Positions 1 to 64,000 of a stretch of 64,000 nt of DNA are shown one piece after another. The translations under genes and the position numbers were made by a program. Origin of the DNA: Herpetosiphon geysericola (GTDB taxonomy: Bacteria; Chloroflexota; Chloroflexia; Chloroflexales; Herpetosiphonaceae). The notes beneath the pieces are model-generated. The model made no database searches and was not told where the DNA came from. It saw nothing but the letters and a program-made list of their open reading frames with translations. The stretch covers positions 248,001 to 312,000 of the forward strand of contig NZ_LGKP01000035.1 of assembly GCF_001306135.1 (NCBI RefSeq), read 5' to 3'. Every line of letters begins with the position of its first letter. Positions within the stretch are counted from its first letter, which is position 1.

Positions 1-618
1 TACGACACCTGTATGTCGTGTGGCTACTGTGCTGAAGTCTGTCCATTCGATGCAATCAAAATGGACCACGATTTTGAATTATCAACTGCTAACCATCCAG
101 AGCTTGATGTAGATTACAACCGCTTGTTGCGCCCCGTTTCCTACTACGAAACGATTGCGCCAACCATGTGGTCGGAAGTCAAAGAACAAGCAATGAAGAA
201 GTTGCAAAACAATATCAAACGTCGCCCAGGCGATATTGGTCGCGACCATGGTCAAAAGATCAAGGGTGGTGCACCAGTCGCCGCCGCTGCAACTCCAGCA
301 GCAGGCGCAGCTCCAGCAGCAGGCGCAGCCAAGCCCCGTGGTCCTGTGGCCGCAATTGGCAAAAACATGTCGGAAGACAAAACCGCCAAGTTGCTGGCAA
401 TTCGGGCCGCTAATGCTGCCAAGCGCGGTGGCGGTGCGGCAGATGCTGCGCCAGTCGCTCAAGCTGCGCCAGTGGTTGAAACCGTGGCCGATGCGCCAGC
501 AGCAGCAAGTGCTGCGCCAACTGGCCCAGTTGCGGCGATTGGCCAAAACATGTCAGAAGACAAACGTGCCAAACTTGAGGCAATTCGCGCTGCGAAACGT
601 GCCCAACGAGGAGAATAA
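1..618 (+). CDS. nuoI: NADH-quinone oxidoreductase subunit I, 3' part, with long Ala/Pro-rich tail
   Basis: The gene enters from the left edge and is open in frame from base 1. The first visible residues carry a C-x2-C-x2-C-x3-C-P ferredoxin motif (window residues 4-15), as expected for the second 4Fe-4S cluster of NuoI, which passes electrons along the peripheral arm of complex I. After about 85 residues the ordinary NuoI fold should end. Here the chain continues for over 100 residues of Ala/Pro-rich linker containing two copies of a peptide, GPVAAIG-x-NMSEDK-x-AKL-x-AIRAA, starting near bases 340 and 523. The tail is much longer than the family norm and its role is unknown. The nuoH ribosome-binding site lies inside its last codons, so the two genes are tightly linked. 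Confidence 0.93.
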   Translation, partial: YDTCMSCGYCAEVCPFDAIKMDHDFELSTANHPELDVDYNRLLRPVSYYETIAPTMWSEVKEQAMKKLQNNIKRRPGDIGRDHGQKIKGGAPVAAAATPAAGAAPAAGAAKPRGPVAAIGKNMSEDKTAKLLAIRAANAAKRGGGAADAAPVAQAAPVVETVADAPAAASAAPTGPVAAIGQNMSEDKRAKLEAIRAAKRAQRGE

Positions 619-621
619 TCG

Positions 622-1863
622 ATGGCTGATGCACTAACACAACTAGGCTTTGCATCATGGCTGAGTGTTCTGATTGCCAGCATCATTAAAGTAACCCTCA
701 TTCTCGTGGGCGGTTCAGTTGGCATGATGTTCCTGACCTGGTATGAACGTCGCTCGATTTCGTATATGCAAGACCGCCGTGGCCCCAACCGCGTCGGCCC
801 GCAAGGGTTGTTGCAGCCAATTTCCGAAGCCATCAAAACGATGACCAAGGAAGATGCAACTCCGCGCGATGCTGATAAAATTGTGCACTTTTTGGCTCCA
901 GTGGTGATGCTGGGGGCCACCGTGCTGTCGTTTGCGGTCATTCCGTGGGGGCGTATGTTCCCCGTCGATTTGAACGCAGCAGTGTTGTTTGTGATCGCCA
1001 CTGGCGGCTTGCACAGCATCGGCATGATGATGGCTGGTTGGGGTTCCAACAATAAATTTGCCTTGCTTGGCGGGATGCGCGGGGTTGCGCAATTGATCAG
1101 CTATGAAATTCCCCAAGTTATGGCAATTATCCCAGTGGTTTTGATGACCGGCTCGATGTCGCTGCAAAAGATTGTCGAAGCCCAAAACGATTTTGCTGGC
1201 TTGGGCTGGTATGTCTTTTCGCCAGTGGGTTTATTGGGTTTTGCCTTGTTCTTCACGGCTAGTTTGGCCGAAGGCGAACGGACACCCTTTGACATTCCCG
1301 AAGCAGACTCGGAAATTATTGCAGGCTATATGACCGAATATAGCGGCATGAAGTTTGCGGTCTTCTATCTTTCAAACTACATGAGCAACTTGGCAGTGTG
1401 TTTTATCACCGCAACCTTATACCTTGGTGGCGGCAATGGACCTGGCGTTGATGCGCTTGGTGGGATTGCTGGCGGTTTGCTCTCACTCATCTACTTCCTG
1501 CTCAAGTCCTTCGCGCTGTTCTTTGTGATGGTGTTGATCCGTGCGACTGTACCACGCTTGCGGGTTGACCAACTGATGAGCTTTGCTTGGAAGTTCTTGC
1601 TGCCCTTGGTTTTGGTCAACATTCTGAGCGCCTCGTTCTGGGTAGCATTGCTGCGCTGGGACCAACAATGGCCGAAATTGACCGAATGGTTTGGCGCGCC
1701 AAGCACTGCTGACGCGACCAACTGGGGTCGTTTGGCGATTGCCATTGTGCTGACCTTGTTGATCAACGCGGGAGCTGTGGCGCTGATTATGCGCCTGACC
1801 AACCGCAACGTTCAGAAACACTTATACACAACCGACGAAGAACTTGCTCTTGGATTATCGTAA
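622..1863 (+). CDS. nuoH: NADH-quinone oxidoreductase subunit H
   Basis: This is the membrane subunit at the junction of the arms of complex I, lining the quinone chamber. It carries the signature YERR...RRGPNRVGPQG near the N-terminus and the EGERTPFDIPEADSE loop near residue 215. It has multiple membrane helices and 413 residues. That exceeds the usual 330-350 because of an extra C-terminal helix (about residues 375-395) and a polar tail. GAGGAG precedes the ATG, and only three bases separate it from nuoI. The order I-H differs from the classical H-I order but fits short nuo clusters of Chloroflexota. Confidence 0.96.
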   Translation: MADALTQLGFASWLSVLIASIIKVTLILVGGSVGMMFLTWYERRSISYMQDRRGPNRVGPQGLLQPISEAIKTMTKEDATPRDADKIVHFLAPVVMLGATVLSFAVIPWGRMFPVDLNAAVLFVIATGGLHSIGMMMAGWGSNNKFALLGGMRGVAQLISYEIPQVMAIIPVVLMTGSMSLQKIVEAQNDFAGLGWYVFSPVGLLGFALFFTASLAEGERTPFDIPEADSEIIAGYMTEYSGMKFAVFYLSNYMSNLAVCFITATLYLGGGNGPGVDALGGIAGGLLSLIYFLLKSFALFFVMVLIRATVPRLRVDQLMSFAWKFLLPLVLVNILSASFWVALLRWDQQWPKLTEWFGAPSTADATNWGRLAIAIVLTLLINAGAVALIMRLTNRNVQKHLYTTDEELALGLS

Positions 1864-1922
1864 AAGCGCAAGCGTGAAGGATGGGGCGGTTGCTCCATCC
1901 TTCATACGGAAGGACTAGCTTG

Positions 1923-2609
1923 ATGAACCCGATTGCGATAGGTGTTTTTATTGTCATCGCACTGCTGACGCTCGGTTCGGGCATTATGGTCGTGACAGTT
2001 AGAAACATCATCCACTCAGCATTATGGCTGATTGCCTCGTTTATCGGGGTGGCAGCGCTCTATTTGCTGATGGAAGCTGAATTTTTAGCAGTTGTTCAGA
2101 TTTTGGTCTATGCGGGGGCTGTTTCAATCCTCGTATTGTTTGCTATCATGCTCACACGCCAAGTTACTGGTGAAGGTGTGCGCGTGGTGTTTGAGCGCTG
2201 GTGGGTAGCCCTGTTAATTGCTTTGGGGCTATTCGGGGTGATTGTGCCAACCCTCTGGAAGCACGGCGCTACCTGGGAAGAAGCAGCAAAACTGGCCCAA
2301 GTTGGCCCAGCTCCGGTTGAAGGAGCAGCCAATAGCCTGCAAGTTGCGACCGCGACCGAAATTGGGCGCTCGTTTATGGGCGAATATCTCTTGCCATTCG
2401 AAGTTGTGTCAGTCTTGTTGCTGATGGCTTTGATTGGGGCAGTGGTCATTGCCTATGAAGAACGAACCCGCCGTCGTCGTGTGCTGACCTTGGCCGAAGA
2501 ACTGGCGTTGAAAAAACGTGGGATTGTCGAGCCACGGGATGCTGAAGGCGCGGTTGTGCCACGCGAAGCCGAAGCTGCGGTTATTCTGCTCGATTCCGAA
2601 CAGGCATAA
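1923..2609 (+). CDS. nuoJ: NADH-quinone oxidoreductase subunit J
   Basis: This antiporter-associated membrane subunit of complex I has about five helices in its first 170 residues, followed by a charged tail of about 50 residues. I start it at the ATG at 1923, preceded by GGAAGGA. The in-frame ATG at 1881 would add a non-hydrophobic stretch with no ribosome-binding site. Motifs include MVVTVRNIIHSALWL and the V-x-Q-I-L-V-Y-A-GAVSILVLF helix typical of NuoJ, which contains the pi-bulge region of TM3. The length is 228 residues, with nuoK following after ten bases. Confidence 0.94.
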   Translation: MNPIAIGVFIVIALLTLGSGIMVVTVRNIIHSALWLIASFIGVAALYLLMEAEFLAVVQILVYAGAVSILVLFAIMLTRQVTGEGVRVVFERWWVALLIALGLFGVIVPTLWKHGATWEEAAKLAQVGPAPVEGAANSLQVATATEIGRSFMGEYLLPFEVVSVLLLMALIGAVVIAYEERTRRRRVLTLAEELALKKRGIVEPRDAEGAVVPREAEAAVILLDSEQA

Positions 2610-2619
2610 GGAGAAAACG

Positions 2620-2937
2620 ATGGTTGGTTCTGTCCCATTAGTGTGGGTGCTTACCCTCGCTGCCGGATTGTTCTGCATCGGCCTGTTTGGGGCGCTCTCG
2701 CGGCGCAACATCGTGGGGATGCTGATGGGGATTGAGTTGATGTTGAATTCAGTCAACATTAACTTAGTTGCTTTCTGGCGCTACCTACAACCAACTGGCA
2801 CGGCTGGCTTGATCTTTGCAATTTTTACCATCGCAGTTGCCGCTGCTGAAGTGGCGGTTGGTTTGGCAATGGTGATTGCAATCTATCGCGCTCGCCTGAC
2901 GATTAACGCTGACGAAATAGATACACTTAAAGGATAG
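2620..2937 (+). CDS. nuoK: NADH-quinone oxidoreductase subunit K
   Basis: A 105-residue, three-helix complex I subunit. The ATG at 2620 follows AAGGAG, and the in-frame upstream ATG at 2518 lies inside nuoJ and is rejected. It carries the NuoK signature IGLFGALSRRNIVGMLMGIELMLNSVN. The membrane glutamate in GIELMLN (about residue 37) and another in AAAEVAVG (about residue 73) match the conserved acidic residues of the proton path. It is followed by an unusual inverted repeat before nuoL. Confidence 0.96.
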   Translation: MVGSVPLVWVLTLAAGLFCIGLFGALSRRNIVGMLMGIELMLNSVNINLVAFWRYLQPTGTAGLIFAIFTIAVAAAEVAVGLAMVIAIYRARLTINADEIDTLKG

Positions 2938-2938
2938 T

Positions 2939-2997
2939 GACGGATTGCAAAGGCCGGCGAGAGTGCGAACCACTTTGACCACCCTTTGCAATTCGTC
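2939..2997 (+). other. intercistronic hairpin between nuoK and nuoL
   Basis: Two 15-base arms, 2939-2953 and 2983-2997, are complementary along their full length with a single G-U pair. The 29-base loop can form a further small stem (AGTG/CACT around CGAAC). There is no T-run, so this does not look like an intrinsic terminator. It sits two bases after the nuoK stop and 20 bases before the nuoL start. It may stabilise the upstream message or set the K:L translation ratio; that is inference. Confidence 0.7.
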
Positions 2998-3017
2998 CCG
3001 AAGTAGGGGACTGATCA

Positions 3018-5243
3018 ATGCCGTTTTTTGATCTTGCGTGGTTGATTCCGCTGCTGCCATTGGCAGCATTTGTGTTGATCACCCTCGTGCCACCGATTGG
3101 GCGCTCGCGCAAAGCGTCGTATACCACGGCGTTAGTGTTGCTTGGGCTGGCTACGGTGATTGCCTGGGGTGTTTTGGCACAATCGATCAGCGAAGGATTC
3201 CCTAGTGCTCCGTTGGTTACCAGTGTTGCCGCTGAAGCTGGCCAAGAACCAGCGAGCGAAGGCGCTGCCGCCGAAGGCGGCCACGAAGCAGTTGAAGTTC
3301 CAACATTTGGGAATTTCTATCATAAATCGTTTGCATGGGCACCAGATGGCTCAGGGTTTTTCAACTTTGGCTATCGCTTAGATGGTGCTACGGTGCTAAT
3401 GTTGGCGATGGTGACGTTGGCTGCGTGGTGTATTCACCTCTTCTCAGTGGGCTATATGGCTCACGACGAATTCCCCGCAGGCCACCAACGCCAATCGCGC
3501 TTCTTCTCCTATATTGCGTTGTTTACCGCTTCGATGTTGGGGATGACGCTGGCAGATAACTTATTGCTGTTCTTTATCTGCTGGGAGTTGATGGGTCTGT
3601 GTTCGTTCTTGTTGATTGGCTTCTGGTTCTTCAAGCCTTCGGCCCGCGAAGCTGCCAAAAAAGCCTTTATCACCACCCGGATTGGTGATGTGGGCATGAT
3701 GTTGGGGATGATGTACATCTACAACAAATCTGGCTCGCTGACCTTCGGCCACGAAGCAGGCCAAATCTACAACGGCGAATTTTTGGAAAGCATCAAAACT
3801 GCTGCGAGCTTGATTCCTGGGGTTAGCGCTGCTTCATTGATGGCATTTTTGGTGTTCCTTGGCACGGTCGGCAAATCGGCGCAGTTTCCGCTGCACGTTT
3901 GGTTGCCCGATGCGATGGAAGGCCCAACGCCTGTTTCGGCGCTGATTCACGCTGCAACCATGGTTGCGGCTGGGGTGTTCTTGGTCATTCGGACGTTCCC
4001 AATCTTTGCGGTGAGCGATGTGCTGCCAGTGGTCGCCTTTATTGGCGCATTCACGGCCTTGTTCGCAGCCTTGATTGCGGTCGCCCAATATGACATCAAG
4101 CGCATTCTGGCCTTCTCGACCTTATCGCAGCTTGGTTTCATGGTGGCGGCGTTGGGGATTGGCGCTTGGGTTGCAGCCTTGTTCCACTTGCTGACCCACG
4201 CTTTCTTCAAAGCACTGTTGTTCCTTGGCTCTGGCTCGGTCATCCACGGGATGGAAGCAACAGTTGGCCATGATCCTGATAAAGCTCAAGATATTCGTAA
4301 CATGGGTACCTTGCGCAAATTCATGCCAATTACCTTCTTAACCTATATGGCTGGTTTCTTCGCCTTGATTGGGATTCCACCGTTTGCTGGGTTCTGGTCG
4401 AAGGACGAAATTATCCTTGATGCCTTTATCAAGCACCATTATGTGGTGTATGGCGTATTGACCGCTGCTGCCTTCTTGACGGCGTTCTATATGACGCGCC
4501 AAATTGTGGTGGTGTTCTTTGGCAAGTTCCGTGGCTACGAACCACGCAAAGCTGTAGTGGCTGCCGTGCATGGGCATGATGATCACGGCCATGGCGACCA
4601 TGACGACCATCACCACCATCACGAAGCGCATGATCCCCACGAATCGCCACGTTCGATGACGATTCCGTTGATGATCTTGGGCTTATTTGCGGTGTTTGCT
4701 GGGTTTGTCAACGCAGGCTTCTTGGGCATTCACTGGTTTAGCGACTATGTGAACCCAGGTGGTGAGATTCCTGATCCTAGCTATATGGTGGCAGGGATTG
4801 CCACGGCGGTTGCTTTGGTTGGGGCTGGCTTAGGTGTCTTGACATATCGCAACGCCTTCAAAAATGCCAACGATCGCGACCCCTTGGCTGGCGCTTTGGG
4901 GCCAATCTGGACGGCGCTGGAAAATCGCTTCTACATCGACCAGATTTACGATAAAACCTTTATTGCCCTGACCTACGGCGCAGGCTGGTTGCTGAACTGG
5001 ATCGACCGCCATGTGGTTGATCGGGTTGTTAACTTGACTGGCTTGGTGACCTTGTTCATTGGCCGCGTCAACTTCATCATCGACGACTTCTCGCTGAATA
5101 CTGTCACCGACGATATTGGCGAAGGCACGATTACGGTGGGCGACGGCGTGCGTCAATCGGCCACGGGCAAGATTCAAGACTACGGTGCCTACATCTTTGG
5201 TGGCGTGGTGCTGTTGGCCTTGATTTATATGTATGCCTTCTAG
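3018..5243 (+). CDS. nuoL: NADH-quinone oxidoreductase subunit L with His-rich loop
   Basis: This is the distal proton-pumping antiporter-like subunit of complex I, with 741 residues against about 610 in E. coli. The core signature FICWELMGLCSFLLIGFWF, the KSAQFPLHVWLPDAMEGPTPVSALIHAATMV stretch (about residues 285-315) and the KRILAFSTLSQLGFM stretch are intact. Two insertions are obvious. One is an Ala/Glu-rich segment near residues 70-95. The other is a loop at about residues 515-545 packed with His and Asp (HGHDDHGHGDHDDHHHHH), which could bind metal or buffer protons. The C-terminal part holds the long lateral helix and a final anchor helix. AGGGGA precedes the ATG. Confidence 0.96.
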   Translation: MPFFDLAWLIPLLPLAAFVLITLVPPIGRSRKASYTTALVLLGLATVIAWGVLAQSISEGFPSAPLVTSVAAEAGQEPASEGAAAEGGHEAVEVPTFGNFYHKSFAWAPDGSGFFNFGYRLDGATVLMLAMVTLAAWCIHLFSVGYMAHDEFPAGHQRQSRFFSYIALFTASMLGMTLADNLLLFFICWELMGLCSFLLIGFWFFKPSAREAAKKAFITTRIGDVGMMLGMMYIYNKSGSLTFGHEAGQIYNGEFLESIKTAASLIPGVSAASLMAFLVFLGTVGKSAQFPLHVWLPDAMEGPTPVSALIHAATMVAAGVFLVIRTFPIFAVSDVLPVVAFIGAFTALFAALIAVAQYDIKRILAFSTLSQLGFMVAALGIGAWVAALFHLLTHAFFKALLFLGSGSVIHGMEATVGHDPDKAQDIRNMGTLRKFMPITFLTYMAGFFALIGIPPFAGFWSKDEIILDAFIKHHYVVYGVLTAAAFLTAFYMTRQIVVVFFGKFRGYEPRKAVVAAVHGHDDHGHGDHDDHHHHHEAHDPHESPRSMTIPLMILGLFAVFAGFVNAGFLGIHWFSDYVNPGGEIPDPSYMVAGIATAVALVGAGLGVLTYRNAFKNANDRDPLAGALGPIWTALENRFYIDQIYDKTFIALTYGAGWLLNWIDRHVVDRVVNLTGLVTLFIGRVNFIIDDFSLNTVTDDIGEGTITVGDGVRQSATGKIQDYGAYIFGGVVLLALIYMYAF

Positions 5244-5255
5244 GAGCGTGAGCGA

Positions 5256-6953
5256 ATGCTGAACGAATTTATCAAATTCAGTGATTGGAGCATCACCACG
5301 CTAATTGCCCTTTCGCCATTGGTGGGGATGTTGCTGGCGTTGGTATTTCCCAAGCCAGCCGAAAATAGCCGCACCATCGCGTGGGGGGTGTTTGCGTGGA
5401 GCTTGGTGCCACTCGGACTCACGCTCTTTTTGTGGCTAAGCGGCGGTTTTAATCCAGCCCTCGCTTCGGTCACTGGCGATCAAGCCATGATCCAGCAAGT
5501 GGATCGGGTGCGCTGGGTTCCGTTTTTCAATGCTGACTACTTTGTTGGCCTTGATGGCATGAACTTTCCACTGGTGTTTTTGACAACTGCTCTAACGCCA
5601 GTCTGTATCTTGGCGGCCTTCCGCATCAAACAACGCCAAAACGTCTATTTGGCTTTGATGTTGTTGTTGGAATCGGCTATGTTGGGCTATTTCGTATCGC
5701 TCAACTTCTTGCTGTTGTTCCTGTTCTGGGAATTCAGCTTGGTGCCAATGTTCTTTATCATCAACAACTGGGGTGGCGAAAACCGCCGCTACTCGGCCTT
5801 CAAGTTCTTCGTGTACACGATGGCTGGCTCAGTTGGGATGTTGATTATTTTCGAATTTATCTACTTGGCAACTGGCACCTTCGATTTGGTGGTGCTCTCG
5901 CGCTTGGCGCAGGGCTTGCCAGTCGATCCAGCCTTGCTTGCACCAAAATTGGGTGCTGGCTATAGCAATGGCGCAACCCTGCAATCGATGTTGTTCAGCG
6001 CCGTGCAAGATGTTGGCCTGACCAGCGTTTTGGGCAATAGCAATGGCACGCCAGCAGCGATTATCTTCTGGTGTATCTTTGTGGCGTTTGCGGTGAAATT
6101 GGCAGTTTGGCCATTGCACACGTGGCAGCCAGATACCTACGAAAATGCCCCAACCAGTGGCTCGATGATTGTTTCGGCAGTGATGTCGAAAATGGGCGCC
6201 TATGGCATGATTCGCTTGATGATTATGCTGTTCCCCAAACAAACCAATCACTTTGCGCCAATCTTGGCAATCTTTGCCTTGGCGAGCATTTTGTTTGGCG
6301 CATACGCTGGCTTGGCTCAAACCAATCTTAAGCGTTTGATTGCCTACGCATCGATTAACCACATGGGCTATGTGTTGCTTGGTTTGGCGGCAGCAGCTTC
6401 GGCAGCGCCAGAAAGCTTGGGCAACCTAGACGTGGCTATTCGTACCTCGGCCTTGAACGGGGTGCAAGCCCAGATGGTTGCCCATGGTTTCAGCACCGCT
6501 GCCTTGTTCTTCCTTGCGGGCGAACTCTACGAGCGGACTGGAACCTACCAGCTTGATCAATTTGGCGGCTTGCGTAAAGTTATGCCAATTTTTGCTGGGA
6601 TTATGGGTGTGGCGATGTTTGCCAACCTTGGTTTGCCTGGTTTGGCTGGCTTCGTCGGCGAATTCTTTATTTTCCGTGGCGCGTGGGGTACGCAGCCAGT
6701 TATCACCACAATTGCCGTCTTGGGCTTGATTGTGACCGCTTTGGTGCTGATCCGCATGTATCAAAAGATTTTCTACGGACCAGTCAACCACAAGCTAACT
6801 AATTTGCCAGACATTAAAGTTGGTGATTGGGCCTTCAACGTGACCCTACCGTTGATTATTGTGCTGTTGGTGTTTGGGATTTACCCCAAGCCACTGATGG
6901 ATTTATCAAACTACGCAGCCACGGTGATGGCTCAGGTGTTTACAAGCCTGTAA
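5256..6953 (+). CDS. nuoM: NADH-quinone oxidoreductase subunit M, first copy
   Basis: An antiporter-like proton-pumping subunit of 565 residues and about 14 membrane helices. Visible signatures are FWEFSLVPMFFIINNWGGENR (family form WE-x-x-L-x-P-x-x-x-I), VKLAVWPLHTWQPDTYENAPTSGS and KRLIAYASINHMGYVLLG. The family's key Lys and Glu residues are present in these segments. An insertion of about 60 residues sits before VKLAVWP (around residues 210-265). AGGAG precedes the ATG, 12 bases after nuoL. A second, clearly different nuoM follows directly. Confidence 0.95.
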   Translation: MLNEFIKFSDWSITTLIALSPLVGMLLALVFPKPAENSRTIAWGVFAWSLVPLGLTLFLWLSGGFNPALASVTGDQAMIQQVDRVRWVPFFNADYFVGLDGMNFPLVFLTTALTPVCILAAFRIKQRQNVYLALMLLLESAMLGYFVSLNFLLLFLFWEFSLVPMFFIINNWGGENRRYSAFKFFVYTMAGSVGMLIIFEFIYLATGTFDLVVLSRLAQGLPVDPALLAPKLGAGYSNGATLQSMLFSAVQDVGLTSVLGNSNGTPAAIIFWCIFVAFAVKLAVWPLHTWQPDTYENAPTSGSMIVSAVMSKMGAYGMIRLMIMLFPKQTNHFAPILAIFALASILFGAYAGLAQTNLKRLIAYASINHMGYVLLGLAAAASAAPESLGNLDVAIRTSALNGVQAQMVAHGFSTAALFFLAGELYERTGTYQLDQFGGLRKVMPIFAGIMGVAMFANLGLPGLAGFVGEFFIFRGAWGTQPVITTIAVLGLIVTALVLIRMYQKIFYGPVNHKLTNLPDIKVGDWAFNVTLPLIIVLLVFGIYPKPLMDLSNYAATVMAQVFTSL

Positions 6954-6971
6954 CGTGGACGGAGTTAAACG

Positions 6972-8486
6972 ATGCATTTGATCGAAAGTTTGCCAACGGG
7001 CATTCCGTACCTGAGCCTCATCTGGTTAGTTCCCTTACTTGGGGCTTTGGTGATTATGTTTTTGCCCAAAGAGCAAAAACAAGCCATGCGGATTATCTCG
7101 GCAGTGGTTGCAACGATCTCGTTTGGCCTCGGCTTGTTGGTCTTCTTTGCCTACGACCCCAACGCAGCGGGCTATATGGGTACGAAGATGCAGTTTGTCG
7201 AGAAGCTCGATTGGGTTCCGCAGCTCGGCATGTCGTATTTGGTCGGCGCTGATGGGATCAGCTTGCCCTTGATTGTTTTGAACGGTTTGGTGATTTTCAC
7301 TGGCACGTTCATCTCGTGGAACATCGAAGATCGGGTCAAGGAATATTTCGTTCTACTGCTCTTGTTGGTAGTGGGCGTGTACGGCGTGTTTATGGCGCTG
7401 GACTTGTTCCTGATGTTCGTGTTCTATGAATTGGCTGTGTTGCCAATGTACCTGCTGATCGGGATTTGGGGTTCGACGCGCAAAGAATATGGCGCGATGA
7501 AACTTACCATTTACTTGATGGTTGGTTCGGCAGCCTTGATGATTGGGATGGTGGCGATTTACGTTGTGGGCGGGACCTTTAATATGGTCGAGCTTTCACA
7601 ACGCGTTTTCAGCCTCGAATTCCAAAAAATCTTCTTCTTGCCAGTCTTTGTTGGCTTCGCGGTGTTGGCGGGGATGTTCCCCTTCCATACCTGGTCGCCG
7701 ACAGGGCACGTGGCTGCTCCCACAGCGGTTTCGATGCTCCACGCCGGGGTGTTGATGAAGCTGGGAGCTTATGGTGCATTACGGGCAGCGCTCTGGCTCA
7801 TGCCCAATGGCGCCCAATTCTGGTTACCAGGCATTGCAGTCATGACCTTGATGAACGTCGTGTATGGGGCATCAATTGCGATGGTCCAGAAAGACTTCAA
7901 ATATGTGATCGGCTACTCATCGGTGAGCCACATGGGCTTGGTGATGTTGGCCTTGGCTTCGATGAACGAAACCGCGCTCAACGGCGCAGTGATGCAAATG
8001 TTTGCGCACGGCGTGATGACCGCCTTGTTCTTTGCGGTGGTTGGTCGGATGGTCTATGAACGGACGCACACCCGCCAATTGCCCGAACTTGGTGGCTTGA
8101 TGAAAGTGATGCCATTTGCCTTTGTGGTCTTTATCATCGCGAGTCTCTCGTCGATGGGGATGCCGGGCACGGCTGGCTTTATGGCAGAGTTCACGATCTT
8201 TACTGGCGTGATGAACCAATATCCCTTGGTTGCAATTGTCGCGGCCTTGTCGATTCCGATTACTGCCGCCTATGTCTTGCGAGTTGGCTATATGGCATTT
8301 ATGGGCGAGGTCAAAGACCCGCACTACCATGACCTGCCGCCGCTAACATGGCAAGAAAAATTCTCAGGCACGGTTTTGGCCATTGTGGTGATTGGGGTTG
8401 GTTTATTCCCAAGCATCATCATGGATTACATTGCAACCGGTGTCCAGCCAATCGCCCAGCGCATGATTGATCTAGCAGGACGTTAG
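6972..8486 (+). CDS. nuoM: NADH-quinone oxidoreductase subunit M, second copy
   Basis: A second full-length NuoM of 504 residues with all expected features: FVFYELAVLPMYLLIGIWG, the MFPFHTWSPTGHVAAPTAVSMLHAGVLMKLGAYG segment and KYVIGYSSVSHMGLVML. It is not a recent tandem duplicate, because it differs from its neighbour throughout and lacks that copy's insertion. Two nuoM genes in one cluster match the published '2M' type of complex I, proposed to hold one extra pumping module. CGGAG precedes the ATG, 18 bases after the first nuoM. Confidence 0.95.
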   Translation: MHLIESLPTGIPYLSLIWLVPLLGALVIMFLPKEQKQAMRIISAVVATISFGLGLLVFFAYDPNAAGYMGTKMQFVEKLDWVPQLGMSYLVGADGISLPLIVLNGLVIFTGTFISWNIEDRVKEYFVLLLLLVVGVYGVFMALDLFLMFVFYELAVLPMYLLIGIWGSTRKEYGAMKLTIYLMVGSAALMIGMVAIYVVGGTFNMVELSQRVFSLEFQKIFFLPVFVGFAVLAGMFPFHTWSPTGHVAAPTAVSMLHAGVLMKLGAYGALRAALWLMPNGAQFWLPGIAVMTLMNVVYGASIAMVQKDFKYVIGYSSVSHMGLVMLALASMNETALNGAVMQMFAHGVMTALFFAVVGRMVYERTHTRQLPELGGLMKVMPFAFVVFIIASLSSMGMPGTAGFMAEFTIFTGVMNQYPLVAIVAALSIPITAAYVLRVGYMAFMGEVKDPHYHDLPPLTWQEKFSGTVLAIVVIGVGLFPSIIMDYIATGVQPIAQRMIDLAGR

Positions 8487-8497
8487 GGAGGAATGAC

Positions 8498-10117
8498 GTG
8501 AATTTTCAAATAGCTGATTTTACGCGGCTCATCCCTGAGTTCTTGATCCTGGCGATTGCAGCCTTGGTGTTGCTTGGCGATGTTCTGACGCGCTGGTCGA
8601 AGGGTAAAGAAGCCTTAGCTGAACGCACGGGCGAAGCGATTGCCATGACCTTAATGGGCTTGGGCTTAGCTTTCGTGATGGTCTTGATCCAAGGTGGCTT
8701 CTTCAATTGGGTGCAGATTGGCGATTGGAAATTCTATAATTTCAGTATTTTCCAAAATCTGCGTACCAGCGGCCTCGATGGCAGTATTCTGGGCGGGGCA
8801 TTTGTGGTTGATCCACTGACCCACATTGGGCGCTTGATCTTCATCGGCGCAGCCTTTGTGACGGTGGTGTTGACTGGCAAAGCCAAGCCTTCGAACAACC
8901 CAGCCGAGTTCTATGCCTTGATCTTGTTTGCAACCCTTGGCATGATTTTCATGACCGCTGGCGGCGAATTGATCATGATTTACCTTGGCGTTGAGTTGAC
9001 CAGTATTCCGCTATATGTGTTGGCAGGCTACTTTCGCCGCGACCCTGTTAGCAGCGAAGCTGGGGCAAAATATTATATCTTCGGCGCGCTTTCATCGGCA
9101 ATCTTGCTGTTTGGGATGAGCTTGCTCTTGGGCTTGACCTTGATGAATGGTCAGACCATGAATGCTACTCCAACCAGTTTGAGCTCGGTGAAAACCGCAG
9201 TTGAGTTGGCATTTGCTAACCCTGAAGGCCCAAGCCAAGGCGTTGCGATTCTGGGGCTATTGTTTATTCTTGCAGGGATGGCCTACAAGGTAGCAATTGT
9301 GCCGTTCCACGCTTGGTCGCCAGACGTGTACCAAGGTGCGCCAACCTCGATGACCGCCTTTATCTCGACCGCCTCAAAAACTGCTGGCTTCTTCTTGATC
9401 TATCGGGTGCTGGTAACTGGCTTCGATGCGCCAAGCATTATGGGCACGGCAGCAATTGGCGCACCCACGAGCTTTGGCGGTTGGACGAGCTTAGTTGCGA
9501 TTCTGGCATCGGTGACGATGTTGGTTGGCAACTTGGCAGCCTTGCCCCAAACCAATGCCAAACGCATGCTTGCCTATTCATCAATTGCCCAAGCTGGCTT
9601 CTTAATGTTGGGCTTGGTTGGCACCCAACGCGATAGTAGCGTCTCGCTCTTGATGTACTTGATTGCCTACACCGTTACTAACTTGGTAGCCTTTGGGATC
9701 TTGGCCTTGGTCGAAGATAACGTTGGCGGCACCGACTTTAGCAATTTGAATGGCTTGGGTCGGCGTTCACCTGGCCTGACCTTGCTCTTGACGGTTGCAA
9801 TCTTGTCGTTGGCTGGGATTCCACCGCTCTCAGGCTTCTTTGTGAAGTTCTACGTCTTTATTGCCGCTTGGCAAGAAGGTGCGAAGTGGTTGGTAATCTT
9901 CGCGGTGAGCAACACCGTCATCAGCTTGTACTACTATTTGCGCTTTCTCAAGGCCATGTATTTTGCGCCTGCGGAAACCGAAGAACCAATCAAGGTTGGT
10001 TTTGGGCCTGGCATTGTCATGACCGCCCTGACCTTGTTGATCTTTGGGTTGGGGATTGTGCCAACCTGGTTGTACGGCGTGCTTGAACAAGCAACAATTC
10101 GGATTGGTGCCCGCTAA
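8498..10117 (+). CDS. nuoN: NADH-quinone oxidoreductase subunit N
   Basis: The third type of antiporter-like pump of complex I, 539 residues. It starts at GTG 8498, set by GGGAGGA seven bases upstream; an ATG within that gap runs straight into a stop. Signatures are IYLGVELTSIPLYVLAGYFRRD, AYKVAIVPFHAWSPDVYQGAPTSMTAFISTASKTAGF and KRMLAYSSIAQAGFLMLG. It ends the operon and is followed by a strong intrinsic terminator. Confidence 0.96.
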   Translation: MNFQIADFTRLIPEFLILAIAALVLLGDVLTRWSKGKEALAERTGEAIAMTLMGLGLAFVMVLIQGGFFNWVQIGDWKFYNFSIFQNLRTSGLDGSILGGAFVVDPLTHIGRLIFIGAAFVTVVLTGKAKPSNNPAEFYALILFATLGMIFMTAGGELIMIYLGVELTSIPLYVLAGYFRRDPVSSEAGAKYYIFGALSSAILLFGMSLLLGLTLMNGQTMNATPTSLSSVKTAVELAFANPEGPSQGVAILGLLFILAGMAYKVAIVPFHAWSPDVYQGAPTSMTAFISTASKTAGFFLIYRVLVTGFDAPSIMGTAAIGAPTSFGGWTSLVAILASVTMLVGNLAALPQTNAKRMLAYSSIAQAGFLMLGLVGTQRDSSVSLLMYLIAYTVTNLVAFGILALVEDNVGGTDFSNLNGLGRRSPGLTLLLTVAILSLAGIPPLSGFFVKFYVFIAAWQEGAKWLVIFAVSNTVISLYYYLRFLKAMYFAPAETEEPIKVGFGPGIVMTALTLLIFGLGIVPTWLYGVLEQATIRIGAR

Positions 10118-10135
10118 AAGCTTCGCTTAGACAAA

Positions 10136-10178
10136 CAATCGCTCGCTCGCCTTGTGCGCAGCGGGCGATTGCTTTTTA
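10136..10178 (+). terminator. intrinsic terminator of the nuo operon
   Basis: The twelve-base arms 10136-10147 and 10160-10171 pair fully (one G-U) around a 12-base loop, followed by CTTTTT. It lies 18 bases after the nuoN stop. Confidence 0.88.
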
Positions 10179-10308
10179 AGGGAAACACAAACCGCTATCC
10201 AAGCGTCAATAGTGAAAGAATAGCGATTGCGGGTGAGCATTTAATCGCTAAACTCTTGCTATGGTGTGCTAAGATAAATCGGCGTGGTGCAAGCAATAAG
10301 AGGCGATC

Positions 10309-12234
10309 ATGACAGACTTAACCAACACAACCTTAGGCAAATATACCCTTGGTCAACCCTTGGGGGCTGGTGGCATGGGCGCAGTCTATCGCTCGATCCA
10401 TCCACAGCTTGGGCGTGCTGTAGCGATTAAAATTATCTTAGGCAATGCAACTGAAGATGCCCGCCAGCGTTTTTTGCGCGAGGCTCAAGTAGCAGTGCAG
10501 CTATCGCACTCCAATATTGTGCGGGTGTTTGATGTTGATGAAGATAAAGGTATGCCCTTTATTGTGATGGAGCTGATCGAAGGCCCGAGCCTAAGCGATG
10601 AGTTGCGTCAAGGGCGTATGCCCTTAGAAAAAGTCTTGAAAATTACCACCGAATTAGCCGATGCCTTGGAATATGCCCATAGCCAAGGGATTTTGCACCG
10701 CGATATTAAACCAGCCAATGTTTTGATTCGACCGAATGGCAGCGCCGTGTTGGTCGATTTGGGTTTGGCACGCTTGGCCAATAGCGAATCGCAAGAGCAT
10801 CAATTGACCCAAAGTGGCATGATTATTGGTACGCTGTCGTATATGGCGCCTGAGCAAATTCAAGCTCAGCAACTTGATGCGCGCACCGATATTTATGCTT
10901 TGGGCGTGTTGCTGTTCCAGATGGTGACTGGGCGTTTGCCGTTTGAAGGCGACACACCGCAAATTATGTTTGGCCATGTGTATACGCAGCCGCCTTCGCC
11001 AAGCACCACTGGCGCGTTTTTGCCCCCAGCCCTCGATAACTTGATTATGGCGATGATGGCCAAAGCGCCGCAACAACGTCCGCCAAGCATGGCCGAGGTT
11101 GCACGGGTCTTGCGCTCAATTATGCACAATGCAGCAACTCCTGGCAGCTATGCGAATCCTGCTGGGCCTGCGGTGGTGCGTCCACAACAGCCAATGCCTG
11201 CCAATTATGCTTCGTATCCGGGCCAAGTAAATTATAATGCTGGCAATCCGAGCCAACCAAGCTATGGCAATTATAGTAATCAGCCAAGCCAAGGTGCAGC
11301 TCATCCGAGCCAGCCAAGTTATGGCGGAATGCCACCAAGTAGCAATCTCCATACGCTGCCCCAACATGGCTCAATGCCGCCATCGAATCCAGTGCTGATG
11401 AGCCAGCCCGCCAAACGCGGCATCTCGCCATGGTTTTGGTTAGCCTTGTTATCGGTCTTTATTATTGGGGGCTTGGGCGTTTATACCGTCAATTCAGCCT
11501 TCAAAAAGCAGTCGCCCAGAAATCCAGGGGTTGTGGCCCAAATTCCTGATGAGCCAACCCAACGGCCTCCGCGCCCAACCAATGGTGGCAATAAAGGCCC
11601 AACCATAACGCCCTCCAAGAAGCCTGATCCAACTGTCAAGCCTGCAAATCCTGATGCTGCCAATCAGTTCAGCATTTCGAATGTTGGCAAGCGCGAAGCT
11701 GGCTCAACTACCTTGATCTATGGCATGGTTACCAATAATACCGAGCTCGCCAAAAGTGCGGTTAAAATTGAAGCTACCTTTTTGGTCGATGATAAAGAGG
11801 TGGAATTTGAGACGGGCTACTCAGTGTTGGGCGTGCTTGGGCCTGGCGAACGTGCGCCATGGATTTTGGTTTTGAATGATGCCCCAGAATATCAAACCGT
11901 CAAGTATGAGATTTTTGGCATGGATACTAGTTATACGAGCACGATTGATTATCGCGATTTGCGCATCGACGATTTGGAAATTAAGCCCGATGGTCTGTTT
12001 TATGAAGCCACTGGCAAGATTACCAATATTGGCAAAAAGCGCACCAAAACCTTGATGATTTATCTTGTAACCTACAATGATAAAGATGAAATTATTGGGG
12101 TTGATACCGTTATGCCTGGCAATAGTAGCTTATCGCCAGATGCAACTGCGCGCTTTGAGGCGAGTGTGCTGTTTAGCCCAGACAAATATAAAATTGCCCG
12201 CTATGAGACCTTTGTTCGAGGATTAACTGAATGA
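10309..12234 (+). CDS. membrane Ser/Thr protein kinase with extracytoplasmic FxLYD-like domain
   Basis: A Hanks-type kinase of 641 residues. The kinase domain spans about 12-275. It has the glycine loop GAGGMG (19-24), the ATP-anchoring Lys of VAIK (41), the catalytic HRDIKPAN (130-137) and YMAPEQ in the activation segment. The metal-binding motif reads DLG (150-152) instead of DFG. A Pro/Ser/Asn/Gly-rich linker (about 275-370) leads to one membrane helix (about 372-394). The outer part, about 455-641, contains two related beta-rich segments resembling FxLYD domains. The kinase is therefore probably cytoplasmic, with an outside sensor or binding domain. It overlaps the next lipoprotein gene by four bases (ATGA), implying translational coupling. 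Confidence 0.9.
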   Translation: MTDLTNTTLGKYTLGQPLGAGGMGAVYRSIHPQLGRAVAIKIILGNATEDARQRFLREAQVAVQLSHSNIVRVFDVDEDKGMPFIVMELIEGPSLSDELRQGRMPLEKVLKITTELADALEYAHSQGILHRDIKPANVLIRPNGSAVLVDLGLARLANSESQEHQLTQSGMIIGTLSYMAPEQIQAQQLDARTDIYALGVLLFQMVTGRLPFEGDTPQIMFGHVYTQPPSPSTTGAFLPPALDNLIMAMMAKAPQQRPPSMAEVARVLRSIMHNAATPGSYANPAGPAVVRPQQPMPANYASYPGQVNYNAGNPSQPSYGNYSNQPSQGAAHPSQPSYGGMPPSSNLHTLPQHGSMPPSNPVLMSQPAKRGISPWFWLALLSVFIIGGLGVYTVNSAFKKQSPRNPGVVAQIPDEPTQRPPRPTNGGNKGPTITPSKKPDPTVKPANPDAANQFSISNVGKREAGSTTLIYGMVTNNTELAKSAVKIEATFLVDDKEVEFETGYSVLGVLGPGERAPWILVLNDAPEYQTVKYEIFGMDTSYTSTIDYRDLRIDDLEIKPDGLFYEATGKITNIGKKRTKTLMIYLVTYNDKDEIIGVDTVMPGNSSLSPDATARFEASVLFSPDKYKIARYETFVRGLTE

Positions 12235-12701
12235 AACGTGTATGCCTTAGTTTGTTCTTGCTCTTTTTAGTAAGCTGTGGCGGAGCAACGCCAACCAGCG
12301 TGCCTGTCACTGCCACAACTGCCGCCACCGCAACCACCGCAGCCAGCCCTGAGGTCTTGCTGACCTTTGCCCAAACCGGTGGCATCGCTGGCATCAACGA
12401 AACCCTCACTGTGTGGAGTGATGGTAAGTTGGAGCTTGCCAGCGTTAGTGCTGCAAGCACCTTACGCGTCGGCGAGGCCACGCCTGCGCAATTGAGTTCA
12501 ATTCAGACGCTGTTGAACGACCCTGAGTTTGCCAGCCTTGCAGCTAGCTATGGCGATTTAGGGAGTTGCTGCGATATGTTTAGCTATACGCTGACCACCG
12601 GCAATAAATCGATCGCCACCATTGATGGCGCTGAGTATCCAGAAATTCTGGCGAATTTGTTTGGCGAATTGCAAACCCTCAAGCAATCGATTCCGCAATA
12701 G
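12231..12701 (+). CDS. small lipoprotein coupled to the kinase
   Basis: A 156-residue protein with a lipoprotein signal: a short basic N-terminus, a hydrophobic core and a lipobox ending LVSC at Cys-16. A Thr/Ala/Val spacer (about 20-40) precedes a compact domain. Further Cys residues (CC near 116) could form a disulfide. I do not recognise the domain; it resembles other small conserved lipoproteins with no known activity. The ATGA overlap with the kinase suggests that it works with the kinase's outer domain, perhaps as a ligand or partner. That is inference from position only. Confidence 0.75.
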   Translation: MKRVCLSLFLLFLVSCGGATPTSVPVTATTAATATTAASPEVLLTFAQTGGIAGINETLTVWSDGKLELASVSAASTLRVGEATPAQLSSIQTLLNDPEFASLAASYGDLGSCCDMFSYTLTTGNKSIATIDGAEYPEILANLFGELQTLKQSIPQ

Positions 12702-12740
12702 GCTGCTCCTTACAAGGGTTGGTTTGTAATCAGCATCGTT

Positions 12741-12808
12741 GCTCACCACCCTTCCGTCCCGCCTCAAGCCGGGAGACGCAGGGGATTAAAGCCCCCTGCA
12801 CCCCCTAA
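12741..12808 (+). repeat. two-hairpin dispersed repeat, copy 1
   Basis: The shared core CACCCTTCCGTCCC is followed by a short GC-rich hairpin, then ACGCAGGGG, and then a second hairpin (GCAGGGG...CCCCTGC) ending CCCCCTAAA. Copies lie at 25741-25790 (opposite strand) and 61029-61096. This copy sits between two convergent genes. Confidence 0.75.
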
Positions 12809-12904
12809 AAAGGCAGTGCGTGGTGGTCAACTATCCAATTAATTAATCCGTTGTGTGCTCCATGGTTATCGCAGAACGCGATTAAAACCAATCTTCAAGG
12901 GGTT

Positions 12905-15334
12905 CTACCAACTCACGTTAACGGTGCCTGTGGCCTTGGTTAGGCGAACTTCAAGGTAGCGGCTTGGGCCAAGCGTGCGCTCATGGCCGAATGAGGCTAG
13001 CCCATTAATTGTCAGCTTGACGTTTGCAGGTGCATCGTTGGGCAAGAATAATTGCAAAGTTGTTTCTTGGCCGCTGCCAGTAAAATCAAGTTGAAACCCA
13101 TTTGTTTGGCGTTGCCAGCGATAGCTTACATAGCCTTGCGAGGCAGCATAGCGGGCCGTAACCTGCGCTTGCTGCACTTCTGGCTCAACAATCCAGCGCG
13201 GGCTTAATTGAACATGTTGATAGAGCGCTGCTTGATCGTTCACCCCAGCCGCGCCTTCGATCAGTGCTGCCAGCATTGCGGTGCTGCCCCAACCATCGGT
13301 GGCCAGCGTCTGCGGGCCGGAAATACCAGGATTGCCAGCAGGGTAATACCATAAATAGCTGCCACCTTGGGCTTCGATCATTTGGGCGTAGCGGCGCAGA
13401 ATATCAAAGCCATAGGCTGGCTGGCCCCAGCGAAATGTTCCCCGCGCCAATTCGCCGCCAACTAACGGCATCCGCCCACCATTGACATACTCGCCTGGTT
13501 GATTGCCCCAGCCCGGGGTTGTGCCAAAGCGTTCTGCTGGAAATGGCGGATCGATGCTGAACCATTCTGAGGAAAGATTGCTTGAATCAGCAACCCGCCG
13601 TTGATAATATTCGTCGATAATCGCTAAGGCGCGGCTGGCTTCCATGCCATAGCGGTTGAGCGCATACGAGTTGGAGAGTGAAAGTTGGCGCGCCTCGTCA
13701 ACCTCTGGAATATCAAAGGGCTGCTCTAAAACATTGTGAAGATAGAATTTGCCATTCCATGCAACTTGGTTAAGCTGCTTGGTCAGTTGCTGCGAGCGGC
13801 TTAGCCACTGGTTGGCTTGCGCGAAATTGGCTTGAGTTACTTCGAGCTTGCTCAGCAACGCCAGTGCATGGGCCATGCCTGTATTATCGCCGTGCATAAT
13901 CCCAAAGCGAGTTTTTTCGTCGATCCAATGGCGGGGTGAGCTTTTGCCATCAGGAGCAATCGTTGGCCCACCATACTCAAAATCCCAGGTATCAATCGTA
14001 TACGGGCGGCGAATTAGTTGCAGGTCGGGATTCCAACGTTGTGGATCGCTGAGGCTATAGTTGATACCCCGCAGCATCGCTGGCTTTTGCTCAAGCATCC
14101 AACTGGTGTCGCCAGTCGCTTGCCACGCCTGATACACACCTTGCACAAACAAATATTCTAAATCGGCCTCAACCTCGATGCGGCCTTGAACTGGTTCGCC
14201 ATTGACCATGGCAAAATAATCATCAAAGGCTCCAGTGGCTTTTTGCTCACGCCGAAAATAATCAAGCGTGCTGGTCAGATCGTGCTCAAAATAGCGATAG
14301 CCCAAGCCTTGATGCACATGGTCGCGCAGCCAAATCAGGTAGCTATCTGGTGAACGATAGCCACGAATCTGGTAGCCCTTGTATTCATAGCTCGAAACAT
14401 CGTTGCGCAGGAAGTTTTCGACCTTTTTGGGCATGGTGTCGTAGGCTGCAACTCCAGTTTGAATGCTGGTGCTGGCGGTAAGTTGATAGATGCTGCTGTT
14501 GATTGTTGAAACTTTGCCTTCAATGAGCAACACGGCATAATGCTGGCCTAAGGCTCCTTGGGCTTGTAGCTTGAGGCTTTGGCTTTGGCCAGTGAGGTTT
14601 AAACTTTGGCTGGTTTCAAGTTGACCAGCGCTATCAACAATGCGCAGGCTAGCAGGGCCAACATAATCGCCAGCATCAACCTGAATTTCAACCTGCTCGA
14701 ATGGCCTTACGGCTCGGCGTGGCCCACTTAATAACGCCAGAATTGGGCTTGCTTGGCGCGTGCCGTTCAAGAGCCAACTGGCTTGCCACTGCCCAAGCGG
14801 ACTAATCGATACATGCTGGCTAGCCTGATCAAGCACGAAAAGTTGATGCTCGAAATATTGCATCGTGGCGATTTTGCCAGTCAAGGGGTTGGTTTCAGTG
14901 ACGGTTTCGGTGATTGGATTACCAAAATATTCAGCACCACCATTGGCTTGCCAAACCCGCCGAAATGGTTCGCAGACCGAGCGCTGGGTGCTCTCAATCC
15001 GCAAACAGTGATCGGTTGGCCCATGCTGGCGTTGGTTTTGCCATGTGCGGCGGCTGGCTTGAAAGAGATCAAGCCCAAGCTTGGCAGGTATAACTTGATT
15101 GCCAAACAAATGCAGGCGCTGGTGCTCAAAATATTGCACTAACTGGCCATCGAACCACAGTGCCTCGCTGATTGGCTGACCAATTAATGCTGCTCCGCCG
15201 TTAGCCTGCCAATATGCTTGAAACTCGGCCTGCACTTGGTAGCTGGTGGTTTGGGCGTTCGCAAGCCTTGGGTTTGGCACGAAGCTCAAGCCAATTAACA
15301 ACAATCCCAACCAACAAAAAACTCGGCTCATCAT
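12905..15334 (-). CDS. secreted six-hairpin glycosidase-like protein
   Basis: The 809-residue product begins with a signal peptide (about 1-28, ending ANA). Two N-terminal repeats follow (about 33-100 and 120-185) of the form F-x-x-x-WQANGGA...G-x-PI(S/T)E...QYFEHQ, each with a Trp-Gln core. These resemble repeats common in secreted Chloroflexota proteins and may bind cell walls or polysaccharide. The rest (about 300-760) looks like an alpha/alpha-barrel glycosidase of the amylo-glucosidase/rhamnosidase superfamily. It shows WLRDHVHQGLGY, DTWDFEYGGP and the repeated pattern of aromatic and acidic residues of those folds, and ends in a beta-sandwich. The exact substrate cannot be read. The first two ATGs are adjacent; GGAAGG fits the second (15331) slightly better. 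Confidence 0.75.
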   Translation of the reverse strand: MMSRVFCWLGLLLIGLSFVPNPRLANAQTTSYQVQAEFQAYWQANGGAALIGQPISEALWFDGQLVQYFEHQRLHLFGNQVIPAKLGLDLFQASRRTWQNQRQHGPTDHCLRIESTQRSVCEPFRRVWQANGGAEYFGNPITETVTETNPLTGKIATMQYFEHQLFVLDQASQHVSISPLGQWQASWLLNGTRQASPILALLSGPRRAVRPFEQVEIQVDAGDYVGPASLRIVDSAGQLETSQSLNLTGQSQSLKLQAQGALGQHYAVLLIEGKVSTINSSIYQLTASTSIQTGVAAYDTMPKKVENFLRNDVSSYEYKGYQIRGYRSPDSYLIWLRDHVHQGLGYRYFEHDLTSTLDYFRREQKATGAFDDYFAMVNGEPVQGRIEVEADLEYLFVQGVYQAWQATGDTSWMLEQKPAMLRGINYSLSDPQRWNPDLQLIRRPYTIDTWDFEYGGPTIAPDGKSSPRHWIDEKTRFGIMHGDNTGMAHALALLSKLEVTQANFAQANQWLSRSQQLTKQLNQVAWNGKFYLHNVLEQPFDIPEVDEARQLSLSNSYALNRYGMEASRALAIIDEYYQRRVADSSNLSSEWFSIDPPFPAERFGTTPGWGNQPGEYVNGGRMPLVGGELARGTFRWGQPAYGFDILRRYAQMIEAQGGSYLWYYPAGNPGISGPQTLATDGWGSTAMLAALIEGAAGVNDQAALYQHVQLSPRWIVEPEVQQAQVTARYAASQGYVSYRWQRQTNGFQLDFTGSGQETTLQLFLPNDAPANVKLTINGLASFGHERTLGPSRYLEVRLTKATGTVNVSW

Positions 15335-15395
15335 ACCTTCCGTAGTTTGATTGGCGGGCTACTGGGTGTTGCTGCCAGTAGCCCGCATTAATGCT

Positions 15396-17858
15396 CTACG
15401 GTTGTAATTGTAACATTTCCACTTCGCCAGTGTTGACCGCCGAGCGGCCATACAGCATTGGAATGTACTCGACTTTCTGCCAGCGTTCAAGCAAATCGTC
15501 GTAGTGCGGCGAGAGAAAATGGCCTGCTTGGCCTGGCGCGTTGATCATGCGGCTGTTGGCAAAATCGCCCAAATCGATAATATGACGATAAATTGGTCCA
15601 CGATCTTGATCAAACGGCGCGTCATCGGCAATATGGCTGACGTTGACGGTGCTGCCATCGCCTTGGCTCTCGATTGCTTTGCTGAAAAAGCCACGCAATG
15701 GGCCAATTGCATCAAGTGGATTGTGTGGGAACAAGGCAAGGTGCAATCCGCCCCAGCGCCATTGCTCCATCGGTGCCTCCTTCTGGCGGAAGCTTAAATC
15801 TTTGAGCGCCACATCGAGTGCTTGCGTCACCATTGTATTACAGGTTTCAGTTGCCTGGCTGGTTGTCACGTCGTCGCACCAAGGGTTATTAGGGTCTTGC
15901 AGCATGGCCGGAATCGCCAGATCAATCAGTTGGCGTCGTTGGCCATAGGTTTCGAGCAAGTTTTCGCCCAATTCATCACCAACAATTGGCACAGTCAAAT
16001 AGAAGGCCCAAGCCTGAAAAATGCTGGCTGCTGGTTGATCGCCAGCGGTGCTGTAGTTCCAGTTTTGCAGCATGGCGATTGCTTGGCGTTGCTGGTCACT
16101 GGTTGGTTGCACCAAGTTGAGCAACACAGGCAGAAATTCTTCTGCATAGCTCGAATGCACATCAGCTTGAATCGCTGCCATATCGTCCATGGTTAATGTT
16201 GGTTTGGCTTCGATCATGCTAGTAATGCGTTCGGCACGAAATGGTGGTGCCCACTCGTGGCTGAGAAAATACGGATAACTATCGGCCACCACTTTGTTGT
16301 TGGCGGTGGCAATATAGCCTTGGGGCGGGTTGTAGCTTTGGGGCAATTGCTCAAAGGGAATAAAACCCGTCCATTCGTAGTCGCCAGAAGCACCATCTGC
16401 TGGCAAGGTGCCATCGCCCTTGGCCCGAATAGGGATGTTGCCAGGCGCAATGTAGCCAATATTTCCATCAACGTCAGCAAAAACAAAATTTTGCACTGGC
16501 GCAACATAGCTTTCTAAGCCAGCCCGAAATTCTTGCCAATTCTGGGCTTTGTTAATCGCAATATACGCGTTGAGGGTGCTATCAGTCTCATCAAGTGCTG
16601 TCCAGCGGAAGGCCAAGGCCTCGCGTTGCGGCGCGTCGGGGTCGGCGGCGTTATTGGCATTCAGCGCATCAGAAATCAACGGGCCATGGCGACTAACCCG
16701 AATTGTCAGCGGCAAGAGGCCTTTATCTTTGACCCGAATCGTGTCGCTGATGATCGTCAATGGTTCGTAATTGCCCTTGAACATGGCTTTGGTGCCAGAT
16801 GGATCGAGGGTTTCGCGATACAGGTCTTGCACATCGGGGCCGGTATTGGTCACGCCCCACGCGATACGCTGATTGTGGCCAATAATCACTCCTGGCAAGC
16901 CTGGAATTGTTGCGCCAACCGAGTGCAAATCGCCGCCTTCAAGCTCGGCCATATACCAAATTGAGGGTGTGCGAAAGCTCAAATGCGGGTCGTCGGCTAA
17001 TAAGGGCTTACCTGTGGCCGATTTGCTTGGGCCAATGACCCAGTTGTTCGAGCCAACTCCAGCAATGTTGCCGCCGCCAATGCCCAGCCCTTGCTCGACC
17101 CGCCGACTGAGCGCCAACAGTTGTTGGGCTTGGCCACCCATAGGGGTTGGCAAAATCAGCGGGCCAGTGCTTGGGTAGTGGGGCAAGAGATCCTTGGTTT
17201 TTTCGCTGCCTAGTTTGGCTAGCAATTCCATGGTCATTAATTCGGTCGAATAATTGCCGCCCAAATCCCACGACATCATTTTGGCCCAACCGAGCACATC
17301 AGCGCCAACCCATGGCTCTGGCTCAACTCCGATCAGCGTAAATTCTGGCGAAAGCTGACCGCCGCTATGCTCAGCCAAAAAGCCATTGATGCCGCTGACA
17401 TAACTATCAATCACTGCTTTGGCGGTTGCATCGAGGTTGGCGTAGGCGCTTTCAGCAGCGCGATAGACGCCAAGGGTGCGCAAAAAGCGGTCGGTTTCGA
17501 CAGTGGTTTCTCCCAAGGCTTCCGAAAGTGTGCCGCGAGCGATCCGGCGTTGAAATTCCATCTGCCAGAGGCGATCCTGGGCATGCACATAGCCCAAGGC
17601 CATCAGTGCATCGGATTCAGTTTGGGCATAAATATGTGGCACGCCGTTGCTATCGCGTAGCACATCGACTGGGGCACTCAAGCCAGCCAGGGTTAATGTG
17701 CCTGCGGTGGTTGGCAACGAACGGCGCAAATACAGATAGCCACCGCCGCTGGCTAGGAGAATGATCAGGACGACAATTAACAAAAAGCGTGAAAAGAGAA
17801 TTAACCAACGCTGAAAGGGTGGACGATCGCGTAATGAGCGTTTGGCTGGGGTTGCCAC
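15396..17858 (-). CDS. penicillin-acylase-family Ntn hydrolase, membrane-anchored
   Basis: An N-terminal-nucleophile amidohydrolase of the penicillin G acylase / acyl-homoserine-lactone acylase family. I place the start at GTG 17858, seven bases after AAAGGAG. The longer frame to 17930 has no ribosome-binding site and would put 24 polar residues in front. One membrane helix (about 18-38) precedes the alpha subunit. The expected autocleavage site is GVGSNNW, giving the nucleophile Ser-270. HGP, PGxxIGHN and NxVFAD motifs follow in the beta subunit. The protein has 820 residues and lies outside the membrane. Possible substrates are acylated amides such as signalling lactones or lipopeptides. 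With the neighbouring secreted glycosidase it may serve scavenging or predation, which is inference. Confidence 0.88.
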   Translation of the reverse strand: MATPAKRSLRDRPPFQRWLILFSRFLLIVVLIILLASGGGYLYLRRSLPTTAGTLTLAGLSAPVDVLRDSNGVPHIYAQTESDALMALGYVHAQDRLWQMEFQRRIARGTLSEALGETTVETDRFLRTLGVYRAAESAYANLDATAKAVIDSYVSGINGFLAEHSGGQLSPEFTLIGVEPEPWVGADVLGWAKMMSWDLGGNYSTELMTMELLAKLGSEKTKDLLPHYPSTGPLILPTPMGGQAQQLLALSRRVEQGLGIGGGNIAGVGSNNWVIGPSKSATGKPLLADDPHLSFRTPSIWYMAELEGGDLHSVGATIPGLPGVIIGHNQRIAWGVTNTGPDVQDLYRETLDPSGTKAMFKGNYEPLTIISDTIRVKDKGLLPLTIRVSRHGPLISDALNANNAADPDAPQREALAFRWTALDETDSTLNAYIAINKAQNWQEFRAGLESYVAPVQNFVFADVDGNIGYIAPGNIPIRAKGDGTLPADGASGDYEWTGFIPFEQLPQSYNPPQGYIATANNKVVADSYPYFLSHEWAPPFRAERITSMIEAKPTLTMDDMAAIQADVHSSYAEEFLPVLLNLVQPTSDQQRQAIAMLQNWNYSTAGDQPAASIFQAWAFYLTVPIVGDELGENLLETYGQRRQLIDLAIPAMLQDPNNPWCDDVTTSQATETCNTMVTQALDVALKDLSFRQKEAPMEQWRWGGLHLALFPHNPLDAIGPLRGFFSKAIESQGDGSTVNVSHIADDAPFDQDRGPIYRHIIDLGDFANSRMINAPGQAGHFLSPHYDDLLERWQKVEYIPMLYGRSAVNTGEVEMLQLQP

Positions 17859-17922
17859 GAGCTGACTCCTTTGTCCAAGCTGAAACCTTTTACAGAGATC
17901 CTGCGTCTTACTGCCACGCAAG

Positions 17923-17952
17923 TTGATCAAAAGCGTGGAAATAGGATAAAAT
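17923..17952 (+). promoter_or_regulatory. putative promoter of the PspC gene
   Basis: TTGATC (17923-17928) and TAAAAT (17947-17952) are spaced by 18 bases, 31 bases before the ATG. The same hexamers and spacing recur before the next gene (18379-18408). Confidence 0.45.
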
Positions 17953-17982
17953 TAACCAGTTTGTGTGTTTAGGAGCGATAGA

Positions 17983-18282
17983 ATGTCAAATCAATCACGT
18001 CCATTGGTTCGTCCGACAGAAGGTCGTGTTCTGGCTGGGGTTTGTGCTGGGCTGGCTCGCTATTTTGGCATCGATCCAACCATTGTACGGGTTGCTTTGG
18101 TCATTTTCACCCTCTTTGGTGGCTCAGGGGTTTTGGCCTACTTAATTGGTTGGGCAATTATGCCTGATTATACTGGCAGACGGGCTGGTGCTCCAATTAT
18201 CATTGCCCTGTTACTGTTCGGCATTCCTTTTATGTGTTTCTTGATTTCATTACCCTTCCAACTCTTGTTTGGTGGCAACTAA
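17983..18282 (+). CDS. PspC-domain small membrane protein
   Basis: A 99-residue protein. The start at 17983 follows AGGAG; six codons upstream an ATG lacks such a site. The PspC domain fills residues 10-60: RPTEGRVLAGVCAGLARYFGIDPTIVRVA is the family hallmark, followed by a Gly-rich membrane helix (VLAYLIGWAIMPDY). A second hydrophobic segment ends the chain. PspC-like proteins act in envelope stress sensing, but no psp partner genes lie nearby. It is a single-gene unit closed by a terminator. Confidence 0.92.
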   Translation: MSNQSRPLVRPTEGRVLAGVCAGLARYFGIDPTIVRVALVIFTLFGGSGVLAYLIGWAIMPDYTGRRAGAPIIIALLLFGIPFMCFLISLPFQLLFGGN

Positions 18283-18297
18283 AACTCAACTGATTCG

Positions 18298-18334
18298 ATG
18301 GCGCAGTTATTCAACACTGCGCCATTTTTTATTT
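18298..18334 (+). terminator. intrinsic terminator after the PspC gene
   Basis: The ten-base arms 18298-18307 and 18316-18325 pair perfectly around an eight-base loop, followed by TTTTTATTT. Confidence 0.9.
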
Positions 18335-18378
18335 AATGATTGTTCGGGTTTGCCAAGTATTACCAGCTAAGCATGGTG

Positions 18379-18408
18379 TTGATCCTTATTAGCGATTTCG
18401 GTTAAAAT
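18379..18408 (+). promoter_or_regulatory. putative promoter of the methyltransferase gene
   Basis: TTGATC (18379-18384), an 18-base spacer and TAAAAT (18403-18408) lie 42 bases before the ATG. The arrangement is the same as at 17923-17952. Confidence 0.5.
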
Positions 18409-18450
18409 AGCATAATGCTAATGATCTGTTGGCAACAATAAGGATAAAAT

Positions 18451-19455
18451 ATGCCAGTCGTGAATTTGACTGATCGAATAGAGCGGGCGATTGTTGCTCG
18501 CGAAAACTTGTTTGACGAACGCCATCAAGCTGGTTTGCGTTTGTTCAATGGGTTTCTTGAAGGCGAACCAAAAATTGTGATTGATGTGTATGCAACGACT
18601 GCGGTTGTGCATAACTACGCTGAGCCTGCCAAAGCTGGCGAGGCCTTGGTTGAGCAAGTGGTGGCGTGGTTGCCAACTCGTTTGCCATGGCTCGAATCAA
18701 TCTTGGTGAAAACCCGCAATACTGATGATGAAACTGCTCAAAATGGGGTCTTGCGCTATGGCGAAAAGCTGGCCAGCCGCGTGCGCGAGCATGGGGTTTG
18801 GTATGCGCTTGATCTGACGATGAACCGCGATTCAAGCCTCTACTTGGATACGCGCAATTTGCGTGAGTGGATTTTGGCCAACCTGGCCGATAAAACCGTG
18901 CTCAATACCTTTGCTTATACTGGTAGTTTGGGCGTGGCCGCCGTTGCTGCTGGCGCAAAACGTGTTGTGCAAACCGACCGCAATCGGCGCTTTTTGAATG
19001 TTGGCAAAACCTCGCATACCTTGAATGGCTTTCCCATTAACAAAGCCGATTTTCAAACTGAAGACTTTTGGCTCCAAATCAACAAATTTAAGCGCAAAGA
19101 AGAATTGTTCGATTGTGTGATCGTTGATCCACCAATGTTTGCTGCCACCGCCCATGGGGTTGTCGATTTGGCCCAAAATTATACCAAGGTGTTGAATCGG
19201 GTGCGGCCACTGATGGAGCACAATGGGACGATTATTGCGATCAATAATGCCTTGTTTTTGAGCGGCGCTGAATATATTGAACTGCTCGAAAAAATTTGTG
19301 CCGATGGCTATGTCACGATCGATCAGTTTATTGATATTGGCCAAGATTTTACGGGCTATGCTGATACGCGAGTTGGCAAAGCGGTGACGAATCCTGCGCC
19401 GTTCAATCATTCGACCAAAATTGCCGTTTTGAAAACGCGCCGCCGAGGATTTTAA
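18451..19455 (+). CDS. class I SAM-dependent methyltransferase, RlmI/RlmK-like
   Basis: A 334-residue methyltransferase of the 23S rRNA m5C/m7G family. The C-terminal Rossmann domain has VLNTFAYTGSLGVAAVAAGAK (about 150-170) for SAM, an acidic end of strand 2 (QTDRN), and the catalytic-region motif VDPPMF (about 227-232). The N-terminal part (about 1-115) contains an RlmI-type beta-hairpin region but no clear PUA domain, so the protein is shorter than E. coli RlmI (396). The target nucleotide cannot be fixed from sequence. AAGGATAA precedes the ATG. Confidence 0.82.
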   Translation: MPVVNLTDRIERAIVARENLFDERHQAGLRLFNGFLEGEPKIVIDVYATTAVVHNYAEPAKAGEALVEQVVAWLPTRLPWLESILVKTRNTDDETAQNGVLRYGEKLASRVREHGVWYALDLTMNRDSSLYLDTRNLREWILANLADKTVLNTFAYTGSLGVAAVAAGAKRVVQTDRNRRFLNVGKTSHTLNGFPINKADFQTEDFWLQINKFKRKEELFDCVIVDPPMFAATAHGVVDLAQNYTKVLNRVRPLMEHNGTIIAINNALFLSGAEYIELLEKICADGYVTIDQFIDIGQDFTGYADTRVGKAVTNPAPFNHSTKIAVLKTRRRGF

Positions 19456-19461
19456 GTCAAT

Positions 19462-19730
19462 TCAAAGGGCAAAAATCAAAAGGCAGAAATAATTAACGCA
19501 GAGGATTTGAGTTCTTCAAACCTCTGCGCCGCTGCGTTAAAGAATTGATCCACGAAGGACACGAAGGGCACGAAGGGTCAGAAACCGCGAAGATCGCGAA
19601 GGTTAAGTTTTTTCGCCACAGCTTGGTTTGATGATGTTTCTCTGATCGTTCATCCCTCATCCTTCATCCTTCATCCTTTCGTAACTCTGCGCCTCTGCGT
19701 TAATCGTACTTCCCTAAATCATCGATAGCC
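19462..19730. repeat. mosaic intergenic repeat modules
   Basis: This 3' spacer contains, in order: a CAAAAATCAAAAGGC-type module; TTAACGCAGAGG and its inverted partner (19495-19542, a potential hairpin); a 9-nt-period CACGAAGG/GCGAAGAT array (19551-19600); CATCCCTCATCCTT units (19648-19680); and a further inverted CTCTGCGCCTCTGCGTTAA (19686-19704). No reading frame is supported. Confidence 0.8.
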
Positions 19731-19879
19731 TCATTTTTTGCTATAAAAATCTATTAATTAGTTAAAATTGGAACCGCTATTCAGAGCAATTTTAATAAAT
19801 TTTTCCCTAGCAATTGCTATAACCTTGGCATATAATCGCCATGCACTTCAGTAGTACCTTAGTCATAACTTACTGCTCC

Positions 19880-20015
19880 GCTTCGTACTAACCAGCGGCA
19901 TAGGTTGGTGATGGCTTAAGCTCAGCTGAAGCTGTGCTGATCGTCTCCACTTAATTGGCCTCAAGAGTAATGATGCTCGGCGCAGGGTTGCTCTTCGAGA
20001 GTCTAGCATGAGGTT
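19880..20015 (+). other. structured 5' leader of the giant surface-protein gene
   Basis: Three stem-loops can be drawn by eye. They are AACC...GGTT near 19889; AGCTCAGC-TGAA-GCTGTGCT near 19919 (one mismatch); and a longer bulged stem of CTCAAGAGTAA with TTGCTCTTCGAG (about 19961-20000). A TATAAT at 19831-19836 could be the upstream -10 box. It matches no riboswitch class that I recognise. Confidence 0.4.
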
Positions 20016-20018
20016 TGT

Positions 20019-23000
20019 ATGCTCCAATCCCCTGATCAAGGGCGAACAGTGCAATCGCAGGTTCGTCGTCGTGCATTGGTGCTTAATTTGGCACTCTTGT
20101 TGGCATTATTTGGTCTACCACTTCAACCAACAGCAGCACGCATTGCAGCACCACAGCTTCCTGAAGCCCGTTCTGCCAGCGCACCAACTGCGGTTTGTAC
20201 GGTTACCAACACTAGCGACGCCGCCTCGCCGCCAGCTGGTTCGCTCCGTGCAGCATTGGCCAATGCAACTTGTTCGCCAATTGTATTCGACCCAAGTTTG
20301 GCGGGCCAAACAATCACATTAACCGCCGAATTGAGCGTTGCACGGGTGGTTGTGATCGATGGTGCAGCAGCGCCTGGCCTGAAAATCGATGGCAATAATA
20401 GCGTGCGGTTGTTTAATGTCACGGCCACGAGCGCCAATCTTGCTCTTTACAACTTGACCTTGCAACGTGGTAAAGCCCCAAATACGGGCATTGCCAACGG
20501 TGGCGCTGTGCTCAACCAAGGTGGCACAGTTGTTATTAGCAATACCGCAGTGCTTTCCAACACTGCTGGCACCAGCGGCAATGGCGGTGCAATCCGCAAC
20601 CAACGTACCAGCGGCATTGCTGGTGTATTGCGGGTCTACAATAGCGTGATTATGGGCAATACAGCGCCGAGCAATGGTGGCGCGTTCAGCACCAGCGGTA
20701 GTATCACCACGATTGTTAATAGTGCTGTGTTGAGCAATACGCTCACCAGCACATCTGGCGGCATCACCAGCGGCTCAGGCTTGGGCGCTGGGATTCACCA
20801 CGTTAATATTCAGAATCCCCCAGCCAACTTGACCACCGCAATCACCAACACCACGATTGCCTATAATCGTGGCAAGGCTGGGGCGGCAATTTACAACGAT
20901 AACAATGGCATCATCGATGTTTACTACAGCACAATTGTCTACAATGCTGCTTCGAATAGTAGCGGCTCAATCGTTGGTGGAGTCGTCAACGGGGTTACAA
21001 CTGCTGGCCAGCCTGGCTTACGCCTCAGTTTATATAACACGATTGTGGCCAACAACACTCAACGCGCTGCCAACACAACCTTAACCAGCGCCGATGTTGG
21101 GGTTGGCACTGGCCAAACCATCAGCTCAAATGGCTATAACTTGATTGAAACTGTGCCAAGCGGCGCGGTATTTAGCGGCTCAACCGCCAGCAATATCACT
21201 GGCCAAGACCCTGCAATTGGCGATGTGCAGAACAACGGCGGCGGCACGCCAACCGCAGCTGTGTTACAAAATAGCCCAGCCTATAACGCTGGTGATCCTG
21301 CGCCAATTGGCTTGCCAGCCACCGACCAACGTGGGCCTGGCTTTGTGCGCGTGCGCGAAGGCCGCTTGGATATTGGTGCATTTGAAGCGAGTAACAGCGT
21401 GCAAAGCTCGCCAATTTTAGTTAGCACCAATTTGGATACCAATGATGGAGCGTGTACGACGTTCAATTGTTCGTTGCGCGAAGCAATCACGTTGGCGAAT
21501 AGCACCCCCCAAACCGACACGATTCGCTTTAATCTGCTTGGTAGCGGTGTGCGCACTATCTCGCCAACCGCAGCCTTGCCAGCGATTACGGCGCCAGTAA
21601 TTCTTGATGGCTTGAGCCAAGCTGGCGCTGCATGCAACGCTCCGCTGATCGAATTAAACGGCTCGTTAGCTGGCGCAAACGTCAATGGCCTCGAGGTAAC
21701 TGGCGGCAATAGCCTTATTCGCGGCTTGGTGATCAATCGTTTTACTGGCAATGGCGTGCGCTTGGCAACCCTTGGCGGCAACACGCTTGAATGTAATTTC
21801 ATCGGCACCGATCCTTCGGGCACGGTCGATGCTGGCAATGGCTTGTCGGGCGTGCGGGTCGAATCTGCCAATACGTTAATTGGTGGTAGCAGCGGCTCGA
21901 ATGTCCGCAACTTAATTGCTGGCAACGATGGCGATGGGATTACGCTGGTTGCTGGAGCCAACGCCACAACTATCCAAAATAATTACATTGGCACTAGCCT
22001 GAATAGCAACGCAGCGCTTGGTAATAGCAAGAGCGGCGTGCGCATCGGCAGTGATAACAATCAAGTTGGCGGCGCATTTGGGACACTAGGCAACATTATT
22101 TCTGGCAACGTCGAGCATGGCGTGCTGGTGAATGTTAGCTCAGCGCCATTGGGCAACCGCATTCAAGGCAACTTTATTGGCACCAACATTGGCGCCACCC
22201 TCGATATTGGCAATAGCCAACGTGGGGTCTTTATCGATCGCAGTGCCAATACCTTGGTTGGCGGCACAACCGCTGAACGCAACGTGATCTCTGGCAACAA
22301 CAGCGATGGCGTGGCAATTATTGAGGCTGGCGCAACCAACAATAAAATTTCTGGTAACTATATTGGCACCAACAATGGCGGTGGCTCGGCCTTGGGCAAT
22401 AGCTCTGCTGGGGTTTATATCTTCAATGTTGGCGGCAATACGATTGGTGGCACAACCACCGCTGAGCGCAACTTGATCTCGGCCAATAGCAACGGGATTG
22501 TGATTGGCGGCGGCTCGGCGATTGGCAATATCATCAAAGGTAACTACATTGGTACAACCTTGAATGGTAATGCAGCGCTTGGCAATGTGAGCGATGGCAT
22601 CAAGCTCGACGGCGCGCGCAATACTCAAATTGGTGGCTTGACCATCGGCGAGCGCAACGTCATTTCTGGCAACGGCAATAACGGGATCAACATCTTTACT
22701 ACAAGTTCAGCGGCGAATGTGATTCAAGGGAATTACATTGGCACAAACGCTTTTGTTGCGCCTGCTAGCCCAACCGGGGTCGCCAACCAATTCAACGGCG
22801 TGCGGGTGGCTGCTGGTACAACTACAACCATCGGCGGCTCGGCCCAAGGTGCTGGCAATGTGATTGCCTTCAACGCCAAAAATGGGGTGCTGATTACCCA
22901 AGGTTCGGCAGTTGCCACGACCCAACGGATTCAGCGCAACAGCATTTTTAGCAACAATCGCTTGGGCATTGACCTTGGCCCTGATAATAATGCTAATGGC

Positions 23001-25412
23001 GATGGCGTAACCGCCAATGATGCCAACGACAGCGATACCGGGCCAAACAACTTGCTCAACTATCCAATTGTCGAATCGACCAGCTCTGGTGGTGGCTTGA
23101 CTCAAATTGTGGGCTCGTATATTGGTGCACCAAATGCGGCCTTGACCCTTGATTTCTATGGTCAAGGCGCGTGCGACCCCAGCAACTTTGGCGAAGGTCA
23201 AACCTACATTGGCTCATACGCTATCAACACTGGGGCAACGGGCGCAATTTCCTACACCGCTAATTTGACCACGACTGTAGCTTTGGGCCAACGCGTGACT
23301 GCAACTGCGGTTGATGCCAACGGCAACACCTCGGAATTCTCACGCTGTTCGTCGGTTGGCAACTTGCCAAGCGTCAGCGTCAACGATGTAACGGTGGTCG
23401 AAGGCAATAGCGGCACGACCAACTTGAACTTTACCCTGAGTTTATCGGCGGTCAGTGCTAGCCCAGTGGTTGTCAGCTATGTAACCGCTGATGATACAGC
23501 GATTGCGCCAGCAGATTACACCGCTGCCAGCAGCACTGCCACGATTCCAGCCAATAGCTTGAGTGTGCCAGTTACAATTGAAGTTCATGGCGATACTCAA
23601 TTTGAACTCAACGAACGCTTCTTTATCAATTTGTTGAGCGCCACCAACGCGGCGATTGGCGATGGCCAAGGCATTGGCTCAATTACCAACGACGATAGCG
23701 CGCCAACAATTAGTGTGAATCCAGCCAGCGCCAATGAAGGCAGCGGTACGCCTGGCCAAATCAGCGTGCCTGTTACGCTTTCGAATGCCAGTTACTTGCC
23801 AATTAGCGTTGAATTTGTGACCAGCGATGGCACGGCGAGCGCTCCCAGCGACTACACCACAATTACGGGTACGCTTAATTTTGCCCCAGGCGAAACTAGC
23901 AAAACCATTGATATTGCCATCGTTGGCGATTTGATCGATGAGCTAGATGAAACGATCAACGTGGCGCTGAGCAATGCAGTCAACACCACGATTAGCAACG
24001 ATGAAGCAGTTGCCACGATTCTCGACGACGATGCAACGCCAGTGATCACTATTGCGAATGGCGAAGTGAGCGAAGGCAACAGCGGCAGCGTAACCGTGAC
24101 CCTCAACCTGAGCCTGAGCAACCCAAGCAGCAGCGTGATCACGGTTGATTATGCAACCGTTGCTGGCTCTGCAACCGCCAATGTTGATTTTACGACCAGC
24201 AATGGCTCGCTGAGCTTTGCCCCAGGCGAAACCAGCAAAACCATCGATGTCCAAGTGTTGGGCGATGTGCTTGACGAAGCTGACGAATCGTTTAGCGTGG
24301 AATTGAGCAATCCAACCAATGCCACTGCTGGCAGCGCTGGCACAGTCGTGATTCTTGATGATGATGCAGCGCCAATGCTCGATATTACTGGCTTCCCAGT
24401 GCTTGAAGGTAATACTGGCAGCAAGCCTTTGACCGTGACGGCGACGCTTTCGGCAGTCAGCGGCCAAGTTGTGACCGTGCATTACGCCACCTTCGACAAC
24501 ACTGCAACCGCTGGCAGCGACTATATGGCGATCAGCGGAACCTTGACGATTCCCGCAGGTCAATTGAGCCAAAACATTTTTGTGAATGTTAATGGCGATC
24601 TGATCGACGAAAGCAACGAAACCTTTACGATCACTGCCAGCAACCCGCAAAATGCGAGCTTGTTGAACTCCAATGCAATTGGCACGATTCTCGATGACGA
24701 TGGTGCGCCAACGATCAACGCCAACGCCATCAGCGTCCCCGAAGGCGATGCCAACAGCGTCAATGCAACCTTCAATGTCAGCCTATCCAACCCTAGCGCA
24801 ACCGCTGTTACCGTCAACTATTCAACCACAGCGGGCACAGCAACTAGCGGCACCGACTTTACGCCAACTGCTGGCACGTTAAACTTTGCGCCAGGCGAAT
24901 TGACCAAAACGGTAACCGTCGTAGTGCTTGGCGATCTCTTGGATGAGGCCGATGAAAGCTTTACCCTTGTGCTGAGCAGCGCAACTGGCGGCGCAACCAT
25001 CGGCACATCTGGCACAGCCACAATTGTTGATAACGACCCAACGCCAAGTGTGGCTTTGAGCGGCCTCAACAGCGTGATTGAAGGCAGTGGCATCACCACA
25101 ACCTTAAAATTCACCGTGACGCTTTCGACGGCCAGCGGTCGGGCAAGCAGTGTACAAGTAGCCACCACTGCGGGCACTGCCAGCGCTGGCAGCGACTTCG
25201 TTGGCCAAAATCTGACTCTCAACTTTGCTGCTGGCGAAACCCAAAAAGTGGTCAGCATTGCAATTGTTGGCGATCGGGTTAAAGAGCCAAACGAAACCTT
25301 TAGCGTTGGGCTGAGCAACCCAAGCAACCTCACGCTTGGCACAGCCAGCATCGAAGTCACGATTATCGATGACGATGAATGGATGGTCTATTTGCCATAC
25401 GTGGTCAAATAA
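20019..25412 (+). CDS. giant secreted beta-helix / Calx-beta surface protein
   Basis: A 1797-residue secreted protein with a signal peptide at about 1-41 (RRR then a Leu-rich core). Residues 55-470 form a first right-handed beta-helix that opens with SLRAAL. Residues about 480-1000 form a second, opening with CSLREAITLAN and built from NosD-like turns such as NVISGN, GNYIGT, ALGNS and IGGTT. Six Calx-beta domains of about 112 residues follow (about 1118-1790). Each begins near an EG(N/S)SG motif and ends in a DDD/NDD linker, so they could bind calcium. The chain ends WMVYLPYVVK, a tail shared with another secreted protein here. It probably acts as an adhesin or matrix protein on the filament surface. 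Confidence 0.9.
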   Translation: MLQSPDQGRTVQSQVRRRALVLNLALLLALFGLPLQPTAARIAAPQLPEARSASAPTAVCTVTNTSDAASPPAGSLRAALANATCSPIVFDPSLAGQTITLTAELSVARVVVIDGAAAPGLKIDGNNSVRLFNVTATSANLALYNLTLQRGKAPNTGIANGGAVLNQGGTVVISNTAVLSNTAGTSGNGGAIRNQRTSGIAGVLRVYNSVIMGNTAPSNGGAFSTSGSITTIVNSAVLSNTLTSTSGGITSGSGLGAGIHHVNIQNPPANLTTAITNTTIAYNRGKAGAAIYNDNNGIIDVYYSTIVYNAASNSSGSIVGGVVNGVTTAGQPGLRLSLYNTIVANNTQRAANTTLTSADVGVGTGQTISSNGYNLIETVPSGAVFSGSTASNITGQDPAIGDVQNNGGGTPTAAVLQNSPAYNAGDPAPIGLPATDQRGPGFVRVREGRLDIGAFEASNSVQSSPILVSTNLDTNDGACTTFNCSLREAITLANSTPQTDTIRFNLLGSGVRTISPTAALPAITAPVILDGLSQAGAACNAPLIELNGSLAGANVNGLEVTGGNSLIRGLVINRFTGNGVRLATLGGNTLECNFIGTDPSGTVDAGNGLSGVRVESANTLIGGSSGSNVRNLIAGNDGDGITLVAGANATTIQNNYIGTSLNSNAALGNSKSGVRIGSDNNQVGGAFGTLGNIISGNVEHGVLVNVSSAPLGNRIQGNFIGTNIGATLDIGNSQRGVFIDRSANTLVGGTTAERNVISGNNSDGVAIIEAGATNNKISGNYIGTNNGGGSALGNSSAGVYIFNVGGNTIGGTTTAERNLISANSNGIVIGGGSAIGNIIKGNYIGTTLNGNAALGNVSDGIKLDGARNTQIGGLTIGERNVISGNGNNGINIFTTSSAANVIQGNYIGTNAFVAPASPTGVANQFNGVRVAAGTTTTIGGSAQGAGNVIAFNAKNGVLITQGSAVATTQRIQRNSIFSNNRLGIDLGPDNNANGDGVTANDANDSDTGPNNLLNYPIVESTSSGGGLTQIVGSYIGAPNAALTLDFYGQGACDPSNFGEGQTYIGSYAINTGATGAISYTANLTTTVALGQRVTATAVDANGNTSEFSRCSSVGNLPSVSVNDVTVVEGNSGTTNLNFTLSLSAVSASPVVVSYVTADDTAIAPADYTAASSTATIPANSLSVPVTIEVHGDTQFELNERFFINLLSATNAAIGDGQGIGSITNDDSAPTISVNPASANEGSGTPGQISVPVTLSNASYLPISVEFVTSDGTASAPSDYTTITGTLNFAPGETSKTIDIAIVGDLIDELDETINVALSNAVNTTISNDEAVATILDDDATPVITIANGEVSEGNSGSVTVTLNLSLSNPSSSVITVDYATVAGSATANVDFTTSNGSLSFAPGETSKTIDVQVLGDVLDEADESFSVELSNPTNATAGSAGTVVILDDDAAPMLDITGFPVLEGNTGSKPLTVTATLSAVSGQVVTVHYATFDNTATAGSDYMAISGTLTIPAGQLSQNIFVNVNGDLIDESNETFTITASNPQNASLLNSNAIGTILDDDGAPTINANAISVPEGDANSVNATFNVSLSNPSATAVTVNYSTTAGTATSGTDFTPTAGTLNFAPGELTKTVTVVVLGDLLDEADESFTLVLSSATGGATIGTSGTATIVDNDPTPSVALSGLNSVIEGSGITTTLKFTVTLSTASGRASSVQVATTAGTASAGSDFVGQNLTLNFAAGETQKVVSIAIVGDRVKEPNETFSVGLSNPSNLTLGTASIEVTIIDDDEWMVYLPYVVK

Positions 25413-25429
25413 GCCCAAGTATTCTCGCC

Positions 25430-25468
25430 AAGCCCCTCGCCTACTCAACGTGGGCGAGGGGCTTTTTT
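25430..25468 (+). terminator. intrinsic terminator after the giant surface protein
   Basis: The twelve-base arms 25430-25441 and 25453-25464 pair perfectly and are followed by a T-run to 25468. Confidence 0.92.
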
Positions 25469-25500
25469 ATGCTTGAATACCTTAGATGTCAAAACATACA

Positions 25501-25655
25501 GATGGGATTCGGTTGTTGAGGTCGGATAAACGGGAACCGCAACGGTCGCGAAGAGCACGAAGTTTGAGATCGGGGATTGGGCGCTGGAGGTCGGGTGTTG
25601 GGGTCGGATAAACGGGAACCGCGAAGAGCGCGAAGAGCACGAAGGGGAGAAGGCT
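25501..25655. repeat. mosaic intergenic repeat with 20-nt direct repeat
   Basis: The 20-mer GTCGGATAAACGGGAACCGC occurs at 25521 and 25603, each time next to GCGAAGAGCACGAAG units of 9-nt period. The intervening text has GGGGATTGG / GTTGGGG strings also seen near 40331. Confidence 0.75.
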
Positions 25656-25740
25656 CTTGGCTATCGGAAAATCATCGGGTTTAGCAACAGATGGTTGGCA
25701 CAGCACGCGATACGGATCACCAGCCCCTGACCCCTCGTAC

Positions 25741-25790
25741 AAAACCCCTGCGTCTCCCGCCTTGAGGCGGGACGGAAGGGTGGTGAGCAT
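25741..25790 (-). repeat. two-hairpin dispersed repeat, copy 2
   Basis: On the minus strand it matches copy 1 for about 45 bases, from GCTCACCACCC to ACGCAGGGG. Its first hairpin is perfect: TCCCGCC-TTGA-GGCGGGA on the plus strand. The second hairpin is not conserved here. Confidence 0.75.
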
Positions 25791-25904
25791 TTATCCAAAG
25801 CACCAAATTATAAATGTCCTTGATTTGTCATCTTCAAGGGTCGCCTTGCGGCTGGTGGCTAGCTATAGTGGAAGCAGCAATCGCCATGCCGAAGGAGGCA
25901 TTCA

Positions 25905-26102
25905 ATGAAGATGATCAAAACAGGCCGCTACGAAGATGTGAGCGATTTTGCAACCGAGGCCTTGGTCTGCAAAAAATGCAATCATGAAATGCAAATCTCA
26001 GGGCCGTTGCCCCACAATGCCAAATGCCATGCCTGTGGTTCAACCAACCTTGCGCGCCGCAATAATCCCAATCGTAGCAAAAATGATCAACGCGCTGCCT
26101 AA
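25905..26102 (+). CDS. small zinc-ribbon protein
   Basis: A 65-residue protein with two CxxC knuckles, CKKC near 23 and CHAC near 44, separated by about 17 residues, followed by a basic tail (RRNNPNRSKNDQR). This is a typical single zinc ribbon that might bind nucleic acid or a protein partner. The start follows a strong AAGGAGG. It lies directly upstream of the dnaA-box region and has its own terminator. The specific role is unknown. Confidence 0.82.
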   Translation: MKMIKTGRYEDVSDFATEALVCKKCNHEMQISGPLPHNAKCHACGSTNLARRNNPNRSKNDQRAA

Positions 26103-26114
26103 ACGAACATGATC

Positions 26115-26142
26115 AACGGAGACTGTAATGTCTCCGTTTTTA
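26115..26142 (+). terminator. intrinsic terminator after the zinc-ribbon gene
   Basis: The nine-base perfect arms 26115-26123 and 26130-26138 surround a six-base loop and are followed by a short T-run. Confidence 0.88.
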
Positions 26143-26147
26143 GGCTG

Positions 26148-26290
26148 TTTTCCACAGTGTTCCACTGCTTATCAACATGCTATTCAATTGCTTTGTAGCT
26201 AGCAAATAGTCCATTCCAATGAGCAAAATAAAGCTGTTATTCTAGTGCTAGATCTGGTTTTCCACATATCCACAATCTAGCTTATCCACA
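26148..26290. other. DnaA-box cluster, candidate replication origin oriC
   Basis: Five DnaA-box-like 9-mers lie upstream of dnaA: TTTTCCACA (26148), TTATCAACA (26169), TTTTCCACA (26258), ATATCCACA (26266, sharing one base with the previous) and a perfect TTATCCACA (26282). The 80 bases between the two groups are AT-rich and could be the unwinding region. Clusters like this next to dnaA are the usual form of oriC; they can also serve only for dnaA autoregulation. Confidence 0.68.
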
Positions 26291-26382
26291 GCCTGTTGGC
26301 AACAGCCATGCGAGTTTGCCAAGAAACGCTACTATCCGCTATCATGCAAGCTACATTTAGGCCTGCATCGATACGATTTACT

Positions 26383-26438
26383 CTCCTGTGGGCTGATGAA
26401 CTCAACGGCGAGTTGGACGACCCACCAGCACAGAGGAG
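26383..26438 (+). promoter_or_regulatory. dnaA leader hairpin that can mask the ribosome-binding site
   Basis: Nested stems are CTCCT (26383-26387) with AGGAG (26434-26438), GTGGG (26388-26392) with CCCAC (26421-26425), and AACTC with GAGTT around a six-base loop. A symmetric 6x6 internal loop (CTGATG/GGACGA) lies between the inner two stems. The outermost stem pairs the Shine-Dalgarno sequence of dnaA itself. Confidence 0.55.
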
Positions 26439-26447
26439 CTTTTAATT

Positions 26448-27866
26448 TTGGATACAAAACAGATTTGGTTGACAACCCTCGGGACTTTGCAAAACCAAAT
26501 ACTTCGTTATGATTATGATACCTGGCTGAAAACTACGGCCTTGGTTTCGGTTGCCAACGATTTAGCCGTGATTGGCGCGCCGAATGTCACCACCAAGCAG
26601 GTGATCGAAGATCGTTTTATGAGTGTATTGCGCCGCGCTTTGGGCGAGGTTTTGGGCTATCAAGTCAATGTGCGGGTGATTATCAGCAGTGCGCCTGCTG
26701 CGCCAAGCGAGCCTGCCCCACCTCCGCCAGCAGAACCCAGCCAAACAGCAGAGGTGGCTGAGCCAAGTTTTGCCAGTTTTAACCAACCTGCGCCAATGCT
26801 CAACCAATTGCCATTGGGCGATCCCAATCGCTCATCGGTGCTCAACCCACGCTATACCTTTTCGTCGTTTATTGTTGGTAGCTCCAACCGTTTGGCCCAT
26901 GCAGCTTGTATGGCGGTGGCCGAACACCCTGCCCAAGCCTATAACCCGCTGTTTTTATATGGCGGCGTTGGGTTGGGCAAAACCCACTTGTTGCAGGCAA
27001 TTGGCAACTATGCTTTGGATCGCAATCCAGAAGTGAATGTGCTCTATGTGTCGTCGGAGAAATTCACCAACGATTTGATCAACGCTATTCGTCGCCAACA
27101 AACTGAAGAGTTTCGCATTCGCTACCGCAATATCGATATTTTGCTAATCGACGATATTCAATTTATCGCTGGCAAGGAAGGCACGCAGGAAGAATTTTTC
27201 CATACCTTCAACACCTTGCATGGCGCTGGCAAGCAAATTGTGCTCAGCTCCGATCGCCCGCCAAAAGCGATTTTAACCCTCGAAGAACGTTTACGTTCGC
27301 GCTTTGAGTGGGGCTTGATTGTCGATGTGCAAAACCCAGATCTGGAAACGCGAACGGCAATTTTGCGCGCCAAAGGCGAAACTTTGCAAGTGCCAGTTTC
27401 CTCCGATGTGATCGACTTTTTGGCCCAGCGGATTCAAAGCAATATTCGCGAGCTAGAAGGCTGTTTGAATCGGGTGATTGCCTATGCCAATCTTAATCGC
27501 ACGCCAGTGACGGTTGAGGTTGCTTCCGCTGCCTTGGCCGATTTGCTGGATACCAGTCGGCGCAAACGGGTCACATCTGATGATATTTTTCGTGAAGTTT
27601 CACAGCATTATGGCATCGATCAACGAGCGATTCGTGGCCGTGGCCGCTCGCGCAACGTCGTATTGCCACGCCAAGTTGTGATGTATTTGCTGCGCGAAGA
27701 AACCGATGCCTCGCTCGTTGAAATTGGCGAATTGCTCGGCGGTCGCGACCACACCACCGTGATGCATGGCTACAACAAAATTAACGACGAACTGACGAGT
27801 GATGCTCGCTTGCGCAACGATATCACCTCGCTCCGCCAACGGCTCTACGGCGAAAACGCCCGTTAA
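26448..27866 (+). CDS. dnaA: chromosomal replication initiator DnaA
   Basis: The initiator ATPase binds DnaA boxes and opens the origin. The start is TTG 26448, nine bases after AGGAG, giving 472 residues. Domain I is about 1-85. A Pro/Ala/Glu-rich domain II linker follows (about 85-125). The AAA+ domain III has Walker [10 protein letters not shown] (about 172-180) and Walker [10 protein letters not shown]. Domain IV carries the helix-turn-helix signature [11 protein letters not shown]. Unlike in many bacteria, dnaN does not follow; a convergent peptidase gene does. Combined TTG start and RBS-masking leader suggest low, controlled translation. Confidence 0.97.
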
Positions 27867-27873
27867 ATGCCCA

Positions 27874-27905
27874 AAGGCCACGGTCGATCAACCGTGGCCT
27901 TCATT
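27874..27905. terminator. hairpin terminator between convergent dnaA and peptidase genes
   Basis: The eleven-base perfect arms 27874-27884 and 27891-27901 surround a six-base loop. T-runs are weak on both sides, so efficiency is uncertain. Confidence 0.7.
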
Positions 27906-27917
27906 GTTTAATCGTGG

Positions 27918-28865
27918 TTAATTTTTGGTCAGCCACTCTTCAAGCGTGCGCCCAACTGCTTCTAAGGCCGCAGCGCTGAGTTTATCGATTGTGTCATTGG
28001 TGGTATGCCAATACGGGTAATCAAAGTCGATCAGGTCGGCAGCACTAAAGCCTTGCTGCAAGAAGGCCGTGTGATCATCAAGCACATGGTGTTTGGTTTC
28101 TGAGATGAAGGTGGTATAGCCCAAATCTGCTGCTTGTTGCCAAATTTCGGCTCGCAAGGCTGGCGTGGAACTTTGCTCAAGGTAAATTTGCTGGTCGGCA
28201 TCGCCGATCATATCGACAATCACCACTGCTTTGGGTGCAGTTTCGAGCTTGGGCGCAAGGTCGATTGAGCCAAGCGTCCAGCCCCACTCGCCAATTGTGC
28301 CATTATCCTCTGCATCGAAAAACACCAGCCAAACTTCCTCGTTCAGGCGTTCTGGCTTGAGCACGCGCGCCAATTCAAGCAGCACTGCAACGCCGCTGGC
28401 GCCGTCATTGGCTGCTGGCACTGGCTGCATACGCTTATTGGGGTCGGGATCATTATCGGCGTAGCGTCGAGCATCGTAGTGTGCGCCAAGCAACACCAGC
28501 GGGCCTGTGCCACGTTTGGCAATAATATTGCGGCCTTTCTTATTTTCGGGCACGTTGAAAAATTGCTCTTCAACGTCCCAGCCATATTCAAGCAAGGTTT
28601 GCACAATCCAATCGCCGTTGGCTTGCCAGCCAGGCGTGCCAGTGTCGCGGGGAATCCATTGCATCTGCGCTTTGGCAAACTCCATGGCATTGGCTCCGTC
28701 GAATTGTGGGCTATCGGTGAGGCTTGGCTTGGGCAAAGGCACAATTGTTGGTGCGACCGTTTGAACTGGCTCGGGTACAGGTGTGCTGGCAGTTGCGCCG
28801 CAGCCAGCCAAACTAACGATCAGGCCAATTTGGAATAAGCGTTGCAGCCAAACGCGCTGTCTCAT
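27918..28865 (-). CDS. M28-family zinc aminopeptidase lipoprotein
   Basis: A 315-residue extracytoplasmic peptidase. A lipoprotein signal ends in LAGC (about residue 22), followed by a Thr/Pro spacer. The co-catalytic zinc site of family M28 is visible: LGAHYDARR (His and Asp), PAANDGASG (bridging Asp), FFDAEDNG (catalytic and ligand Glu/Asp), VVIVDMIGD and the late DYPYWHTTNDT (His). It overlaps the upstream M20 gene by four bases (ATGA), so both are translated together. It is likely to release N-terminal amino acids from peptides outside the cell. Confidence 0.9.
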   Translation of the reverse strand: MRQRVWLQRLFQIGLIVSLAGCGATASTPVPEPVQTVAPTIVPLPKPSLTDSPQFDGANAMEFAKAQMQWIPRDTGTPGWQANGDWIVQTLLEYGWDVEEQFFNVPENKKGRNIIAKRGTGPLVLLGAHYDARRYADNDPDPNKRMQPVPAANDGASGVAVLLELARVLKPERLNEEVWLVFFDAEDNGTIGEWGWTLGSIDLAPKLETAPKAVVIVDMIGDADQQIYLEQSSTPALRAEIWQQAADLGYTTFISETKHHVLDDHTAFLQQGFSAADLIDFDYPYWHTTNDTIDKLSAAALEAVGRTLEEWLTKN

Positions 28866-30061
28866 TCGTTGCTCCCATTGAGATAACGGGTTGTAGCTTC
28901 ACATAAAATCGCCACACCCAAGGGCAAAACTCCTTCATCGAAGCTAAATGCTGGGTGATGATGTGGATGCGCGCCCAATTCACGCTCCAAGGTTTGGCCA
29001 CCCAAGAAGAAATAGCAGCCAGGCACTTCATTCAACAAGACCGACATATCTTCCGAACCCATGGTACGGATGCTGTCATCAACATTTTCAGCGCCCAAAA
29101 TTGCTTCGGCTGCACCGCGTACCAAGGCGGTGGCTGCAGGATCGCAGATGGTTGCTGGGCACATTTCATCATATTTGAGAACTGCGCTTGCGCCAAAGGT
29201 TGCGGCTACGCCTTGTACCACCTCGTGCACCCGTTGCTTCAAACGCTCGCGAGCTTCTGGGTCGTAGCTGCGAATCGTGCCTGTCAGGGTGGCGCTGTGG
29301 GCGATGATATTGTGAGCTGTGCCTGCTTGAACCGAGCCAACCGACAGCACTGCTGGTTGTTCAGGGTGAATATTGCGGCTGACGATTGAGTGCAAGGCCA
29401 CGACCATGTGCGACGCAACTAATACCGAATCGATGGTGGTTTCTGGCTGTGCGCCGTGGCCGCCCTTGCCGGTAATTTCCACATTAAACGTATCTGCAGA
29501 AGCCATAATTGGCCCAGAACGCACATTAGCCGTGCCCAAGGGCATTGGTGCCCAAATATGCAAGCCCAGCGAAATATCAGGCCGGGGATTTTCCATCGCG
29601 CCAGCCTCGACCATCTTTTGCGCGCCACCGCCCCCTTCTTCTGCTGGCTGGAACAGCAATTTGATGCCCCCATTGCCAAGTGCTTCGCGGTTTTGCATTA
29701 AGGCTGCGGCAACACCCAAACCAATCGCAACGTGGCCATCGTGGCCGCAGGCATGCATTTTGCCATCGATCGTTGAGCGATAATCAACATCATTTTGCTC
29801 GTGAATTGGCAAGGCATCCATATCGAAGCGCAACATGGCAACTTTGCCGCCTGGTTGGGCTGGAATCACGCCTAAAACGCCGGTTGTGGCCAGCCCTTCG
29901 GTCACCTCGTAGCCTAACTCGCGCAAGCGATCGGCCACAATTTTGGCAGTGCGAAATTCCTCGAAGCCAAGTTCAGGGTGCTGGTGTAAATCACGCCGAT
30001 CAGTGATCAATTGCTCCACCAACGTGTGGGCAACATAGCGAAAATCTGGACGACTAGCCAT
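28862..30061 (-). CDS. M20-family amidohydrolase (hippurate / N-acyl-amino-acid hydrolase type)
   Basis: A 399-residue metal-dependent amidohydrolase. The start at 30061 has AAGGAG six bases upstream; that ribosome-binding site is itself part of the longer frame reaching 30109, which is therefore rejected. Signatures are DMDALPIHEQ, GKMHACGHDGH, LLFQPAEEGGGGAQ and the C-terminal HHPAFSFDEG. These fit the IAA-amino-acid hydrolase / aminoacylase group, cutting N-acyl amino acids. There is no signal peptide, so it is cytoplasmic. Together with the coupled outer M28 peptidase it could form a peptide-degrading pair. Confidence 0.92.
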   Translation of the reverse strand: MASRPDFRYVAHTLVEQLITDRRDLHQHPELGFEEFRTAKIVADRLRELGYEVTEGLATTGVLGVIPAQPGGKVAMLRFDMDALPIHEQNDVDYRSTIDGKMHACGHDGHVAIGLGVAAALMQNREALGNGGIKLLFQPAEEGGGGAQKMVEAGAMENPRPDISLGLHIWAPMPLGTANVRSGPIMASADTFNVEITGKGGHGAQPETTIDSVLVASHMVVALHSIVSRNIHPEQPAVLSVGSVQAGTAHNIIAHSATLTGTIRSYDPEARERLKQRVHEVVQGVAATFGASAVLKYDEMCPATICDPAATALVRGAAEAILGAENVDDSIRTMGSEDMSVLLNEVPGCYFFLGGQTLERELGAHPHHHPAFSFDEGVLPLGVAILCEATTRYLNGSNE

Positions 30062-30181
30062 AGACAACTCCTTCATGCTGAGCTTGAGTGAAAAGACCAC
30101 TACCGTCATGCTACACAGATTTTGATCTTTGACAAAACCCTTAGTTTACCAAAAATCACCCATAACGCTGAATAATAGGCT

Positions 30182-30210
30182 TTGCCCGCATCTAAGGCGT
30201 GTGATACAAT
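30182..30210 (+). promoter_or_regulatory. putative promoter of the TPR protein gene
   Basis: TTGCCC (30182-30187), a 17-base spacer and TACAAT (30205-30210) lie 84 bases before the ATG. Confidence 0.45.
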
Positions 30211-30294
30211 AACGCCCAATACCGTTGTATCCCTCTCTTATGGCACAAATTGTGCGCTAGTGCCTGGAACAATACGTGCAGGCAAGGAGACCGC

Positions 30295-31737
30295 ATGGCA
30301 GACAAAGAGAGCATCCTGCAGCTCGGTATCGAAGCTGCGCGTGCGGGTGACAAAGAAGAGGCGCGGAAACTTTTCCGTTTGCTGACCCGCGAGACTCCAT
30401 CCGACCCTCAAGCATGGCTGTGGTTGGCTGGGGTTGCCGAGGATCGCGAGGAAAAGCGTGCTGCGCTGGAGAAAGTCACCGAACTCGATCCGTCGAATGA
30501 ATTGGCTCGTCAAGGTTTAGAGGCACTTGGTGGCCCTACAGCTAAGCCTGCTGTTCAAACACCGCCGCCTGCTCCAGAACCTGCACCAGTTTTTGTGGAG
30601 CCAGCAACCACTACCGCATTTGATGATTTTGATGTCGATTGGGGGCAACCAAGCCCGCGTGCCGTTGAGCAAACTCCTGCACCTGCTGCCAAAGCAGATC
30701 CTGCCCGAACCCGCGAACTAACGCCAGATGAAGAATTTGCCATGTCGTTGGATTCGCTGGGCAGCTATTCAAACGCCATGAGCGATCGCCAAAAGAGTGG
30801 CAACGATTCATCAGTCGATTTCGATATTCCCGATTTTGGCGATGATCTCGACCTCGATGCCTACATGAACCGCGAACGGGTCGATGTCTCGCAAATCGAA
30901 GTCAAGCCAGAAGAAGCCAAAAAGCCAATCCGCCGTTCACCAACCTTGTCGGCTGCAACCGCAGAAAGCAATAATGTTACCCCCCGTGGTGGCAAACGCA
31001 AAACCAACCAAGGCAATAGCGCCTTAATCCGCGCTGTGGTTGGGGTTTTGCTGTTGTTCTTATTGGGCTTCTTGGCTTGGAAGTTCATTTTCTCAGGCGA
31101 TCCTGAGCCAGTTGCCAATTTGAACACGCCACAACCAACCTCAATTGGTGGCGGCGTAACCGAGCCAGTTTCGCCAACCGTTGATCTGGCCTTGGCAACC
31201 CCAATCGTTGAGCCAACGATTGATCCAAACCTGCCCCAGCCAACGCCAGTCCCACCAATCGTTGATCCCAACACCTTCCCAGTCGATCAACAATTGGGTA
31301 GTGCTCAACCAGCTTTGTTGCCTTCCGATGGCACAATTCCATTAAATGTTGATGGTTGGTTCTTCAACTATGCTGGCGGCAATTTGGTTGCCGATGGCAA
31401 TGCGATTAATCTCCAGCCTCAAGGCCGTTGGATTGCAGTGCGCTTGTTGATGGCCGACACTGCTGGCGGGCGTAACATTCCTGCCGATTTGGTTGTCTTG
31501 AAAGATGCGCAAGGTCGGGTGTATCGTGCCAATCTTGATGCTTCTGAAGCAGTAACCAATGTCTACCCCGATTTTGTCAATCGTGGCTTCCCATACATCA
31601 ACCAAAAACAAACCGCGCCAGCTGGCAACTTTACCACGGCGTTGGTCTTTGATGTGGCTCCTGATGCAACCGATTTGGTGTTGTTCAGCCCACAATACCT
31701 CGATCAAGGCTATTATGTGCGGGCTAACTCGCAATAA
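30295..31737 (+). CDS. TPR-domain single-span membrane protein
   Basis: A 480-residue protein. The ATG at 30295 follows AAGGAG. Residues 1-80 form about two tetratricopeptide repeats (GIEAARAGDKEEARKLF, PQAWLWLAG, ALEKVTELDPSN), a protein-binding scaffold. A Pro/Ala- and acid-rich stretch (about 80-235) leads to one membrane helix (about 243-263), and the C-terminal 150 residues form an outer domain after a Pro/Thr-rich spacer. The outer domain has a repeated Gly/Asn, beta-rich character (WFFNYAGGNLV...GRWIAVRLLMAD) and is unrecognised. The shape recalls the kinase upstream: an inner interaction domain and an outer beta domain. Confidence 0.8.
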   Translation: MADKESILQLGIEAARAGDKEEARKLFRLLTRETPSDPQAWLWLAGVAEDREEKRAALEKVTELDPSNELARQGLEALGGPTAKPAVQTPPPAPEPAPVFVEPATTTAFDDFDVDWGQPSPRAVEQTPAPAAKADPARTRELTPDEEFAMSLDSLGSYSNAMSDRQKSGNDSSVDFDIPDFGDDLDLDAYMNRERVDVSQIEVKPEEAKKPIRRSPTLSAATAESNNVTPRGGKRKTNQGNSALIRAVVGVLLLFLLGFLAWKFIFSGDPEPVANLNTPQPTSIGGGVTEPVSPTVDLALATPIVEPTIDPNLPQPTPVPPIVDPNTFPVDQQLGSAQPALLPSDGTIPLNVDGWFFNYAGGNLVADGNAINLQPQGRWIAVRLLMADTAGGRNIPADLVVLKDAQGRVYRANLDASEAVTNVYPDFVNRGFPYINQKQTAPAGNFTTALVFDVAPDATDLVLFSPQYLDQGYYVRANSQ

Positions 31738-31761
31738 ACCTGCCTGATCAAGCAGCGATGC

Positions 31762-31798
31762 AAAAGCGGTCTTTCGAGTTTCGAAAGGCCGCTTTTGG
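31762..31798 (+). terminator. intrinsic terminator after the TPR gene
   Basis: AAAAGCGG...CTTTCG pairs with CGAAAG...CCGCTTTT across 31762-31796 with a small bulge, ending in a T-run. Confidence 0.85.
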
Positions 31799-31869
31799 TT
31801 GTGCGAAGCAGGCAAGGGCTGTGCTATCATAGCTCGTAGCAAAACCATCAGCACAAAAGGAAGGTTGTT

Positions 31870-32559
31870 GTGGGTCTAGTCTTCAATGGATTGTTGCTGG
31901 GTGTCCCGCTGGGTTTGACCATTTTAGGCGCGAGTCGGGGGATTCAGCGCGAGGCCATGACGTTAATTGGCATCTTGTTGGGGGCGTTGTTGGCTGAGCT
32001 TTGGGGGCCAATCTGGGGACCAAATAATGCCACCCGCTTCAATCAAGATATTGCCAATACTACTGCTTGGATCTCGATTATTCTGCTGCTTATCTGCACG
32101 ATTTTTATTGGCTATGGCGGGGCTTTGCTCTTGCCTTCGCGCAAGCAGTTGGCCTTGGGGCGCTCGCGCTGGTTTGGGGCTGGCGCTGGCTTATTCAATG
32201 GAATCTTGCTGCTCAGCCTGATTTTGCGCTATGGCAATGTCTATAACAACGATTTGCTAATCAGCGAATGGGCAGCGAGTAGCCGCGTAGCAATGGTGTT
32301 TATCGAGCGCTTTCCCACAATGTTGCTATTTGGCGTTGTGGCAATTGCCGTGCTGGTCAATTTGCGGCTCTTACAACGCTTGATCTTCAAACTCCATGGC
32401 AAGGAAACTAAAAAAGAAGAAAAGAAGAAGGTCGAGGAAAAACCAGCAGATCCGCCCAAACCACCAGAACCAAAACCACCAGCCCCCGATACGGTCAACA
32501 ACCCGATCTTGCGCGATTTGATTTTGGCTGAGATCAAAAAAGATAAACCACCTGCCTAA
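31870..32559 (+). CDS. CvpA-like membrane protein with charged Pro/Lys tail
   Basis: A 229-residue protein from GTG 31870 (AAGGAAGG upstream). Four hydrophobic segments lie in residues 1-175. The first is followed by ASRGIQREAMTLIGILLGALLAE, matching the RG-x-x-RE pattern of the CvpA family (envelope biogenesis, colicin V production). The last 55 residues are a Lys/Glu helix and a PPKPPEPKPPAP linker, which CvpA proteins normally lack. No operon partner is evident. The assignment to CvpA is by pattern only. Confidence 0.6.
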   Translation: MGLVFNGLLLGVPLGLTILGASRGIQREAMTLIGILLGALLAELWGPIWGPNNATRFNQDIANTTAWISIILLLICTIFIGYGGALLLPSRKQLALGRSRWFGAGAGLFNGILLLSLILRYGNVYNNDLLISEWAASSRVAMVFIERFPTMLLFGVVAIAVLVNLRLLQRLIFKLHGKETKKEEKKKVEEKPADPPKPPEPKPPAPDTVNNPILRDLILAEIKKDKPPA

Positions 32560-32563
32560 AACG

Positions 32564-32599
32564 CAACAATGGCCGAAATTGCTTCGGCCATTGTTGTTT
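32564..32599. terminator. bidirectional terminator between convergent genes
   Basis: Fourteen-base perfect arms 32564-32577 and 32583-32596 surround a five-base loop, with a T-run on the plus side and a T-run (GTTTT) on the minus side. Confidence 0.9.
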
Positions 32600-32609
32600 A
32601 AGCATTGAT

Positions 32610-34058
32610 TTAGTTGTTCTTCAAGGCAATGGGCAAGAATACCTGTTGGGTGTAGAGGAAGTCAATCTTGGCTCCACATAAGGCATATTCGCTGCTTGCT
32701 GATGATGCATCCCACACCAAAGCCAAGCCTTGATCGGCGTTGGCAATTGGGTAGTTGATGCTGACTGAGTTTTGGGTGCCGGTGCCCATCACTGGGACGC
32801 TGGTGATTTGGCTAAATTCACCGCTGCCAACAAAGCTATACAAGTTGAGGCTTGGGCCAGCAGCAGCATTCTTGTAGTAGAAGGTGACGCGGGCAGCCTT
32901 CGCACCTTCTGGCGCGGTGACGTTGGTCGTCAAATCTTCAATTTCGTTGCTAACGTTGACACAGCCATTGGCATCGCTGCTGTAGTTCACGTTCGAGCGC
33001 CGTGGCACGAAGGTGCTGCCAGTGATAAAGCGACTATCTTGGGTTGGCTTGGTGGTTGGGTTGCTATATTGAAAACGAACCCCACACAAGCGCAGTTGAT
33101 TGCTCAAAACCCCAGCAAAATCAGCAACCACGCTCAACGATTCGTTGCTTTCATTGACGGTGTAATTCAAGGTTTGATCAAGATTCGTCACTGCCGTATC
33201 GGAAACTGGGCTGGTTAATGTGGCAAGGGTGTTGGTTAGGCCTTGGCCATTTGAGGCGATCAGTTTCACCGTCAGATCAGCGCTATTAACATCGCGGAAG
33301 TAGCTGCGCACTGCTGTCAGTTGGCTGCCTTGGGGCAAATCAACATCAGCATTCAGGGTGCGGCCATTGATTTTAACAAAGGTACAGCCAGCCCCAGCAT
33401 ACCCATGTTCGGTGCTAGAGTTGGTGTTAACCAAGGTGCTGCCAACAATAAACAAATAATCGGTCGCTGGGCGTGGCTCTGCTGGGGCAGTGTAGGCAAT
33501 CCGCACGCCACACAATTGCATCGAGGCATTAGTCACACGGGGAAACCATTCCAAGAACAAGCCGCGATTTTGCATATTGACCACATAGGGAGCATATTGC
33601 GAACTAATTGGTGCATAGGTGTTGGTCAAGCCGACTGAGCTTGAAATTTCCACCGTGATCAATTCGCGTGGCGTGATCATGTCGCTGTCGTTGAGTGTCA
33701 ACTTCGCTTTGGTTTGGCTGGTGCTCGTGTCGTTGAGATAATAATCCAAGCCTAAGATGGTTGCACCATTGGGCACTGCAACCGGAGCCGTAAACTCGCC
33801 ACTGCTGGTGGCATAAATACAACCAGTTGGTTGATTATTATTGGTGTTGCGTGTTGTTTCAAAGGCCGTGGTTGAGTCGCGGGTTTGAAACGAGCTGCCT
33901 GCAATCCAAAGATACTCGGTATCGTTGGGAGTAGCTGGGTTTTGAGCTGGGGCTTGGGCTAGGGTACTTTGGGCACGAGCAACCAAAGCCGGCCCAACTA
34001 GGAACAACAGTGCCAATAGAACAATGGCGATACGGAATGAAGCGCGGATTCGCGACAT
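32610..34058 (-). CDS. secreted protein with three tandem Cys-containing beta repeats
   Basis: A 482-residue protein with a signal peptide (about 1-29, ending ARA). Three repeats of about 140 residues start near 48, 196 and 335. Each runs from (Y/D)(L/S)(W/R)F-x-x-GS-x-(F/L), through a GC(I/T/V) cysteine, to an LCG(V/A)(R/K) cysteine at its end, suggesting one disulfide per repeat. The chain ends VFLPIALKNN, like the tail of the giant protein at 20019. The fold is unrecognised but looks like an all-beta surface or lectin-type module. AAAGGA precedes the ATG. Confidence 0.8.
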   Translation of the reverse strand: MSRIRASFRIAIVLLALLFLVGPALVARAQSTLAQAPAQNPATPNDTEYLWIAGSSFQTRDSTTAFETTRNTNNNQPTGCIYATSSGEFTAPVAVPNGATILGLDYYLNDTSTSQTKAKLTLNDSDMITPRELITVEISSSVGLTNTYAPISSQYAPYVVNMQNRGLFLEWFPRVTNASMQLCGVRIAYTAPAEPRPATDYLFIVGSTLVNTNSSTEHGYAGAGCTFVKINGRTLNADVDLPQGSQLTAVRSYFRDVNSADLTVKLIASNGQGLTNTLATLTSPVSDTAVTNLDQTLNYTVNESNESLSVVADFAGVLSNQLRLCGVRFQYSNPTTKPTQDSRFITGSTFVPRRSNVNYSSDANGCVNVSNEIEDLTTNVTAPEGAKAARVTFYYKNAAAGPSLNLYSFVGSGEFSQITSVPVMGTGTQNSVSINYPIANADQGLALVWDASSASSEYALCGAKIDFLYTQQVFLPIALKNN

Positions 34059-34204
34059 TGCTACGTCCTTTCCAAGAATACGAATAGCGGTCGTAAAGAT
34101 TGACCCTATGCTAGCATAAAGAGATTAAAAAGAAAAACTTTTGGGGGAACCTGCATGGGTGTTTTTTCGGGTGATTTGCGCTCATCCTTGGTGAGGATGC
34201 TTGC

Positions 34205-34831
34205 TTAGCCTTCGCGTTGCAAATCGCGCGGCTCAGCCCCATACAACCATTGATGGCGGGCTTGCGCCTCCCACCAACTGCCAGGAAACTGCGGCCCTGC
34301 GCCATAAACTTCCTCGATGGCGGACCGAATTTGGCGCGCGCAAACTTCTGGCGCAACTCGCCCAACTCCCGTTCCCAAGCCAGGAATCGCCACGGTTTTG
34401 ACCAACTCAGCAATTGCTTGGCCAGCGAATGTGCCATGTTTGATCAGCAGTAACACTGCCCGACAAGCCAGATATGGGTTAACCGTGCCTTGCAAAATCA
34501 TTGGCACGCGCATGGTTGGCGCGGCAATGACAAACGGAATTTTGGCATGGTCGGTTGGCACCAGCGCCGCCTTGCCAATCAACAACTCGCCAAAATGCTC
34601 CTGTTGAATGATCGTTTGCAAGCGTTCTTGGACATGCCAGCCAAAAAAGCGGCTATACAACATATCGATGCCGCCATCCATAAAGCCAAAGCTATTGGCT
34701 GGGCTAACCACTGCATCAGTCGCGCAATCGAGAATTGAGCCATGCTGAATGCTGACATTCGGCAAATCGCCACAAATTTGCTGCCATGCGGCGACCATCG
34801 CTGGTTGCACATCGGCCAAGATAATCTGCAT
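34205..34831 (-). CDS. macro-domain protein (ADP-ribose binding)
   Basis: A 208-residue protein that is almost entirely one macro domain. It shows ILDCATDAVVSPANSFGFMDGGID near residues 34-57, the loop that binds ADP-ribose, and VAIPGLGTGVGRV (about 147-159), the phosphate-binding glycine loop. Macro domains read or remove ADP-ribose, or hydrolyse its derivatives. The start has AAGGAG overlapping the stop of the upstream thioesterase gene, three bases away. The two are therefore translated in sequence, though no known pathway links them. Confidence 0.9.
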   Translation of the reverse strand: MQIILADVQPAMVAAWQQICGDLPNVSIQHGSILDCATDAVVSPANSFGFMDGGIDMLYSRFFGWHVQERLQTIIQQEHFGELLIGKAALVPTDHAKIPFVIAAPTMRVPMILQGTVNPYLACRAVLLLIKHGTFAGQAIAELVKTVAIPGLGTGVGRVAPEVCARQIRSAIEEVYGAGPQFPGSWWEAQARHQWLYGAEPRDLQREG

Positions 34832-34834
34832 CGG

Positions 34835-35320
34835 TTACTCCTTGGGATAATTAATAATTGCAAATGTGCCCTGACCCAATGCCAGCAAATCACCAGCTTC
34901 GTTAACCACCCGCCCAGTCAAAATGCCAAAGCGGGTTGTGCGTTCGACCAGTTCGGCGCTAGCAATAATATTGCCGTCAACAATGGGCCGCAGGTAATTA
35001 ATTTTCAATTCGAGGGTGGCGCAACCAAGCGGGCGTTCCAGCGCCGTCCAAAATGCGCTACCCATGGCGGTATCGAGCAAACTGTAGGCAACGCCGCCGT
35101 GGGCAATCCCAGCGGGATTGTAATGGCCAGGATCGATCTGCATCGAGCAGCGCGAGCGCCCTGGCTGTACATCTTCGTAGACTACGCCTAAACTCCAAGT
35201 AAAAGCCGCGCCATAGCCTTGATGCTTGCCGATGCGCTGAATTATGGTCAAGGCCAATTGCTGTTCGCGTTCGTCCATTTGGGCCAAAAGCTGCTGAGCT
35301 TGCTCTAAAAATGTTGTCAT
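34835..35320 (-). CDS. PaaI-type hotdog thioesterase
   Basis: A 161-residue acyl-CoA thioesterase. The hotdog core has NPAGIAHGGVAYSLLDTAMGSA (about 68-89), the HGG and acidic residue of the PaaI active site, then a strand with LGCATLELKINYLRPI typical of the family. It would cut small acyl- or aryl-CoA esters. It heads a two-gene unit with the macro-domain gene. The ribosome-binding site before its ATG is weak. Confidence 0.9.
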   Translation of the reverse strand: MTTFLEQAQQLLAQMDEREQQLALTIIQRIGKHQGYGAAFTWSLGVVYEDVQPGRSRCSMQIDPGHYNPAGIAHGGVAYSLLDTAMGSAFWTALERPLGCATLELKINYLRPIVDGNIIASAELVERTTRFGILTGRVVNEAGDLLALGQGTFAIINYPKE

Positions 35321-35406
35321 TGCACAACCCCAAAGAAGCCTATGGCACGACCATAGGCTTGAGATATTCCAAGATACGCTGGTTAATGTAGCACAGAATC
35401 AGTGAG

Positions 35407-36072
35407 CTAGGCCGCAATTTTGAGTGGCACGCCACAACGCTCGTGGATGGCTAAAGTGCCCGCCAAAACGTTGGGCACAATAATATCGGCAAATGGATGC
35501 TGGGCGCCTTCTGGTGCAATTAGCACCGTGGTCATACCCAAACTTTTGGCCGGAGCAAGGTTGGCCATGGTATCTTCAAACAGCACACATTCGTGGCCTT
35601 GGGCGTTGAGCGCGCGCAAAACCGTATGATAGGCATTGAGATCGGGCTTGGCTAAAAATTCAAAGGCCCGAATATCAAAAATTTGCTCAAAATGGGCGTG
35701 TAAGCCTAGTTGATTGAGCACGCGCACGGCATGTTCGCGCGGCGAATTGGTGAAGATGATTTTTTGCAGGGGCAAAGCTTGCAACGCGACGTGCAAGCTA
35801 CCATCATCAGGCAACAACACATCAAGCGTCAATTGATGAATAAAGTTCAAATAATCTTCGGTTTCGACCACGCCATGGTGTTTTTGCAAGCCCGCCAAGG
35901 TTGTGCCATATTGCTCATAGTAGCTTTGGCGCAAACGCTGAGCTTCGGCGGCATCGAAGTGCAAATGTTCCTGAAAAAACAATCCAATTCGATCATTAAT
36001 CTGTTCCATCAGCCCCGATGAGTCAGCGTAAAGGGTGTTATCTAAATCGTACAAAGCAAAACGAAGCGTCAT
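35407..36072 (-). CDS. HAD-family hydrolase, pyrimidine 5'-nucleotidase-like
   Basis: A 221-residue haloacid-dehalogenase-type phosphatase. The start at 36072 is set by AAGGAGG five bases upstream. HAD motif I is YDLDNTLY (nucleophile Asp near residue 9), motif II is IFTNSP, motif III is a Lys in LAKPD, and motif IV is FEDTMANL. The DLDNTLY form with a small helical cap fits the Sdt1-like pyrimidine nucleotidase group, which removes phosphate from UMP/CMP. The substrate is an inference. Confidence 0.88.
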   Translation of the reverse strand: MTLRFALYDLDNTLYADSSGLMEQINDRIGLFFQEHLHFDAAEAQRLRQSYYEQYGTTLAGLQKHHGVVETEDYLNFIHQLTLDVLLPDDGSLHVALQALPLQKIIFTNSPREHAVRVLNQLGLHAHFEQIFDIRAFEFLAKPDLNAYHTVLRALNAQGHECVLFEDTMANLAPAKSLGMTTVLIAPEGAQHPFADIIVPNVLAGTLAIHERCGVPLKIAA

Positions 36073-36298
36073 TGGAGCCTCCTTCGACAACATCAGTGCT
36101 GGTTTTAATACCTCAACGATAAGCGATCATCTACTACCCTCGCTCAGAGGGTTTTATTAGTCTATCACGCAGATCAAGAGGCTTGTGTAAATGGCATGTT
36201 AAGAATTGGCCTTGGTTTGGCTAAACCTTGCCATGTTTGCGACTGATGAAGCGTGGAGTTGCAGCGGTGCAGAAGATTAATGTCCTACCAAAGCCGTG

Positions 36299-36595
36299 TT
36301 AGGCAGCGCAGTTGCGTTCGCCAAATAAATCGTGGAGTGATTGGGCATCGGTGGCGCAGGGCTGAGGATATTTGGCCAGATAACAATCGGGCATCAGCCA
36401 TGGTGGTAACAATTGCTGCGGCGCTAATTCGGCGTTCCAGCCAGCACCATACAGTTCATCAAGCGTTTCATGGTAGGCTTCAACCAAGATTGGGCGCCGA
36501 GCGATATTAGCAGCGCGCCACCAGGTTGCTAGCTCCGCCAAATGATCGAGTAGCTCGTGCTGGCGTTGATAGCTTAAATCGTATTCTTGCATCAT
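36299..36595 (-). CDS. small uncharacterised protein
   Basis: A 98-residue protein starting MMQEYDLSYQ, with AAGGAG six bases before the ATG at 36595. It is rich in Trp, Leu and acidic residues, with no signal peptide, membrane helix or cysteine pair. HELLDHLAELATWWRAANIA looks helical and amphipathic. The strong ribosome-binding site and normal composition support a real gene; I cannot assign a function. Confidence 0.6.
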   Translation of the reverse strand: MMQEYDLSYQRQHELLDHLAELATWWRAANIARRPILVEAYHETLDELYGAGWNAELAPQQLLPPWLMPDCYLAKYPQPCATDAQSLHDLFGERNCAA

Positions 36596-36872
36596 TGGTT
36601 GCTCCTTATGCATAGAGTTGAGGATTGGCCAGAGGGTGCAAACGGGTATTGCATTAGGTATAGTAGCCTATTTTTGCCGATCATGGCAACCCAATTAGCC
36701 CTCAATCCCAATAATTCAACCTACAAAAGTTATAGCAAGTGCCATTCCGCCAAGCTAGATCAATGTCATTCCTTGTATGCCAGCCAGCTCCCACAGTGCG
36801 GGCGATAGCCTAGGCTGCAATTATTGAATGCACTTATCTACGCTTAAGCAACTCAAGCGCTTAATTCGCACC

Positions 36873-36908
36873 AAAAAGCCCTGCTCCTATTCACGGGAGC
36901 AGGGCTTT
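36873..36908 (-). terminator. intrinsic terminator of the TolB-like propeller gene
   Basis: Thirteen-base perfect arms 36875-36887 and 36896-36908 pair; on the minus strand the stem is followed by a T-run (A-run 36873-36877 on plus). The rest of the 36596-36948 spacer shows nothing I can support. Confidence 0.9.
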
Positions 36909-36948
36909 GGTGGCGGAACTCAATCCCGCCCGAGTACAAAGCTAAGGC

Positions 36949-38811
36949 TTATTGGCCCCAAACGTTCCAGCGGTCGTCGGCGCTGTTGTTGGTCAATTGC
37001 GATTGGCCAGTGCCGTCGATGTTCATCACATAGATGTTCCAGTTGCCATCGCGGTTGCTATCGAAGGCGATTTTAGTGCCGTCGAGCTTCCACGATGGAG
37101 CGCTATCTTCTGCGCTGCTGTTGGTCAAACGGGTTTGGTTCGTGCCATCAGCATTCATCAAATAGACTTCGCTATTGCCATCACGGTTTGAGGTGAAGAC
37201 AATCTTGCTGCCATCTGGCGAGACCCGTGGGAAACCGTTATCGCTGGTGGTGCTGTTGGTCAGATTGACCGTGTTGCGCAATTCCAACGAAAGGTATGGA
37301 TAATCGTTGGTTGGTTGGTCGGCTAGCCAGTTCAATTCGGCGCGATAGATGTTGTACTTGGCGTTGGTGCCACAGCTTGCTGACCAATAGAGATAGCGGC
37401 CATCAGCGCTCCAGCTTGGTGTTTCATGAACACAATCATCGAGCGTCACTTGGGTTTGGCTGGCTCCGTTGGTATAGCTCACAAAAATTTGGGGCTTGCC
37501 CGAACGGTCTGAGACAAAGGCCAATTTGCTGCCATCTGGCGAAACCGAAGCGTTGTAGTCGTTCGATGGAGTGCCAACATAGCCTTGGTATGGCACACCT
37601 GGAGGGGTGGGCGTACCGTCGGTGTAGGTCACGCGGGTCATTGCGCCATCAGCGCCAACCGTCCAGATTTGGCGATTTGCCCCATTACCACGGCGTGAAT
37701 CGACGAACAATTTGACTTTGCTTGGGTCCCACGAGCGCACCCATGAGTATGGCACGGTTTCTTTGCTATCGTTGCTGCCATACAACAATTGGCTGGTGCC
37801 ATCGCCGTTCATTGTGTAGGTATCCCATTCTGCTCCACCATCACGTTTTGAACCAAAAGCAATTGGCAAGCTTGGTTCTGAGCTATTCCATGGCGTGCCA
37901 AGGTGGGTATAGCGCCATTGGAAGTAGTGTTGGCCGACGTTGCCCATTTCAACTTGATAGGCTGCGTCGTTGGTTGGGGTGTAGGTCAAGATTCGGCGCT
38001 CGAACAATTGCACCAAGATGTCTTTTTGAACCCCGCCAACCGTTGCTTTGACCCAGTATGGGTCGCTGATTGGCAAGCCCATGGCGCTCGTCCAATCGAC
38101 GATTGAGCCAGTTGTGCGTTGACCGTTGACCACAATCGGGCCGGTGCGGTTCAAGAAATCCCAAAAGACTTGGGGAATGTTATGGCCCGTCGTGGCGTTG
38201 TAGACCACAAGTTTGGTTTGATCTTTGTAGGCATCGCGCAAATCGTTGCGAGTTGATTTGTTGCCCGATTTGTCGATTGCATCGGCAACCGATTGATCGC
38301 GGCGGTCTGGATCGCGGTAGCCATTGTTGTTGAACGTCGAAACTGCTGCAAACGATGCATAGGTTGGCGAATTGCTATTGGTTTGATAGCCATCGCCAGC
38401 AACTGGCACGCGGTCGGCGGCGTTGCGAAAAGCGTTATCATAGGCGTTATCGCCAGTTTTCAATTGGCCTGATACCAATTCGACCACCAACAAACCATTG
38501 GTTACATCAGTGTTACCATTGATGCCGTTGATTTCCATGCGGGCTTTATCGAAGTATTGCACGCGGCGCAGGCCATTTGGCGATTCACGGTAATATTCGT
38601 TATAATCAAACCATGGCCCGAAACCCCAATACAATGAGCGTCCATCACGAACCCGTGGATCATCCGAACGTCGCCACACTTCTTCGAATTTGGGTGAGAC
38701 AAAGGCCGAACGATTGGCCCAAGGAGCAGCACTAGCCGTTCCTTGGAATAATGTGCTGACCATCACGAAAGCACTAAGCAAACCAGTAAGGCGAACCTTC
38801 AATCGAGACAT
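36949..38811 (-). CDS. secreted TolB-like beta-propeller protein
   Basis: A 620-residue exported protein with a signal peptide at about 1-28 (ending ASA). Residues 35-330 contain WxF/QYFxKAR and QLFERRILTYTP motifs related to the QYFEHQ repeats of the secreted protein at 12905, and an FWDFLNRTG module. Residues about 335-620 hold at least five PD40/WD40-like propeller blades with the signatures VSPDGSK(I/L)(V/A)F, SNRDGN and NADGTNQTRLTN. Such propellers bind proteins or glycans outside the cell. AGGAGG precedes the ATG. Confidence 0.88.
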   Translation of the reverse strand: MSRLKVRLTGLLSAFVMVSTLFQGTASAAPWANRSAFVSPKFEEVWRRSDDPRVRDGRSLYWGFGPWFDYNEYYRESPNGLRRVQYFDKARMEINGINGNTDVTNGLLVVELVSGQLKTGDNAYDNAFRNAADRVPVAGDGYQTNSNSPTYASFAAVSTFNNNGYRDPDRRDQSVADAIDKSGNKSTRNDLRDAYKDQTKLVVYNATTGHNIPQVFWDFLNRTGPIVVNGQRTTGSIVDWTSAMGLPISDPYWVKATVGGVQKDILVQLFERRILTYTPTNDAAYQVEMGNVGQHYFQWRYTHLGTPWNSSEPSLPIAFGSKRDGGAEWDTYTMNGDGTSQLLYGSNDSKETVPYSWVRSWDPSKVKLFVDSRRGNGANRQIWTVGADGAMTRVTYTDGTPTPPGVPYQGYVGTPSNDYNASVSPDGSKLAFVSDRSGKPQIFVSYTNGASQTQVTLDDCVHETPSWSADGRYLYWSASCGTNAKYNIYRAELNWLADQPTNDYPYLSLELRNTVNLTNSTTSDNGFPRVSPDGSKIVFTSNRDGNSEVYLMNADGTNQTRLTNSSAEDSAPSWKLDGTKIAFDSNRDGNWNIYVMNIDGTGQSQLTNNSADDRWNVWGQ

Positions 38812-38902
38812 TGCGACTTCCTCCTAAGCAAAAGAACCAGTTTCTCGATCCGTCATCTGCGGTATCTGGCTCTACTATACAACGGTCATCGGGTGAACCA
38901 AA

Positions 38903-38931
38903 TTGTACAGATCTGAGATCTATGTCATAAA
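38903..38931 (+). promoter_or_regulatory. possible lysA promoter with internal palindrome
   Basis: TTGTAC and CATAAA are spaced by 17 bases; the spacer holds the near-palindrome AGATCTGAGATCT (38909-38921), a possible operator in this divergent 187-base region. The hexamers are weak. Confidence 0.3.
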
Positions 38932-38998
38932 TGCTTGTTAAACCTGATAACGGTTAACCGCCTAAAATTCAGCTAGCCATGCCACGAGGATTAACCAA

Positions 38999-40330
38999 AT
39001 GGAACACGCCGAAGTTCGCCGCATGCCCAATGCCCATATTTGGCCCATGAGTGCCAGCGTTATTCACGATCGCTTACAGATTGCTGGTTGCAATCTATCG
39101 GCGCTTGCTGCTGAATATGGAACCCCGCTTTATATCTTGGATGCTGAGACGATTCGCACGATTGCAATGCGCTATAGTGCCGCCTTGCGCCATGCCTATG
39201 GTGGCCCTGTCAGCATTCACTATGCCAGCAAAGCCTTATTAAATGTTGGGGTCGCGCGCTTGGTGCATTCCTTGGGGTTGGGGTTGGATGTGGTATCTGG
39301 TGGTGAGTTGGCAATTGCCCAACGAGCAGGAATGCCGCTCGATCATATTCATTTGCACGGCAATGGTACACCACCAGCCGAATTAGCTCAAGCGGTTGAG
39401 GCAGGCATTGGCCGAATTGTGGTCGATAATCTTGATCAGCTGAAATTTTTGGCCGAGTTTTGTGCCAACCGCGCTACGCCGCAAACAATCTTATTGCGGA
39501 TTGCGCCCGATGTGGCTGCTGGTGCGCATGCCCATATTCGCACCGGCGCAGCCAGCGCCAAATTTGGCTTGCCGCTTGATGATGGAAGCGCTGCCGAAGC
39601 TGTACGCCTAGCCTTGCAAGCACCAGGCTTGAATTTGGTTGGCTTACACGCCCATATTGGCTCGCAAATGCGCGATTGGGCAGCATTGCGCGAGATGATC
39701 AGTCGCTTGTTGGTGTTTGCCGATCAGCAACGGCGCGAGCGGGGTTGGCTTTTAACTGAATTAAGCCCAGGTGGCGGTTTGGCGGTGGCCTACATGCCCA
39801 ACGATCAGGCTGGCGATATTCAAACCTACGCCAATACGATTGCCAATGCAGTCCAAACAGGCTGCGAGCGCTATCAGATTCCCTTGCCAAAACTGATTAT
39901 CGAGCCAGGTCGATCGTTGGTGGCGCGGGCTGGCGTAGCACTTTATAGCGTAACTGGGCACAAAACGGTGGCTGGTGGCAGCAATTATTTGCATATTGAT
40001 GGCGGAATGGGCGATAATTTGCGGCCTTCGTTGTACAATGCTCAGTATACCGCTGCGTTGGTTGCTCGTCCGCTTGCTCCGCCGATTGCGCCTGTGCAAT
40101 TGGCCGGAAGGTTTTGTGAGTCTGGCGATGTCTTAATTCGCGAGGTTGCCTTACCTGCCGCCGAGGTTGGCGAGCTTGTGGCAGTGCCTGTCGCTGGCGC
40201 GTATACCCTAAGTATGGCAAGCGCGTATAATGGAGTGCCACGCCCAGCGTTGTTGCTGTTAGATCAAGGCCAAGCGACGCTGCTGCAACGCCGCGAAACC
40301 TACGCCGATTTGATGGCGCGGGATGTGTAA
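38999..40330 (+). CDS. lysA: diaminopimelate decarboxylase
   Basis: A PLP-dependent decarboxylase converting meso-diaminopimelate to lysine, 443 residues. The PLP lysine lies in HYASKAL (Lys-78). The family motifs VVSGGELAIAQRAG, HLHGNGTPPAELA, GLHAHIGSQ, SPGGGLAVAY, EPGRSLVARAG and the C-terminal CESGDVL and AYTLSMASAYNG are all present. The substrate could in principle be another amino acid of the fold-III decarboxylases, but the motifs fit LysA well. The ribosome-binding site (GAGG) is modest; an ATG at 39023 is an alternative start. Confidence 0.93.
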   Translation: MEHAEVRRMPNAHIWPMSASVIHDRLQIAGCNLSALAAEYGTPLYILDAETIRTIAMRYSAALRHAYGGPVSIHYASKALLNVGVARLVHSLGLGLDVVSGGELAIAQRAGMPLDHIHLHGNGTPPAELAQAVEAGIGRIVVDNLDQLKFLAEFCANRATPQTILLRIAPDVAAGAHAHIRTGAASAKFGLPLDDGSAAEAVRLALQAPGLNLVGLHAHIGSQMRDWAALREMISRLLVFADQQRRERGWLLTELSPGGGLAVAYMPNDQAGDIQTYANTIANAVQTGCERYQIPLPKLIIEPGRSLVARAGVALYSVTGHKTVAGGSNYLHIDGGMGDNLRPSLYNAQYTAALVARPLAPPIAPVQLAGRFCESGDVLIREVALPAAEVGELVAVPVAGAYTLSMASAYNGVPRPALLLLDQGQATLLQRRETYADLMARDV

Positions 40331-40515
40331 TTGGGGATTCGGTTGTTGGAGGTTGGGCATCAGGGGCTGGGTTTTAACGCAGAGGCGCAGAGATTATGCG
40401 TGGCTGAAATACGTGTTGGATTTGGCAAGGGATAATAGGCTAGCAGAAGTTACCGACCTCCAATCCCCGACAACCAAATATTGTTATGTTCTATGCTCTC
40501 TGTTCTATACTCTAA
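40331..40515. repeat. mosaic intergenic repeat modules between lysA and dnaG
   Basis: The spacer contains GGGGATTCGGTTGTTGG, TTTTAACGCAGAGGCGCAGAG (40377-40396), CCAATCCCCGACAACC, and TATGTTCTATGCTCTCTGTTC (40486-40506). No gene is supported. Confidence 0.75.
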
Positions 40516-40521
40516 ATAATT

Positions 40522-42459
40522 ATGAACTCAGTGATTGAAGACATCAAAGAACGCATCGATATTGTGTCGTTCATTAGCGATTATGTGCCGTTGCGCAAGG
40601 CTGGGCGCAATTGGGTGGGCTTTTGCCCATTCCATTCGAATACCCGCACGCCAGCGTTTACGGTGTTTGCTGAAAGCAATAGCTATCACTGTTTTGGCTG
40701 CAAAGCTAGCGGCACAATTTTTGATTTTTTGATGCAACGCGAGGGCATCGATTTTCCTGAGGCACTGAACCAACTGGCGGCGCGGGCTGGCGTACAATTG
40801 CGCCAACGCACCGTTCAAGATGAACAAGAAGATGTGTTGCGCTCGCGCATGGGCGAGTTGAATGCTGCTGCAGCCAAATTTTGGAGCCATCAGCTCTTGC
40901 AATCGCCCAAAGCCGCCCATGTTCGCAGCTATATCGAGCAACGTGGGCTACTGCCGCAAGCGGTCGAGCAATTTCAGTTGGGCTATGCCAGCGACGATTG
41001 GTCGAGCTTGTTGGGCTATTTGCACGATCGCCATGGCGCAAAGCCAAGCGAAGTTGCCGAGGCTGGCTTGGCCTTGGAGCGTGAGAATGGTGGCTATTAC
41101 GATCGTTTTCGTGGGCGCTTGATGTTCCCAATTCATAATCCCAAGGGCCAGGTTGTGGGCTTTGGTGGGCGGATTTTGGGCGATGGCCACCCTAAATATA
41201 TCAATTCGCCCCAAACCTTGCTGTTTGATAAAAGTAGCTTGTTGTATGGCCTCTATCAAGCGCGCGAAACTATTCGCAGCAGCGATAGCGTGGTTGTGGT
41301 CGAAGGCTATATGGATGTGATTATGGCCCATCAGGCTGGCTTTCGGAATGTGATTGCGCCAATGGGCACCGCATTAACCGATATTCACGCCAGCCAGTTG
41401 AATAAAATGACCAAGCGCATTACTTTGGCAATGGATGGCGACGCTGCTGGGCAATCGGCGGCCTTGCGTGGCCTCGAAACCTTGCGCGAAACCCTTGATA
41501 CCCATGTGCGGCCTGTGCCAACTGCTTCTGGTTTGCTGCGCTGGGAGCGCGAGCTTGATGCAACAATCGCGATTGCGCTCCTGCCCGATGGCCGCGACCC
41601 AGACGATATTGTGCGCAACAATCCTGATGATTGGCGGGCGCTGATTGCTAATGCCCAGCCGTTGATGGATTTTTATCTTGCAACTTTAACCCGGGGCTTA
41701 GATTTGGGCAGTGCCAAAGGCAAATCGGCAGCAGTCGAGCGGCTTACACCATTGCTCAATCAAATTGCTGACCCAGTTGAGCGCGCCCACTATATTCAAC
41801 GGTTGGCCAACCAAATTAAGGTTGATCAACGGCTGATTGAAGGCACAATTAGCGGCGAACAACCAGAGCGGCAGCGCAAGCAGAATCAACGCCAAAGCCG
41901 CCCCGCTGCGCCACCACCAGTGTTTTCAATTCTCGAGCAGGAGGCACGGCGTGAAGATTTTCTCTTATCGTTATTAATTCGCTTTCCCCAAGTACATGCG
42001 GTGGTGAGCGAACAGTTACGTGATGATTTAGCCGCAGCGCCAACCCTGCGTGAGTTGTGGAATGGCGATGTGAGCGAACTATTTGAACGAGTCGAAAATC
42101 GTGTATTATGGGATCTGTGGCGCTCAGCCCAGGCGATGGCTACTCCCAATCCTATTGAATGGCTTGAAACGGTACCACCCGAATTGCAAGCCCATGGCGA
42201 ACGCCTACTTAATTGGGATCATGCTCCACCAACCCGTAGTTTCCGTGTGACTCGTGAGGCCGAGGAATGTTTGCGCCCATTGCGCTACCGGTTGGGCAAG
42301 CGCTGGAGCGAACGCCTTGGTCAGATGATTGCCGCCGCCGAACCTGGTGAACAGGAACGATTGCTGGAGCAAGCCATGGCTTTACAACATTATTTGCGTG
42401 CCACATCAGAACCACGCCGTAGCAGCTATTTTCTTGATACCCGTGATTCGCTCAAATAA
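40522..42459 (+). CDS. dnaG: DNA primase
   Basis: A 645-residue primase that makes RNA primers at the fork. The N-terminal zinc-binding domain shows CPFH...CFGCKASG (about 35-65). The catalytic core follows, with YDRFRGRLMFPI and the TOPRIM motifs VVVVEGYMDV and LAMDGDAAG (about 255-320). The C-terminal 200 residues are helical and would contact the helicase. It lies 15 bases before rpoD, the classical primase-sigma arrangement, but rpsU is not upstream. Confidence 0.96.
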   Translation: MNSVIEDIKERIDIVSFISDYVPLRKAGRNWVGFCPFHSNTRTPAFTVFAESNSYHCFGCKASGTIFDFLMQREGIDFPEALNQLAARAGVQLRQRTVQDEQEDVLRSRMGELNAAAAKFWSHQLLQSPKAAHVRSYIEQRGLLPQAVEQFQLGYASDDWSSLLGYLHDRHGAKPSEVAEAGLALERENGGYYDRFRGRLMFPIHNPKGQVVGFGGRILGDGHPKYINSPQTLLFDKSSLLYGLYQARETIRSSDSVVVVEGYMDVIMAHQAGFRNVIAPMGTALTDIHASQLNKMTKRITLAMDGDAAGQSAALRGLETLRETLDTHVRPVPTASGLLRWERELDATIAIALLPDGRDPDDIVRNNPDDWRALIANAQPLMDFYLATLTRGLDLGSAKGKSAAVERLTPLLNQIADPVERAHYIQRLANQIKVDQRLIEGTISGEQPERQRKQNQRQSRPAAPPPVFSILEQEARREDFLLSLLIRFPQVHAVVSEQLRDDLAAAPTLRELWNGDVSELFERVENRVLWDLWRSAQAMATPNPIEWLETVPPELQAHGERLLNWDHAPPTRSFRVTREAEECLRPLRYRLGKRWSERLGQMIAAAEPGEQERLLEQAMALQHYLRATSEPRRSSYFLDTRDSLK

Positions 42460-42474
42460 TTAGAGGAGGAACAG

Positions 42475-43677
42475 ATGGCTCTTGACGATGAAGTCCTCGA
42501 CTCTGAGCTTGCGGGCGATGAAACGGACGATTTTCCCGCTTTACGCACACTCAGCGATCTTTTAGCCACCGGTAAAAAACGCGGTTATGTTACGCCGGGC
42601 GAAATTCAACAAATTATCGATTCACAACGTGATGAAGATAAACAACTCGAAGAAATTCGTGAGAGCTTGCAAAAGGCCAATATTCGGGTCGAGGAAACTG
42701 GCGACGATGATGATGAAATCACCGTTAGCGAGAATCCCGAAGTCGATTTTTCCAACGAGGGCATTAGTGTCAACGACACGGTGCGCTTGTATTTGCGCGA
42801 AATTGGCTTAGTGCCGTTGCTCAAGGGCGAGCAAGAGGTCGAGTTGGCCAAGGCCATGGAAGATGGCGATAAAGCGCAACAGGAATTGATCGAAAACGAT
42901 CATACGCTTTCCGATGCTGAACGGCTTGCCTTGCGCCGCCGCATTGATCGCGGTCATCAATCGCGTGAACATCTGACCACTGCCAACTTGCGTTTGGTGG
43001 TTAGCGTCGCCAAAAAATATATCGGTCGTGGGCTTTCATTGCTCGACTTGATTCAAGAAGGCAATGTTGGCTTAATTCGTGCGGTCGAGAAGTTTAACTA
43101 CTTGAAGGGCTTTAAGTTCTCAACCTATGCGACATGGTGGATTCGCCAAGCAATTACGCGGGCCATCGCCGACCAAGCGCGCACGATTCGGATTCCAGTC
43201 CACATGGTCGAGACGATCAACCGCATGATGCGCACTGCTCGGCGTTTAACCCAAGAGAATGGCCGTGAACCGAGCGATGAAGAACTGGCACAAGCACTCG
43301 ATCTGACCGTCGAGAAGGTGCGAGCGATTCGCAAAACCTCGATGGAGCCAGTTTCCTTGGAAACGCCAGTTGGCCAAGAGGAAGATAGCCAGCTTGGCGA
43401 CTTCTTGCCCGACGAAAAGCTTGAAGCGCCTTCCGATGCTGCCTCGCACCAGATGTTGCGCGAACAAGTTGCCCAAGTGCTCGATCAGCTGACCGAACGT
43501 GAAAAGCGCGTGCTGAAACTACGCTTCGGGCTGGAAGATGGCACCCAACGCACACTCGAAGAAGTTGGTAAAGAGTTTGGGGTAACCCGCGAACGGATTC
43601 GCCAGATCGAGGTTAAGGCTCTGCGTAAGCTGCGCCACCCCCGCTTTGGCAAAAAACTGCGCGATTACCTCGAATAA
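42475..43677 (+). CDS. rpoD: primary sigma factor RpoD/SigA
   Basis: A 400-residue housekeeping sigma factor. A short acidic region 1.1-like head (about 1-75) precedes region 1.2 ([12 protein letters not shown]). Region 2 shows [27 protein letters not shown] and [13 protein letters not shown], the -10 recognition helix. Region 3 is [15 protein letters not shown]. Region 4 ends with [29 protein letters not shown], the -35 helix-turn-helix. GAGGAGG precedes the ATG and the gene is cotranscribed with dnaG. Confidence 0.97.
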
Positions 43678-43689
43678 ATCGTTTTAAAT

Positions 43690-43850
43690 ATTAACCACGA
43701 AGAGCACGAAGAATACGAAGCAATCATCTCTTTGCGCGCTTCGCGTTCTTCGTGGTTAAAAAATCTCGTCGGTTACTCCCAATCCCCAGCCCCCATCAAC
43801 CAATCCCCAATCTATGTTCTATGCTCTTTGTTCTATGCTCTTTTGATGGC
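43690..43850. repeat. mosaic repeat with inverted CGAAG module pair
   Basis: TTAACCACGAAGAGCACGAAG (43690) pairs with CTTCGCGTTCTTCGTGGTTAA (about 43738-43758) to form a long imperfect hairpin 12 bases after the rpoD stop. CCCCAGCCCCC and TATGTTCTATGCTCTTTG modules follow. Confidence 0.8.
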
Positions 43851-43870
43851 ATAGCGCTTGCATAGCCAAT

Positions 43871-43899
43871 TTGACATCAACCAAAACTCAATGTAGAGT
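43871..43899 (+). promoter_or_regulatory. promoter of the riboswitch-terC transcript
   Basis: A perfect TTGACA (43871-43876), a 17-base spacer and TAGAGT (43894-43899) lie about 27 bases before the riboswitch. Confidence 0.7.
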
Positions 43900-43925
43900 T
43901 GTTGGGTAGCTAAATAACGAACTGC

Positions 43926-44032
43926 ATGGGGAGTAGCCACCCGCCTTTCGGGGCAAATAGTCGTCAGTACGGAGCCAAACAGCTCCCGGCTATTTGCACG
44001 TGAGCAATCAATGTTCACGTCGGCAAGACCAT
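43926..44032 (+). ncRNA. yybP-ykoY manganese riboswitch
   Basis: The class hallmarks are all present: GGGGAGTAG (43928-43936), the internal CGTCAGTACG segment, and GGCAAGACC (44022-44030), closed by P1 (ATGG with CCAT). Perfect supporting stems are CAAATAG/CTATTTG, GGAG/CTCC and ACGTGAG/TTCACGT. The class senses Mn2+ and commonly precedes TerC/Alx-type and MntP transporters, exactly as here. An intrinsic terminator 24 bases downstream suggests control by premature termination. Confidence 0.95.
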
Positions 44033-44056
44033 TACGACACGTTTCTTTTTAACCGT

Positions 44057-44085
44057 GCCGTGTGGATCTTGCGCGGCGTTTTTTT
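44057..44085 (+). terminator. riboswitch-controlled intrinsic terminator
   Basis: GCCGTGT (44057-44063) pairs with GCGCGGC (44071-44077) using G-U pairs, followed by seven T. It lies between the riboswitch and terC and is the likely expression platform. Confidence 0.8.
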
Positions 44086-44127
44086 ATGCCCCGCACCACA
44101 GGCTAAAGCAAGCAGCGGAGGACACGA

Positions 44128-45114
44128 ATGGACATTGGAATTTGGCCATGGGTTGGATTTACCGTCTTTGTATTCGCGATGTTGGCACTCGACTTAGGCG
44201 TGTTCCACCGCAATTCGCACGAAGTCTCAGTCAAAGAAGCAGCAATCTGGAGTGTAGTCTGGATTTCGTTGGCCCTAAGTTTTAATGTTGGGTTGTATTT
44301 CTGGCAGGGCGGCGATGTTGCCCTCAAGTTCTTGACTGGCTATTTGATTGAGAAATCGCTCAGCGTCGATAATATCTTCGTCTTTGTGCTGATTTTCTCC
44401 TATTTCCAAGTGCCAGCCAAATATCAACATCGGGTTTTGTTTTGGGGTGTCTTCGGCGCATTGGTCATGCGCGCAATCCTGATTTTCGTCGGGGCTGCAT
44501 TAATCGAACGCTTTGAATGGATCATCTATATCTTCGGTGCATTCTTGATCTACACTGGGATTAATATGGCTCGCCAAGGCGAAACCCATATGGACCCCGA
44601 TACCAACCCGGTGGTTAAATTTGTGCGTAAAATCTTACCTGTTTCTTCTCAATACCATGAAGATCATTTCTTCACCCGCAATGCTGGCAAATTGATGGCC
44701 ACGCCATTGTTCTTGGTCTTGGTTTTGGTCGAAGCTAGCGACTTGATTTTTGCCGTTGACTCGATTCCTGCAATCTTTGCAGTAACAACTGATACCTTCT
44801 TGGTCTATACCTCGAACGTATTTGCAATTCTCGGCTTGCGCTCGCTGTACTTTGTTTTGGCTGGGGTGGTCGATAAATTCTACTACCTCAAATATGGTTT
44901 GGCGGTGATCTTGACCTTCGTTGGGGTAAAGATGTTGGTGATTGCCTTGGGCATTCACGTTCCAACCTATATTTCGTTGGCGGTGATTATCGGCGTGTTG
45001 GTTATTTCGGTTATTGCTTCATTGCGCCGTGCTAAGCGCCTCGAAGGGGTTGATACTCCATTGGATAACCCAGTGACCAACCAACCAGTCATCAAGCCCG
45101 ATAACCAAATCTAA
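44128..45114 (+). CDS. TerC/Alx-family membrane protein, probable Mn exporter
   Basis: A 328-residue integral membrane protein with about nine helices. TerC-family signatures are GWKEAAIWS-like VKEAAIWSVVWI, a LTGYLIEKSLSVDNIFVF stretch with the conserved Glu/Asp/Asn, and LVLVEASDLIFAVDSIPAIFAVT, whose two acidic residues are thought to bind metal. The riboswitch upstream argues for manganese export rather than tellurite resistance. GGAGG precedes the ATG. An intrinsic terminator follows the stop. Confidence 0.93.
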   Translation: MDIGIWPWVGFTVFVFAMLALDLGVFHRNSHEVSVKEAAIWSVVWISLALSFNVGLYFWQGGDVALKFLTGYLIEKSLSVDNIFVFVLIFSYFQVPAKYQHRVLFWGVFGALVMRAILIFVGAALIERFEWIIYIFGAFLIYTGINMARQGETHMDPDTNPVVKFVRKILPVSSQYHEDHFFTRNAGKLMATPLFLVLVLVEASDLIFAVDSIPAIFAVTTDTFLVYTSNVFAILGLRSLYFVLAGVVDKFYYLKYGLAVILTFVGVKMLVIALGIHVPTYISLAVIIGVLVISVIASLRRAKRLEGVDTPLDNPVTNQPVIKPDNQI

Positions 45115-45127
45115 ATTATTTGAATTC

Positions 45128-45163
45128 AAGCCCCCGATCGTACAAGCGATTGGGGGCTTTATT
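45128..45163 (+). terminator. intrinsic terminator after terC
   Basis: The thirteen-base arms 45128-45140 and 45147-45159 pair with one G-U and are followed by a short T-run. It lies between convergent genes. Confidence 0.85.
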
Positions 45164-45166
45164 GAT

Positions 45167-46285
45167 TTAGCTGGTTGCCCAACGCAGCAGTGCTTCTAAT
45201 GGGCCATGATTAAAATGTCTTTTCCACCAGACCGAGCAGCCAACCGCTACGCCGAAAAAGCCAAGCGCCAATCCCAATGCTGTTGCCAAACTGCTATTTT
45301 GATACAAACCAAGGCTCCTCAGCCCACCTAAGCCAAGCACAATATGCCCAATATACCAAGTCAATGCCAATTGGCCGGTTACTGCTAAGCTATTGATGAT
45401 GCGACTGGTGCTCAATCCAAGGCTCAGTTGAATACAGCCCATAATTATTGCTAAGCTCAGGCCAGCTGCCGAGAGCATAAACAACGGCATCGGTGGAATC
45501 GACGCGGTGCTGAACAACATTGCTGCATCAGGCTTACCCAAAATCGGCCATGTTTGGCTGAAAACATGGGTTAAGCCAATTGATCCAATTTGGGCTGTAA
45601 GCGCCATGGCTACCCCAATCCAAAACAAGCGCCAACGAACGAGGGCAACCTGCACGTGTTGCCGCCCCAGCCACATGCCAAAGAAAATCAGGCCCGCCCA
45701 AGGAAAAACGCTGCGAAAGCCATCAAATAACAGGTTGCGCAGTAAGCCTGCAAACGTCCATAAATTGCGATATTCAAGCGTTGCCCAGTTCCAGTTTTGG
45801 TTAAAATCGAAACGCATAATCAAGCCGACAAATGCCAGCACAAAGCTGAATGCTAAGCTAAGCAAAACGCGATTCGAGGCTTGAAATAGCCATGCAATCA
45901 GCAAAAACGCAATGCCATAGACCCGCAAAATATCGCCTGGCCAGATTGTAAGGTTGATCAAGCCCAAAACCAACAAAAACAAGCCCCGTTTGGTCAATGT
46001 CCAGCGTTTGGCTTGAATTGCCGCAGCCTCAGCGTTTGGGTTGATGCGGCCAATGAGGCTCAAGCCCACGCCGGCCAACACCACAAATAAGGCTGCTGCC
46101 CGCCCTTCGCAAAATGTCACAATTAAGCCCAACCAACTGCTCTGCTGATCGCTTGCCACCAACGTCAGGCTAAAATGCACGATCACCATGCCCAAAATCG
46201 CCAAGGCGCGGGCAACATCATAGCCAATAATACGCTGCGCTCGATTGACCACATTTGTGGCCTTATAGGTTGTTGTAACTGCCAT
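45167..46285 (-). CDS. multi-spanning membrane protein, DUF418/HGSNAT-like
   Basis: A 372-residue protein with about ten membrane helices. The opening RIIGYDVARALAILGMVIVHF, followed by EGRAAALFVVLAGVGLSL, is the pattern of the DUF418/YeiB and heparan-glucosaminide acetyltransferase-like families, which may move acyl groups across the membrane. The C-terminal part has GQLALTWYIGHIVLGL. It follows tetR after 32 bases on the same strand and is probably the repressor's target. The substrate is unknown. Confidence 0.75.
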   Translation of the reverse strand: MAVTTTYKATNVVNRAQRIIGYDVARALAILGMVIVHFSLTLVASDQQSSWLGLIVTFCEGRAAALFVVLAGVGLSLIGRINPNAEAAAIQAKRWTLTKRGLFLLVLGLINLTIWPGDILRVYGIAFLLIAWLFQASNRVLLSLAFSFVLAFVGLIMRFDFNQNWNWATLEYRNLWTFAGLLRNLLFDGFRSVFPWAGLIFFGMWLGRQHVQVALVRWRLFWIGVAMALTAQIGSIGLTHVFSQTWPILGKPDAAMLFSTASIPPMPLFMLSAAGLSLAIIMGCIQLSLGLSTSRIINSLAVTGQLALTWYIGHIVLGLGGLRSLGLYQNSSLATALGLALGFFGVAVGCSVWWKRHFNHGPLEALLRWATS

Positions 46286-46317
46286 AATTCATCTCCAGCC
46301 AACGCAAATTCCGCGAA

Positions 46318-46899
46318 TTAAGCGCTCAGGAGCTGCTTAATCATAGATTTAATGCTCGTGGCATAGCTGCTTAAATCATCATCAGGATAAAGCCCTTTGC
46401 GCCAGGTTAGGCCATCGATCAGCGCAATGATTAAATTGGCTGTGTTTGCCAAATCAAGCGTTGCACCAAGTTGGCCGCGTTGTTGGGCCAAGCGAAAAAC
46501 TTCAATGAGTGCTTGTAGGTTTGCTTGATCGCTTTGGCGTACCAAGGCTGCAATCGCTGGATTATGCATGGTTTCCGCGCCAATTTCGGCGCTGAGCTCT
46601 GCATATAACGGCGAACTAATCGCTGCTAACAATTGGTCGATCAGCCAATCAAGCCCTTGCCAAAGATCTGGCTGCTGGCTAACGTGCTGCAAGAGCGCGC
46701 TTAAATCGCGGCTATCGTCCTCGACAAAGGCCGCGATAATCGCCTCTTTGCTGCGATAGTAGCGATAGACCGAGCCAGGGCTCAGCTGAACTTCGCGACA
46801 AATATCGTCCATGGTGGTCTGGTGAAAGCCCTTGCGGGCAAAACAGATTGCTGCTGCTGCTAAGATTTGGCGCTGTCGTACCTCGGCTTTTGTGCTCAT
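46318..46899 (-). CDS. TetR-family transcriptional repressor
   Basis: A 193-residue regulator. The N-terminal helix-turn-helix is clear: ILAAAAICFARKGFHQTTMDDICREVQLSPGSVYRYYRSKEAI (about 12-54). The C-terminal helical domain would bind an unknown ligand. A 26-base palindrome overlaps its own promoter (46926-46951), so it almost certainly represses itself and the membrane gene downstream. Confidence 0.93.
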   Translation of the reverse strand: MSTKAEVRQRQILAAAAICFARKGFHQTTMDDICREVQLSPGSVYRYYRSKEAIIAAFVEDDSRDLSALLQHVSQQPDLWQGLDWLIDQLLAAISSPLYAELSAEIGAETMHNPAIAALVRQSDQANLQALIEVFRLAQQRGQLGATLDLANTANLIIALIDGLTWRKGLYPDDDLSSYATSIKSMIKQLLSA

Positions 46900-46925
46900 A
46901 CCCTCATAAACTCCTAGCTAGGAAA

Positions 46926-46977
46926 AATGCGAATGAACGTTCACTCGCATTCTAAAAGAAAAAATATAGTTTGTCTA
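46926..46977 (-). promoter_or_regulatory. tetR promoter with overlapping palindromic operator
   Basis: On the minus strand TAGACA (46977-46972), a 17-base spacer and TAGAAT (46954-46949) form a good promoter. The palindrome 46926-46951, centred on TGAACGTTCA with one mismatched pair, overlaps the -10 box and start site. This is a classic TetR-type operator layout. Confidence 0.8.
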
Positions 46978-46984
46978 GGGTGAA

Positions 46985-47265
46985 CAACGAAGATATTTTT
47001 AACCACGAAGAACACGAAGGGACACGAAGCGCCGAAACCGTGAAGATCGCGAAGATCACGAAGAATTCTTTTTTTGCCACAGATTCCCACAGATTTTTTG
47101 GATTATGTTCCTGCTAGCCCAAAGCTCATCCTCTATCCTTATGTTCTATGTTCTTTTCTGCCTTTTGACCTTTGACTTTTAGGGTTCTGTTCCTGCTCCC
47201 CGATAGCCTATAGACTCATTTTTAATTTCTGCCTTCTGCCTTTTGACTTTTGACTTTTGACTTTA
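46985..47265. repeat. mosaic intergenic repeat modules
   Basis: AACCACGAAGAACACGAAGG with GCGAAGATC units (47001-47065), a TTGCCACAGATTCCCACAGA module, TTATGTTCTATGTTC, and two TTCTGCCTTTTGAC/TTTTGAC arrays (47156-47181 and 47227-47264). Confidence 0.75.
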
Positions 47266-47360
47266 TCAACTATTTCTGCATGTTTGAGGCTGTAACTAAG
47301 CCCAAAATTGGCTATGATAACGCTATTACACGAATGTGAGTAGTAAAGGAACCCCGTTTG

Positions 47361-48665
47361 ATGAACAATGAACATCCGCTGATTACGGCGCGCAATCAAC
47401 GCACCGAATGGTTTTTAGATACGCGCTTTGGCATGTTTATTCATTGGGGCTTGTATGCGATTCCTGCACGTGGCGAGTGGGTGCGCAGCCTTGAGAAAAT
47501 CAGCAACGAAGCTTATCAACCCTATTTTGAGCAATTTAACCCAACCGAGTATCAGCCGCGCGAATGGGCAAAATTGGCCAAGGCTGCTGGGATGCGCTAC
47601 GCCGTGCTCACTGCCAAGCATCACGATGGCTTTTGCCTATTCGATAGCCAACTGACCGAGTATAAATCAACCAACACTCCAGCCAAGCGCGATTTAGTGT
47701 GCGAGTATGTTGAGGCGTTTCGCGCCGAGGGTTTGCAGGTTGGTTTGTATTATTCGTTGCTCGATTGGCATCATCCCGATTATCCAGCTTTTGACGATGA
47801 ATATCACCCAATGCGCGGCAACGAGGCCTATCGCGACCAGCCCCGCGATTTTCAGCGCTACCTCGATTATATGCACGGCCAAATTAAGGAATTGCTGACC
47901 AACTATGGCAAAATTGATATTATGTGGTTTGATTTTTCGTATGGCGAGCTGAGTGGCGAGGCTTGGCGGGCCAGCGAGTTAATTAATCAAGCCCGCGCAA
48001 TCCAGCCGCATTTGATTATTGATAATCGTTTGGCTGCCAGCGGCGAGGGCAACGCAAGCTTTGGCACAGCAACACCCGAAATCTATGCTGGCGATTTTGC
48101 CTGCCCTGAGCAATTGATTCCGCCTGCTGGGTTGGTCGATGCGCTTGGGCGTTCAGTGCCATGGGAAGCCTGCATCACGCTTAATCAGCATTGGGGCTAC
48201 TCGGCCAGCGACCGCGATTTCAAATCGGCACGCCAAGTTGTGCATGGCCTCATCGAGTGTGTCAGCAAAAATGGTAATTTGCTACTGAATGTCGGGCCAG
48301 ATGCCAAAGGCCGCATTCCGCAGGCCTGCCAACAGATTTTACTCGAAGTTGGGACTTGGATGGCTGAGCACAGCGCAAGCATCTATGGCTGTGGTCGTAG
48401 CCAGTTGGAGAAGCCAGAGTGGGGCCGCTACACTCAGCGCGGTTCGACGATCTATGCCCATATCTACGAGCGTGGAATTGGCCCGATTAACTTTCGCGGG
48501 CTGAATGGCAAAGTTAAACGTGCATGCCTGCTCGCCGATCATTCGGAAGTAAAACTTGAACTGCCGTGGATTGCCAAAGATTATACTGACGACCTGTTTT
48601 TGAACTGGCCCTCAGCCAAATTGCCCAATGAAACCGCGACCGTCGTAGCCTTAGAATTAGAATGA
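47361..48665 (+). CDS. alpha-L-fucosidase, GH29
   Basis: A 434-residue retaining fucosidase. The start is ATG 47361 after AAAGGA; a TTG one codon earlier is not needed. Family GH29 signatures are RFGMFIHWGLYAIPARGEWV (about 22-41), TAKHHDGFCLFDS (about 84-96), and DIMWFDFSYGE with the likely nucleophile Asp-191. YSLLDWHHPDYP is also typical. There is no signal peptide, so it would act on imported fucosylated oligosaccharides in the cytoplasm. It is a single-gene unit followed by a perfect module hairpin. Confidence 0.93.
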   Translation: MNNEHPLITARNQRTEWFLDTRFGMFIHWGLYAIPARGEWVRSLEKISNEAYQPYFEQFNPTEYQPREWAKLAKAAGMRYAVLTAKHHDGFCLFDSQLTEYKSTNTPAKRDLVCEYVEAFRAEGLQVGLYYSLLDWHHPDYPAFDDEYHPMRGNEAYRDQPRDFQRYLDYMHGQIKELLTNYGKIDIMWFDFSYGELSGEAWRASELINQARAIQPHLIIDNRLAASGEGNASFGTATPEIYAGDFACPEQLIPPAGLVDALGRSVPWEACITLNQHWGYSASDRDFKSARQVVHGLIECVSKNGNLLLNVGPDAKGRIPQACQQILLEVGTWMAEHSASIYGCGRSQLEKPEWGRYTQRGSTIYAHIYERGIGPINFRGLNGKVKRACLLADHSEVKLELPWIAKDYTDDLFLNWPSAKLPNETATVVALELE

Positions 48666-48671
48666 ACCATT

Positions 48672-48728
48672 TTTAACGCAGAGGCGCAGAGAACCAAAAA
48701 CTTATTTTCTCTGCGCCTCTGCGTTAAA
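48672..48728. repeat. perfect inverted pair of the ACGCAGAGGCGCAGAG module
   Basis: The 22-base arms 48672-48693 and 48707-48728 are exact reverse complements around a 13-base loop. The hairpin lies seven bases after the fucosidase stop and before the convergent xseB end. No T-run follows on either strand. Confidence 0.9.
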
Positions 48729-48765
48729 TCATAACCTCTAAACCCTAGCCCCTGAGCCCTAGTTC

Positions 48766-48972
48766 CTATTCGACTGAAACCAACTGGCCATTGATAATTT
48801 GTTGAACCCGCAACTCGGCACTTTGCAGCAATTGATTGCACTGGGCAGCGAGTGCCATGCCACGTTCGTAATGGCTCAAAGCTTGTTCTAAGGGCAAATC
48901 GCCTGCTTCCAAGGCATTGACGGTTTGCTCTAGCTCATGAAACACCGTTTCGTATGCTTGATTGGTTGGCAT
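48766..48972 (-). CDS. xseB: exodeoxyribonuclease VII small subunit
   Basis: A 68-residue protein with the XseB pattern FHELEQTVNALEAGDLPLEQALSHYERGMALAAQC (about 11-45), forming the two-helix bundle that decorates the large subunit XseA. The length is typical. XseA is not in this window; instead xseB follows a polyketide synthase gene by 14 bases, so it may be expressed from that promoter. AAGGAG precedes the ATG. Confidence 0.92.
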   Translation of the reverse strand: MPTNQAYETVFHELEQTVNALEAGDLPLEQALSHYERGMALAAQCNQLLQSAELRVQQIINGQLVSVE

Positions 48973-48986
48973 ATAGACACTCCTTT

Positions 48987-50054
48987 TTACACGCCGCGAA
49001 TTAATCCCAATTCGGCACTAAAGCCTGGCCCAAACACCGCGAGCAAGCCAAATTCGTCTTTTGCGAGCGGTTTGGCGGCTAAAGCTTGTTGCATTACAAA
49101 GAAAATCGTCGCTGACGACATATTGCCATAGCTGCGCAACACAGCGCGCGAAACTGCCAAATCGGCATCGCTAAGCTGCAACGATTCTTGATAGGCTTGC
49201 ACAACTTTGGCCCCGCCTGGATGCAACAAATAACGCCCAAGATCTGCTTGATTGAGGCCGTGTTGAGCCAGAAATTGCTCAAGTAAAGGCCGAAACTGTT
49301 CGCGTACAATCGAGGGAATTCGCGATGAGAACACAACTTCAAAACCAGAATTGACGATATTCCAGCCCATGATTTCAGCGCTATCGGGGTAGAGATGGCT
49401 GCGCGTCGCCACAATCTCTCCCAAGGCTTGATTGCGCGGATTTACCTGATCGCCCTCTAATAATACCGCCGTTACGCCATCGCCAAACAGTGAGGTGGCA
49501 ATCAAATTGCGTTTGGAGAAATCATCGGCGAGATAGGTCAGCGAGCAAAATTCAACATTGAGCAACAAAACGCGTTGGGTTGGCTCGGCGCGTAAATAAT
49601 CGAAGGCCGTATTGAGACCGCCCAAGCCACCAGCACAGCCCAAGCCCCAAATCGGCGTGCGACGGGTTTGGGGGCGCATACCAAGGCGCTGGATCAGCAA
49701 GGCATCAAGACTGGGAGCTGCTAGCCCAGTGGTCGTGACAACCACAATATGGTCAATATCGTTGGGCGTAAGATCGAGCGGCTGTAAACATGCTTCAATC
49801 GCTTGGCAACTCAAATCGAGAGCTGCCTCAATAAACACCGCGTTGCATTCGGCAAAACTGCGTGGTTCGTGCCACCATTCCAATGGGCGTACCAAGTAGC
49901 GCGTATCAATTTGGGCATGGCGAAAGATCGTCAGGTAGCGCTGAATTTCGGGAAAAGCTGCGGCAAAGCGTTGGGCAACCATATCTTGCACTGCTCGTTG
50001 GGGCACGCAATATTGTGGCACGCCTAGCCCAATTGCTTGGATTCGTGGCATCAT
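48987..50054 (-). CDS. type III polyketide synthase (chalcone/alkylpyrone synthase-like)
   Basis: A 355-residue homodimeric ketosynthase-like enzyme that condenses malonyl-CoA units onto an acyl starter. The catalytic triad is visible: Cys-140 in GLGCAGGLGG, His-278 in LHPGGAK and Asn-311 in YGNMSSA. Bacterial relatives make alkylresorcinols, alkylpyrones or tetrahydroxynaphthalene; the starter cannot be read from sequence. No tailoring methyltransferase or oxidase accompanies it. The only same-strand neighbour is xseB. The two leading Met codons leave the exact start open by one residue. Confidence 0.92.
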   Translation of the reverse strand: MMPRIQAIGLGVPQYCVPQRAVQDMVAQRFAAAFPEIQRYLTIFRHAQIDTRYLVRPLEWWHEPRSFAECNAVFIEAALDLSCQAIEACLQPLDLTPNDIDHIVVVTTTGLAAPSLDALLIQRLGMRPQTRRTPIWGLGCAGGLGGLNTAFDYLRAEPTQRVLLLNVEFCSLTYLADDFSKRNLIATSLFGDGVTAVLLEGDQVNPRNQALGEIVATRSHLYPDSAEIMGWNIVNSGFEVVFSSRIPSIVREQFRPLLEQFLAQHGLNQADLGRYLLHPGGAKVVQAYQESLQLSDADLAVSRAVLRSYGNMSSATIFFVMQQALAAKPLAKDEFGLLAVFGPGFSAELGLIRGV

Positions 50055-50119
50055 CGTTCCTATCTACTAGTGGCTGCTTATTTGCTGAAGCAGTTGGCTG
50101 CTTAACTATAGCATGGGCT

Positions 50120-50650
50120 AGACCAGAACAGAGAGCATAGAACAGAGAGCATAGAACATAAGCGAAGGATGAGGGATGAGGGATGAGGGATGAAAAGCAG
50201 AAGTCAAAAGGCAAAATGGGAAGCCGAATTATGGGCTAGAGGGCAGTATTTTAACGCAGAGGCGCAGAGAATGAGAGGCTATGGGCTATGGGCTTTTGGC
50301 TATCGGAATATTATTTGGGGAGAAAAAGGATTTGTATTTAACGCAGAGAAATAATGGCTATAAGCTATAGGCTTTTGGCTATCGGAATATTATTTGGGGA
50401 GAAAAAGGATTTGTATTTAACGCAGAGGCGCAGAGGAACGATGGCTATGGGCTATGGGAATTTAATCTGAGCAATCTGTGGCTAAAAATTATTCTTCGTA
50501 GCTCAATAGTTAAGCGTATCGCTAAATTGCTATGTTCTTTGCTCTCTGTTCTTCGTACCCTTCGCGATCTTCGCGATCTTCGCCGTTAAATTCCTATGCT
50601 CTATGCTCTTTGCTCTATGTTCTGGCTTTCATCCCTCATCCTTCATCCTT
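50120..50650. repeat. large mosaic intergenic repeat block
   Basis: The block contains AGAACAGAGAGCATAG units (50122-50160), GATGAGGGATGAGG units (50166-50190), CAAAAGGCAAAA, TTAACGCAGAGGCGCAGAG (50251), GCTATGGGCTATGGG units, CTTCGCGATCTTCGCGATC (50568) and TATGCTCTATGCTCTTTG (50597). Inside it a 58-base string is repeated exactly at 50291-50348 and 50370-50427. No gene is supported in the 650 bases. Confidence 0.85.
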
Positions 50651-50692
50651 AAAAAAACACCCCAGCCCTGAGCACATGCCAGAACTGGGGTG
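50651..50692 (-). terminator. intrinsic terminator of korAB
   Basis: CACCCCAG (50658-50665) pairs with CTGGGGTG (50685-50692); on the minus strand the stem is followed by seven T (A-run 50651-50657 on plus). Confidence 0.85.
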
Positions 50693-50708
50693 ATGAGCCA
50701 AAACCAAA

Positions 50709-51755
50709 TTAGTACAAATCAGCCAAGACTGAATCGAGGGCTTCTTTGGTTGGGCGAAGTTGGTCTGCTGAGAGGTGGCTCAATGGCTGTTCGTCCATGT
50801 GCAACAAATCGTGAATCGTGCGATTGTTGTCTTGCTTCACATAAATCAAGCCAGTGATAAACTCTTGGTTTTCGCGCGCAGCATCCAAGCGTGACAAGGC
50901 GGCAACCCGATTGGTTGGGTCGTAATCGGTCTCAAGTTTTTTGAGCACAATTGTCGAGCCGTCGTGCATCTTGACTGGAATTGCTTCGCCTTCTTCGTAA
51001 TCAACCGTGATTTCTTCTTGGGCGCGGATGAAGGTCATGTCGTGCAGACGTTCTTCGTGTTCCTTGCCGTAAGCGTAGCTCTTGGTTGAATCTTCGTGGT
51101 TGTTGAAGGTCACACATGGGCTGATGATGTCGAGAATCGCCAAACCACGGTGGCTCAAGGCAGCCTTGAGCAAGGCTTCAACTTGGCGTGGGTCGCCAGC
51201 GAACGAGCGTGCAACAAAGGTTGCGCCACCAATGATCGCTTCTGCACAAAGATCAATTGGCGGGAGTTCGTTCAAGCCAGCATATTTCAGCTTTTGGCCG
51301 ATATCGGCGGTTGCTGAGAACTGACCTTTGGTCAAGCCATAAACGCCGTTGTTTTCGACGATGTAGACCATTGGCACGTTACGGCGCACCAAGTGCTTGA
51401 ATTGGCCCATCCCGATTGAGCCAGTATCGCCGTCGCCGCTCACCGCCAAGCCGACTAAGTTGCGGTTGGTGACGATTGCACCAGTAGCAACTGAGGGCAT
51501 GCGTCCGTGAACGCTATTGAAACCATGTGAGCGACCTAAGAAATAGGCCGGAGTTTTCGATGAACAGCCAATGCCGCTGAATTTGGCGACTTGGTAGGGC
51601 TGAACACCTAATTCGAAACAGACCGACACAATCCGTGATGAGATTGAGTCGTGGCCACACCCTGGACACAGCGTCGAAGGTGCGCCTTTGTATTCACCTT
51701 GTTCAAACCCAAGCAGGTTAATTTTTGGCTTGGGAGTCGCTTTGGTCGTTGCCAT
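50709..51755 (-). CDS. korB: 2-oxoacid:ferredoxin oxidoreductase beta subunit
   Basis: A 348-residue thiamine-diphosphate subunit that oxidatively decarboxylates a 2-oxoacid, probably 2-oxoglutarate, and passes electrons to ferredoxin. CPGCGH near residue 31 marks an iron-sulfur/TPP region. The TPP motif runs from SGDGDTGSIG (about 105-114) to ENNGVYGLTKGQ. It starts three bases after korA ends and is closed by a terminator. Assignment to 2-oxoglutarate rather than pyruvate rests on the two-subunit KorAB form. Confidence 0.93.
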   Translation of the reverse strand: MATTKATPKPKINLLGFEQGEYKGAPSTLCPGCGHDSISSRIVSVCFELGVQPYQVAKFSGIGCSSKTPAYFLGRSHGFNSVHGRMPSVATGAIVTNRNLVGLAVSGDGDTGSIGMGQFKHLVRRNVPMVYIVENNGVYGLTKGQFSATADIGQKLKYAGLNELPPIDLCAEAIIGGATFVARSFAGDPRQVEALLKAALSHRGLAILDIISPCVTFNNHEDSTKSYAYGKEHEERLHDMTFIRAQEEITVDYEEGEAIPVKMHDGSTIVLKKLETDYDPTNRVAALSRLDAARENQEFITGLIYVKQDNNRTIHDLLHMDEQPLSHLSADQLRPTKEALDSVLADLY

Positions 51756-51758
51756 GGC

Positions 51759-53594
51759 CTATGCTTCCCCTTTTTGTACTGATTCGGTAACCCAGCGGGC
51801 GGTTAATGGCAAGCCATCGCAGCTTGCAACAGCAATAATCCGGCCAGCTAATTCTGGGTATTCCATCCGCAACAATTGTGCCATTTGACCGTTGTAGTTG
51901 TTATCAACTACATAGATGCGTTCGTACTTGGCCACAAATTCGCCAACTTCTTTGGTGAATGGCAATGCCCGCACCCGTTGGTAGGCGGCGTTGATGTTGG
52001 CTTCGCGCAAGCGATCCAAGGCTTCGATAATTGCTGGATCGTTCGAGCCATACGAGAGAATCCCAATCGTGGCGTTTTCTTCGTTGACGGTGATTGGGGT
52101 TGGCACGATCGTCCGCGCAGTTTCAAACTTGCGAGCCAAGCGATCCAAGTTGGCGACCCACTCATCTGAGCGTTCGGTATACTTGGCATCTTGGTTGTGG
52201 CCTGAACCACGGGTAAAGTAGGCTGCTTTGGGGTGATTGGTGCCAGGCAGGGTGCGATAGGGAATGCCATCGCCATCAACATCGCGATAGCGGCCCCAAT
52301 CGCCGACGGCGGTCAAGGCATCGGCATCGAGCACCTTGCCCCGATCCATTGGCTCGGTTGGGTATTCGAATGGCTCAGAGATCCATTGGTTCATGCCCAA
52401 GTCGAGGTCGCTAAGCACAAACACAATCGTTTGCAAGCGTTCAGCCAAATCGAATGAGCGCCAGCCAAACTCAAAGCATTCTTTGATGCTTGAAGGCAAC
52501 AAACAAACGTGTTGGGTATCGCCGTGGCTCAAGAAATAGGCTGAGATCAAGTCGGTTTGGCCGGTACGGGTTGGCATCCCAGTGCTTGGCCCCATCCGCA
52601 TCACATCCCAAACCACACAAGGAACTTCGGTAAAATAGGCCAAGCCGGTAAACTCAGCCATCAACGAAAGCCCAGGGCCTGAGGTTGCGGTCATCGAGCG
52701 CGCGCCAGCCCAACCAGCACCGATAATCATGCCGATTGCTGCCAATTCGTCTTCTGCTTGCACCACTGCATAGGTTGGCTTATTGGTTTCTTTGTTGATG
52801 CGTAGTTCTGGCAGGTAGTCGTTGAGGGCATCGACCAAGCTGGTTGAAGGCGTAATTGGGTACCAAGCAACGAATGAAACGCCACCGAAGACCGAGCCAA
52901 GCGCGCCAGCTGCATTGCCATCGAGCATAATCATACCCTGGGTTTTGTCCATGCGCTCAACCCGGAATGGTGATTGGGTGGTGATGTTGGCAGCAGCCCA
53001 AGCCACAGCAGCATTAACCACATTCATATTCGAGGCAATGGCTTTTTGCTTGCCCTTGAAGTGCTTGTTTAATGCACTTTCGATTTCGGCAACTTCAATG
53101 CCAAGTAAATGGGCTAAAACCCCAACATAGACCATGTTGGCAATATAATCGCGCAAACTCGCATCGACCCCTGAGTTCTTCACCAATTCCTTGACTGGCA
53201 TTGGGAAGTAGGTCACGTCGCTGCGTGAAAGCTCTTGGCGCGAATCATCAGGATACAGACAAATCCCACCTGGCTCAAGCGATTGAAGGTCATCGCCAAA
53301 GCTGGCTGGATTCATGGCCACCAAAACATCGCGTTTATGACGGCGAGCTTGATAGCCATCCTTGCTCAAGCGAATTGAATACCACGTGGGTAACCCTTTG
53401 ATGTTTGATGGAAACAGGTTTTTGCCTGTTACCGGAATACCCATGTTGAAACAAGCACGGAGGATGGTATTATTGGCGGTTTGGCTCCCGGAACCATTGG
53501 GAGTAGCCACAATAATCGCGAAGTCGTTAATATTCACGTCCTCACGGGCGATTTCAGCGGGCTGTTGCTCCGTCTGATAATCTACGACTGCCAT
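51759..53594 (-). CDS. korA: 2-oxoacid:ferredoxin oxidoreductase alpha subunit (fused gamma-alpha)
   Basis: A 611-residue subunit. The start at 53594 has AAGGAG nine bases upstream; 25 more codons in frame lack such a site. Residues about 20-200 are the gamma domain (ATPNGSGSQTANNTILRACF). Residues about 225-611 are the alpha domain with GNAAGALGSVFGGVSFVAWYPITPSTSL and TSGPGLSLMAEFTGLA. With korB it would link the TCA cycle to ferredoxin, matching the nuo genes here that may accept electrons without a canonical NADH module. A structured upstream region on the same strand may regulate it. Confidence 0.93.
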   Translation of the reverse strand: MAVVDYQTEQQPAEIAREDVNINDFAIIVATPNGSGSQTANNTILRACFNMGIPVTGKNLFPSNIKGLPTWYSIRLSKDGYQARRHKRDVLVAMNPASFGDDLQSLEPGGICLYPDDSRQELSRSDVTYFPMPVKELVKNSGVDASLRDYIANMVYVGVLAHLLGIEVAEIESALNKHFKGKQKAIASNMNVVNAAVAWAAANITTQSPFRVERMDKTQGMIMLDGNAAGALGSVFGGVSFVAWYPITPSTSLVDALNDYLPELRINKETNKPTYAVVQAEDELAAIGMIIGAGWAGARSMTATSGPGLSLMAEFTGLAYFTEVPCVVWDVMRMGPSTGMPTRTGQTDLISAYFLSHGDTQHVCLLPSSIKECFEFGWRSFDLAERLQTIVFVLSDLDLGMNQWISEPFEYPTEPMDRGKVLDADALTAVGDWGRYRDVDGDGIPYRTLPGTNHPKAAYFTRGSGHNQDAKYTERSDEWVANLDRLARKFETARTIVPTPITVNEENATIGILSYGSNDPAIIEALDRLREANINAAYQRVRALPFTKEVGEFVAKYERIYVVDNNYNGQMAQLLRMEYPELAGRIIAVASCDGLPLTARWVTESVQKGEA

Positions 53595-53810
53595 GAACGT
53601 ATTCTCCTTAATTGGCTTCTTTGCCAGGTTATAGCCTCTAAAGATACTGCGAACCCAATGGTTCGTCAACCAACCAAAGCCGGTCTCTAAACCATAATTG
53701 TACGCCGTGATTGCTTTAGCTGCGATGTGTTCTGTCTATTATATCCATAGAGCGCGTCTATGAGAACAGGGGTTTTAGTCAGTTTTTAGGACACTTTTGT
53801 ATTTTAGCAC

Positions 53811-54003
53811 TAAAAGAAGAACCAGCCGCTCTGTGCCATGAGCGGCTGGCGTGCCAACTGGAGAGGGGAGAGAGGAGCACCGAGATGCGCAGTTGCCGCT
53901 ACGACCTCGGATCAATGCTGACGCTTTGCCAATGATGCATGTCCAGTGCTTCAGAACTGCGTCATAATAAAAACTGTTTTATCGGATAAATCAGTTTTTA
54001 TTG
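53811..54003 (-). ncRNA. candidate structured RNA or attenuator upstream of korA
   Basis: Read on the minus strand, the region holds a near-perfect 18-base inverted repeat (53966-54002), a hairpin CCGAG/CTCGG with an inner GTAG/CTGC stem (53880-53910), and a 10-bp stem (53822-53831 with 53840-53849) followed by TTCTTCTTTT. The last looks like an intrinsic terminator 216 bases before the korA start. No reading frame is convincing. A separate TATAAT lies between it and korA on the same strand. Confidence 0.45.
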
Positions 54004-54039
54004 CTGAGCGTAGTGTATCTAAGGTTGGATAGTTTGTCA

Positions 54040-54364
54040 AGTAGCAAATAAAGGCAAAAGTCAGAAGGCAAAAATCAAAATAGCAGCCAGAGGAATTGAT
54101 AAGGATTAATTGATCCAGGAAGGGCCACGAAGGACACGAAGAACGCGAAGGTATGTTTAGCCACAGCTTGGCACAGATTCGGAGAATTAGGCTTTTAACT
54201 TCATCCCTCATCCCTCATCCTTCATAATTTCGTGGCTCTGCGCCTCTGCGGTAAAAGCGAGCCTTTTTAGCCACCAAATACTATTCCGATAGCCTCGTCC
54301 CTGCTTCCTGACCCCTAGCCCCTGAATCCTCAATAACTATGCTCTATGCTCTTTGTTCTATGTT
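54040..54364. repeat. mosaic intergenic repeat modules
   Basis: AAAGTCAGAAGGCAAAAATC (54058), CCACGAAGGACACGAAGAACGCGAAGG units (54124-54150), GCCACAGCTTGGCACAGATT, CATCCCTCATCCCTCATCC (54203), CTCTGCGCCTCTGCGG (54235), CCCCTAGCCCCTGAA and TATGCTCTATGCTCTTTG (54339). The last module runs into the Uma2 stop codon. Confidence 0.78.
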
Positions 54365-54928
54365 CTAAATTTTGGCATAAACTTCTTGCACCGTAAGCAT
54401 ACATTGAATTGAGCGTAATTCCAGCACCGCTTGCGGATCGTTGATTTCGCTTAAAAGCCATTGATTGGCTGCCTGACGACTATAATGCTCAATATGATAG
54501 GGATCTTGCGAAACTAAGAGATATTCGCGTAACGATGGAATTTGGCGATAATGCTGAAATTTTCGGCCCCGGTCATAGTGCTCAGTTGAGGGTGAAAGCA
54601 CTTCAATAATCAGCGTGGGGTTGAGCAAGGTATCTTGATGGCTATCGTCAAACCAGGTTTCGCCACACACAACCGAGACATCAGGATAGGTATACAAGCC
54701 TGTAGCCGAGATTTTGATGCGGAGATCGCTGGGGAAAACTGTACAAGAACGTTGCTTTAACTGGCTATGCAATTCAGCAATCAAATTGGCCACAATCAGA
54801 TTATGGTTGCGGCTCGCGCCAGCCAAGGCATAAACCAGCCCATTCAAAAATTCATGTTTGGTAGGGCTGGTTCGCTCACCAGCCAAATATTCCTCAATTG
54901 TCATTGGGCTAATTGATTCGGCACTCAT
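54365..54928 (-). CDS. Uma2 family (DUF820) putative restriction-like nuclease
   Basis: A 187-residue protein of the widespread Uma2 family, which has a PD-(D/E)xK nuclease-like core. Visible are MTIEEYLAGERTSPTKHEFLNGLVY, FPSDLRIKI, YPDVSVVCG and LIIEVLSPSTEHYDRGRK, which supply the Asp, Glu and Lys of the core. I favour the ATG at 54928; an in-frame ATG at 54967 is possible but has no ribosome-binding site. The family's biological role is unsettled. The stop TAG comes from the adjoining repeat module. Confidence 0.85.
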   Translation of the reverse strand: MSAESISPMTIEEYLAGERTSPTKHEFLNGLVYALAGASRNHNLIVANLIAELHSQLKQRSCTVFPSDLRIKISATGLYTYPDVSVVCGETWFDDSHQDTLLNPTLIIEVLSPSTEHYDRGRKFQHYRQIPSLREYLLVSQDPYHIEHYSRQAANQWLLSEINDPQAVLELRSIQCMLTVQEVYAKI

Positions 54929-55004
54929 ACACTCGCCATCCACTAAATTCAATCGCCCTTGCATCATAGCACATGGCTTTGAGGGTTGGTTGTTGGGAAG
55001 CGGA

Positions 55005-55185
55005 AGGCTTGATCCACGAAGAACACGAAGTTACACGAAGGTTTAAACCGCGAAGGGCGCAAAGAGCACGAAGTAACTGATCGTAGCGATCCTTCGCGCT
55101 CTTCGCGGTTAAAAATGTAGTTCCTAATCTCTCCTGCATGCCTCTCGTCTAATATTCTGACTTTTGACTTTTGACTTTTGACCTA
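55005..55185. repeat. mosaic repeat with inverted CGAAG module pair
   Basis: CCACGAAGAACACGAAG (55013), AACCGCGAAGGGCGC (55046) and its inverted partner GCGCTCTTCGCGGTT (55098), giving a long hairpin. TTTTGACTTTTGACTTTTGAC (55159) follows. Confidence 0.78.
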
Positions 55186-55187
55186 GT

Positions 55188-55604
55188 TTAGTGGCCTTCT
55201 TGGCCCAATTTGCGCACAATATCGGTTTGTGAAAGCACGCCGATTGGCCAAACTCGGCCATCGTTGCGCTCCTCAACCACCACCAAACGATGAATTCGGT
55301 TGTTGGTTAGCAGCTTGGCGGCGCGGCTCAGATCAACATGGGGCATACAGGTAATCACATCGCGGGTCATAAACTCGCCAACTGGGCTAGCCATCGAGCG
55401 CTCATAATCGAGGCCACGACTCCATGCGCCCAGCGCATCGGTTTGCGAAAAGACCCCCGCTAAAGAACCAGGGCCATCAACCACAACCAAGGCTTGAATG
55501 CGATTGCTTTGCAGCAGCGTGATCGCCTCACGCAAACTGGTTTCGGTACGACAGGAGATTACGGCTGCGTTCATGGTATCGCCAACGGTTAATTGAGCAG
55601 TCAT
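55188..55604 (-). CDS. CBS-domain pair protein
   Basis: A 138-residue protein consisting of two CBS domains (about 8-60 and 75-135) and nothing else. Motifs include TVGDTMNAAVISCRTETSLREAITLLQSNRIQALVVVD and GEFMTRDVITCMPHVDL. Stand-alone pairs bind adenine nucleotides such as AMP, ATP or SAM and modulate partners. The start at 55604 is set by AAGGAG seven bases upstream. No enzyme is fused to it or encoded next to it. Confidence 0.92.
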   Translation of the reverse strand: MTAQLTVGDTMNAAVISCRTETSLREAITLLQSNRIQALVVVDGPGSLAGVFSQTDALGAWSRGLDYERSMASPVGEFMTRDVITCMPHVDLSRAAKLLTNNRIHRLVVVEERNDGRVWPIGVLSQTDIVRKLGQEGH

Positions 55605-55704
55605 TGCCATGCTCCTTTGCATTTCTGAGGGTTGGCCGAGGTTCGATTGTTGGCTATTATAGCATGACGCACTGCATTATCAAGTAGTTTTTAGCGAATA
55701 TTCG

Positions 55705-56370
55705 CTAAATCGAAAAATTCTCATCTTGGCTGATGATAAAAGCAACTTGGACCTTGACTTCGATCTGTTTGCGATGAATCATAGCAAGGCCTAGGCTGTC
55801 TTTGCTGATTCCACTGCCGCCACTCCGCATGAAACTAGCCGATTTACGAAATTCGGCATCTTGGGCATACGGATGGTGTTCACTGCCATATTGATCATCA
55901 ACCCGATGCACGCCTATAATCCGCACGCCAAGGGTTTGGGCCATCGCTTTGGCCTTGGCTTTGGCTAATTCCAGCGCAGCTTGTACCCATGTATTGATCA
56001 TTGCTGGATCATCGGGAAAGCCCCAACTGACGTTTTCGAGGCTTGCTTGTTTTTGGCTGGTGATAATCCCAAGCAGATCGGGCAGTTGCTCCAAATCGTC
56101 GCAGCGAATTAATAGGCTATAGGTGGCGCTGGAACTACGCAACAACACCCCATTATTCACCTCCGCCACCACGCTTTGGAGTTGGATGGCCGTCTTGTCC
56201 AAGCCGTAGCTGGTCAAGGCTTCGACCAATTGACGCACTTCTTTGGCTTTTTCCAAGGCGGTATTGTTGCTAATCACCGACGAGCCTTTGATCCGCACGG
56301 TTATTTCCGCACGATTAGCGTCAATCAGTTGGCGATAACTGCTGCTCACATTTAAAAGGTTTGGTTCCAT
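55705..56370 (-). CDS. SIMPL-domain (DUF541) protein
   Basis: A 221-residue protein with the SIMPL fold: repeated beta-alpha units, with AEITVRIKGSSVISNNTALEKAKEVRQLVEALTSYGLDKTAIQ (about 19-60) and VSWGFPDDPAMINTWVQAALELAKAKAKAMAQTLG (about 120-155). The start at 56370 follows GGAG; the longer in-frame extension to 56553 is translated repeat-module sequence and is rejected. There is no signal peptide, whereas many SIMPL proteins are exported. The role is unknown. Confidence 0.85.
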   Translation of the reverse strand: MEPNLLNVSSSYRQLIDANRAEITVRIKGSSVISNNTALEKAKEVRQLVEALTSYGLDKTAIQLQSVVAEVNNGVLLRSSSATYSLLIRCDDLEQLPDLLGIITSQKQASLENVSWGFPDDPAMINTWVQAALELAKAKAKAMAQTLGVRIIGVHRVDDQYGSEHHPYAQDAEFRKSASFMRSGGSGISKDSLGLAMIHRKQIEVKVQVAFIISQDENFSI

Positions 56371-56387
56371 AAACAGCTCCTTGATTG

Positions 56388-56613
56388 ATCCACGAAGGAT
56401 ACGAAGGGTTGAAACCGCGAAGAACACGAAGGGTATATTTAGCCACGAATTGCACGAATTGCACGAATAATCATTTTTTAGCCACAGATTACACAGATTA
56501 GCTTGATTTTGATGCTCCACCCCAAAAGCCCATAGCCAACAGCCCATAGCCATCGGTTCTTTGCGCCGCTGCGTTAACTATTTTGACTTTTGATTTCTGC
56601 CTTTTGACTTTGT
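56388..56613. repeat. mosaic repeat modules entering the oxyR 3' end
   Basis: ATCCACGAAGGATACGAAGG and CGCGAAGAACACGAAGGG (56388-56430), CCACGAATTGCACGAATTGC (56443), CCACAGATTACACAGATT (56481), AGCCCATAGCCAACAGCC, GCGCCGCTGCGTTAA and TTTTGACTTTTGATTTCTGCC (56581). The last lies inside the oxyR reading frame. Confidence 0.8.
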
Positions 56614-57482
56614 ACAAGGTTTGTTTTCAGCAAAGCGAGCACACTATTGCTTGGAGGGCGTTGATGATGCCATGCGGCGACGATTCTGCGGTGGGGCTGG
56701 GCCTCGACCAAGCGCCGATAAACTACATTTGGATGCGGTTCTGTTTGGGCCAACGATTGCGGCACAAACGCCATGCCCAAACCAGCAGCAACACAGCGTT
56801 GGATGGTGGCTAAATTGGTGAACCTGCCAACAATCTGTGGCTCCAAATGTTGTTCGTAGCAAAAGGCATCGACTTGCTGGCTCAAACAATGGTCGTCGTG
56901 TAACGCCAGCAGCGGCATGTGATATAAATCATTTAATTGCAAAGCTGAACGTTGCGCGTAGGCGTGGGTAGTGGGCAAAGCAACCAGCAAGGGTTCATGA
57001 AATAATGACTCAATTTGCAGCAACGGATGCTCAATCGGCGCGCTAGCAATAATCAAATCTAAGCTGTAGTCGATCAGCTGGATTAATAATTGGCTCGTCG
57101 TATGTTCAACTATGGTTAATGTTGTGCGCGGATAATGCTGTTGAAAAGCAGCGCTCCCATGAGGAAAAAAGTGCTGCGCGATAGTTGGGATAATGCCCAG
57201 CGCCAAACGACAGACATGTTGCTCAACGCTATCGCTCACATGCTGCTTGATTGAACGCCATTGCGCGAGCAATTGTTGAGCTTGGGGCAGCAAGGCTTGG
57301 CCAGCAGTGGTGAGCCGAATCGTGCGACCTAAGCGTTCAAACAGGCTTTGACCAAGCTCATGCTCCAATTTGATAATTTGTTGGCTGAGCGAAGGCTGGC
57401 TGACTGCACAACGTTGGGCGGCACGGCTAAAACCACCAGTTTCAGCTACGGCCACAAAATAGAGCAATTGATGAATTTCCAT
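56574..57482 (-). CDS. oxyR: OxyR-type LysR regulator
   Basis: A 302-residue peroxide sensor. The N-terminal winged helix-turn-helix (about 1-60) reads AETGGFSRAAQRCAVSQPSLSQQI. The ligand domain has HDDHCLSQQVDAFC with Cys-199 and Cys-208, the same numbering and spacing as the disulfide-forming pair of E. coli OxyR. It is divergent from catalase with palindromic elements between, as expected for its regulon. Its last 11 codons (SQKAEIKSQNS) are encoded by a TTTTGAC repeat module, so the original C-terminus was probably shorter or different. Confidence 0.92.
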   Translation of the reverse strand: MEIHQLLYFVAVAETGGFSRAAQRCAVSQPSLSQQIIKLEHELGQSLFERLGRTIRLTTAGQALLPQAQQLLAQWRSIKQHVSDSVEQHVCRLALGIIPTIAQHFFPHGSAAFQQHYPRTTLTIVEHTTSQLLIQLIDYSLDLIIASAPIEHPLLQIESLFHEPLLVALPTTHAYAQRSALQLNDLYHMPLLALHDDHCLSQQVDAFCYEQHLEPQIVGRFTNLATIQRCVAAGLGMAFVPQSLAQTEPHPNVVYRRLVEAQPHRRIVAAWHHQRPPSNSVLALLKTNLVQSQKAEIKSQNS

Positions 57483-57501
57483 AGTTGTTGCCTATAGAAT
57501 G

Positions 57502-57536
57502 TATAGTTAATAAGATCTTGCAACTATAGCTATAAT
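57502..57536 (+). promoter_or_regulatory. oxyR-katA operator and catalase promoter
   Basis: TATAGTT (57502-57508) and AACTATA (57522-57528) are inverted around 13 bases with AAGATCTT at the centre. Further CTAT/ATAG elements flank it, like OxyR sites. TATAAT (57531-57536) is the likely catalase -10 box; no good -35 box is seen, as for an activated promoter. Confidence 0.65.
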
Positions 57537-57656
57537 AGCATACAGTATGGGGGCATGCTTGGTTTCGACCAACTACTGCACCTGTTCGTTTGCTCGCTTT
57601 GTGCCCACATAGGCGAGCACCCCGTTTTCTCAGATTACCTTAGGAGATTTGTTCGA

Positions 57657-59114
57657 ATGGATGAGCAAGAACAACTGACGACCGCCCATGGTGCGCCGAT
57701 TGCCGACAATCAAAATTCATTGACGGCTGGTCCCCGTGGCCCACTGTTGATGCAAGATTTTCAACTGTTGGAAAAAATGGCTACCTTCAACCGCGAACGG
57801 GTGCCAGAACGGGTCGTCCACGCTAAAGGTTCGGGCGCATTTGGGACGTTTACTGTTACCAATGATGTAACGGCATATTCCAAGGCTGCGATCTTTGGTG
57901 AAGTTGGCAAGCAAACTCCAGTCTTGCTGCGCTTCTCGACCGTTGCTGGCGAACATGGCGCTGCTGATGCAGAACGTGATGTGCGCGGTTTTGCGGTCAA
58001 GTTCTACACCGACGAAGGCAACTGGGATGTGGTTGGCAACAACACGCCAGTGTTCTTTGTGCGCGACCCAATGAAATTTAGCGATTTTATTCATACCCAA
58101 AAGCGCAACCCCAAAACCAATATGCGCTCGCCCCAATCAATGTGGGATTTCTGGTCGCTCTCGCCTGAGAGCTTGCACCAAGTAACCATCTTGTTTAGCG
58201 ATCGCGGCTTGCCAATTAGCTATCGCTTTGTCCATGGCTTCGGCAGCCATACGTATAGCTTTATCAACGCCCAAAACGAACGCTTTTGGGTCAAATTTCA
58301 CTTCCGTTGTCAACAAGGCATCAAGAATTGGACAAACGCCGAAGCAGCAGAAGTGGTTGGCGTTGATCGCGAAAGCTCACAACGCGATTTGTTCGAAGCG
58401 ATCGAACGTGGCGAATTCCCCAGCTGGAAGCTGTGCGTGCAAATTATGCCCGAAGCCGAAGCTGAAACCTACCACATTAACCCATTCGATTTGACCAAAG
58501 TTTGGCCACACGCCGATTATCCATTGATCGAAGTTGGCACCTTGGAGTTGAATCGCAACCCAGAAAACTACTTTGCCGAAATCGAGCAAGCCGCTTTTGA
58601 GCCATCAAACATCGTGCCCGGCATTGGCTTCTCGCCCGATAAGATGTTGCAAGCGCGGATTATGTCGTATGCAGATGCCCACCGCTATCGGATTGGCGTG
58701 AATTATGCTGCGTTGCCAGTCAACAAGCCTCATTCACGAGTCAGCACCTATCATCGCGATGGCCAAATGCGCTTCGACAACAATGGCGGCGGTTCGGTTA
58801 ACTACGAGCCAAACAGCTTTGGCGGCCCAGTTGAAAACCAACGCTATGCTGAGCCACCACTAAAAATCAGCGGCGATGCCGATCGCTACAACCATCGCGA
58901 TGGCAACGACGATTACACCCAACCAGGCAATCTGTTCCGCTTGATGAATGCTGATCAGCAACAACAGTTGTTCAACAACATTGCAGCAGCAATGCAAGGT
59001 GTGCCAGAATTTATTCAATTGCGCCAAATTGGCCACTTCTTGAAAGCTGACCCAGCCTATGGTCGCGGGGTTGCCGCAGCTTTGGGCCTCGATATCAGCA
59101 GCCTCGAAGCATAA
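57657..59114 (+). CDS. katA: monofunctional haem catalase
   Basis: A 485-residue small-subunit catalase that splits hydrogen peroxide into water and oxygen. I start it at 57657 after TAGGAG; 34 in-frame codons upstream are leader. The active-site His-55 is in [14 protein letters not shown], the distal Asn-128 in [13 protein letters not shown], and the proximal haem Tyr lies in [13 protein letters not shown]. It is divergent from oxyR and closed by an intrinsic terminator. Confidence 0.96.
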
Positions 59115-59132
59115 GTAGCCTGTGTTGAGTTT

Positions 59133-59374
59133 TCAACGCAGCGGCGCAGAGGGTTAAAGTTTAGGCTCTTGGCTGAAGTAGCGGCAAATCTACCAAGCCA
59201 AGAGCCTTTTGATCCACGAAGGGCTGAAACCGCGAAGAACACGAAGCGCACGAAGGGCTGAAACCGCGAAGAACACGAAAGGCGCGAAGGTTAAGTTTTT
59301 AGCCACGAATTCCACGAATTATTTAATTTCATCCCTCATCCTTTATTTGTTCTATGCTCTCTGTTCTATGTTCT
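59133..59374. repeat. mosaic repeat modules around the catalase terminator
   Basis: CAACGCAGCGGCGCAGAGG (59135), the terminator, then GATCCACGAAGGGCTGAAACCGCGAAG units (59211-59290), CCACGAATTCCACGAATT (59303), CATCCCTCATCC (59331) and TATGCTCTCTGTTCTATGTTC (59352). The last lies inside the 3' end of the membrane-protein gene. Confidence 0.78.
59164..59211 (+). terminator. intrinsic terminator after catalase
   Basis: Eleven-base perfect arms 59164-59174 and 59196-59206 enclose an inner GTAG/CTAC stem and are followed by TTTT. Confidence 0.85.
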
Positions 59375-60341
59375 TTTTATTCATAACAACACTAGCAAAC
59401 AAGATACTTACAACTGCCAGCCCGAGCCATGAGCCGAGGGTGATTGCATCTGGCTGAAAGAGCGCTTGACCACGCAATGCTTGCACAGTGACACTAGCAA
59501 CCAAACCGAGGTAGCCAACCGCAGCACCCCATACCAAAGCCAAGCGTTGTTTGTCGCTAAAACGTTGCTTGGCGGTGTAGAGCAACCAGCCGACCAAGGC
59601 CAACACTTGGGCGCCGTGAATCCCAATAAAGTGCGCGATCCGCAAATCGCCATGGTCGCTGCTCCAGCCCATCAGCGCAATTCCAGGCCCGCCATCTGCT
59701 GCGCCAACCGTATGTGCACCCATGGCAGCCAACGTCCCGCCAGCTTTGAGCACATCTAGTTGATCAGGGGTTGGGTTAGTCATCAAGAAGCCAAGCCCAA
59801 AGCCGATCAGCATCAAGCCCATACCCAACTTGAGGCTGAGCATAAAAGCGCGATCAGCAACTGGTTTTTGGCGCAGGAATACCACAAATCCAACAATATT
59901 AATCAAATAGAAGATCATAATCGTTGTACCCATGATACTCCATATGGCTGTATCAATCGGCGTTGCCACATTGAAATGTACGGGCTGGCCGCGTACGGCT
60001 TGGATGACCAACAACCCAATTTCAATGGTAAGCACAGCAGCACATGCATCCAGCACAAAGCGCATCAAGCGGGGCCGAATTTTGACATAACTGAACATCC
60101 ACAGCACTGTGGGGGCATAGAACACAAACGAAATTGCAAATTTTAGGCTTTTCATCCAAACTGGTTGGCCAAGCACCTCGCGTGGGTCAACAATCACCCC
60201 TGCCAAAGCCAGCACTACGAAAAAGCAACTTAGGATAAAAAAGATGGTCATGCCTTTGCTAGCAGCCCAAAATTGGCGTAAAATCGCTCCCGCTCCTGGG
60301 ATAGCCTGCCGAGCCTCTGGGAATTGAGCAGTCGTTGTCAT
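59352..60341 (-). CDS. uncharacterised multi-spanning membrane protein
   Basis: A 329-residue protein with about eight membrane helices. Polar motifs between helices are DPREVLGQPVWMKSLKFAIS, HFNVATPIDTAIW and DLRIAHFIGIHGAQVLALVGW, whose His residues could bind haem or metal. I do not recognise the family with confidence. It follows the ABA4-like gene by ten bases with AAAGGA before its ATG, so the pair form an operon. The last residues (NKKNIEQRA) are encoded by a TATGTTCTATG repeat module. Confidence 0.82.
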   Translation of the reverse strand: MTTTAQFPEARQAIPGAGAILRQFWAASKGMTIFFILSCFFVVLALAGVIVDPREVLGQPVWMKSLKFAISFVFYAPTVLWMFSYVKIRPRLMRFVLDACAAVLTIEIGLLVIQAVRGQPVHFNVATPIDTAIWSIMGTTIMIFYLINIVGFVVFLRQKPVADRAFMLSLKLGMGLMLIGFGLGFLMTNPTPDQLDVLKAGGTLAAMGAHTVGAADGGPGIALMGWSSDHGDLRIAHFIGIHGAQVLALVGWLLYTAKQRFSDKQRLALVWGAAVGYLGLVASVTVQALRGQALFQPDAITLGSWLGLAVVSILFASVVMNKKNIEQRA

Positions 60342-60351
60342 GGCTGTTCCT

Positions 60352-60813
60352 TTATTTCGCTACAGATTGAACAATTGGGGTGGTTTTTGCTGAACGAACA
60401 AGACCGTGGATCGTGCGCACAACCATATAGATCAAAAATCCGACGGGTCCGACCATAAGGACGCTGATGAGGATAAGACTCGTGATTGGAGCAAAAATGT
60501 TGCGTTCACGGCTATCTAAATAGATCCACCGCCCAACAAACAGATCAAAGGCCAGAAAATGCAACCAACTGAGGGTTGCCCCAGTTTCATTACCGATTAA
60601 TTCGATGATGCCAGGCAGTGTGGGGTTGCTCACGCCAGCCCAAACGGTGGCGAAAATTGGCAACAAGACAATCGCATAAATCACGGCTGGGCCAAGAATA
60701 ATCCATGGCGATTGAATGATGCGCTGCGTCCACTGCCAAAATGGCAGCACAATCATCAAAAACCAAAATGGCATTACGAATAGACTACTGAGTGAAAATA
60801 ATTGAGCGACCAT
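60352..60813 (-). CDS. ABA4-like membrane protein
   Basis: A 153-residue protein with four membrane helices. The segment GATLSWLHFLAFDLFVGRWIYLDSRERN (about 78-105), followed by GPVGFLIYMVVR, is the signature of the ABA4/DUF4281 family, whose plant member is needed for neoxanthin formation. Bacterial members are often near carotenoid or redox genes. Here the partner is the membrane gene downstream. GGGAGG precedes the ATG. A carotenoid role is inference. Confidence 0.8.
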   Translation of the reverse strand: MVAQLFSLSSLFVMPFWFLMIVLPFWQWTQRIIQSPWIILGPAVIYAIVLLPIFATVWAGVSNPTLPGIIELIGNETGATLSWLHFLAFDLFVGRWIYLDSRERNIFAPITSLILISVLMVGPVGFLIYMVVRTIHGLVRSAKTTPIVQSVAK

Positions 60814-61028
60814 AGCACCTCCCGCGTATTGAGCTTGCTTAACTATTGGCTAGTTTAGCGGTCACAATATTGCTTGTGATGGCTATTTGGGCCTAGGCCG
60901 CTTATGCCGAAAGAACTAGCGTGATTCTCGCTTGATAACGCTAGACGATTCATAGCATGGCTTGGTACTATTGGATGGACATGAATAGTGGTTTTTCAAC
61001 ATGGAAGTGGGTTTCGATCGATCAAGGT

Positions 61029-61096
61029 TCGCCACCCTTCCGTCCCTCCGCCGGAGGGAAACGCAGGGGGCTTTAATCCCCCTGCATCCCCTAAAG
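61029..61096 (+). repeat. two-hairpin dispersed repeat, copy 3
   Basis: CCACCCTTCCGTCCCTCC, then the hairpin CCCTCC/GGAGGG, ACGCAGGGGG, and a second perfect hairpin (GCAGGGGG with CCCCCTGC) ending CCCCTAAAG. The first stem differs from the other copies by a compensated base pair. The remaining 60814-61335 spacer holds only the promoter below. Confidence 0.78.
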
Positions 61097-61268
61097 GACG
61101 ATTGTTGAATGCTAGGCATAGTGCGATAAGCTTAAAATGTGTGGGTTTGCATTCATTGAAAATCCATTCGTTTGCGCGATGAGCGTGGGGTTAGGCTGAA
61201 GGAAGCCGGTTGTAATCGGCCTAACTGCTAACAGGATATTAGAAATTAGCGGTTAACGGTTGATTATC

Positions 61269-61297
61269 TTGACATGCCATGGTGGGCGGCGTATGAT
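61269..61297 (+). promoter_or_regulatory. dnaJ promoter
   Basis: A perfect TTGACA (61269-61274), a 17-base spacer and TATGAT (61292-61297) lie 38 bases before the ATG. No CIRCE element is seen nearby. Confidence 0.75.
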
Positions 61298-61335
61298 CAA
61301 TTCACGTTCAGAAGTTCGCACTAGAAGGGGTTGTA

Positions 61336-62340
61336 ATGGATTACAAGGATTACTACACGATTCTTGGAGTAACAAAAACTGCAACCGAAGCTGAAATCAA
61401 AAAAGCCTATCGGAAATTGGCGCGTCAATATCACCCAGACCTCAATCCCGGCGATTCTGAAGCTGAACGTAAATTCAAAGAAATCAACGAAGCCTATGAG
61501 GTAGTGTCGGACAAAGACAAGCGAGAGAAGTACGATCGCTTCGGTGCCGATTGGGGACGCGCCCAAAGTACAGGTTCGGGGTTTAATTGGAATCAATACG
61601 CCTCGCAACCAGGTGGTTTTGGTAGCAACTTTGGCGGCGATTTCGCCAACGGTGAGTTCTCCGATTTTTTCGAGATGTTGTTCGGCAATGCCAGCCGCCG
61701 CCAAACCAGCGGGGTCTATGGCAATCGCCGACCACAACGCGGCCAAAATGTTGAGCAAGCCATTGATGTTACTTTAGCTGAAGTGCTCAGTGGAACCCAA
61801 CGCACGATTCAATTACAAGCGCCCGAAATGTGTAGCAGTTGTGGTGGCAGTGGGGCTAGCCGTGGTAGTATTTGCCCAACCTGTGGCGGTACTGGTGTTA
61901 GCGGCACAAGCACCCGCACCATCAACGTGCGCATTCCCGCCGGGGTCGATCAAGGGTCGCGCATTCGCGTTGCTGGCGAAGGCAGCCCTGGCATCGATCA
62001 AGGCAAACGTGGCGATTTGATGTTGGTGGTCAATCTCGTGCCCGATAGCCGCTTCGAGCGTAAAGGCAACGATTTACATACCGATCTCGCAGTCGATTGG
62101 CATACCCTCATCCTTGGTGGCAAAATAAAAGTCCCATTGCCTGATGGGAAGCAATTAACATTGACGGTGCCTGAACAGACCCAAAATGCCAAGGTGTTTC
62201 GTTTGCGCGGCCAAGGCGTGCCCAACCTGCGCGACCAAAACACTCGCGGCGATTTGCTGGTCAAAGTTCAGGCAGTGCTACCAACTAGCCTGACTCCCAA
62301 ACAGCGCGAATTGGTGATGGCTCTACGGGATAGCGAATAA
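61336..62340 (+). CDS. DnaJ/CbpA-type co-chaperone with half zinc finger
   Basis: A 334-residue J-domain protein that would stimulate DnaK. The J domain is 1-70 with HPD at 33-35, followed by a Gly/Phe/Asn-rich stretch. A very short Cys region (about 166-187) has only two CxxCxGxG motifs, CSSCGGSG and CPTCGGTG, instead of the four of DnaJ, so it could hold one zinc. The C-terminal substrate-binding domains read [10 protein letters not shown] and [10 protein letters not shown]. It is intermediate between DnaJ and CbpA. A clpC gene follows. Confidence 0.9.
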
Positions 62341-62344
62341 TGTC

Positions 62345-62402
62345 AGAGGGCAAAAATCAAAAGGCAAAAAGTTTTGACTTCTGCCTTTTGACTTTTGATT
62401 TT
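62345..62402. repeat. inverted TTTTGAC-module pair between dnaJ and clpC
   Basis: AAAATCAAAAGGCAAAAAG (62354) is followed by its approximate reverse complement (CTTCTGCCTTTTGAC... to 62402), which gives an A/T-rich imperfect hairpin directly after the dnaJ stop. Confidence 0.7.
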
Positions 62403-62418
62403 GACAAAGGGTTTTTAT

Positions 62419-64000
62419 ATGAAGTTAGAACGATTTACCGAAAAAGCGCAAGAAGCGTTTCAACATGCCCAAGAGTTGATGCACGAACAACATCACTCGC
62501 AGCTCGATGTTGAACACATTTTCTTGGCTTTGTTGCGCCAATCAGATGGGATTGCCGGGCGGGTTTTGGGTCGCCTTAGTGTCAATGTTGAATCGGTGAT
62601 TGCCCGTGTCGAACGCGAGCTTGATAAATCGCCCAAAGTTTATAATTATGGCTATCCGCAGCAAAGCGTCTACGTTACGCCGCGCACTCAACGCTTGGTC
62701 AAACGCGCCGAGCAAGAAGCTGAGCGCATGGGCGATCAATATGTCTCAACTGAGCATTTGTTGATTGCAATCGCTGGCGAACGCGAAGGTGCTTCGGCCC
62801 GCATTCTTGCGAGCTTTGGCATCGATACTGAGCGCTTGTTGGCAATTCTGATGGAGATTCGTGGCTCGCAACGCGCCGATGATCCAACTGCTGAAAGCCG
62901 CTATGAAGTGCTAGAAAAATACAGCACCGATTTGACCGCGCTGGCAGCCCAAGGCTTGCTTGATCCGGTGGTTGGCCGCGATGGCGAAATTACCCGTGTG
63001 ATTCGGATTTTGAGCCGCCGCAGCAAGAATAACCCTGTGCTGGTGGGCGAAACTGGCGTTGGTAAAACTGCCATCGCTGAAGGCCTCGCCCAACGAATTG
63101 CCAATGGCGATGTGCCAGAACTGTTGCGCAATCGCCGCGTCTTGGCGCTCGATTTGGCTGGTATGGTCGCTGGCTCAAAATTCCGTGGCGAGTTTGAAGA
63201 ACGGCTCAAAGCAGTGATGGATGAAGTGCGCTCGGCTAAAGGCAAAGTGATTGTCTTTATCGATGAATTGCATACCGTGGTTGGCGCTGGCTCGGCTGCT
63301 GGCTCAATCGATGCCTCGAATATGCTCAAGCCAGCCTTGGCGCGGGGCGAGATGCAAGCTGTTGGCGCGACGACTACCGATGAATATCGCAAACACATCG
63401 AAAAAGATGCAGCCTTAGAACGACGTTTCTCGCCAGTGTATGTTGAAGAGCCAGATGTTGAAACCACCATCGAGATGTTGCGTGGCTTGCGTCGCCGCTA
63501 CGAAGAACATCACAATTTGACGATTAGCGATGCAGCCTTGAAGGCCGCCGCTAATCTCTCGCACCGCTATATCAACGATCGCTTCTTGCCCGACAAGGCG
63601 ATCGACTTGATTGACGAAGCCTCGGCCAAGCTGCGGATTGATATTTATTCGATGCCTAAAGAGCTGCGCGACAAGCAACAAGCAATTCGCGATTTGCATC
63701 GTGGCGAGGAAGATGCTGGCAATCAGCGCGATTACGAACGCGCCGCGATTCTCAAAGCTGAAGCCTTGGCCTTGGAAAGCGAGTTTCAGCTAGAGCGTCA
63801 GCAATGGCTCGAAACGAACCAACTCGACGATGTGGTTGATGAAGAAGACGTTGCAACTATCGTCGCGACCTGGACGGGAATTCCGGTACAGCGTATGCTC
63901 GAAACCGAAAAACTCAAGTTGGTCGAGATGGAAGAACGGTTGCATGCGCGGGTTGTTGGTCAACACGAGGCCGTGACTGCGGTTTCCGATGCGATTCGCC
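62419..64000 (+). CDS. clpC: ClpC-type AAA+ unfoldase, 5' part
   Basis: The first 527 codons run off the right edge. The N-domain (1-145) has two Clp repeats ([24 protein letters not shown]). AAA domain 1 has Walker A GETGVGKT (210-217) and Walker [11 protein letters not shown]. The middle segment is short and contains [20 protein letters not shown], a UVR-like motif typical of ClpC; ClpB has a middle domain about twice as long. The unfoldase feeds proteins to ClpP or refolds them. The gene probably shares the dnaJ promoter, with the module hairpin between. Confidence 0.9.

Follow-up and report, generated by a model that had tools for sequence, protein, structure and literature searches.

The closest known counterparts of the repeats examined in the present study are MITEs with a structured interior, including Correia/NEMIS, RUP, ERIC and QMITE2 of Coxiella. 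In the available parts of the source papers (PMC2229807, PMC10969869) these are short, gene-free and intergenic elements with terminal inverted repeats, target duplications and a stable fold of the whole element, features that are shared by the elements described here. GTAG- and CGTC-tagged REPs also resemble our repeats, as high-copy intergenic GC-rich hairpins with CGTC at the foot of the stem. According to the accessible portion of PMC3733652, a CGTC-tagged REP has a stem of 8-9 bp in which the first and second pairs are A-T, with the CGTC tag unpaired, and Chloroflexota are not among the CGTC-REP phyla listed there. When inverted repeats undergo template switching, the known signature is loop inversion with homogenised arms, as set out in the portions of PMC8604942 and PMC8794818 that were available.

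A total of three copies of a two-hairpin element were examined in the window, i.e. the whole 64,000-nt stretch of Herpetosiphon geysericola DNA analysed here. We estimate a probability of roughly 0.8 that these copies are parts of a gene-free, intergenic MITE family, in which the two-hairpin core is interior to two MITE types; that it has retained its pairing largely through template switching is less certain. The copies lie where the first-pass annotation had placed them, with CACCCTTCCGTCCC present exactly at 12747-12760 (+), 25769-25782 (-) and 61033-61046 (+), followed in every copy by a hairpin and then by ACGCAGGGG. Allowing up to two mismatches, CACCCTTCCGTCCC has 3 matches in the window, against a mean of 0.26 in shuffled sequences, 0 of 100 of which reached three. 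The features assigned to the copies are as follows, with types defined below.

12709..12899, plus strand: copy 1, an old full-length type B MITE of 191 bp, identified from its sequence and aligned with 29 other full-length copies
12709-12726 (CTTACAAGGGTTGGTTTG) and about 12884-12899 (AAAACCAATCTTCAAG), plus strand: terminal inverted repeats of copy 1, which was included by eye
12742..12811, plus strand: two-hairpin core of copy 1 (covariance model R1, 82.5 bits)
12758-12763/12768-12773 and 12778-12784/12793-12799, plus strand: stem 1 (one pair broken) and stem 2 of copy 1
12785-12791, plus strand: stem-2 loop ATTAAAG of copy 1, the reverse complement of the common loop CTTTAAT
25732..25787, minus strand: copy 2, a truncated core with stem 1 intact and stem 2 cut off (model R1, 44.9 bits)
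61028..61097, plus strand: copy 3, whose diverged core has a 3-nt loop (model R1, 80.2 bits)
61044-61049/61053-61058 and 61063-61070/61078-61085, plus strand: stem 1 and stem 2 of copy 3

Stem 1 reads CCCGCC/GGCGGG in copy 2 and CCCTCC/GGAGGG in copy 3, as previously annotated, but CCCGCC/GCCGGG in copy 1, where one of the six pairs is broken (C.C), a mismatch that the annotation had left out. Stem 2 (GCAGGGG/CCCCTGC) is kept in copies 1 and 3, again as claimed, and copy 2 ends inside it. Fold z-scores were -2.63, -2.43 and -2.62 for copies 1, 2 and 3, respectively. Similarity of copy 1 to genomic copies spans 12706-12838; no target duplication is recognisable at its flanks, and the copy is missing at the syntenic site of the sister genome G003. 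Copy 2 is joined to right-hand sequence also found in two other H. geysericola copies (L003 and L171), and the core is truncated at the orthologous place in G003 too. The site of copy 3, around which terminal repeats were not recognised, is common to H. geysericola and G003. Elsewhere in the window, many intergenic stretches (19459-19703, 25509-25646, 40351-40513, 43690-43841, 46979-47263, 50132-50655, 54047-54366 and 59131-59374) form mosaics built from other dispersed families (CACGAAGGACACGAAGG, TTTAACGCAGAGGCGCAGAG, TATGTTCTATGCTCT, TTCATCCCTCATCC and TTTTGACTTTTGACTTT), and a coding-like segment at 23670-25302 (families D5, D8 and D14), rich in GATGA/GACGA and with a repeat period of ~336 bp (112 codons), looks like a tandem-domain surface protein.

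Exact CACCCTTCCGTCCC occurs 139 times in the H. geysericola genome (66 on the plus and 73 on the minus strand), with no occurrence of the reversed control, and the covariance model matches at least 150 copies, a lower bound as 150 candidates were scored. Across 41 genomes searched with stricter filters, model matches were obtained in all six Herpetosiphon genomes, in two of the three other genomes of the Herpetosiphon family (1 and 38 copies) and in none of 32 genomes from other families of the same order. Named Herpetosiphon contigs also contain CACCCTTCCGTCCC. A full-length copy (L318) had no match among 50,697 phage and 72,556 plasmid records, on which ground a phage or plasmid element was rejected; a 17-nt piece of the core is present in five viral contigs, yet no element was matched by the model in the segments of these contigs that were examined, nor in nine unrelated sequence matches. 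Head-to-tail arrays of nearly identical units with a period of 225-233 bp were observed at G000:C5:86246-86725, where the units are of type T and have CCTACCCCC junctions in common, and at G000:C13:41409-41871.

A longer unit around the double hairpin was revealed by the copies of H. aurantiacus. This unit, type B, is ~180 bp long and comprises CTTWCAAGGGTAGGTTTT, ~20 nt, the core, ~40 nt, a GAACCA/TGGTTC hairpin and then AAAACCTACCCTTGWAAG, so that 18-bp terminal inverted repeats enclose a pair of GC-rich hairpins (71 nt) followed by a third hairpin. Both ends were found in 36 of 185 distinct copies (≤4 mismatches at each end). Exact flanking repeats are present in six of these 36, always of 11 bp and at no other length from 5 to 14, and the 11-bp flanks of eight match at ≥9 of 11 positions, compared to a mean of 0.885 and a maximum of 4 when flanks were re-paired. 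With the target halves rejoined, three of the six junctions match uninterrupted target repeats elsewhere; the other 30 copies, including copy 1 of the window, have no exact 11-bp duplication. Terminal inverted repeats, a target duplication of fixed length, the lack of genes and many intergenic copies identify type B as a MITE, probably moved by a DDE-type transposase. No autonomous relative with the same ends was present among the pattern matches listed or the DDE_Tnp_1 loci, and a search of a large subfamily with TAATATTT-like right ends for ends and target duplications found none. The terminal repeats behave like DNA ends, unlike an RNA helix. At the fourth position, where A or T occurs on either side, the bases pair in 18 of 29 rows and are unpaired in 11. 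This position is the best candidate for compensation in an outer stem, and double changes over the whole structure did not exceed those of shuffles (as high in 137 and 61 of 500), so that an outer stem acting as an RNA helix was rejected.

The same core lies inside a second MITE, type T, which has ends TGTAHTGGTTYAT and 6-bp duplications. One copy (G000:C12:390142) is a ~220-bp insertion absent from G003, with ends TGTACTGGTTCAT.../...ATGAACCAATACA, GTTACA flanks and a clean empty site. Among 28 distinct terminal-repeat pairs of this type (from 29 rows, one place being present twice), an exact 6-bp duplication was found in 16, and the double hairpin is missing from 17, so the hairpins are a passenger in type T. 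The ends match those of an IS481-family element of the H. geysericola genome (TGTAATGGTTCATAGCATTAACAACC versus TGTAATGGTTCATCACATTAACCACC), one copy of which is 988 bp long, frameshifted and has HTH and rve_3 domains (L149:2787-3774). The halves of its transposase match rve_3 and NCBIfam IS481 (NF033577), the latter being the best match of both, below the cut-off of that model because the gene is split, and two H. geysericola contig ends stop 126 bp inside further IS481-like copies. Common ends, target duplication and empty site together mark type T as an IS481-derived MITE, and the transposase of this element, whose ends it matches, would have moved it. To the right of the core, type T copies retain type B sequence, and in two of them (L154 and L236) the arms of type B are both present within type T ends. 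The simplest reading would be nesting of B in T and subsequent amplification, type T having presumably acquired its core through insertion of a type B element.

Type T MITEs are often inserted in TCTATG repeats. A TGTA-bounded locus of 1561 bp (L346, G000:C43:282544-284104) was considered as an autonomous type T parent and rejected, as it proved to be a MITE interrupted by an IS4-like insertion sequence. The latter (1309-1313 bp, DDE_Tnp_1, ends GTTTAAGGGCGGACA) sits in GC-rich hairpins of dispersed palindromes: the H. geysericola copy lies in stem 1 of the two-hairpin core with a 9-bp duplication, and 16 of 16 H. aurantiacus copies (loci among L372-L397) lie in the CCCTCACCCC...GGGGTGAGGG repeat, an exact 8-bp duplication being present at 10 of them. 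A comparison is offered by insertion sequences with REPs as their targets, described in the available part of PMC1525189.

The first-pass annotation had taken the change between CCCGCC/GGCGGG and CCCTCC/GGAGGG as compensation indicative of a conserved structure, to be checked for covariation with a covariance model, and to be refuted by a larger alignment in which the stems are broken as often as they are kept. We aligned 144 matches from 98 sources, giving 113 distinct rows and 1550 cells. In this alignment, which was fitted to the tested structure, 96.4% of cells are paired, compared to 91.6 ± 0.3% in shuffles, 0 of 500 of which were as high; the invariance of the core is partly by construction because most copies were first found through the exact 14-nt core. 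Changes on both sides were seen at five of 14 pairs (48 cells), against a shuffle mean of 13.1 and at most 4 in slid versions. Covariation is real, but thin: 35 of the 48 cells represent one GC-to-UA pair change carried by the 3-nt-loop subfamily, and the remainder comprise six GC-to-AU, three AU-to-CG, two AU-to-UA and two single cells. Broken cells number 56, including 15 that derive from one C.A mismatch spread with a successful, much-amplified subfamily. The earlier claim consequently holds in that pairing covaries above both controls, but not in its functional sense, with 48 doubly changed cells, mostly one inherited change, set against 56 broken ones, which by cell counts comes close to the refuting outcome. 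Compensation is thus weak evidence of function.

A second route to paired changes is suggested by the loops. Stem-2 loops of 7 nt between GGGGG and CCCCC (n = 160) read CTTTAAT in 91 copies and the reverse complement ATTAAAG in three, and copy 1 of the window also has an ATTAAAG loop, with a shorter arm. The two sequences differ at three positions, no single-step intermediate was present among the 160, and the backgrounds of ATTAAAG differ (type T and type B in H. geysericola, H. aurantiacus). Stem-1 loops show changes of the same kind, with TTGA for TCAA in one copy and GGC for GCC in two, the latter one base apart only, and a further copy with a changed arm has the loop ATTTAAT (L009). The inverted loops, few in number, point to template switching during replication. 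Template switching yields paired changes without selection, and compensation alone therefore does not show that the hairpins function. The hairpins may have stayed paired largely in this way, one arm being copied onto the other and the loop sometimes inverted.

Comparison of orthologous sites indicates that the family is mobile, though not fast. Fifteen H. geysericola copies compared with syntenic G003 sequence included 10 shared, four absent and one unanchored, and the reciprocal comparison of 17 G003 copies gave 10 shared, three absent and four unanchored. Over all ten orthologous pairs the core had 20/669 differences versus 178/1903 in adjacent sequence (p = 1e-8), a signal that we do not take as selection because arrays, in which three of the ten pairs lie, can be mispaired or converted. 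In five clean single-copy pairs, chosen after all ten had been seen (first in the list, single-copy and with short flank gaps except one), the core differed at 13/334 positions (3.9%) and the adjacent 200 nt at 53/1000 (5.3%; p = 0.38). Slow evolution of the core was accordingly rejected, the clean cores not being significantly more conserved than their flanks. The apparent conservation of the core may reflect the relative youth of its copies and their spread in bursts, rather than a function of each copy.

None of 146 placed copies (two of 148 were skipped) falls within a gene as predicted by a codon-score script rather than a gene finder, and 10 lie at locus edges. Gene contexts differ between insertion sites, in agreement with the first-pass annotation. 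The 82 collapsed H. geysericola sites comprise 19 convergent, 13 divergent, 33 tandem antisense and 17 tandem sense. Convergent gaps are in excess (19/82 versus 12.7% expected, p = 0.006), and 33 of the 50 tandem gaps have the element antisense to the genes on both sides (one-sided p = 0.016), both values being uncorrected for several tests. These biases fit insertion tolerated where it is least harmful and leave room for an effect on transcripts; the strand bias in tandem gaps (33 opposite, 17 same) is not predicted by a pure passenger model. The spacer behind the same gene was compared between the window (12700-12900) and G001-G005; it is occupied by the MITE in the window, by a tandem CCCTCACCCC palindrome in G003, and in other species by hairpins resembling ordinary terminators.

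Selection on the hairpins could take two forms, both of which we regard as unlikely. A putative structured RNA or terminator-like element, mobile but kept by selection at gene ends, would account for covariation above controls, for the convergent excess with fewer divergent sites, for the antisense bias and for ordinary terminators of relatives at the copy 1 site, and the ten-pair rate difference would favour it as well. That difference vanishes in the five clean pairs, however, one of the most amplified subfamilies carries a stem-breaking mismatch, no U-run follows the hairpins, and copies are commonly orphaned, truncated or replaced by other repeats. Rfam yielded 0 matches in the window at the gathering threshold, and a known RNA family was rejected on this basis. 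Alternatively, the core might be a functional module, acting as DNA cruciform or RNA in transposition or for the host, whose pairing is selected while the remainder decays and which is carried by two unrelated transposition systems (11-bp and 6-bp duplications); we give this a similarly low likelihood.

Still less probable, in our view, are two readings that concern the unit of movement. Mobilisation as a REP/REPIN-type element by a Y1 tyrosine transposase (RAYT) would be in keeping with high-copy intergenic GC-rich hairpins and with CGTC at the 5' foot of stem 1, as in CGTC-tagged REPs, which lack a known transposase in the accessible part of PMC3733652. The stem here is 6 bp of GC, however, without the A-T pairs at the foot of CGTC REPs and with the last C of CGTC inside the stem, and the element has the terminal inverted repeats and target duplications of a MITE, the latter already contradicting this reading, which was rejected. 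The first-pass annotation had suggested looking for a REP-type transposase. The single Y1_Tnp of the H. geysericola genome (L208, G000:C44:236137) is of IS605 type and decayed, its TnpA interrupted by one internal TGA and the TnpB-like gene behind it divided between frames, and no element lies next to it. Equally remote is the prospect that the 71-nt core moves on its own and has entered several other repeats. Classes with different outer sequence have the core, and its left edge is sharp at TTCRC|CACCC in 100 copies, but these were picked by exact core, which makes the invariance one of construction; moreover, the type B sequence in type T, and both B arms in L154 and L236, fit nesting, and the core is flanked by a duplication in no class.

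A MITE family with an interior core shared by types B and T, the reading that we prefer, is ordinary in kind. We found no Herpetosiphon MITE described in the available parts of the literature searched, genome papers included. Two MITE families are thereby defined for Herpetosiphon, their ends and target duplications measured, and for one of them the same genome contains a transposase source. The family also illustrates how misleading a compensatory base-pair change can be when it occurs in a dispersed repeat, as paired changes can arise in one step without selection on RNA, and large dispersed families of such hairpins could serve to measure template switching.

Compared to Correia/NEMIS, RUP, ERIC and QMITE2, as far as these are covered by the available parts of PMC2229807 and PMC10969869, the elements described here are distinguished by a GC-rich double-hairpin interior, their occurrence in Herpetosiphonaceae, and one core shared by two MITE types that differ in the length of their duplications (11 and 6 bp). 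From the GTAG- and CGTC-tagged REPs, on the accessible account (PMC3733652), they differ in having no RAYT, long terminal repeats, duplications and two unlike hairpins in tandem. Template-switch footprints in hairpins, in the portions of PMC8794818 and PMC8604942 available, likewise include compensating changes, inverted loops and arms that are kept, whereas here these occur in a dispersed mobile repeat. Type T is like the IS481 family (NF033577) and its MITEs in its ends, TGT termini and 6-bp duplications, and differs in that the IS481 copy found here has a frameshift, that contig ends interrupt the further copies, and that the MITE carries a foreign core.

Follow-up and report, generated by a model that had tools for sequence, protein, structure and literature searches.

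Herpetosiphon is a soil bacterium, and the stretch of its genome analysed here (the window, 64 kb, positions 248001-312000 of contig 12) carries at 48672-48728 a long inverted repeat shortly after a gene. The question raised by this locus is whether such repeats are kept for the RNA stem that they form, as the initial annotation proposed when it suggested selection for structure rather than sequence and, perhaps, protection of mRNA 3' ends, or whether the stem follows from another rule. The exact 22-bp stem described there was confirmed: the arms (48672-48693 and 48707-48728, 22 nt each) are 100% complementary over 22/22 bp and enclose a loop of 13. Perfect 22-bp arms with a loop of at most 60 are expected by chance about 2e-7 times per 64 kb, and the RNA fold of 48672-48728 has a predicted energy of -38.9 kcal/mol (z -11.5; shuffles -9.2 +/- 2.6). 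The stop codon of a predicted gene (TGA, 48663-48665) is followed by six bases, not seven as first counted, and then by the hairpin, which a convergent gene faces from the other side. Intrinsic, T-tailed terminators are likewise stem-loops soon after stops, but the 48672 stem differs in its loop of 13 and in the absence of a T-run on both sides, its tails being TCATAACCTC and AATGGTTCAT. A search of the 64-kb window against Rfam gave zero matches, and a literature search of open-access papers with the letters of the repeat found nothing.

The hairpin is built from one of a set of short repeat modules. We analysed about 2.44 Mb of the 6.14-Mb Herpetosiphon genome, calling genes with a purpose-written, simple codon-usage finder in place of a standard annotator, and derived nine module patterns from over-represented words: A (TTTAACGCAGAGGCGCAGAG), B (CACGAAGRNCACGAAG), B2 (CACGAATT), B3 (CACAGATT), C (TTTTGAC/TTCTGCC), D (TTCATCC/CTCATCC), E (TTCTATG/CTCTATG), F (GGCTATG/GGCTTTT) and H (CCCTAGC-like). 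The 2.44 Mb contain approximately 1,480 modules, almost exclusively intergenic (181/182 for A and 167/172 for D, with B2 as the exception at 130/185), arranged as mosaic blocks with tandem unit periods of 7, 8 and 9 bp (TRF). Genome-wide, AACGCAGAGGCGCAGAG with at most one mismatch has 131 forward and 135 reverse matches, against 0 for the reversed control. Reversed controls gave 0-5 matches for most modules, 39 for B2, 35 for F and 198 for H, so that the H counts are the least clean. Module orientation was defined by the purine-rich strand, a label that is nearly arbitrary for B3 and F (purine fractions 0.51 and 0.52). Blocks hold up to 15 modules and have fixed neighbours; for instance, A is followed by F in the same orientation (A>F>) with a gap of 6-8 nt in 53 cases, and A and B face apart, commonly at 7-10 nt, in 46. 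For A, C, D, B2 and B3, direct copies in one block resemble each other beyond expectation, which fits copying. The modules avoid coding DNA and the final 80 nt or so upstream of starts. The blocks and pairs of the window are as follows, none being assigned to a strand:

19462..19703: block of purine-oriented C, a short A pair in inverted order, purine-oriented B arrays, then D and A in pyrimidine orientation
40373..40513: block from A (purine) to E (pyrimidine), within a degenerate H-type long stem
43691..43841: block of the B hairpin 43691-43759, then H and E heptamers
47004..47264: block with divergent genes on either side, purine-oriented B arrays followed by pyrimidine-oriented E, C, F, C
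48672..48728: module A (TTTAACGCAGAGGCGCAGAGAA) as a perfect inverted pair of 22 bp with a loop of 13, in a convergent gap, with H-type heptamers after it
48739..48760: H-type heptamers (CCCTAGCCCCTGAGCCCTAG) in pyrimidine orientation, the right end of the block of the 48672 hairpin (module annotation)
50125..50655: the window's largest block, purine-oriented E D H C A F F A F followed by pyrimidine-oriented B3 E B E D
54047..54367: block of C and B (purine), then D, A, H and E (pyrimidine)
55015..55182: block of the B hairpin 55042-55114, then C heptamers
56390..56573: block of B, B2 and B3 (purine), then F and A (pyrimidine)
59132..59374: block with convergent genes on either side, A before and B/B2/D/E after the conserved native terminator 59163-59206
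62351..62402: inverted C-module pair; three relatives have a D-module hairpin at the orthologous position

Four comparable pairs had been named in the window; all four exist, but every one is imperfect, with arms of about 13-23 nt. They lie at 43691-43759 (arms 21 nt, 90%, z -8.5), 55042-55114 (23 nt, 87%, z -4.6), 62351-62402 (about 17-19 nt, 89-94%, z -5.0) and 19497-19528, where the left arm is a one-unit copy and the pair is weaker (z -3.2). In the block at 50125..50655 the outer D copies pair across about 450 nt in the predicted fold. Inside the same block, window positions 50263-50427 are a 79-bp tandem duplication, 91% identical, that joins A and F modules.

The initial annotation named inverted pairs no commoner than direct ones as the outcome that would refute it, and overall this is what was seen. 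Same-module neighbours less than 50 nt apart comprise 68 direct and 48 inverted pairs (42 purine-first, 6 pyrimidine-first), and up to 400 nt the figures are 247 direct and 131 inverted (121 and 10, respectively); module A alone is the exception, with 0 direct and 7 inverted pairs below 50 nt. The arms do not covary: in B, F, C, E, D and H an arm scores no higher with its own partner than with the arms of other pairs of its family (p 0.06 for A). Blocks in which modules were flipped at random fold better than the real ones (mean z +0.44, n 285), an effect probably owed in part to the shared orientation of B, B2 and B3. At the junction, same-module pairs within 60 nt number 44, close to the 37 expected (p 0.13), and those within 150 nt number 63, a mild excess over the 44 expected (p 0.002). 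The inverted arrangement is far from random, and to that extent the initial annotation is supported, but the covariation, flip and junction tests speak against RNA-stem selection as the driver, which was rejected on the first two. Since direct pairs are commoner, arms do not covary and blocks fold no better, the blocks are not mainly governed by selection for an RNA stem.

Polarity is the main rule. Two or more modules are present in 264 intergenic regions; the first module is purine-type and the last pyrimidine-type in 235 of these, the reverse is seen in none and 29 have like ends. This is unchanged across convergent, tandem and divergent gaps. Same-module pairs within a region are purine-first in 118 cases and pyrimidine-first in 3, and even F, despite its label, gives 23:1. 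Purine-type modules lie closer to the left gene (536:195) and pyrimidine-type modules closer to the right gene (540:190). Consequently, whichever strand is considered, the 5' to 3' direction of the purine-rich copies leads from the flanking gene into the middle of the block. Relative to transcription there is no strand preference save weak trends for C and D, which makes a sequence-specific RNA signal read one way unlikely. Inward polarity is what is kept, and the perfect stem is one of its outcomes; the 48672 stem would arise when the highly conserved A module occupies both halves of a block.

The same polarity is found elsewhere. Four other Herpetosiphon genomes contain 46 purine-first and 0 reverse cases, and B pairs across five Herpetosiphon genomes are purine-first in 18 cases and pyrimidine-first in 0; B-module hairpins were found in none of the other Chloroflexota genomes scanned. 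The exact A hairpin occurs in 23 contigs annotated as Acidobacteriota (Terriglobia), Gammaproteobacteria, Gemmatimonadota, Verrucomicrobia/Lentisphaerae/Kiritimatiellae, Bacteroidota and Chloroflexota. In 13 non-Herpetosiphon genomes from several phyla, each picked for holding one purine-first A hairpin, A (CGCAGAG) pairs give 260 purine-first and 4 pyrimidine-first strand matches, many of which overlap, with two genomes giving most of them and all 4 exceptions lying at one locus. Further pairs at the 23 foreign loci are 6 purine-first and 1 pyrimidine-first. Gemmatimonadota MAGs (L126, L135, L136, L142, L145) have an apparently orthologous intergenic A hairpin with extended arms that differ between genomes, and in one of them the odd unit GCCGAG of one arm has its match in the other. 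One Verrucomicrobia MAG (L128, L131, L138, L143) has several copies of an element that is bounded by terminal inverted repeats (GTGCCTATCCGTTTGGTTG...) and carries the A hairpin within it. In Herpetosiphon, three pyrimidine-first A pairs (C1:45050, C12:220377, C12:488950) have a common spacer, TATCTGTTCG/TGCCTGTTCG, and these rule-breaking pairs are apparently copies of one small element.

Between species, modules are swapped at a given locus while the presence of a block persists. Of 34 orthologous gaps in the window region, 11 have modules in all available species, 1 in some and 22 in none, and module content and order differ even between nearest species. The locus at 62340 has a TTTTGAC stem here and a TTCATCC stem in three relatives, and at 48666 and 43678 the A or B hairpins of this genome are replaced in relatives by folding H-type repeats. 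The earlier suggestion that different modules adopt one hairpin architecture is supported at these orthologous loci (C against D stems, H against A or B), but not as a driving rule. Within the block at 59132..59374, the conserved ordinary terminator at 59163-59206 (GGCTCTTGGC...GCCAAGAGCC) has modules on both sides and a compensatory change in one relative.

The blocks are also placed with respect to gene ends. The first module lies a median of 13 nt past the stop and the last 79 nt ahead of the next start, and at equal gap length (up to about 500 nt) occupancy is highest in convergent and lowest in divergent gaps, 55/267 of which hold blocks. T-tailed terminators within 120 nt past the stop are found at 20/126 convergent ends with modules (16%) compared to 76/146 without (52%, p 2.7e-10), and at 35/174 tandem ends with modules (20%) compared to 227/601 without (38%, p 1.1e-5). 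This deficit is clearest in short gaps, 68% of convergent gaps of 25-60 nt without modules having a T-tailed terminator, and is not significant for convergent gaps above 200 nt or tandem gaps above 400 nt; it could arise because blocks settle at ends that lack terminators or because they destroy them. Strong local folds occur at 40% of convergent ends with modules, 74% of those without and 10-17% of divergent gaps. Ordinary hairpins of the same genome have no purine-first bias (95 vs 87), which indicates that purine-first order is not a general feature of terminators. The genome encodes Rho.

We tentatively favour, at somewhat less than an even chance, an explanation drawn from sequence in which the blocks are mosaics, their modules exchanged by ectopic copying, and their polarity is maintained by a direction-neutral 3'-end (termination) function. 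We infer both the exchange, by copying and recombination between blocks, and the 3'-end function. The blocks would be rapidly remodelled 3'-end elements that work in either direction: either transcript would reach a purine-rich stretch first and a pyrimidine-rich stretch second, and the latter may form a weak RNA-DNA hybrid, pair back with the first half or remain free for Rho. Polarity, fixed adjacency, the likeness of direct copies, the persistence of blocks, their closeness to stops, the terminator deficit, the presence of Rho and the transcript starts and stops at G4-forming heptamer repeats of Xanthomonas support this explanation. Blocks in divergent gaps, which call for no terminator, speak against a pure terminator role. 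The native terminator inside the block at 59132..59374 and the loss of significance of the deficit in long gaps count against the 3'-end reading too.

Because of these divergent-gap blocks and the unbiased ordinary hairpins, a neutral origin is nearly as likely, and we regard it as a serious possibility. The repeats would then be selfish DNA that settles where it is harmless, with polarity as the footprint of block growth, either because purine-strand repeats grew inward from both sides of a break by 5' to 3' extension or copying or because one ancestral polar block was inherited by ectopic conversion. This agrees with the independence of polarity from gene orientation, gene starts and gene ends, with pair arms that look like independent draws from a family, with the avoidance of coding DNA and of the last 80 nt or so before starts, with the rapid turnover and with the polarity seen in other phyla; pure neutrality, however, predicts neither the terminator deficit at convergent gene ends nor the persistence of blocks at loci where their content changes. 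A selected RNA stem-loop protecting mRNA 3' ends after genes is unlikely. The stability of the 48672 stem, the stem kept at 62340 in relatives with a different module and the modest surplus of same-module pairs within 150 nt speak for it, but besides the lack of covariation, the folding below that of random flips and the majority of direct pairs, strong hairpins are fewer at module-bearing convergent ends, and divergent gaps, with no mRNA 3' end to protect, hold blocks as well, so this part of the initial annotation is not supported.

Very unlikely, in our estimate, are mobile hairpins of the REPIN or MITE kind, i.e. units of two inverted arms mobilised in trans and nesting in older copies. 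The blocks do look nested, the spacer common to the three pyrimidine-first A pairs resembles copies of one unit, and the Verrucomicrobia element carries its A hairpin between terminal repeats. Neither terminal inverted repeats nor target duplications were recognised in Herpetosiphon blocks. Against mobile hairpins, most modules stand outside same-module inverted pairs (116/295 regions hold one), pairs show no conservation of arms plus spacer as a unit and vary in gap, no empty-site insertions were seen in the compared region, and the genome's only match to a Y1 transposase (Y1_Tnp) has an in-frame TGA. A further, likewise very unlikely, reading is that the inward polarity, which recurs with nearly the same repeat words in several phyla, records a common mode of DNA synthesis: repeats would be added or copied, in a telomere-like, templated manner, onto the 3' ends flanking intergenic breaks and then joined, which would yield purine-first blocks with two independent halves.

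Among known systems, the closest are the heptameric, G-rich intergenic repeats of Xanthomonas (GGGAATC) and Nostoc (GGGGA(C/T)T), one type per genome, which have been read as quadruplexes and lie less than 50 nt from the stop on the coding strand or from the start on the non-coding strand (PMC4692102). Related species keep them in the same gene gaps while their content varies, some are inverted, and in Xanthomonas transcript starts and stops are more frequent at those heptamer repeats that form G4 (PMC4692102). The positional polarity has already been described for them, in different terms (PMC4692102): as here, the purine- or G-rich strand points inward whatever the gene direction, in intergenic tandem units of 6-9 nt, and our H module looks similar in sequence. 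Unlike them, the Herpetosiphon repeats comprise at least nine modules with periods of 7-9, a fixed grammar, mostly no G-tracts and a terminator deficit. The TAACTGA repeats of Beggiatoaceae, Cyanobacteria and Bacteroidetes are also of short period, intergenic, common to distant phyla and without a known carrier, but they are direct and mostly just upstream of start codons, with one inverted case in the BOGUAY genome (PMC4679880). REPINs, inverted REP doublets, share the extragenic hairpins and the clusters (PMC3116915); they differ in having palindromic REPs, an adjacent RAYT gene and doublets conserved as units (PMC3116915), none of which was encountered here. Doublet dominance, a RAYT (Y1) gene and conservation of arms and spacing were all absent, and a RAYT/REPIN origin was rejected as the Y1 gene is not intact. 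The closest published study left the function of short-period intergenic repeats open (PMC4692102). The 235:0 polarity, the swapping of modules at fixed loci and the lack of terminators make two questions testable, namely whether transcripts end at the blocks and what imposes the direction of the blocks, and as the same inverted module is purine-first in several phyla, the answer would not be limited to one genus.

Other repeats were also observed in the window. The large gene at 20019-25412 has internal repeats of about 336 bp (window 23670-25302). The convergent gap at 12702-12904 holds another repeat family (CCCTTCCGTCCCGCC, CCCCCTGCACCCCC), and at that position the nearest species has a different large inverted repeat of the CCCCTC/GAGGGG type.
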